The notes under the pieces are model-generated. The model ran no database searches, had not been told where the DNA came from, and saw nothing but the letters and a program-made list of their open reading frames with translations. The position numbers and the translations under genes were made by a program. Below are positions 1 through 22,474 of a stretch of 22,474 nucleotides of DNA, in pieces. Source of the stretch: a virus. Numbering within the stretch: position 1 is the first letter of the stretch; each line of letters opens with the position of its first letter. The stretch is taken from positions 1 through 22,474 of the IMG/VR virus record IMGVR_UViG_3300046006_001830; one strand, given 5' to 3'.

Positions 1-195
1 GGGCGAGTCACTGCGCTTCTTGTCACTGTTGAAATACATCTTCAGTGCGGAAGCGGTGAAAATCGTTGCCCCACATAGGTCAAGCAGCAAGCCGCCTGCT
101 ATGCCGACGACAATGAAGAACAGAGCGCCCATGGCGAGCGCAGTGAGTATCGCTACAGCGGCTACTAGGTAGCCAATTGCTTTGAGTACTCCCAC
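1..195 (-). CDS. Partial small membrane protein (3' end outside window)
   Basis: The frame starts with GTG at 195, nine bases after the stop of the upstream gene, with a modest AGGG-type ribosome binding site. It stays open through 65 codons to the window edge. The visible protein has a hydrophobic stretch at about residues 3-22 (KAIGYLVAAVAILTALAM) and a second, Gly-rich one at about 26-40, then a charged end (NSDKKRSDSP). Two membrane segments are therefore likely. It is the last visible gene of the minus-strand early block. I do not recognise a family. The GTG start is inferred from frame and spacing; an internal ATG at codon 22 would remove the first membrane segment. Confidence 0.5.
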   Translation of the reverse strand, partial: MGVLKAIGYLVAAVAILTALAMGALFFIVVGIAGGLLLDLCGATIFTASALKMYFNSDKKRSDSP

Positions 196-203
196 GACCC
201 TGC

Positions 204-515
204 TCAGCTGAACAGGCTTGTGGTCTTGGGTGCTTCGGTAACAGGGGATTCCTGTGGTTCAGCTTGCACTACAGGTGTACTTTCCTCTGTAGGTTCTGCT
301 TCTGGTTGCACCAGAGTCAGTTGACCTTGCTTGACATCATTCGAGTATCCAGGGATGTCCTGGTCATCAATTGTGATTTCAGCAGACAAGCCACCTTCCT
401 TACGGCCGGCTGTGAATGCGATATCCACAGTTTTGCCGGTGAGGTTGATACCCTGTTGGGTAACGTATTGACGCAGAGCGTCAGTGATCTCAGATTGCTT
501 CAAGTTGATCTGCAT
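204..515 (-). CDS. Small phage protein with SSB-like TTSLFS tail
   Basis: This 103-residue protein has an ordered-looking N-terminal part (about 1-66, mixed charged and beta-type residues, IDDQDIPGYS near 49-58). A Pro/Glu/Thr-rich linker follows (about 70-97), and it ends in KTTSLFS. The SSB-like protein at 1516-2250 ends in PTTSLFG after its own low-complexity linker, so the two share a C-terminal docking-type tail. ATG 515 has an AAGAAAG purine run just upstream. The gene is 31 bases downstream of the RuvC-like gene and lies in the replication/recombination operon. The function is unknown. The shared tail suggests that it is recruited to the same partner as the SSB-like protein, but that is inference. 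Confidence 0.75.
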   Translation of the reverse strand: MQINLKQSEITDALRQYVTQQGINLTGKTVDIAFTAGRKEGGLSAEITIDDQDIPGYSNDVKQGQLTLVQPEAEPTEESTPVVQAEPQESPVTEAPKTTSLFS

Positions 516-546
516 TGGTTTCTTTCTTTGGTGGGGGGTTTATGAC

Positions 547-1002
547 TTAGGCAGAACCGTAACGTCCGATCAGGGCAGCATCTGCGAGAGCACCACCCTT
601 CCCTTTCGTGTCCAGTTCCCGCCATTCCGGCCATAGCATCACAGCAGTGCTGCGAGCTACGTCCTTCTCGGTACCTATCAAGCCAGCTGCTTTCTTCCAC
701 TTCTGTGGTGTGATCATGGTCAGCGGGTGCCCTGCACCTTGTACCAATCCCTGCACCACTCCGGCTGCATGTCCGAAAGTGAAAGCTGATCCAGCACCCT
801 GCTTGGGCATGATGTGGACCAGTTCCAGGAATACTGGGGCACCTTGATGGGGAGCCAGGAAGGCAGCGATCTGAGCTCCGTTCACACGGGTGTTTGTGCC
901 AATCTTGATGAGAGGCATGTTCAACCACGCAATGGGCTTGTCGTTCTCAAGAACGACGAGAGCCCCGGAGCTGCCGGGATCAATGCCGATGCGTTTAGAC
1001 AT
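547..1002 (-). CDS. RuvC-like Holliday junction resolvase
   Basis: This 151-residue protein has an RNase H-fold N terminus typical of RuvC-type resolvases: GIDPGSSGAL at residues 6-15 places the first catalytic acid at D8. A second acid is at E60 (VFLELV) and a third at D141 (ALADAALIG). The family resolves four-way or branched DNA in recombination and before packaging. The acid three residues before the last Asp in bacterial RuvC is an Ala here (A138), so the active site looks like three rather than four acids unless a nearby residue substitutes. The start at 1002 overlaps the stop of the upstream 99-residue gene by 8 bases, indicating translational coupling. Neighbours (Sak4-like, SSB-like, primase-helicase) fit a recombination role. 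The fold call is confident, catalytic competence less so. Confidence 0.85.
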   Translation of the reverse strand: MSKRIGIDPGSSGALVVLENDKPIAWLNMPLIKIGTNTRVNGAQIAAFLAPHQGAPVFLELVHIMPKQGAGSAFTFGHAAGVVQGLVQGAGHPLTMITPQKWKKAAGLIGTEKDVARSTAVMLWPEWRELDTKGKGGALADAALIGRYGSA

Positions 1003-1294
1003 CAGCTGTGGCTGCTTCGACTTCTGGTTCGACCTCGTAGAGGAAGGGCAAGGTACCCAGTTCCATAAGAGCCAGTTCCAGACCAGCCTTGAAGCCAGCT
1101 AGCATATCGCCGGTGAGGACGATAGGATCTTCACCTGTGACAGCCATTTCGATACCTTCAGGCATCTCAAGCATGTGCTCCAGGGTATTAACCTTCTGGG
1201 AATGCCAGCCGGCCAGCATCTGAACGAACTGGTTCAGATCTTCGATCTCGATGGTGCCGGGTGGCGCCAGTGCTTCTTGCGTTGCTTCAATCAT
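995..1294 (-). CDS. Small acidic phage protein, unknown function
   Basis: The likely protein starts at ATG 1294 (MIEATQEALAPPGT) and is 99 residues, strongly acidic, with a predicted helical middle (DLNQFVQMLAGWHSQKV) and an acidic C terminus (YEVEPEVEAATADV). A longer open frame to about 1441 exists, but it would need a TTG start and would run through the separate 26-residue ORF in another frame, so I prefer the internal ATG. The gene overlaps the RuvC-like gene by 8 bases and follows the Lys-rich mini-ORF by a few bases, so all sit in one transcript. I recognise no family. Acidic proteins of this size in phage replication operons are often accessory or inhibitor proteins, but nothing here proves that. 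Confidence 0.7.
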   Translation of the reverse strand: MIEATQEALAPPGTIEIEDLNQFVQMLAGWHSQKVNTLEHMLEMPEGIEMAVTGEDPIVLTGDMLAGFKAGLELALMELGTLPFLYEVEPEVEAATADV

Positions 1295-1299
1295 GATAA

Positions 1300-1380
1300 T
1301 TAACAGCCCTTGCGGTCCTGCTTCTTGTCCTTCTTGCTGTCTTCCTTCATTGGCGTGGGAGTTGGTTTTTTGGTGGCCAT
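1300..1380 (-). CDS. Lys-rich 26-residue mini-protein
   Basis: A short frame ATG 1380 to TAA 1300 encodes MATKKPTPTPMKEDSKKDKK followed by QDRKGC, highly charged and with no hydrophobic segment. It is preceded by a clear ribosome binding site, AAGGAAA, five bases before the ATG, of the same kind used by neighbouring genes. It fills the space between the SSB-like gene and the 99-residue acidic gene. The good Shine-Dalgarno sequence and tight packing make translation likely. The function is unknown; a basic peptide next to an SSB could bind nucleic acid, but this is a guess. Confidence 0.55.
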   Translation of the reverse strand: MATKKPTPTPMKEDSKKDKKQDRKGC

Positions 1381-1515
1381 AGTTTCCTTGAGAGTTACTT
1401 GCGTTGGTTTGTGCCGCTATTTCCCGGCTGCCAACACACAATTGAACGCGCTATTGCTCGCAGAGCCTTGTTACGGGATGCTCACGCTGGAGGTGTGTGT
1501 CACTCCGCTGCTTGG

Positions 1516-2250
1516 TTAGCCGAACAGGCTAGTGGTAGGCTTCTTCATGCCAGCTGCTGCAGCTGCACGTGGTGCACCTGCAGTACCCGCTGCGCCCGCA
1601 CCTTTGGCTTTGTTGCGCACTTTGCCGCTCCACTTGTCAGCCCATGTGTTGTAGAACACTGGCTCATTGGCAGCTGCACGGATCTCTGCAGTCGTCAAGT
1701 GGTCATCAGCACGGAAGAACTTGTCGATCTCGTTCTCATCACGGGTTTCTCCGCTTGGAACGTAGACACCAGCCTCGTTCTTGACGTTCTTGTCAACAGT
1801 CTGTTTGATCAAACCAATGACGATTTCCTTGCCCAGCAAGTCAGTGATCATCTCGACCTTGGTTGGTACTTCGGCCTTGGCTTCGAAGCTATAGACACTG
1901 ACCACTTTGGTTTCGGTATCCATTGCGGAGATGTCCTTGCCAACAGCCAGCAATGTCAAAGCATTGGCGGCGATGAAGCCAGGCAGGTAGCTCTTGACGC
2001 CATCCTTCTCGTAGTAGTTCCTGGCACCTTTGGCGGTACCCGATGTCATCCACAGAGTTTGGTTGATGTCACGACCTTCAGATGTCTTGGCTTTCAATAC
2101 CAGACCGGTGGCACCACCGGACGATTTTGTGACGTAGGCCAGGGTCACTTTGGCTGGGTACAGGCCGGATTCGAGAACACCGCCTCCACCAACGGAGTCT
2201 TTTTCATTGGCGATGGATTCATCAGTTGCGAGGTTTGCGAGTAATGACAT
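1516..2250 (-). CDS. Probable phage ssDNA-binding protein
   Basis: This 244-residue protein has a compact, beta-rich N-terminal two thirds. It contains LESGLYPAKVTLAYVTKSSG (about 27-46) and GRDINQTLWMTSGTAKG (59-75), resembling the DNA-binding core of phage single-strand binding proteins that work with Sak4-type recombinases. It ends in a Gly/Ala-rich linker (about 216-235) and a short tail, MKKPTTSLFG. The family architecture is OB core, flexible linker and C-terminal partner-docking tip. The classic acidic DDDIPF tip is absent; TTSLFG takes its place. The gene directly follows the Sak4-like ATPase with a 50-base gap, and Sak4 annealases are known to depend on a phage SSB. The call rests on architecture and context, not on a diagnostic motif. 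Confidence 0.6.
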   Translation of the reverse strand: MSLLANLATDESIANEKDSVGGGGVLESGLYPAKVTLAYVTKSSGGATGLVLKAKTSEGRDINQTLWMTSGTAKGARNYYEKDGVKSYLPGFIAANALTLLAVGKDISAMDTETKVVSVYSFEAKAEVPTKVEMITDLLGKEIVIGLIKQTVDKNVKNEAGVYVPSGETRDENEIDKFFRADDHLTTAEIRAAANEPVFYNTWADKWSGKVRNKAKGAGAAGTAGAPRAAAAAGMKKPTTSLFG

Positions 2251-2300
2251 GGTTTATTTCTTTCAGGTTTGGTTTGGTTGAAAAGGCACTGACTACGCTG

Positions 2301-3026
2301 TTAGGCGTAGTACTCTTTGAGCCGGTTGAGAACCAGCTGGATGTTGTTGTCGATAAAAGTTTCCTTTGTCTCGAACAACCCAAGAGGACCGCGGAGACGT
2401 TCGTTGACCGTCTCTTTGTTGATCTTGGTTTGGAAGACGTACTTGAAGCCGAGTGCCTCTTCTTCCGGGGTGATGGTCAACAGCGGTGAGCTGTATTCCT
2501 TCAGGGCCTTCAGCGATACCTTCTTGGAAGAGATGATCGCGCTGAAGTAGCTTTCGATGCCGTTGTTTTTCAAGGAACCCTTTACAGGTACCTTGGTTTC
2601 CATCAGCATCTCGCTTTCGTTAAGTGTGTCGGCCGTATGTGCCGTGAAAATCACACTCTTGGTAGACAGAGCTACGCTCTGTTGCATCAGATTCTTGAAG
2701 AACTGTGCAAAGTCTCCCCAGGCCTTCATACCGTTGGCAGAAGGCAGGACATAGACACTCTCGTACATATCCAGCAGGTAGGTCAGGGAGTCCACCACGA
2801 TGGTGTGCACATCTGCCATACCTTCGGCTGCACCGAATGCTTCGATCACTTGCAGTGGATCGGTAATGGTGAACTGCTTGAACTTGGCCTTGAATGGCAA
2901 TCGCTTGCCGGCTTCACAGTTCAGGTACATCACACCTTCGGGGTTATCCAATCCCATGAGGGATGCAGACTTTCCGGTGGCTGATTTACCGCACAGCAAG
3001 ACCAGGTGGTCATTAACTTGGCTCAT
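2301..3026 (-). CDS. Sak4-like AAA-family recombination ATPase
   Basis: This 241-residue single-domain ATPase has Walker A GKSATGKS at 13-20, Walker B TIVVDS at 75-80 with D79, and a sensor-like stretch SVIFTAH ending at H130. The length and the RecA-core layout without long extensions match phage AAA_24/Sak4 proteins, which promote single-strand annealing with the help of a phage SSB. In this operon it sits between an HNH endonuclease and the SSB-like gene, exactly the partnership known for this family. ATG 3026 has an AAGGAAA ribosome binding site. A DnaC-like loader or general AAA role is possible, but context favours recombination. Confidence 0.8.
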   Translation of the reverse strand: MSQVNDHLVLLCGKSATGKSASLMGLDNPEGVMYLNCEAGKRLPFKAKFKQFTITDPLQVIEAFGAAEGMADVHTIVVDSLTYLLDMYESVYVLPSANGMKAWGDFAQFFKNLMQQSVALSTKSVIFTAHTADTLNESEMLMETKVPVKGSLKNNGIESYFSAIISSKKVSLKALKEYSSPLLTITPEEEALGFKYVFQTKINKETVNERLRGPLGLFETKETFIDNNIQLVLNRLKEYYA

Positions 3027-3048
3027 TGGTTTCCTTTGGTTATTTCGA

Positions 3049-3070
3049 AGAAGTGCCCGGAGGCACCTCT
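3049..3070 (-). terminator. Intergenic hairpin between HNH and Sak4-like genes
   Basis: Read on the minus strand, AGGTGCC-TCCG-GGCACTT forms a 7-bp stem (one G-U pair) with a UCCG tetraloop. It lies just downstream of the HNH gene stop and about 25 bases before the Sak4-like start. It is followed by CTTCG rather than a full T-run, so it may be a weak terminator or an mRNA 3'-end stabiliser. It is one of a set of similar hairpins at gene ends in this phage. Confidence 0.5.
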
Positions 3071-3083
3071 TGTTACTTTTTGG

Positions 3084-3635
3084 CTATGCATATTCCCACT
3101 TGAAGCCGCTATGTGATTTACGTCTGCCAGCTATCACTGAGCAGATATTGGCCTGATGAAAGCCCTGTCGGTGTGCCTCTTGAGCAGACGGGAAGCGTTT
3201 TACAAACACACCTTCTATAGTCAGCTGATTCACAGCACGACTCTTCGGGTGAGCCTCGTTAAACCTACCAAGTGCACCCAAATTTGGTACACGCAGTCCT
3301 GTTGCATACGCGTGTAAGTCGTTCTCACTCCTAGTTACCCAAGTTAGGTTCTCAACTGTGTTATCAGTTTTGTCCCCGTTTTCATGATTCACACACGGTT
3401 TGTTTTCAGGATTTGGGATATGCGCTTGGGCCACAAGACGGTGCACAAAACAAGTTCGCTTTACAAGACCTTCAGGGGTGTCCGCATAAATGTTGCAAGT
3501 GATGTAGCCTGTCCGTTCATGTTTAAGTTTCATCAGTAGAGGTTCAGGGCGTCTATTACCTGCGTTGTCACGTAAGGAATAGATCGCCCCTTGCTCATCT
3601 GCAGCGTAGCGGCCTCCAGGAAGTTCTTTGATCAT
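3084..3635 (-). CDS. Free-standing HNH homing endonuclease
   Basis: This 183-residue protein has a NUMOD4-like N terminus, then an HNH_3-type core: H65 in FVHRLVAQAHIPNP, H84 in VNHENGDKTDN, and N92/N96 before LTWVTRSEN. Its C-terminal DNA-binding module (about 150-183, AQEAHRQGF...NICSVIAG...GFKWEYA) resembles NUMOD1/IENR repeats. Such enzymes cut phage DNA at a cognate site and spread themselves into intron-free positions. The ATG overlaps the TGA of the primase-helicase gene (ATGA), and a hairpin follows its stop, so it sits in the operon as an apparent insertion between the primase-helicase and Sak4-like genes. No intron or split gene is evident around it. Confidence 0.9.
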   Translation of the reverse strand: MIKELPGGRYAADEQGAIYSLRDNAGNRRPEPLLMKLKHERTGYITCNIYADTPEGLVKRTCFVHRLVAQAHIPNPENKPCVNHENGDKTDNTVENLTWVTRSENDLHAYATGLRVPNLGALGRFNEAHPKSRAVNQLTIEGVFVKRFPSAQEAHRQGFHQANICSVIAGRRKSHSGFKWEYA

Positions 3636-5773
3636 CGTTTCGAGAGGGTTTTCATGACCGTAGTCATGACAGTGCTCATCAATTCCGCCTCATCGAGCTT
3701 GTCGGGCATCTTGTCGTTCAAGGAAACGACGCGTTGACGGATGCCTTCAAAGTCAAAACCACCATCGACCAGGATCATTGCAAAACGCAAAAGCATGTTG
3801 TTCCTGTTCCCGTCACCGCTGTGATTTAGTGTCCAACGCTCCAGGTTGTCCATGGACTGCTGGGTGTCGAACAAGGCCTTGCGCTCTTCGTTCTTGCTGG
3901 TCTTCGGAATGAAGGGCAAGGCATCCAAGACGTCACCGTCGTTGTACTCATAGGTACCGTCATGAGACAGCCACTTACGTGCACGCTGGTTGGTCGCAGT
4001 GTCCACCTCGAAAGGCAGCCACTGGTAGATGTTGGCCATGAACTCTTTGTAGTCCTTGGCATCCATCGACAGCTCGTAGTTGATAGGCAAGATAATGCGG
4101 AAACGGTTCTCGTCTTCCGTATGGCGCTTGGTTGTGTACATCAGGAACTTGTGTCCCTTCATTAACAACTTGGCCGTGCTCATGTTGCAGCCACCGTCCA
4201 CATCAATCACCACCAGGTTGAACCCGGCAATGCAGTTTTCCTCGTTGCGGTAACCGCCGTTGAGGTGATGTGCTACCCAGTGCAAGCCTGGCGCCTGAGT
4301 CAGCCGGTATAGCTGGTCAAACGGAGCGTGCTCATTACGGTAGTCAGTTGTGATGTCGGTGCTGTAACTGATAACCATCTTGGAGAGGTCAGTCGCCTTG
4401 AGGGTTTCTCCACGCAAGAACTCAATACCATCAGCAAAGGATTTCTTGATGATGATGTTGTTCTTGTAGCCATACGCGATAGCCAGTGACAACATTTCGC
4501 TCTTGTACCCTGCCCCACCCTTGTAGAAGGGCAGGTCTTCAGCCAGGTCGGCTTGAGTAACTTCCTGCTTCACAGCAGCAAAGTACTTGGCCAACTTAAC
4601 CCAGGGCTTATCCCGTGACAACAGTTGAGCAAATGCTTCACCCGAGTCTTCCGCCACTTTGATGGCGTTGTAGATGTGGGAGTCCAGGATCTCCGGAGAG
4701 TCGTCAATGAAGGCATACGCCCCTGCCAGCTTCAGTACTTTGAAGCTGCGGTTCTGGATCTCACTACGCATGACTTCCTGGTGCTCTGGCATCTGGTCAG
4801 AACGTGCTTCACAAGACAGCTGGTACTCATTCAGGAGAATGCTGGTGGCTTTGCTGATGACCAGTTTCTTGTTGGCATTGATGATGTCGGCCAAGGCTTC
4901 CAATCGATCAGCCAACTCTTCCACTTCCACCACATTGGCTGTGTTGGTGCGGTCATCAAACATCTGCTCGGCTGTGCGTATCCGCTTCTTCTGAGTGCTA
5001 CGTACATAACCAAAGAAGCACCGACGAGCGTAGCCTTGTTCAAGCATAGCCATCAGTGCCTCTTCGGTCTTGGCACCATCCAGTAAGCGACTGGGAACGC
5101 CGAACATCAACAGGTTGGCTGGTGTCTTGCCGATGATCTCTTCACTGCGCTGGTTATCAGCACTGTTCTTGATCAGCTTGGCTTTGGTCAGGCCCTTGTC
5201 GTACAGTTCAATAAAGGTGTCGAACACTTCCTGGTTGGCAGACAGGTTGGCAGCAATCTCATCCATGATGAGGTTCATGGAGCCAGCATTGGCCATCAAC
5301 AGTTTGTGACGCATCTGCTTGACCGCGGGTGCTGTACCCGAGTCAAATGAGAACAGCATGGGACCAGAGGAGGCAAACTCCTTGGTTACCCGGGCCAGCT
5401 CTTCATCTGGGTCAGTGCTCTTGCGGTTGGCTCGCTTCACAGCCAGCTTGGGCAAGTTGTCTTCCGCCATGATGGGGAAGGTTTCCTCAATAAACCGGTT
5501 ACGGAACTGGAGGAGGACTTCTTCTTCCATCAGATTGGCTGACAGGGTTTTCCCGTAGCCAGACGGAGCCAGGTTCAGTGCGTACATATTCACTGGAATC
5601 TCACCCTTGTCAGGGGTGTCAATGCTGCAACGCATCTGTGCTGCAGCCATGGAGAAGTAGTACGCAACCATGATCCTGAAGAACAGAGAGTCATCCCGCT
5701 GGGTACGGTCACGGAGAATGCCAACCAGCTTCTCAGCAGTTGGGTGGTATTCCATTTCGTCAAAGGTTTTCAT
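3632..5773 (-). CDS. DUF3987-like helicase fused to AEP-type primase
   Basis: A 713-residue replication protein. The N-terminal ATPase domain (about 1-390) has Walker A APSGYGKT at 69-76, Walker B LIMDE at 168-172 and an arginine-finger-like GYARRCFFGY at 247-256, as in DUF3987/YfjI phage helicase-like proteins. After a linker, the C-terminal region carries primase (archaeo-eukaryotic primase) hallmarks: VVIDVDGG with D524 and D526, a TTKRH segment with H551, and RFRIILP at 557-563. It probably unwinds and primes phage DNA. The usual phage order is primase then helicase, so this arrangement is reversed. It is coupled to the upstream 65-residue ORF and the downstream HNH gene by ATGA overlaps. 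The helicase part is confident; the primase part rests on a few motifs. Confidence 0.8.
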   Translation of the reverse strand: MKTFDEMEYHPTAEKLVGILRDRTQRDDSLFFRIMVAYYFSMAAAQMRCSIDTPDKGEIPVNMYALNLAPSGYGKTLSANLMEEEVLLQFRNRFIEETFPIMAEDNLPKLAVKRANRKSTDPDEELARVTKEFASSGPMLFSFDSGTAPAVKQMRHKLLMANAGSMNLIMDEIAANLSANQEVFDTFIELYDKGLTKAKLIKNSADNQRSEEIIGKTPANLLMFGVPSRLLDGAKTEEALMAMLEQGYARRCFFGYVRSTQKKRIRTAEQMFDDRTNTANVVEVEELADRLEALADIINANKKLVISKATSILLNEYQLSCEARSDQMPEHQEVMRSEIQNRSFKVLKLAGAYAFIDDSPEILDSHIYNAIKVAEDSGEAFAQLLSRDKPWVKLAKYFAAVKQEVTQADLAEDLPFYKGGAGYKSEMLSLAIAYGYKNNIIIKKSFADGIEFLRGETLKATDLSKMVISYSTDITTDYRNEHAPFDQLYRLTQAPGLHWVAHHLNGGYRNEENCIAGFNLVVIDVDGGCNMSTAKLLMKGHKFLMYTTKRHTEDENRFRIILPINYELSMDAKDYKEFMANIYQWLPFEVDTATNQRARKWLSHDGTYEYNDGDVLDALPFIPKTSKNEERKALFDTQQSMDNLERWTLNHSGDGNRNNMLLRFAMILVDGGFDFEGIRQRVVSLNDKMPDKLDEAELMSTVMTTVMKTLSKR

Positions 5774-5967
5774 TGAGGTTTCCTTGTGTCATAGCTAATA
5801 CGTGCCCAAGCGTTCTGGGCGCGTTCAAATAGTTCGTCCAACTCGTCAACCGTGATATCCATCGACGCACACAGAACAGCTATGTCTAACTTTTCCTGCG
5901 TGGCGATGATCTCGGCTATGAGTCGAGGGAACTGGATGGAGTCATCCTTCCAGCGGCTATTGCTCAT
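5770..5967 (-). CDS. Small protein upstream of primase-helicase, unknown
   Basis: A 65-residue, mostly helical protein with an acidic segment, MDITVDELDELFERAQNAW (39-57). It could be a small HTH-like or three-helix fold (LDIAVLCASMDITVDEL resembles the turn-helix of a DNA-binding motif), but this is weak. ATG 5967 has an AAGGAAG ribosome binding site, and its TGA overlaps the primase-helicase ATG, implying coupled synthesis. No family is recognised; an accessory or loader role for the primase-helicase would fit the coupling but is not shown. Confidence 0.7.
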   Translation of the reverse strand: MSNSRWKDDSIQFPRLIAEIIATQEKLDIAVLCASMDITVDELDELFERAQNAWARISYDTRKPQ

Positions 5968-5981
5968 GGTGCTTCCTTGGG

Positions 5982-6971
5982 TTAGCCCATCAGCAGATCA
6001 CCACTCGCAATGAGGGCATCTTTCTGAGAGCAGATGGCAAATGCCGGGCAGTACTTGCAAGCCATGACTTGGCCAGGTACTTCTTTGATGGCACCGGTGT
6101 TGCCATTGGTGGTCATGAAGATCACCGCTTCCTGGCGGGTGTCGAAGTTCTTGGTACTACGCGACTTGGTGGTGTCACCGCTCTTGTAGTACTTGAACTG
6201 CGGCTCACTGCGCCATAACTCTTCGTCATCGCACAGAGGTAGCAGTTCTTCTTCGGTGGCCCAATGTTGGTCAATCAGATTGACCTTGGTTCGGATGAAC
6301 TGTTCAGTCTCGCCTAATGACATCAATGGGAAGGACTGCTTATGGAATCGCCGCGGTGGGTAGCTTGGATCAGTCTTCTGCATTCCACCCTTCCAGTCGG
6401 TGAAGATGTAATGAATGTCCATCTCATCCTGGTGGATCATTGTTGGATTAAGCCAACGATAGATACTTCCCTGCTGGGTGTATTTGGTAGCGTTGACCTG
6501 GTTCTTATAAGTCCACACGGATGTGGTCTTGAAATCCTGTACACGTCCCTCACCCACGAAGTCAAACTTGCCTGTGATGATCCATTTACCCATCTGGCGC
6601 TTGAGACGCTGCTCAAGGTAGATTGGGATGGTGTCCTCAGTCAGTTCTTCAGGTGTGGGGTTGATGCGTACACGTTCAATGACCCGAGCTGGGTACCCCA
6701 GTGCTGCCATTGCTGGCTTATGGTTGGTGATCCATGCCTTCTCGATGCCATCATGGATGGCTGAGCCCATGCGGTTGTTCATCATGTCTGCCAAGTTGGG
6801 CATGGCCACGCCAGGTGGTATGCGAGTTGGTAAGACGATCTGGCGCAGAGGTTTCAGCAGTGTGGTTGCACTGATGGTGTTAGGAGTGTGGTCGTGGTCA
6901 TAGTAGTCCGAGGACAAGAATACGGCCAGGGCCAGGGGTACATCCCCCACGTTAGCGTAGGTTTGGGTCAT
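5982..6971 (-). CDS. PD-(D/E)XK (RecB/Cas4-like) exonuclease
   Basis: A 329-residue nuclease of the PD-(D/E)XK superfamily. GSAIHDG at 69-75 supplies the early His (H73), ITGKFDF at 132-138 the metal Asp (D137), VQDFKTT at 144-150 the D-x-K pair (D146, K148), and QQGSIYRW at 166-173 the QxxxY motif. C305, C308 and C314 (ACKYCPAFAIC) form the three-Cys C-terminal part of an AddB/Cas4-type iron-sulfur site. The usual fourth Cys near the N terminus is absent; C247 is the only other nearby candidate. The family resects DNA ends 5' to 3' or in both polarities and often pairs with phage annealases, here the Sak4-like gene. The ribosome binding site AAGGAA precedes ATG 6971. Confidence 0.8.
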   Translation of the reverse strand: MTQTYANVGDVPLALAVFLSSDYYDHDHTPNTISATTLLKPLRQIVLPTRIPPGVAMPNLADMMNNRMGSAIHDGIEKAWITNHKPAMAALGYPARVIERVRINPTPEELTEDTIPIYLEQRLKRQMGKWIITGKFDFVGEGRVQDFKTTSVWTYKNQVNATKYTQQGSIYRWLNPTMIHQDEMDIHYIFTDWKGGMQKTDPSYPPRRFHKQSFPLMSLGETEQFIRTKVNLIDQHWATEEELLPLCDDEELWRSEPQFKYYKSGDTTKSRSTKNFDTRQEAVIFMTTNGNTGAIKEVPGQVMACKYCPAFAICSQKDALIASGDLLMG

Positions 6972-6994
6972 TGAGTTCCTTTTGGTTTGTATAG

Positions 6995-7012
6995 AAGCGC
7001 CAGGAGGCGCCT
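6995..7012 (-). terminator. Intergenic hairpin after the DUF5664 gene
   Basis: On the minus strand AGGCGCC-TCCT-GGCGCTT forms a 7-bp stem (one G-U pair) with a four-base loop. It lies seven bases after the stop of the DUF5664 gene and just before the RecB-like start. There is no T-run (CTATAC follows), so full termination is doubtful. It matches the other gene-end hairpins of this block in size and loop. Confidence 0.45.
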
Positions 7013-7018
7013 ACGTGA

Positions 7019-7495
7019 TCAATGACCCATACGGTCTTCGCGTTCACGGATGTAGAGATCCAGTTTTGCTAAGCAATTCCAGGCTTCGTGGGAGAGGTGC
7101 AATAAGCCACTGTCTGGATCGTTGGTTTCACCTATGTGGCGTCTCGCTGCATGACGTTGCTGAGCATCCTCATAGCGACGGAAGCCATCGGGTACCGCAA
7201 TCCAGCCGTTGTCGGTGTACTTGGCTGCACCAAAGGTTCCTATCTTGGCTACCTCGGTGATAGCTCGGGCCATGCCACCGGTGATGAGGTGCATACGCAC
7301 CTTGCCATGGTCTGCCTTGGCTCCTGCTTGATGGAGGTCACGCCCTTCTGGGTCATGCTCCATGTCCAGGCACTGTTGCATGGGTTCTTTTATGTAGGTC
7401 ACCTGCGAATCTACTTCGCAGTCAGCACAAAAGTCCTTATCTACGGAATAAGTGTCTCCCGTACAGCCGATTGATTTACAGCTTCTTGATAGCAT
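7019..7495 (-). CDS. DUF5664 / dATP-dGTP diphosphohydrolase-like protein with N-terminal zinc ribbon
   Basis: A 158-residue protein from ATG 7495 (AGGAA ribosome binding site, seven bases upstream). A longer frame to 7606 would run into the ribonucleotide reductase gene, so I reject it. Residues 1-30 hold C6, C11, C23 and C26, a likely zinc ribbon. Residues 58-150 match the DUF5664 (dGTP_diPhyd_N) pattern: GAKADHGKVRMHLI, ITEVAKIGTFGAAKY, a RYEDAQQRHAARRHIGE segment, and DSGLLHLSHEAWNCLAKLDL. The family name comes from a phage purine dNTP pyrophosphohydrolase, but many members have no tested activity. Its place next to the ribonucleotide reductase supports a role in dNTP pools. Confidence 0.75.
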   Translation of the reverse strand: MLSRSCKSIGCTGDTYSVDKDFCADCEVDSQVTYIKEPMQQCLDMEHDPEGRDLHQAGAKADHGKVRMHLITGGMARAITEVAKIGTFGAAKYTDNGWIAVPDGFRRYEDAQQRHAARRHIGETNDPDSGLLHLSHEAWNCLAKLDLYIREREDRMGH

Positions 7496-7531
7496 TTTGT
7501 ATTCCTGTATTTGAGTGGAAAGCCGTTTACC

Positions 7532-7559
7532 GAAGAAACTCCCCGGAGGGAGTCTCTTC
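7532..7559 (-). terminator. Strong hairpin after ribonucleotide reductase gene
   Basis: On the minus strand GAAGAGACTCCC-TCCG-GGGAGTTTCTTC forms a 12-bp stem with one G-U pair and a UCCG loop. It starts a few bases after the stop of the reductase gene and precedes the DUF5664 gene. The 3' arm is U-rich (UUUCUUC) but no long T-run follows. It could terminate partially, shield the upstream mRNA from 3' exonucleases, or do both. Confidence 0.6.
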
Positions 7560-7565
7560 AATGCG

Positions 7566-9512
7566 TTACAAAATTTCGCAGACGCCGGCCGAACAAGCCA
7601 ATTCACGCACGCTCACTGTGCTGTCGTCTTTCTCCAGATCAGCCAGAGCTGTCCAGTCGAACTCAGGCATACGAGCCAGCAATGCATCAAACTCTTCTTG
7701 AGTGCATTCGGTGTAAGGAGCCTGCCGATAACTGTGATCTGAGTGTGGGAGGAAGCTGACTCCAGCCAACTTGTCGAAGTTGCGATAAACCCAATCACCT
7801 ACACCCATCCATTCATGGTCTTTGACATAGACAGTGATGGATACGTTGTGCTCACTCCAGTGGGTTTGGAACATCAAGTAATGCTCTAGCTGCTCCAATG
7901 CAGATCGGTCATTACGGAACACGGCTTCAGCAGGACCCTTCACAGGGAAGCTGAAGATGTCAGTGCTTTCTGGCTTGGTGAAACAGTCTTCGACTGGGAA
8001 TCCCTGGGCTCGCATCAACTGAGCCAATGGATCCTTCTTGTCAGCCCGAACAGTACGGATGTAGTACTCGGAGTAACGGGGGTGAATACCACTGGCACTG
8101 TCCACCAACTGGGATACTGTTCCACTTGGCTTGACTGTTGTGATGGCTACCGATTGATTGATCTCCAGCTTGGCTGCCCATTCCTTGTTGACCGCAATAG
8201 CATGGAGCTTCAGAGCGCTGAGCCACTCAACAGCTAGTGATGTGGTCTGGCTTAGTACATCATGGTCCATGATTCCAGTAAAGGACACACCCAACAGACG
8301 CTCTTCTACTTGGTTTTGCTTCCAGTCATCACGGACATAACGGAAGTCAGTCAATAGAGATTGGTAGGTGCCCATGATCACTGCTACTTCGACCTTGTCT
8401 CGTAACTGTTCAATAGTGTCACCAGCACGGATGATTACCTCTGTGAGGTTACATACACCCTTGGAGCGCAGAGTGATCTCAGCACATGGATTCACACCTA
8501 CGACTTGACTGGCGTCACGACGACCGCTCTCTGTTGCCTTCTTTGCAGCTGCAGCACGGTTAAAGATGCCACGCTCACCTGACTTGGATTCGATGAGTGA
8601 CAGCCACTCCTTCATGAACACCTCCATTTGAGGCCGTTCTGTGTAGGCTGCTGAGTTGTTGGCCAATGCTCGCTGTGGATCTGCAACCCACCACTGACCA
8701 TTCTTTGCTGTACGCATACGATCGTCACTGACATTACTCAGTGAGATGAGTGCGCTCCGACGCACACCACCGACAACTACGATGTCTGCAATCTTGCAAA
8801 CCAAGTCGTGACATTCAATGGATGTGAGCTTGCGACCTACCGCTGCTTTGAAGGTTTCAACAGTGAACGTGAACAGATCGACCAAGGGGGCTGGGCCGGA
8901 GGCACGGCCACCGAAGGTCTTGAGCTTGACACCAGCTGCACGTACCTGGCTTACATCCCACTTAGGAATGAAACCACAGTACAAGCTGTTCAGTAGAGTA
9001 CGGTAAGCGGATGCCCAACCAGATTTACTGTCTCGCACATGGATGGTGAAGTCAGCTGGCTCCATGGCTTCTTTGCAATGGATAACTGGAATGCCTTTGG
9101 CATCCATACCCACTTGCACACCAATGATTGGTAGCTTGGCGATGAACTGGCGCTCAACGCTGAAGCCCATACCAGTGCCGCACATGAGCACGTAAAGGAT
9201 CTCATCGAAGGCTCGAACATCATCAATGGCCACAAAGGCACAGTTGTAGCCGGCCATCGGGTCACGTTCCAGGGCAGGGCCTGCAGTCATAAGTGCACGC
9301 ATGGAAGGCATGACATCCAACTTCAGGATGGCCTTATAGATATCGTGACTTGGGTAGTGGTCTGGGAATTTGTCGGAGAAGTAGTCGACGTATCGCTGGA
9401 CTGTCTCGTCCCAGTTTTCTCGTCGTTGCTTGGAATCAATCCAGCGTGCATAGCGACTTTTGTGTACGTACTCTTGGAGTTGGGTAGGTAATTGTTTATT
9501 GTTGGTGGTCAT
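7566..9512 (-). CDS. nrdJ: Class II (adenosylcobalamin) ribonucleotide reductase
   Basis: A 648-residue monomeric RTPR-type reductase that makes deoxyribonucleotides using vitamin B12 rather than an oxygen-dependent radical. All expected residues are present: C91 (GYNCAF) and C354 as the active-site redox pair, C343 as the radical thiol with E345 in NPCAEI, and C640/C645 in the C-terminal ACSAGVCEIL that re-reduces the active site. The C343-C354 and C640-C645 spacings equal those of Lactobacillus RTPR (408/419, 731/736). GGVRRSALISLSN at 248-260 is a family signature. It is shorter than the roughly 739-residue RTPR. It heads the minus-strand early block; its leader carries a terminator-like hairpin. 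The Shine-Dalgarno sequence (AGGAA) is distant from ATG 9512. Confidence 0.95.
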   Translation of the reverse strand: MTTNNKQLPTQLQEYVHKSRYARWIDSKQRRENWDETVQRYVDYFSDKFPDHYPSHDIYKAILKLDVMPSMRALMTAGPALERDPMAGYNCAFVAIDDVRAFDEILYVLMCGTGMGFSVERQFIAKLPIIGVQVGMDAKGIPVIHCKEAMEPADFTIHVRDSKSGWASAYRTLLNSLYCGFIPKWDVSQVRAAGVKLKTFGGRASGPAPLVDLFTFTVETFKAAVGRKLTSIECHDLVCKIADIVVVGGVRRSALISLSNVSDDRMRTAKNGQWWVADPQRALANNSAAYTERPQMEVFMKEWLSLIESKSGERGIFNRAAAAKKATESGRRDASQVVGVNPCAEITLRSKGVCNLTEVIIRAGDTIEQLRDKVEVAVIMGTYQSLLTDFRYVRDDWKQNQVEERLLGVSFTGIMDHDVLSQTTSLAVEWLSALKLHAIAVNKEWAAKLEINQSVAITTVKPSGTVSQLVDSASGIHPRYSEYYIRTVRADKKDPLAQLMRAQGFPVEDCFTKPESTDIFSFPVKGPAEAVFRNDRSALEQLEHYLMFQTHWSEHNVSITVYVKDHEWMGVGDWVYRNFDKLAGVSFLPHSDHSYRQAPYTECTQEEFDALLARMPEFDWTALADLEKDDSTVSVRELACSAGVCEIL

Positions 9513-9531
9513 ATAGATGGTTCAATTCCTG

Positions 9532-9573
9532 TTAAAAAGACCCAAATGCCCGAGGAATACGGATGCATTTGGG
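9532..9573 (-). terminator. Terminator-like hairpin in the nrdJ leader
   Basis: The 9-bp inverted repeat CCCAAATGC/GCATTTGGG (9541-9549 and 9565-9573), extended by an inner CCG/CGG, is followed on the minus strand by TCTTTTT. That is a textbook intrinsic terminator. It points toward nrdJ and lies only about 20 bases before its start, leaving no room for a promoter in between. It may be an attenuator of nrdJ or a block to transcripts coming from the right. A second small hairpin (AGGCC-TTCC-GGCCT on the minus strand, 9591-9604) lies just upstream. Confidence 0.75.
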
Positions 9574-9638
9574 ACGTCATTCCCAAAGGAAGGCCGGAAG
9601 GCCTCTCAATTCAACCGCAATTGGGAGAGGCAGTTTAA

Positions 9639-9690
9639 TTGAATTGATCTTAATTCTGGTGGGATAATGCCAACAATTGATCTTTAATTG
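9639..9690 (+). promoter_or_regulatory. Late-gene promoter with two AATT-palindrome operators
   Basis: The plus strand has TTGAAT (9639-9644), an 18-base spacer and GATAAT (9663-9668), a plausible sigma-70-type promoter ending 34 bases before the tail-tip gene. Two palindromes flank the -10 element: GAATTGATCTTAATTC at 9641-9656 and CAATTGATCTTTAATTG at 9674-9690. The first plus the -10 element is repeated almost exactly upstream of the tail-fibre gene (13542-13568), with the same distance from palindrome to -10. This points to a shared regulator. The rest of the 190-base divergent gap holds the nrdJ leader hairpins; I could not call a convincing minus-strand promoter. Confidence 0.6.
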
Positions 9691-9702
9691 AGGCCATACC
9701 AA

Positions 9703-11694
9703 ATGACTACACCTAATAATGTTTGTGGAACTGGGGGGTGGGGAGGCCCATTGGCCGGGGATCCAGACAACAATGTGTATCTGACAGCTACCCCTGCATT
9801 TGGGGGTGTGGATGTCACCTGGACGTATCCAGTGATCAATCCATTTGCCGTAAGCCATACTTTGGTGTACCGCACGCACTCACCTAATTTCACCTCTGCA
9901 ATAGAGCGTCAAATCGTGGCAGGCAATTTCTTCTACGACAGAATAGATGACGGACTCACGTATTACTACTGGATCAAGCTCGTATCGATCAATGGAACGG
10001 TGGGGGAATTGATTGGTCCAGCCTCAGCTACTGCTAGGCCATTGATTGATGACCTCCTTGAGCAGTTGGCCGGTCAGATCGATGCGGATGTGCTGTCGCA
10101 GTCCTTAAAGGGGACTCTGGACAATATCAGCCTGGTCGGCATGGCCTTGGCGAATGAGACCTTGGATCGGCAAACAGGTGAAACATCCTTGGCCCAGGCG
10201 TTAGATGACGTGCAGGCAGGAGTGGCGGAGGCACATACGTTTATTGCGTCAGAGATAGCTTCTCGTGTAGCAGCCAATTCAGCAATTGCAGAGCAGATCA
10301 ACCTGGTTGCAGTTACCTTAGGGGACAGCATAGCTGCTGTAGAAACGAGTTCCTCTGCTTGGGTTGAAACAGTAGATGGCGTCACAACAACACAAGCCAA
10401 GTACTTTGCAAAGGTGACTGCAGATGGTTTGGTAGGTGGTTTTGGTGTCTATAACAACAGCACAACAGTTGAAGCTGGTTTTGATGTTGATACGTTCTGG
10501 GTTGGCAGAACAGGAGCTGATAAGCGTAAACCATTCATCATTATTGACGGGGAAACCTTCATCAATACCGCAATCATCAATAGCCTCACGATTGATAAGC
10601 TACGGACACCCAGTGGTGGTGTATTAATCCAAGATGGGTTAATTCGTGCTGATGCCGTCAATCTGGATTGGGGTGGGATCACCGGGACTGGTAGGCCAGA
10701 AAGCGGCGCTACTCGTAATGTCTATAGAGGAAACTGGGCTGCGGCTACAGTCTATGTGGCCGGTGACGCAGTAATTGCTGGTGGGTATGGTTGGGCCTGT
10801 CAAATGGGACACACCTCCAGCGCCTTGATACAACCACCGGTATTCCCTATAACAGACAACAGTTACTGGATGATCTCCACGATCAAAGGGGATGATGGTA
10901 GTGTCGGTGTTCCAGGCGCAGCAGGTGTTGCTGGGTCACAAGGTATCCAGGGAATCCAAGGTGTGCCAGGTACACAGGGTATTCCCGGGATGGATGGGAC
11001 ATCAACCTACTTCCATATCGCTTATGCAGACAATATCTCAGGCGGTGGTCTGAACCAGTCACCTGTAGGTAAGAGTTACATAGGCACATATGTGGATACC
11101 ACTATTACTGATAGTGCTAATGCGGCAGCCTACACGTGGAAGCTATTCGTTGGTACTGATGGTTTGAATGGTGCCGATGGTGTTTCAGGAACCAGTGGTA
11201 GCAATGGACTCACCAGTTATTTACACGTAGCCTACGCTACCAACAGCACAGGAACTACTGGCTTCAGTACCACTGATCCCACCGGTACAACGTATATTGG
11301 TACATATGTGGACTACACCGTAGCAGACAGTACCTCTCCTGGTGCATACGCTTGGGCTCGCTTCAAAGGTGCAGATGGGGCCATGGACCCGGCTGCCAAA
11401 GTAGTGTTGTCCGGAGGTGGTGGTCTAGCCGCTGGCTCCTTGGCCTGGGATATAGACGGTAATCGTACCAGTGGAGCTGGTACAGCGATGACCAGTAAAG
11501 GCTTCCTGGCACACAACGGGACTGTTCCAACCTTTGTTGTCAACGGGATTACTGGAGATGCCAGTTTCAGCGGGACATTAAATGTTCAATCAGCACCTAC
11601 CGGTGCCCGTCTTGAGATTAAAAATAACGTCATCAAGGTGTATGACGGAATACTCTCAACTCCGCGAGTAATCATTGGAGATCTGACCGCATGA
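9703..11694 (+). CDS. J-like tail tip / receptor-interaction protein with collagen-like repeats
   Basis: I start the gene at ATG 9703 (GAGG nine bases upstream), giving 663 residues; a TTG five codons earlier is less likely. A fibronectin-III-like domain comes first (about 20-115: VYLTATPAFGGVDVTW, YYYWIKLVS). Next is a helical stretch and a DUF1983-like lambda-J domain (about 125-330, with FGVYNNSTTVEAGFDVDTFW). Then come a carbohydrate-binding-like segment (NVYRGNWAAATVYVAGDAV) and a run of about 13 collagen-type G-X-Y triplets (GVPGAAGVAGSQGIQGIQG). Two tandem copies of a roughly 55-residue module (YFHIAY/YLHVAY ... YIGTYVD ... GADG) follow. It is shorter than lambda J, so the hub part is probably in another gene to the left in the circular genome. 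The stop overlaps the next ATG. Confidence 0.85.
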   Translation: MTTPNNVCGTGGWGGPLAGDPDNNVYLTATPAFGGVDVTWTYPVINPFAVSHTLVYRTHSPNFTSAIERQIVAGNFFYDRIDDGLTYYYWIKLVSINGTVGELIGPASATARPLIDDLLEQLAGQIDADVLSQSLKGTLDNISLVGMALANETLDRQTGETSLAQALDDVQAGVAEAHTFIASEIASRVAANSAIAEQINLVAVTLGDSIAAVETSSSAWVETVDGVTTTQAKYFAKVTADGLVGGFGVYNNSTTVEAGFDVDTFWVGRTGADKRKPFIIIDGETFINTAIINSLTIDKLRTPSGGVLIQDGLIRADAVNLDWGGITGTGRPESGATRNVYRGNWAAATVYVAGDAVIAGGYGWACQMGHTSSALIQPPVFPITDNSYWMISTIKGDDGSVGVPGAAGVAGSQGIQGIQGVPGTQGIPGMDGTSTYFHIAYADNISGGGLNQSPVGKSYIGTYVDTTITDSANAAAYTWKLFVGTDGLNGADGVSGTSGSNGLTSYLHVAYATNSTGTTGFSTTDPTGTTYIGTYVDYTVADSTSPGAYAWARFKGADGAMDPAAKVVLSGGGGLAAGSLAWDIDGNRTSGAGTAMTSKGFLAHNGTVPTFVVNGITGDASFSGTLNVQSAPTGARLEIKNNVIKVYDGILSTPRVIIGDLTA

Positions 11695-12878
11695 CAGTAG
11701 GAATTCAGTTAATCAACTCGAATGGTTCCACTCAATTTGGGGGCAACTACAGCTCGATGCCGCCAGTGATTAAAATTATTACGTGCACTGACTTTAATCT
11801 CTACGCTTCCTCTCTGACTGTCAACTTCCCAAACTATGCTGGGTGTGCTATTACTGCTGTGGTGACAGATGAGTACTGCACAAATGAGGTGTTTGCGGCA
11901 TTATCTGTTGTCTCCTCCGTTACTATCTCGTACGCGGCTGGGTACCCATCAGTAACTATCAACATATCCAGCAACGGTGGATACTATTACCAATTCAGGG
12001 AGGCGGTGAAGGTGAGCTTACTCACCGCACCAGACTCAGGCTATGGGATTCTAAGTACGGCAAGCGGTGGAAATAAGCAGGCTGGTGATAGAGTTCCCTG
12101 CAATTACCTGTATGGAAAGTACCTGCTTACTACGCTAAACACTACTTCTGCTCCAGCCAATTTTACGATTGGTAATGTTCTTCCAGAATTTGATATTGAT
12201 GCAAAGACGTACTGGTGGACGCACAAACTAGTGATTCCATTTTCTCAAATTCCAAATAATTCCAATGTTCTTTTCTATACAGATGTTCCGACTTACCCCA
12301 ATGGGGTAAGTATTCTAGGGGTCAAGCGCTATAACGCAGAGGCTGGCGAAGTTAATAACGGTGTACTTACAGGCTGGAATATTTATATTCGTGCCAAGGG
12401 CTATACCCCTACCCTGTATGTGTACACACCAACCTCACTAGTTTCAGGTAAGGTATACACAGGGTATGGCATTGTGGTTAGGGATAGTTTTGGTAACGTC
12501 ACGTTTGACTCATCTGAAAAAATGCTAGCGACATTGCCGGCAGCTAGTGGAACGCTTACGCACCCAGGAACGACACTTAATTTCACTACTGATTACTTTA
12601 CAGTCCCAAACTTACCTACAACCCCGGTAATGTTTACGGGATGTGGGCGGAAGCTGGTCAATTATTACAATTTGAATAAGACCACAACCGAGGCACACGA
12701 AGTGTCTGTAAAGCTCTGGAGTAAGTCTGACGCAACTACCCTGAGAGCAGATTGGTACAACCTATACGCCGCGTCTGGGATCACACCCCTTCAGTATTGG
12801 GCCTCATGGCCCACCCGAACTTCCGGTAGAAACTCCACCTTCACTAAATATATTGGGGATGCCTTGGCATTTGCATAA
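11691..12878 (+). CDS. Tail-associated protein of unknown function
   Basis: A 395-residue beta-rich, Thr/Ser/Asn/Tyr-rich protein with low charge, typical of phage tail appendages. Its ATG overlaps the TGA of the tail-tip gene (ATGA), so the two are made together. I see no catalytic motif, coiled coil or signal peptide. The N terminus (MTVGIQLINSNGSTQFGGNY) resembles the short conserved starts of minor tail proteins that attach to J-like proteins. The base composition is more AT-rich than the neighbouring tail genes, compatible with exchange of a receptor-binding part. A distal receptor-binding or decoration role is likely by position; no family is recognised. Confidence 0.7.
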   Translation: MTVGIQLINSNGSTQFGGNYSSMPPVIKIITCTDFNLYASSLTVNFPNYAGCAITAVVTDEYCTNEVFAALSVVSSVTISYAAGYPSVTINISSNGGYYYQFREAVKVSLLTAPDSGYGILSTASGGNKQAGDRVPCNYLYGKYLLTTLNTTSAPANFTIGNVLPEFDIDAKTYWWTHKLVIPFSQIPNNSNVLFYTDVPTYPNGVSILGVKRYNAEAGEVNNGVLTGWNIYIRAKGYTPTLYVYTPTSLVSGKVYTGYGIVVRDSFGNVTFDSSEKMLATLPAASGTLTHPGTTLNFTTDYFTVPNLPTTPVMFTGCGRKLVNYYNLNKTTTEAHEVSVKLWSKSDATTLRADWYNLYAASGITPLQYWASWPTRTSGRNSTFTKYIGDALAFA

Positions 12879-12883
12879 GCAGT

Positions 12884-13474
12884 ATGAAAATTACAATCAA
12901 TGAGGTTAAAAAGTTTGGGGTATGTACGTCTGGGTGGAGGAAAGTACTTACTCGATTTGACAAAACTCGCGGCAGAGATGACCCAATAACGATCACGGAA
13001 ATCATAGACAGTGGTTTTCTGAACGATGAACCAACATACCCTGGAGAAGGGGATGGGTTGGAGTGTGGTCTATGGTGTCTCCGAGCTACTGTTGGATATG
13101 AGCGTGAAATACGCCTGCTTGCGGTAGCCTATGCACGCCTTTCGCTTGGCGTTCTGACAAGGATTGTCCCAAATGCGAAGCTGGCAATAGACATGGCAGA
13201 AAGCTACGCAAATGGTCTTGCAACGCTTGAACAACTGGCGGAAGTCCGTGATTCGGTAGACGCCAAAGACCTGTATAACGCTTCTCTTTTCTACTGTAAT
13301 CCAGCACGTACCGTGTGCCTTGAGGACGTGCATGAGGCAGTCACGTCAACGGCCACGTATGTCGTGCAGGTTATCAATGACGAATCCCGAATAGAGGCAG
13401 CAACGACGAGGGCTATCCAGCTCCAGATGCTCCGGGAGATGGTTGCAGAGTGCGATGCTAAGAGCCATCTTTGA
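12884..13474 (+). CDS. Imm-5-like helical protein in tail module
   Basis: A 196-residue, mostly helical protein. The N terminus CTSGWRKVLTRF followed by an acidic, short-loop stretch, then ALWCLRA-like (CGLWCLRATVG), REIRLLAVAYARL, AIDMAESYANGLATLEQL and a C-terminal repeated helix pattern, resembles a family annotated as putative immunity proteins (Imm-5-like), often found beside phage tail genes. Real function is unknown. It begins five bases after the upstream stop with only a weak ribosome binding site, so coupling is likely. It may be a tail-fibre chaperone rather than an immunity factor; position before a fibre gene fits that. The family match is from memory of the pattern, not a search. 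Confidence 0.6.
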   Translation: MKITINEVKKFGVCTSGWRKVLTRFDKTRGRDDPITITEIIDSGFLNDEPTYPGEGDGLECGLWCLRATVGYEREIRLLAVAYARLSLGVLTRIVPNAKLAIDMAESYANGLATLEQLAEVRDSVDAKDLYNASLFYCNPARTVCLEDVHEAVTSTATYVVQVINDESRIEAATTRAIQLQMLREMVAECDAKSHL

Positions 13475-13537
13475 ATACCTTGACAAGCCATTAGCTGCAT
13501 CAATGGCCAATTAGCAGGTATTGATTATCCAATTGGC

Positions 13538-13568
13538 TTGGCAATTGATTTAATTGTTGTGCGACAAT
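13538..13568 (+). promoter_or_regulatory. Promoter with AATT palindrome before tail-fibre gene
   Basis: TTGGCA (13538-13543), a 19-base spacer and GACAAT (13563-13568) form a plausible promoter. The spacer contains the palindrome CAATTGATTTAATTG (13542-13556). Palindrome, six-base gap and -10 match the element upstream of the tail-tip gene (9641-9668) at most positions. A small hairpin, GCCATT/AATGGC (13487-13507), lies just upstream after the previous gene but lacks a T-run. The remaining part of the 196-base gap up to the fibre start is a leader of about 100 bases in which I see nothing else. Confidence 0.55.
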
Positions 13569-13670
13569 ACGCGCATCAATACTGGATGACTAATCTGCAG
13601 GAACGTCCATTCTGATACCTTCGAGCAGCTGGGCATAGCCAGGCTGTAACAAAGACTGTTGGAGACCTGC

Positions 13671-14960
13671 ATGACACCTGTTGAATTCCACTTCATTACA
13701 CCCAATGGAGCTCCTATTGCCAATACGGTAATAGAGATCCAGCTCTCCCGCTCTTCCTTTGATGACGTCATTACCGGGGTGGTGTTACCCCGGGTAGTGA
13801 CTGCCACTACGGACACAGACGGTAAGGCTACCGTCAATCTCTGGCCCAATAGCCTGCCTTATTACGTTACCGTCCTCGATACTGAGACCGATGCCGGGCT
13901 CAGCTACAAGTTCATGGTTCCATCGGTGGATCTTGGATCCATCATGCGACTGCAGGATTTGGTGGTGGTTGGCGACATGTCGCCTACTTACTATGATGAA
14001 GTGGCTCTACTGGCCATTCAGAATACTAAAGCCGTCACGCTGACCTATAAAGTGGTGGCCATGAATGCATCGGTTGCTGCTTTGGCTTCAGAGACAGCCG
14101 CAGCATTGAGTGAATCAGCAAGTGGACTGAGTGAAACAGCCAGCGGACTCTCTGCGGCATCCGCAGCGGCATCAGCTGTGAGTGCGTTGGCACACCGAGA
14201 TGCAGCCAGTGTCTCCGCGGCATCTGTTGTTAGGGATGGTTCAGGCGGGATCGCAGGACTCACACTATTTAAGCTGAATCTGCGAAACGCTGCTAATACG
14301 TTCACAGGTTTTCTGACCAATGCATCGACGGCTGTACGTACATGGACCCTGCCGGATAAAGATGGCACGGTAGCTATGACGAATGATGTGTTGACCGGGT
14401 ATGCCCCTGGCGCCGGAACAGTTGCTGCTACTGACACTGTCTTGCAAGCAATCCAGAAGATTGACGCCAATAACGCTACCAACGCAAACCTCACAGGGCA
14501 TGTGACTAGCGTCGGTAATGCGACTGTCCTGGGCTCTTTCACAGCAGCACAGCTAAACACTGCGGTTAGTGATGCTAACGTCGTTACCACGACTGGTGCA
14601 GAAACCCTGACCAACAAGACCCTGACAGCTCCTGTTATCAACGGAGGTGTCGCCACACTCCAGCTTCGCCGTGGTGCACCCATCACAAAAACAGCCAGCT
14701 TTACGCTTGGCGATGCCGAGCAGTGGATCATCTGCAATGGTACGGCGTCGATCACGGTGACCCTGCCTAGCGCAGCAACCAACACAGGCCGTGAATTGAT
14801 GCTCAAGACCATTGCTGCGTTCACTGTCATCAGCATAGCCAGCAATGTCGTGCCACTAGCCACATCCACTGCGGGAACCTCCATTCTTGCAGCCACTGCT
14901 GGCAAGTGGGTGACGCTGGTGTCTGACGGTACCAACTGGATTACAACTCAGGGAAATTGA
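13671..14960 (+). CDS. Phage tail fibre protein
   Basis: ATG 13671 with GGAG six bases upstream gives 429 residues; a TTG four codons earlier is less likely. The N-terminal domain (about 1-105) looks like a carboxypeptidase-regulatory-type beta fold used to attach fibres (FITPNGAPIANTVIEIQL, TDTDGKATVNLWP). A helical, Ala/Ser-rich trimer-type stretch with ETAAALSESASGLSETASG heptad-like repeats follows (about 135-180), then a beta-repeat shaft (ANTFTGFLTNASTAVRTWTLPDKDG, TETLTNKTL-type repeats). The C-terminal domain is beta-rich (SFTLGDAEQWIICNG ... VTLVSDGTNWITTQGN), as in many receptor-binding fibre tips. It has its own promoter-like element. No separate chaperone gene follows directly. 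Confidence 0.85.
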   Translation: MTPVEFHFITPNGAPIANTVIEIQLSRSSFDDVITGVVLPRVVTATTDTDGKATVNLWPNSLPYYVTVLDTETDAGLSYKFMVPSVDLGSIMRLQDLVVVGDMSPTYYDEVALLAIQNTKAVTLTYKVVAMNASVAALASETAAALSESASGLSETASGLSAASAAASAVSALAHRDAASVSAASVVRDGSGGIAGLTLFKLNLRNAANTFTGFLTNASTAVRTWTLPDKDGTVAMTNDVLTGYAPGAGTVAATDTVLQAIQKIDANNATNANLTGHVTSVGNATVLGSFTAAQLNTAVSDANVVTTTGAETLTNKTLTAPVINGGVATLQLRRGAPITKTASFTLGDAEQWIICNGTASITVTLPSAATNTGRELMLKTIAAFTVISIASNVVPLATSTAGTSILAATAGKWVTLVSDGTNWITTQGN

Positions 14961-14962
14961 TC

Positions 14963-15016
14963 ATGCTTGACCTACTTAAACAATACCGCAACGCTCACAC
15001 ACTGGATACCAAATGA
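14963..15016 (+). CDS. 17-residue leader ORF before lysis cassette
   Basis: A tiny frame encodes MLDLLKQYRNAHTLDTK, starting two bases after the fibre stop. It is preceded by GGGAAA with a suitable gap. Its TGA (15014-15016) overlaps the ATGATG start of the next gene, which itself has no good ribosome binding site. That makes it a plausible translational-coupling leader. It is too short for homology evidence, so I give only moderate confidence. Confidence 0.4.
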   Translation: MLDLLKQYRNAHTLDTK

Positions 15017-15270
15017 TGGACACCCAAACCGCATTCAATGTCGTCTTATCCCTGGTTGCCTTTCTGGGTGGATGGGTTCTTAACTCACTACGCGACAGCA
15101 TTAAAGCACTGCACTCATCTGATAGTGATCTAGCTGACAAGGTACAGAGGATCGAAGTTCTGGTAGCAGGGCAATACGTCAAAAAGGACGACCTGGATAA
15201 GTTGACTGCAGCGCTGTTTGCAAAACTTGACAAGATTGACTCAAAGCTCGACAGCAAGGCTGACAAATGA
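15013..15270 (+). CDS. One-TM, coiled-coil lysis-cassette protein (XhlA-like)
   Basis: 85 residues: an N-terminal membrane segment (about 8-24, FNVVLSLVAFLGGWVL) and then a charged helical, coiled-coil-like tail (LADKVQRIEVLVAGQYVKKDD, LDKLTAALFAKLDKIDSKLDSK). This build is common in phage lysis regions, where XhlA-like membrane proteins help or regulate holins; an i-spanin is an alternative, but no Rz1-type lipoprotein partner is visible. Two ATGs in tandem (15013, 15016) could start it. It lies directly before the endolysin gene and is probably coupled to the 17-residue leader. Confidence 0.75.
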   Translation: MMDTQTAFNVVLSLVAFLGGWVLNSLRDSIKALHSSDSDLADKVQRIEVLVAGQYVKKDDLDKLTAALFAKLDKIDSKLDSKADK

Positions 15271-15332
15271 TGTGCTGGGTCGTTGCACTGCACTGGTGGG
15301 AAAACGTATTGAAGGATCTATATGGGCATTGA
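15267..15332 (+). CDS. Candidate 21-residue bridging peptide in lysis cassette
   Basis: ATG 15267 overlaps the stop of the XhlA-like gene and the frame ends at 15332, inside the endolysin start (15322). The peptide is MMCWVVALHWWENVLKDLYGH, hydrophobic at the N terminus and Trp-rich. It has no ribosome binding site of its own and would rely on coupling. It could be a short membrane-active peptide or only a re-initiation relay. The evidence is positional only. Confidence 0.25.
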   Translation: MMCWVVALHWWENVLKDLYGH

Positions 15333-15807
15333 TCGTGCATTTGATAAGGCTTTTGATCGTTTGATGGGCCACGAAGGTGGCTATACAGACAATCCAAAAG
15401 ACCCCGGTGGAGAAACCAACTGGGGTATCAGCAAGCGTAGTTACCCCAATGTGGATATCAAGAACCTGACCCGTGACCAAGCTGCTGCGCTGTACCTGCG
15501 TGACTTCTGGCAGCCACTGGGTGATGCACACCCTGCTGTCAAGTTCCAGACCTTTGACTTTGCTGTCAACAGCGGAATGCAGACCGCGATCCGCAAACTT
15601 CAGGCAGCTATCGGAGTAGCTGATGACGGTCACTGGGGACCGATGAGTGCCAAGGCACTGGCATCCATGGATGTCAATGATGTGCTGATGAAATTCATGG
15701 CTCAAAGACTTCGCTTTTGGGTCAAGTGTTCAGCCTGGCCAACTATGGGAGCTGGATGGATAAATCGTGGTGCAAGCCAACTCGACTACGCAGCGGAGGA
15801 TAACTAA
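15322..15807 (+). CDS. Endolysin, GH108 muramidase with peptidoglycan-binding domain
   Basis: This 161-residue phage lysozyme has the glycosyl hydrolase family 108 signature HEGGYTDNPKDPGGETNWG (17-35), placing the catalytic Glu at E18. The C-terminal half (about 85-161) matches the PG_binding_3 domain (QTAIRKLQAAIGVADDGHWG). It hydrolyses the beta-1,4 glycosidic bonds of peptidoglycan at lysis. There is no signal peptide or signal-anchor, so release depends on a holin, and a 3-TM holin gene follows without a gap. The ribosome binding site AAGGA precedes ATG 15322. The length is normal for the family. Confidence 0.93.
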   Translation: MGIDRAFDKAFDRLMGHEGGYTDNPKDPGGETNWGISKRSYPNVDIKNLTRDQAAALYLRDFWQPLGDAHPAVKFQTFDFAVNSGMQTAIRKLQAAIGVADDGHWGPMSAKALASMDVNDVLMKFMAQRLRFWVKCSAWPTMGAGWINRGASQLDYAAEDN

Positions 15808-16323
15808 ATGGATCCGATAACCATCGCCATGGGCCTTGCCCAGTTTGTACCTGGAATTATCAAGTGGATCACCGGCAGCGACAAAGCAGCTGATGCCGCC
15901 AGCACGATTGTCGGCATTGCGGAAACCGTCACCGGTAAACAGGGTGCGGACGCGCTGGACGCGATCAAGGTGGACCCTTCCCTGATGATGCAATTCAGGA
16001 CAGCCGTGATGGCAAGTGAGGCAGACTTGGATAAAGCCTATCTGGCTGACCGGGCTGATGCTCGCAAGCGCGATGCCGTGTTCATCCAGTCTGGCGCCCG
16101 CAACTACCGGGCCGATGGGATGTTCGTGCTGGCCGTGGCCATGATCTCAGGTTTGGTGTGGCTGGTCTGGAAAGACCCAAGCATCAACGAGTACATGAAG
16201 GGCATCTTCACGTTGGTACTGGGCCGCTTCCTTGGCTACCTGGACAATATCTACAACTTCGAGTTTGGCAGCACCCGGGCCAGCAAGTCCAAGGATGCAA
16301 CTATTGAGAACCTAAGCCGGTGA
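15808..16323 (+). CDS. GTA-type 3-TM holin
   Basis: 171 residues. The middle is hydrophilic and charged (DLDKAYLADRADARKRDAVF, about 72-91), followed by ARNYRADGMFVLAVAMISGL into a membrane segment (about 106-122, FVLAVAMISGLVWLVWK) and another hydrophobic stretch (about 130-143, MKGIFTLVLGRFLGY). The end FEFGSTRASKSKD is typical of the Holin_3TMs/GTA_holin family, which opens the inner membrane for the endolysin. The N-terminal segment (MDPITIAMGLAQFVPGIIKW) is the third membrane region. The ATG follows the endolysin stop immediately and has a GGAGG ribosome binding site inside the endolysin end. Confidence 0.85.
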   Translation: MDPITIAMGLAQFVPGIIKWITGSDKAADAASTIVGIAETVTGKQGADALDAIKVDPSLMMQFRTAVMASEADLDKAYLADRADARKRDAVFIQSGARNYRADGMFVLAVAMISGLVWLVWKDPSINEYMKGIFTLVLGRFLGYLDNIYNFEFGSTRASKSKDATIENLSR

Positions 16324-16388
16324 GTTCTTTAGATTTCACAACATTCGCCCTTTGGGTTTTGACTACGCCTTTCATTGGCAAAAGGTAA
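16320..16388 (+). CDS. Candidate 22-residue bridging peptide
   Basis: GTG 16320 overlaps the holin TGA (GTGA) and the frame ends at 16388, one base before the ATG of the next gene. The peptide MSSLDFTTFALWVLTTPFIG plus KR is hydrophobic with a basic end. No ribosome binding site of its own is clear. It could be a coupling relay or a small membrane peptide. The same space also holds TTGACT, but no matching -10 at a normal distance. Support is positional only. Confidence 0.22.
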   Translation: MSSLDFTTFALWVLTTPFIGKR

Positions 16389-16389
16389 T

Positions 16390-17559
16390 ATGACCGAACA
16401 CCTGCGTGAATTTGCAACGTCTGTTCGTCATCATGAAATTCTTGATGCAGTCCAGACACATGGCTCACACCGAAAAGCGGCTGCTGCTTTGAAGTGTAAT
16501 AAGTCCTCTATCGCTGACTGCATCAACCGCCTCAGTAGTAGGGCAGCCAAGCGTGATCCAGGAGAACACCAGTACAACGTAAAACCTGTACCGGTTGGCT
16601 TCCAGATCAAGGGCGTCTCTCAGTACGTTGACAAGGATGGCAAGGTTGCCGGCCAGTGGATCAAGAGCACTGCTGATGCGAATACACAGCAGGAAGCTCT
16701 CCAGGCAGCAATCGCTGCGGTATGTGAAGACATCAAACCAGTGTCCCCTGTACATGTCCATGGTGATGTGTTAAAAAATCTCTGTAATGTGTACACGTTG
16801 ACCGACTCCCACGTGGGGATGTTGGCTTGGAATGCTGAAACTCACTCAGGGGATTGGGACCTGGCTATTGCTGAAGCCAATTTGACCCAATGCTTTGAGC
16901 AGATGGTTCGGAGTTCTCCGGCTGCAGGGACCTGTGTCATTGCACAGCTCGGTGACTTCCTGCACTACGACTCCGCGGTGTCGTCTGTGACCCCTATGCA
17001 TGGCCACATCCTGGATGCCGATGGACGTATGCCCAAGATGGTGAGGACTGCTATCCGTATCATGCGACGAGTCATCGACTTTGCCTTGTTGAAGCATAGC
17101 AAGGTGATTCTGTTGATGGCTGAGGGTAACCATGACATCAGTTCTTCTGTCTGGCTTCGTGCCATGTTCCAGGCACTGTATGAGAATGAGCCACGGATTG
17201 AGGTGATCGACTCCGAATTGCCGTACTACACGTACCAGCATGGTCTGACTATGTTGGCTTGGCACCATGGGCACCTGTCCAAGAATGAACAATTGCCCAT
17301 GTTGTTTGCTGCCCAATTCCCATTGGTCTGGGGTGGTACTACAAAACGCTACGTGCACACCGGGCATCGACACCATACCCATGAGTTCACCAAGGAGCTC
17401 TCGGGGATGACTGTCACTCAGCACCCAACTCTGGCTGCTCGTGACGCCTATGCCTCACGTGGTGGCTGGATGGCAGAGCGCCAGGTGTCCAGCTTCACTT
17501 ACTCGGACAAGTATGGCCAAGTAGCCAAGAACACTGTCACACCTGAAATGGTAGGTTGA
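16390..17559 (+). CDS. HTH-metallophosphoesterase fusion protein
   Basis: ATG 16390 with AAAGG five bases upstream gives 389 residues. Residues about 13-50 (HEILDAVQTHGSHRKAAAAL ... NKSSIADCINRL) form a helix-turn-helix of the type used by phage regulators and terminase small subunits. From about 130 a calcineurin-like phosphoesterase follows with all metal motifs: D139-x-H141 (DSHVG), G188-D189, GNHD at 246-249, HHGH at 292-295 and GHRH at 325-328. The substrate could be a nucleic acid end, a cyclic nucleotide or a phosphoprotein; nothing in the sequence decides. It sits right after the lysis genes on the late strand. A DNA-repair or packaging-linked role is inference from the HTH fusion. 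Confidence 0.85.
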   Translation: MTEHLREFATSVRHHEILDAVQTHGSHRKAAAALKCNKSSIADCINRLSSRAAKRDPGEHQYNVKPVPVGFQIKGVSQYVDKDGKVAGQWIKSTADANTQQEALQAAIAAVCEDIKPVSPVHVHGDVLKNLCNVYTLTDSHVGMLAWNAETHSGDWDLAIAEANLTQCFEQMVRSSPAAGTCVIAQLGDFLHYDSAVSSVTPMHGHILDADGRMPKMVRTAIRIMRRVIDFALLKHSKVILLMAEGNHDISSSVWLRAMFQALYENEPRIEVIDSELPYYTYQHGLTMLAWHHGHLSKNEQLPMLFAAQFPLVWGGTTKRYVHTGHRHHTHEFTKELSGMTVTQHPTLAARDAYASRGGWMAERQVSSFTYSDKYGQVAKNTVTPEMVG

Positions 17560-17561
17560 GC

Positions 17562-17978
17562 GTGCCCCAAAACTATCTAGGTATGTCGGATCAGGTAATA
17601 AATGAGATGTCCAATCTCCAGGTGGGCGCTAACCGTATGGCTCTTGCCAGAGGTTCTGCCGCGGACATAGCAGCATCTAGTGGTGAACACGCTGCCTTTG
17701 CCAGGGATGCTGTGAGCAACAATCTGATGATGGCTCCTGCACTGGCTGTAGCTACTCCGTTATATGCCGCTGCCAAAGTTGCTAAAGAGAACTCGGTATG
17801 GGCCAAGGACTTCCTGAACTACACTGGCTTGGTGAATGCAGACGCTACACCACCTTCTATGGCTCAGGTGTTTGCCGGATACGGCGGTATAGCGTCAGGG
17901 GTTGGCGATAGGTTCTCTCAAGCCAAGAAGAGTATCCTTGACTACCTTACTCCACAGCAGTCCACAGGTCAGAAATAG
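17562..17978 (+). CDS. Ala-rich late protein, unknown function
   Basis: About 138 residues from GTG 17562 (AGGTTGA upstream); a TTG overlapping the previous stop or an ATG at 17583 (MSDQVINEM) are alternatives. The protein is Ala/Ser/Asn-rich and probably helical, with a mildly hydrophobic middle (NLMMAPALAVATPLYAAAKV, about 53-72) that could touch a membrane. No known domain is recognised. It follows the HTH-phosphoesterase gene closely and ends the plus-strand late block. Its last 84 bases overlap, tail to tail, the end of the membrane-protein gene on the other strand. A virion-internal or injected protein would fit the composition, but this is a guess. Confidence 0.6.
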   Translation: MPQNYLGMSDQVINEMSNLQVGANRMALARGSAADIAASSGEHAAFARDAVSNNLMMAPALAVATPLYAAAKVAKENSVWAKDFLNYTGLVNADATPPSMAQVFAGYGGIASGVGDRFSQAKKSILDYLTPQQSTGQK

Positions 17979-18308
17979 AGACAGAGATGCTGGAGCATTG
18001 GCTCCTCGCATCAACTCTAATGTCGCCGGGTTAACAAGGAACCAGTAGACGGAATAGCAACCGTCTACTGACCACCATGCAAGAAAGAAAGCCAATGGCC
18101 ATCTCTTGTACTGCCTCAGTACCAAAGCATCAAACACATAGGTGGCAGTCATGAAGGTGAAGAGTGCCATGATTAGGCTTATGCCGTAATCCCAGTCTGG
18201 ATAGTCCCAAATGGTTGCACCCACAAGAAGCAGAAACAATCCAATTAGGAAAGAGACACTCTTCCAAAGTGTGTGGTTCAACCCAATGGGTTCAATTCGT
18301 AGGGTCAT
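17895..18308 (-). CDS. Four-TM membrane protein
   Basis: 137 residues with four hydrophobic segments: about 16-34 (SVSFLIGLFLLLVGATIW), 41-60 (YGISLIMALFTFMTATYVF), 71-93 (PLAFFLAWWSVDGCYSVYWF) and 105-123 (PASLSLFLTCGLLWSKVV). It probably sits in the inner membrane. Its ATG overlaps the stop of the H-NS-like gene (ATGA), so the two are co-expressed. The C terminus is encoded opposite the 3' end of the late gene ending at 17978. No family is recognised; superinfection exclusion is a frequent role of phage membrane proteins expressed with lysogenic genes, but nothing here proves it. Confidence 0.7.
   Translation of the reverse strand: MTLRIEPIGLNHTLWKSVSFLIGLFLLLVGATIWDYPDWDYGISLIMALFTFMTATYVFDALVLRQYKRWPLAFFLAWWSVDGCYSVYWFLVNPATLELMRGANAPASLSLFLTCGLLWSKVVKDTLLGLREPIANP
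17986..18012 (+). terminator. Hairpin after late operon, inside convergent overlap
   Basis: GATGC-T-GGAGC-ATTG-GCTCC-TC-GCATC forms a two-part stem (5+5 bp with small bulges) eight bases after the TAG of the last plus-strand gene. It could mark the 3' end of the late transcript. There is no T-run, and on the other strand it is coding sequence, so the call is tentative. Confidence 0.35.
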
Positions 18309-18604
18309 ACTCCAAATTCCTTGTCAATGTCCTTGCCGGCCTTGATAGCAGCCAGGATCCAATCTGGTTTGCGTCCACGACCCCCAACCCAGGTCTCTCC
18401 ATTGGGTCCGCGGTACTTCACCGTAGTCGCTGGACCGACATGCTTGCTCTTTGTCACCAGACCCAGGTCCTGGGTGGTGAGGCCATAGGTCTGCATCTTT
18501 TGCCGGATATCGGCAATTACCTCAGTAATCTCAATTCGCCGCATTTCTTCTGCTTCAGCCAAAAGGCGAGCAGCTTGTTCTCTCAATTCCGTATACGTTG
18601 CCAA
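18305..18604 (-). CDS. H-NS-family nucleoid-associated protein
   Basis: 99 residues from TTG 18604, chosen because a perfect AAGGAGA lies six bases upstream and the protein then begins MATYTELREQAARLLAEAEE, the usual start of this family. A GTG at 18661 would add a non-conserved extension. The N-terminal helices (about 3-40) oligomerise the protein; the C-terminal DNA-binding motif is TWVGGRGRKPDW (71-82) with the GRGR minor-groove loop of BpH3-type H-NS proteins. It would bind AT-rich DNA and silence or modulate host or phage genes. It is coupled to the four-TM protein gene. It suggests a host that uses H-NS-type silencers. Confidence 0.88.
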   Translation of the reverse strand: MATYTELREQAARLLAEAEEMRRIEITEVIADIRQKMQTYGLTTQDLGLVTKSKHVGPATTVKYRGPNGETWVGGRGRKPDWILAAIKAGKDIDKEFGV

Positions 18605-18708
18605 TTCAATTCTCCTTGGGTTGCTTGGAGTTGGGATATTACGGGTATTTCTCCCTCCCACTCCGAAATAAATAGCGACCCAATAAATTGATCGCTGTAG
18701 TTAGGTAC

Positions 18709-18903
18709 TCATATCCTGGCTTTCAATAGCCTGGCTCGCTTTCCCTCATCAGGTGTTGCGATGGATCTGCGTAGGTCGTAGTACGTGTCCTGCTCTAGGG
18801 CTGGAATCTGAAATACCTTGGTCTTAAATGGTGTCAGCTGGCTCATGTAGGCTGGACTGAATGCATTGACGGACTCGGTGCTCTTGTGGTTTTTATCAGA
18901 CAT
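18709..18903 (-). CDS. Small protein after tandem terminators, unknown
   Basis: From ATG 18903 the frame gives 64 residues: a polar start (MSDKNHKSTESVNAFSPAYM), a middle QLTPFKTKVFQIPALEQDTY, and a basic end (DEGKRARLLKARI). A longer frame from about 18993 would translate through a perfect intrinsic terminator and needs TTG, so I reject it. The ribosome binding site is weak (GAAAG). No family is recognised. It lies just before the H-NS-like gene on the same strand, with a terminator immediately upstream. Confidence 0.5.
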   Translation of the reverse strand: MSDKNHKSTESVNAFSPAYMSQLTPFKTKVFQIPALEQDTYYDLRRSIATPDEGKRARLLKARI

Positions 18904-18920
18904 GACGGCAGCTTTCAGAC

Positions 18921-18945
18921 GTAAAAAAGCCCTGACGAGCAGGGC
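18921..18945 (-). terminator. Intrinsic terminator, minus strand
   Basis: On the minus strand GCCCTG-CTCGT-CAGGGC followed by TTTTTT is a classic rho-independent terminator. It stands about 20 bases before the ATG of the 64-residue ORF, downstream of the attachment-site region. With the next terminator to the right it forms a tandem block that isolates the H-NS-like genes from integrase-side transcription. Confidence 0.85.
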
Positions 18946-18961
18946 AATAATGTGTGGGTTG

Positions 18962-18989
18962 TGGGACAGGTCTGGTGATATGGGACAGG
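18962..18989. repeat. Direct repeat TGGGACAGG beside attP
   Basis: TGGGACAGG occurs at 18962-18970 and again at 18981-18989, 19 bases apart start to start (about two helical turns), with extended similarity on both sides. It lies about 60 bases from the attachment core, a place where integrase arm-type or accessory-protein sites occur. The role is inferred from position. Confidence 0.45.
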
Positions 18990-18993
18990 CCAA

Positions 18994-19028
18994 GAAAAAA
19001 GCACCTAGCGATTACTCGCTAAGTGCTT
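18994..19028 (-). terminator. Strong intrinsic terminator next to attP
   Basis: On the minus strand AAGCACTTAGCGA-GTAA-TCGCTAGGTGCTT forms a 13-bp stem with one G-U pair and a GTAA loop, then TTTTTTC. It lies directly downstream of the tRNA-derived sequence and ends minus-strand transcription from the integrase side. Its location immediately after a tRNA 3' end raises the possibility that it came with the tRNA from a host. Confidence 0.9.
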
Positions 19029-19045
19029 GATCTGATTACCTTTTC

Positions 19046-19092
19046 TGGTGCGGCTGGCAGGAATTGAACCCACGACCCCTTGGTTCGTAGCC
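19046..19092 (-). other. attP: attP core: 3' part of a tRNA-Arg (ACG) gene
   Basis: The minus strand reads GGCTACGAACCAAGG, GGTCGTGGGTTCAATTCC, TGCCAGCCGCACCA. This is the anticodon loop (CTACGAA, anticodon ACG) and the 3' anticodon stem, a variable region, a T-arm with GGTTCAATTCC, and acceptor CAGCCGC-A-CCA. The 5' half is missing: no GCGGCTG partner exists upstream and the sequence diverges right after the anticodon loop. A partial tRNA next to an integrase gene, with phage genes on both sides, is the expected form of attP for a phage that integrates into tRNA-Arg and restores its 3' end. It could also be an att junction of a prophage, but then host genes should flank it. Confidence 0.85.
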
Positions 19093-19229
19093 AGATAGGT
19101 TAAAGGGCTGAAACCCAATATCCATGCGGGTTCCGAGAGGGTGTTGTGTATCATAGAACATTTTAGTCATACGTCGTAAGTCGTTGATTTATAACGATGT
19201 TGGTTTTGCCTGTGATACACATTTCAGTG

Positions 19230-19538
19230 TCAATCGCAGAAGGAATTCTCACCATATGTCCGGCACTTTGTCATGCGGCCATCAGCCTTGCGTTCATACG
19301 TGATGACAGGTGGGAGTGTGGCTTCTGGGATAGGTGCGCTGGGTCTAGTGGCTCCGTACTGATTCAGCGCCTCACCCATCTTCGCAAACCCATTGGATAC
19401 ATTACCAACGTAGTCCGGCTGCTGTTGAATAGCTACTGTGGGTGGCATGGAAGACGGTACAGGAGTCCATCCAGGTGGTCCAGCTAATGCTGCACTCATG
19501 GCCAGAGCCAACAAGCTGATTAGGTAGGTAAGTTTCAT
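19230..19538 (-). CDS. Exported small protein (possible lysogenic conversion gene)
   Basis: 102 residues with a clear Sec signal peptide: MKLTYLISLLALAMSAALA, probable cleavage after A19, then mature GPPGWTPVPSSMPP, Pro/Gln-rich. The C-terminal part has VITYERKADGRMTKC and a Cys pair (KCRTYGENSFC), likely a disulfide. It would act in the periplasm or outer envelope. ATG 19538 has an AAGGAA ribosome binding site and overlaps the stop of the upstream 90-residue gene. Its place between attP and the integrase is typical for genes expressed from a prophage that change the host surface. No family is recognised. Confidence 0.7.
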   Translation of the reverse strand: MKLTYLISLLALAMSAALAGPPGWTPVPSSMPPTVAIQQQPDYVGNVSNGFAKMGEALNQYGATRPSAPIPEATLPPVITYERKADGRMTKCRTYGENSFCD

Positions 19539-19807
19539 CGGATTCCTTGAAGAGTGGGTGGAATGTCAGTGGTTGGCCATGGCTTGAGACCAAGCACTAG
19601 ACGATCAACTCCGTCTAGTTTAGCAAGTGCCTGTTTATAGGCCACAGCCGGGTCAATAATGCGCTCACCTTTTGTACGCCAGGCTTTACTAGGGTCAGCA
19701 TTGATCAGTGAGTCTCGTTCTGCCTCATTGAAGGAGGCGTACAGAACGCTGGCCTTGGCAAGACCATCGATCCCGGTATCTTCTGCTACATATACGATTC
19801 GTTTCAT
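19535..19807 (-). CDS. Hypothetical protein between integrase and exported protein
   Basis: 90 residues from ATG 19807 (AGGAAC just upstream): MKRIVYVAEDTGIDGLAKAS, ASFNEAERDSLINADPSKAW and a C-terminal helical stretch. A longer frame through the integrase end to 19939 is rejected as it lacks a good start and overlaps the integrase. It begins eight bases after the integrase stop and overlaps the exported-protein gene by ATGA. There is no recognisable motif or membrane segment. Co-transcription with the integrase suggests expression at establishment or in the prophage. Confidence 0.65.
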   Translation of the reverse strand: MKRIVYVAEDTGIDGLAKASVLYASFNEAERDSLINADPSKAWRTKGERIIDPAVAYKQALAKLDGVDRLVLGLKPWPTTDIPPTLQGIR

Positions 19808-19814
19808 TTGGTTC

Positions 19815-20915
19815 CTATCTGAGTGGGTTGACCCGCTCTGCTTTACGCCTATAAATCCGGTCTGTGGTCCTGCTATCCGCATGAGCCAACAAAGACCGGG
19901 CATGTTCCAGGCTACTGGCATCACTCGCCACCTTGGCACGGAGATCGTGCTCGGTGAAGGGTTGCTCTACCTTGGTTTCTTCCATGACCCTAGCCATGTA
20001 GCGTTGCCACATGGACTTCCATCCACTGGCTCGGCCGACTGTCTCATCGATGTAACCCACCCCATCTCTGGTACAGAATAGGAACGTGGACTCCACAGGA
20101 CGTGCTGCCAGAGCCATATCTACTGCAGTACGTAGCTCAGGGCTCCATCCGTAGATTGTGCGCTTGCCAGTCGTTCCTGCTGTCTTATGGCGTTGGTTGT
20201 GGATGCCATCCTCTTTGATGTGCAGATCAGGTTGCAGGCGAAGCAAGTCACCCTGGGCCATCCCAGTGAGTAGCTTGATCCGTAGGTAGGCCTGGATCAT
20301 CAATACTGAACCAGACTTCCTAACAGCTGGCAGTGCCAGACACTCCACGATCTCCCAGTCCTCAACGTATCTCTCACGGGACTTCTCCCCTTCCAGACGT
20401 ACTTCAGACTTGAATGGATGTCGGTCGATGTATCCCCACTCCACAGCCTTGGTGTAGGCATGGGATAGGAGCTCCACTTCCCGGTGTGCAGCGATCTTGC
20501 CCCCTGTCACCTTACCGGTGACTGGATCCTTGACCTTCTTACTGCGCCGATCGACGTACTGGTAGATCAGTTGAGGCTTGAAGGGCAGCAGAGGCATAGC
20601 ACCAAAGATCTCCCTCAGCTTTGGCAGCTGGTTTCGATTGCTGGTTTGACTCGCCGGTGCTTTGGTTGGTATGGTTTCCCGTGCATAGCGATCCAGCAGA
20701 TCCCCAATGGTCTTGACTGAAACAGGCCCATCTACTTGAGCCATACGATCAGCCCAGACTTTAGAGGCTTCACTGATCTTGTCTCCCAGACGGAACATCT
20801 TCTTGCCATCCCACAAAGCCTCAAGACCTGGTGGGACTCGGTAGTAGTACGCACCGTGTTTGAGTTGCCACCGTAGTGGTAGACCCTGGTTCTCTTTGCT
20901 TCGTGGTTTGGCCAT
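19815..20915 (-). CDS. int: Tyrosine-family phage integrase
   Basis: A 366-residue site-specific recombinase. The N-terminal part (about 1-60) is an arm-binding-type region, the core-binding helices are at about 65-165, and the catalytic domain follows. Visible catalytic residues are K244 (QRHKTAGTTGKR), H323 and R326 (TEHDLRAKVA), H345 (LLAHADSRTT) and nucleophile Y355 (DRIYRRK). In the Arg I position, normally TGxR, the sequence is TGMAQGDLL with Ala at 220. The enzyme would recombine attP at 19046-19092 with a host tRNA-Arg gene. ATG 20915 has an AAGGAAA ribosome binding site. A DUF4224 gene lies directly upstream, common for this integrase type. Confidence 0.93.
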   Translation of the reverse strand: MAKPRSKENQGLPLRWQLKHGAYYYRVPPGLEALWDGKKMFRLGDKISEASKVWADRMAQVDGPVSVKTIGDLLDRYARETIPTKAPASQTSNRNQLPKLREIFGAMPLLPFKPQLIYQYVDRRSKKVKDPVTGKVTGGKIAAHREVELLSHAYTKAVEWGYIDRHPFKSEVRLEGEKSRERYVEDWEIVECLALPAVRKSGSVLMIQAYLRIKLLTGMAQGDLLRLQPDLHIKEDGIHNQRHKTAGTTGKRTIYGWSPELRTAVDMALAARPVESTFLFCTRDGVGYIDETVGRASGWKSMWQRYMARVMEETKVEQPFTEHDLRAKVASDASSLEHARSLLAHADSRTTDRIYRRKAERVNPLR

Positions 20916-20924
20916 GATGTTTCC

Positions 20925-21146
20925 TTATATGGCAGCCCAATTGGGCTCAACCACTTTGTTTGTTTTCCTTACGGAATCGGGACCACCACCAAATACTTTG
21001 GTGATGTGTGCTCGCAGAATGGCCACACTGCCATCAGGTCGGACCTTATGCTCAATCCCCATGGCATTGAGTACCTTGACCTGTGATGGTCGTCTGACCT
21101 TGTCAGTCAGGTCCTTTACCTCACCTGGTTCAAGGAATGTCGTCAT
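20925..21146 (-). CDS. DUF4224-family protein, probable integration accessory
   Basis: 73 residues from ATG 21146: MTTFLEPGEVKDLTDKVRRP, SQVKVLNAMGIEHKVRPDG, SVAILRAHITKVFGGG. This is the DUF4224 pattern (F-x-(S/E)-xxE-x-x-x-LT, RPxxQ, GI, R-x-DG). Such genes sit just upstream of phage integrases and are thought to act as excisionase-like or cofactor proteins. Upstream ATGs at 21167 and 21188 are in frame, but I prefer 21146 because the family normally starts at the FL-x-x-x-E motif. It overlaps the 28-residue ORF upstream and ends 10 bases before the integrase. Confidence 0.7.
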   Translation of the reverse strand: MTTFLEPGEVKDLTDKVRRPSQVKVLNAMGIEHKVRPDGSVAILRAHITKVFGGGPDSVRKTNKVVEPNWAAI

Positions 21147-21216
21147 ACGGTAGAAAGTATTCAGCATGTTCGATGATCCAAAGATCATCCATTTGCTCTT
21201 GGCTTAATGGTGGCAT
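21130..21216 (-). CDS. 28-residue acidic mini-protein
   Basis: ATG 21216 with GGAG six bases upstream encodes MPPLSQEQMDDLWIIEHAEY followed by FLPYDDIP and ends at 21130, overlapping the DUF4224 start by 17 bases. It is acidic and probably one helix. It follows the 43-residue gene with TAA and ATG adjacent, so the three small genes form a coupled set ahead of the integrase. Function unknown. Confidence 0.5.
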   Translation of the reverse strand: MPPLSQEQMDDLWIIEHAEYFLPYDDIP

Positions 21217-21348
21217 TTAGGTCTCCAATCCCAGATGCAAAAGCAAATACCAGATAGCCAGGTGTGCTGCATCTTGGTGCTGTGTCTTGTTGAATCGACC
21301 GGCGTAATGCTTGTGCCATCCCATACGGGTCACTGGTTTACTTTTCAT
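21217..21348 (-). CDS. 43-residue basic mini-protein
   Basis: ATG 21348 with AAAGGAA a suitable distance upstream encodes MKSKPVTRMGWHKHYAGRF, NKTQHQDAAHLAIWYLLLHL and GLET. It is basic at the start with a hydrophobic helical end, too short for a convincing family call. It begins the small-gene set upstream of the integrase and lies just after the ThyX terminator. A small DNA-binding or integration-control role is possible but not shown. Confidence 0.55.
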   Translation of the reverse strand: MKSKPVTRMGWHKHYAGRFNKTQHQDAAHLAIWYLLLHLGLET

Positions 21349-21367
21349 GGTGTGTTCCTTTCAGGCA

Positions 21368-21391
21368 ATAAAAAACCCGCCGAAGCGGGTT
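21368..21391 (-). terminator. Intrinsic terminator after thyX
   Basis: On the minus strand AACCCGC-TTCG-GCGGGTT then TTTTATT is a perfect 7-bp stem with a UUCG tetraloop and a T-run. It lies 21 bases downstream of the thyX stop and separates it from the integration genes. Confidence 0.92.
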
Positions 21392-21412
21392 GTGGATTGG
21401 TGTGCTGCAGTT

Positions 21413-22099
21413 TCAGTTGCTTGTCAGCACATACTTCTTCAATGCTGCTACAGCTACCGGAACAATTGGTTCGATTAACTCCAGCATGGCCTGGGCATAC
21501 ACCCGGATTTCGTACTGGCTGTGTGAGTGCAGACGCAAGCGCAGGAAGTGAGCCAGGTTATGTAAGTCGACTGTGGCGAACATGTGGGAGAACGTGTTCA
21601 CCGGTAGTACTCCACGGGCCAGTTCACGAGGACAACCACCTTTGATCATTTCACGATACGATTTGAACGACTCAGCGCACTGGTCGTCTATCAACTGCTG
21701 AAAGTAGTCAGCATTAGGGTGTACCTCGTCTGTCCGCATCTGTTTATTGCTGGCCGACTGTGTGGTGATCTGGCTCATCTCCGGTATGTAGAACTCCTCG
21801 GGCAACTCGCTATAGCGAGCAGACACCTCGTTGAACGACCAGGTGCGGTGGCGGTGCCACTGACGGAATACGAAGATCGGTGCTTTCACCTCGAAGGTGA
21901 ACTGCGCGCACTCCAGAGGACTGGTATGGTGGTTCTTGATGAGGTAGTCGATGAGCTTGGCATCTTTACCTTCGTCAGCACCAGCACGCCACTCAGCGTC
22001 ATAACTGACACGGGCTGAGCGCACTATGGATAGGTCAGAGCCCATCGAGTCGATTAGACGGACTAGGCCGTGGTTCAGTACTTTGATTTCTTTATTCAT
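21413..22099 (-). CDS. thyX: Flavin-dependent thymidylate synthase
   Basis: A 228-residue ThyX that makes dTMP from dUMP using FAD, NADPH and methylenetetrahydrofolate. The signature RHR-x7-S is at 83-93 within WHRHRTWSFNEVSARYS, and the C-terminal LRLRLHSHSQYEIRVYAQAM supplies the conserved dUMP/FAD contacts. Length and order match the family. ATG 22099 has AAAGGG upstream and overlaps the stop of the 67-residue gene (ATGA). A UUCG terminator follows. It provides dTTP alongside the class II reductase, though the two genes are far apart in the genome. Confidence 0.96.
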   Translation of the reverse strand: MNKEIKVLNHGLVRLIDSMGSDLSIVRSARVSYDAEWRAGADEGKDAKLIDYLIKNHHTSPLECAQFTFEVKAPIFVFRQWHRHRTWSFNEVSARYSELPEEFYIPEMSQITTQSASNKQMRTDEVHPNADYFQQLIDDQCAESFKSYREMIKGGCPRELARGVLPVNTFSHMFATVDLHNLAHFLRLRLHSHSQYEIRVYAQAMLELIEPIVPVAVAALKKYVLTSN

Positions 22100-22299
22100 T
22101 TCAAACCCTTTACTCTTTCAGCCAGCGACTCATACGCTGGTATTCCTGTTGATCTAAACCCTGCTTCTAGCAGAGACTGTGCTGCTTCCTCAAGCGCAGC
22201 ATCCCGGCAGTATTGGCCGTACTCTTTTGCCCACGCGATCAGCGCATCTTCAAGTTGCACAAACGGCATGGGTTGCAGGGGTGGTAATTTGTTGGTCAT
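22096..22299 (-). CDS. Small protein upstream of thyX, unknown
   Basis: 67 residues, helical: a Pro-rich start (MTNKLPPLQPMPFVQLEDAL), then IAWAKEYGQYCRDAALEEAA. ATG 22299 has a strong AAGGAGA and overlaps the upstream gene stop; its own stop overlaps the thyX ATG, so the three are coupled. No family recognised; it may be a small structural or regulatory partner. Confidence 0.7.
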   Translation of the reverse strand: MTNKLPPLQPMPFVQLEDALIAWAKEYGQYCRDAALEEAAQSLLEAGFRSTGIPAYESLAERVKGLK

Positions 22300-22474
22300 C
22301 GCTGCTCTCCTTGTGCTTTCAAAAGTTTCCGGGCGAAGTCGATCAGTGTGTGCCTCACGAATCCGTAGCTGTGATATGCAGGGTCACTGCGGTGCGTGTA
22401 CTTTGTCGCTGTGCGGTGGGCTATTGCTTCGATTGCATCGTCCGTCAGTGGCACCATTTTGTTAGCGTCAATCT
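22296..22474 (-). CDS. Partial small protein (5' end outside window)
   Basis: The frame is open from the right edge to TGA 22296, which overlaps the next ATG. Visible residues include IDANKMVPLTDDAIEAIAHR, TATKYTHRSDPAYHSYGFVR and HTLIDFARKLLKAQGEQR. An ATG at 22457 could be the start (53 residues), but the frame and the conserved-looking NKMVPLTDD suggest it begins beyond the window. Helical, mixed charge, no known domain. Confidence 0.6.
   Translation of the reverse strand, partial: IDANKMVPLTDDAIEAIAHRTATKYTHRSDPAYHSYGFVRHTLIDFARKLLKAQGEQR

Follow-up and report, generated by a model that had tools for sequence, protein, structure and literature searches.

Among the 3919 islands of the Islander database, 2083 are assigned to the anticodon sub-site of a tRNA gene and 3760 carry a 3' tRNA fragment (PMC4383910). 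Excision of one tRNA-associated prophage, KplE1 (CPS-53), uses IHF (PMC2951348). In addition, tRNA-dependent lysogeny has been described for mycobacteriophage Fionnbharth and others (PMC10865867), and a comparable case has been reported for Sinorhizobium prophages (PMC11476347). At the level of the recombinase, Smyshlyaev et al. (PMC8138268) described the CTnDOT integrase, which has no Arg I and uses another, downstream arginine, so that the displacement of Arg I is a phenomenon already known.

Here, we analyzed a locus in IMG/VR record IMGVR_UViG_3300046006_001830. The whole stretch (hereafter, the window) is a virus contig of 22,474 nt whose ends are linear, i.e., a fragment, and no DNA similar to it was found in the phage collection. 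Based on sequence comparisons, we place the probability at about 0.94 that a temperate phage uses the locus as its attP, integrating into the betaproteobacterial tRNA-Arg(ACG) gene by means of a lambda-type tyrosine integrase.

The tRNA-Arg fragment and its surroundings

The 47-nt core (19046-19092, minus strand; GGCTACGAACCAAGGGGTCGTGGGTTCAATTCCTGCCAGCCGCACCA) starts two bases ahead of the anticodon loop and ends with CCA, and since base 19093 matches too, the identity with whole bacterial tRNA-Arg genes extends to 48 nt (Table 1). A genome scan found the 48-mer exactly in 104 of at least 118 bacterial loci among the matches listed. All of the loci listed are from Pseudomonadota (116 are labelled Betaproteobacteria), and the 48-mer is spread over at least four families among them, namely Comamonadaceae, Oxalobacteraceae, Burkholderiaceae, and Alcaligenaceae. 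ARAGORN recovered the complete tRNA-Arg(ACG) gene in each of the 20 host loci checked; in the window, ARAGORN and Rfam detected no complete tRNA, meaning that the 5' half of the gene is absent. An earlier, sequence-only reading of the locus had described precisely such a 5'-truncated tRNA-Arg, extending from the ACG anticodon loop through CCA, and had proposed the bacterial search that now bears it out. Its expectation that the core would identify a host failed, because a 48-mer so widespread cannot name a host below the level of Betaproteobacteria/Burkholderiales.

Table 1. Features of the putative attachment site and the neighboring genes, given as positions in the window
Feature	Position	Strand	Remarks
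attP core	19046..19093	minus	3' part of tRNA-Arg(ACG); 48 nt identical to bacterial genes
CTACGAA, 7-nt anticodon loop, putative strand-exchange (overlap) region	19084..19090	minus	start of identity common to all family attPs
Intrinsic terminator of rebuilt tRNA, AAGCACTTAGCGAGTAATCGCTAGGTGCTT + TTTTTT	18999..19028	minus	fold z = -5.7
Second, weaker terminator	18929..18945	minus	same strand as the first; z = -3.0
P-arm arm-type site (direct), putative, TGTGTATCA	19213..19221	minus	repeat and motif comparison
P-arm arm-type site (inverted), putative, TGTGTATCA	19145..19153	plus	repeat and motif comparison
P'-arm arm-type site 1, putative, CCTGTCCCA	18981..18989	minus	repeat and motif comparison
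P'-arm arm-type site 2, putative, CCTGTCCCA	18962..18970	minus	19 bp from site 1
IHF consensus site, P arm, predicted, AATCAACGACTTA	19177..19189	minus	87 nt from anticodon loop
H'-like site, predicted, GATCAAGCACTTA	19020..19032	minus	one mismatch to IHF consensus WATCAANNNNTTR; overlaps terminator 5' stem
Tyrosine integrase, 366 aa	19815..20915	minus	
Excisionase-like gene	20925..21188	minus	DUF4224; phrog_1266
Small ORF between integrase gene and attP, 102 aa	19230..19538	minus	without family match
Small ORF just past P' arm, 64 aa	18709..18903	minus	

Across the related attPs aligned, CTACGAACCA is invariant, whereas the base preceding CTACGAA can be G, T, or A; this pattern suggests that the overlap region is the 7-nt anticodon loop. 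We infer from this alignment that strand exchange, with its crossover points, takes place within CTACGAA.

The core lies ~0.7 kb past the 3' end of the tyrosine integrase gene, and phage genes are located on both sides of it, as the sequence-only reading had noted. Two small ORFs between the integrase gene and the site share the strand of the integrase and excisionase-like genes, and further genes encode an H-NS-like protein, an endolysin, a tail protein, a primase, a ribonucleotide reductase, and a thymidylate synthase. Neither the neighboring integrase and excisionase-like genes nor the two IHF-consensus sites had figured in that reading. Short ORFs like the one just past the P' arm occupy the same place in a close relative (L135) and at a bacterial junction (L011). 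In addition, a protein with an H-NS C-terminal domain is phage-encoded near the attP (18305-18661).

Directly after CCA, a stem of 13 pairs (19028-18999) is followed by TTTTTT, with a folding energy of -21.5 kcal/mol, in keeping with the very strong terminator read from the letters alone. The 13-pair stem is kept in L135 and L138, and the terminator is present in all related attPs aligned. The earlier reading had proposed testing whether it is also shared with the host locus; it is homologous to the tRNA-Arg flank in both L011 and L054. Since L054 carries a near-identical terminator without arm sites, the window terminator may derive from the host flank.

Other elements were also observed at this type of gene. 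One separate group (L121, L125, L127, L129, L130, L131, and L134, together with L045 and L111) has the same tRNA-Arg 3' end, followed past the fragment by the motif TTAAGTnnTTGATTyATA, and shows no likeness to the P arm of the window. Polynucleobacter-type tRNA-Arg fragments followed by a third flank type (TATATAAAACAATGACTTAC) occur in L036, L105, and L021, and are probably prophage ends.

Putative arm-type and IHF sites, and related attachment sites

The predicted layout of the site is lambda-like, with an arm site, an IHF consensus, an inverted arm site, the core, the terminator with its embedded near-IHF site, and two direct arm sites, in that order. A direct repeat (TGGGACAGG, at 18962-18970 and 18981-18989) and a 12-nt inverted repeat (19145-19156/19210-19221) lie where the sequence-only reading had placed them; that reading treated them as two separate features, whereas they are four copies of one putative arm-site motif. 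A search that required a direct pair on the P' side, plus one direct and one inverted site on the P side, placed the arm sites at constant distances in 10 of 11 attPs, each scoring above the maximum of 60 shuffles, and chose other positions in the eleventh (L142). For the window, the score was only just above that maximum (42 vs 40 for 60 mononucleotide shuffles), and its arm-type sites, although found on both sides as in a lambda-type intasome and assigned to one motif, partly differ, the P and P' copies (TGTATCA vs TGTCCCA) being less alike than in most relatives. In a set of 20 attPs, part of which was gathered through the IHF pattern described below, the P' sites were closer to the P sites of their own phage than to those of other phages (mean 27.2 vs 22.5 of 36), and none of 5000 permutations, in a test that ignores kinship, gave a value as high. 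The spacing of the P' sites was 19 bp in 14 of these 20.

In 12 attPs, the IHF consensus WATCAANNNNTTR sits between both P sites, at a distance of 87-89 nt from the loop. The second IHF-like site, over the terminator stem, departs from the consensus by no more than one base in 9 of 10 related attPs. Such a consensus at a fixed place is consistent with the IHF sites of a lambda-type intasome. We also scanned 2.9 million viral contigs for the IHF core ATCAANNACTT, a gap, and the anticodon loop CTACGAACCA. The scan yielded 20 stretches, 13 of which were read in detail: 11 are sites of the same design (with a tRNA core or the L137 form described below) and two (L282 and L289) look like chance. The remaining stretches include contigs known already from the integrase search. 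A simple pattern of IHF core, fixed gap, and anticodon loop finds such sites in metagenomes.

Two further observations concern this region. An imperfect stem-loop (GGAACCCGCATGGATATTGGGTTTC, 19112-19133) between the P arm and the core is kept in L135 and L136, and is inverted and moved in L137. Another contig (L295; IMGVR_UViG_3300046615_000309) carries two tRNA-Arg fragments with an attP-like site each (10659-10767 and 11437-11545); the two sites lie 0.8 kb apart, differ in their arm sites, and are perhaps tandem elements.

The window integrase is 86% identical to that of L135 and 68-74% identical to those of L138-L142, and in all of these relatives a 3' fragment of tRNA-Arg follows the integrase gene at a distance of roughly 0.6-1.0 kb, on the same strand. 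The whole-looking contigs of L135, L137, L138, L139, and L142 measure 70-74 kb. Integrated relatives occupy the same tRNA gene. The prophage L143/L123/L128 (39 kb contig) has both junctions at intact tRNA-Arg and answers the earlier proposal to look for prophages with att repeats of this sequence. At one end, a whole tRNA-Arg is followed by the terminator, two direct arm sites, and then the integrase gene; at the other, an arm site, an IHF site, an inverted arm site, and the 3' tRNA fragment precede the same terminator, which therefore lies within the shared att sequence there. The upstream flank of this prophage resembles a Polynucleobacter tRNA-Arg flank (L117). A second relative (L190) is integrated in a bacterial genome, adjoining a whole tRNA-Arg. 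One junction is also present at a contig end of a betaproteobacterial MAG (L011), in the order polA-like ORF, whole tRNA-Arg, window-like terminator, two arm sites (TTTGTACCAT / TTTGTACTAT), and a phage-like small ORF that matches the ORFs beside the attPs of L135 (E = 1e-8) and the window (E = 7e-6). The related attPs, the two-junction prophage, and this bacterial locus agree with the attP, the tRNA-Arg(ACG) target, and the arm sites originally predicted.

We infer that the phage of the window integrates as well; an integrated copy of this phage itself was not found. A search of 800 genomes from the order and family to which L011 belongs yielded one integrase relative at E < 1e-120, meaning that few of the genomes sampled carry prophages of this group. 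Relative to the tRNA fragment, the integrase gene is 5' in the window's group and 3' in L143 and L190. In L143, L190, and others, the integrase gene and the tRNA have opposite strand orientations; flipped integration is ruled out as the reason, since the arm layout relative to the tRNA is unchanged and only the side of the integrase gene differs, meaning that the gene moved and not the direction of integration.

It is very improbable that the fragment is a prophage end (attL or attR) and not a phage attP. The contig is linear and incomplete, and a prophage attR likewise carries a 5'-truncated tRNA fragment; however, an attR would lead into host DNA on the P' side, whereas phage genes lie on both sides here, and the P' side has arm sites and a small ORF as in other attPs.

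A sister phage with an integrase 74% identical (L137; IMGVR_UViG_3300019776_000521) has kept the P arm. Its site (6881-7054) has a core of 14 nt that ends at TGGCTACGAACCAA and is followed by two arm sites 19 bp apart, then by a complete tRNA-Arg(ACG) (6978-7054), with phage genes beyond. L137 is a candidate for tRNA-dependent lysogeny, in which the host tRNA would be disrupted by integration and the phage copy could take its place; the window, where the tRNA would be rebuilt, does not fit this class. The sister phage would allow tRNA-dependent lysogeny to be tested outside Actinobacteria.

The integrase and its putative catalytic arginine

The modeled integrase has a lambda-type three-part build, and its best structural match is lambda Int (mean pLDDT 80). 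Measured against the canonical tyrosine recombinase residues (R-K-H-R-H/Y), it keeps Lys244, His323, Arg326, His345, and Tyr355; the Arg I position is occupied by Ala220, and an arginine (Arg242) is found two residues before the catalytic Lys244. We compared 99 distinct sequences, comprising family members and seven more distant phage integrases. Arg I is present in 54 of them, none of which has an arginine at position 242. In the other 45, Ala, Ser, or Pro stands in place of Arg I, and every one of these has an arginine at 242. This mutual exclusion is perfect (99 of 99) and suggests an IntDOT-like alternative Arg I, with an arginine elsewhere only where Arg I is missing. Lys244, Arg326, and His345 are conserved in all 99 sequences, Tyr355 in 98, and His323 in 96.

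The integrase tree requires 8 changes of the arginine switch, 4 of them forced by well-supported branches, but these counts overstate independence because at least one switch came about by exchange of a whole block. Between L148 and L178, integrase DNA identity is only 67-72% in the block that holds both arginine positions and 93-97% in the flanks, indicating that the active-site block was swapped by recombination and that at least some switches are block exchanges. This exchange speaks against counting all of the switches as independent mutations. We consider it likely that in this proteobacterial phage family Arg I has moved to a beta-hairpin two residues before the lysine, and that the switch is exchanged by recombination of the active-site block. 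As judged from the alignment, the either-or switch inside a proteobacterial phage integrase family is what is new here. Since both the normal and the displaced arginine occur in this one protein family, single and double exchanges there can serve to test the switch.

Ala220 in place of Arg I, along with a Pfam match below the cut-off, could be taken to mean that the site or the integrase is a dead, decayed relic. We regard this as highly unlikely, given that the reading frame is intact, all 45 relatives without Arg I have the arginine at 242 and all 99 sequences keep the lysine and the second arginine, the same-type relatives L143 and L190 are integrated, and the CTnDOT integrase is functional with an alternative arginine (PMC8138268). 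Even less credible is another role for the tRNA half, as a tRNA decoy or regulatory RNA: the terminator directly after it would in principle permit a short RNA, but the adjacent integrase gene, the in-register arm and IHF sites, and the integrated relatives account for the locus in full.

Proposed integration scheme and comparison with known systems

For an attP of this type, strand exchange would take place in CTACGAA, the 7-bp anticodon loop. The phage would bring an identical tRNA 3' half and its own terminator, such that the tRNA is rebuilt at the P'-side junction and transcription is halted before the phage genes. The N-terminal domain of the integrase would bind the four arm sites, which form an inverted pair on the P side and a direct pair on the P' side, with IHF bending the DNA at one site per side of the core. 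Through this site, an uncultivated phage group (contigs of ~70 kb) can be assigned a temperate lifestyle and a target gene. The use of the core as a host label is limited, and the integrase and the L137 variant are the parts that may interest specialists.

Like lambda attP and Int, the locus combines two arms with arm-type sites, IHF consensus sequences on both sides of the core, and an integrase of the N-terminal arm-binding type. Unlike lambda, it has a tRNA anticodon-loop target, 2+2 arm sites, one IHF-consensus site per arm, and a putatively relocated Arg I. With KplE1 (CPS-53) at argW of E. coli, it shares a tyrosine integrase, a tRNA-Arg target, and arm-type sites, but the duplicated core there is 16 nt, compared with a shared stretch of 48 nt from the anticodon loop here, and the integrase differs. 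The anticodon-centred islands of Islander likewise have a 3' tRNA fragment and an anticodon-loop crossover (predicted here), with no essential difference. From tRNA-dependent lysogeny as in Fionnbharth, the relative L137 has the short core and the whole tRNA of the same isotype, whereas the window itself is canonical and tRNA-rebuilding. The IntDOT subgroup also lacks Arg I, which is functionally replaced there by an arginine further downstream (in IntDOT, this residue probably lies two before its lysine); its members are integrases of Bacteroidetes ICEs, as opposed to the proteobacterial phage family here. Collectively, the locus is a well-formed attP of a known kind, an ordinary site served by an integrase with an unusually placed, putatively catalytic arginine.
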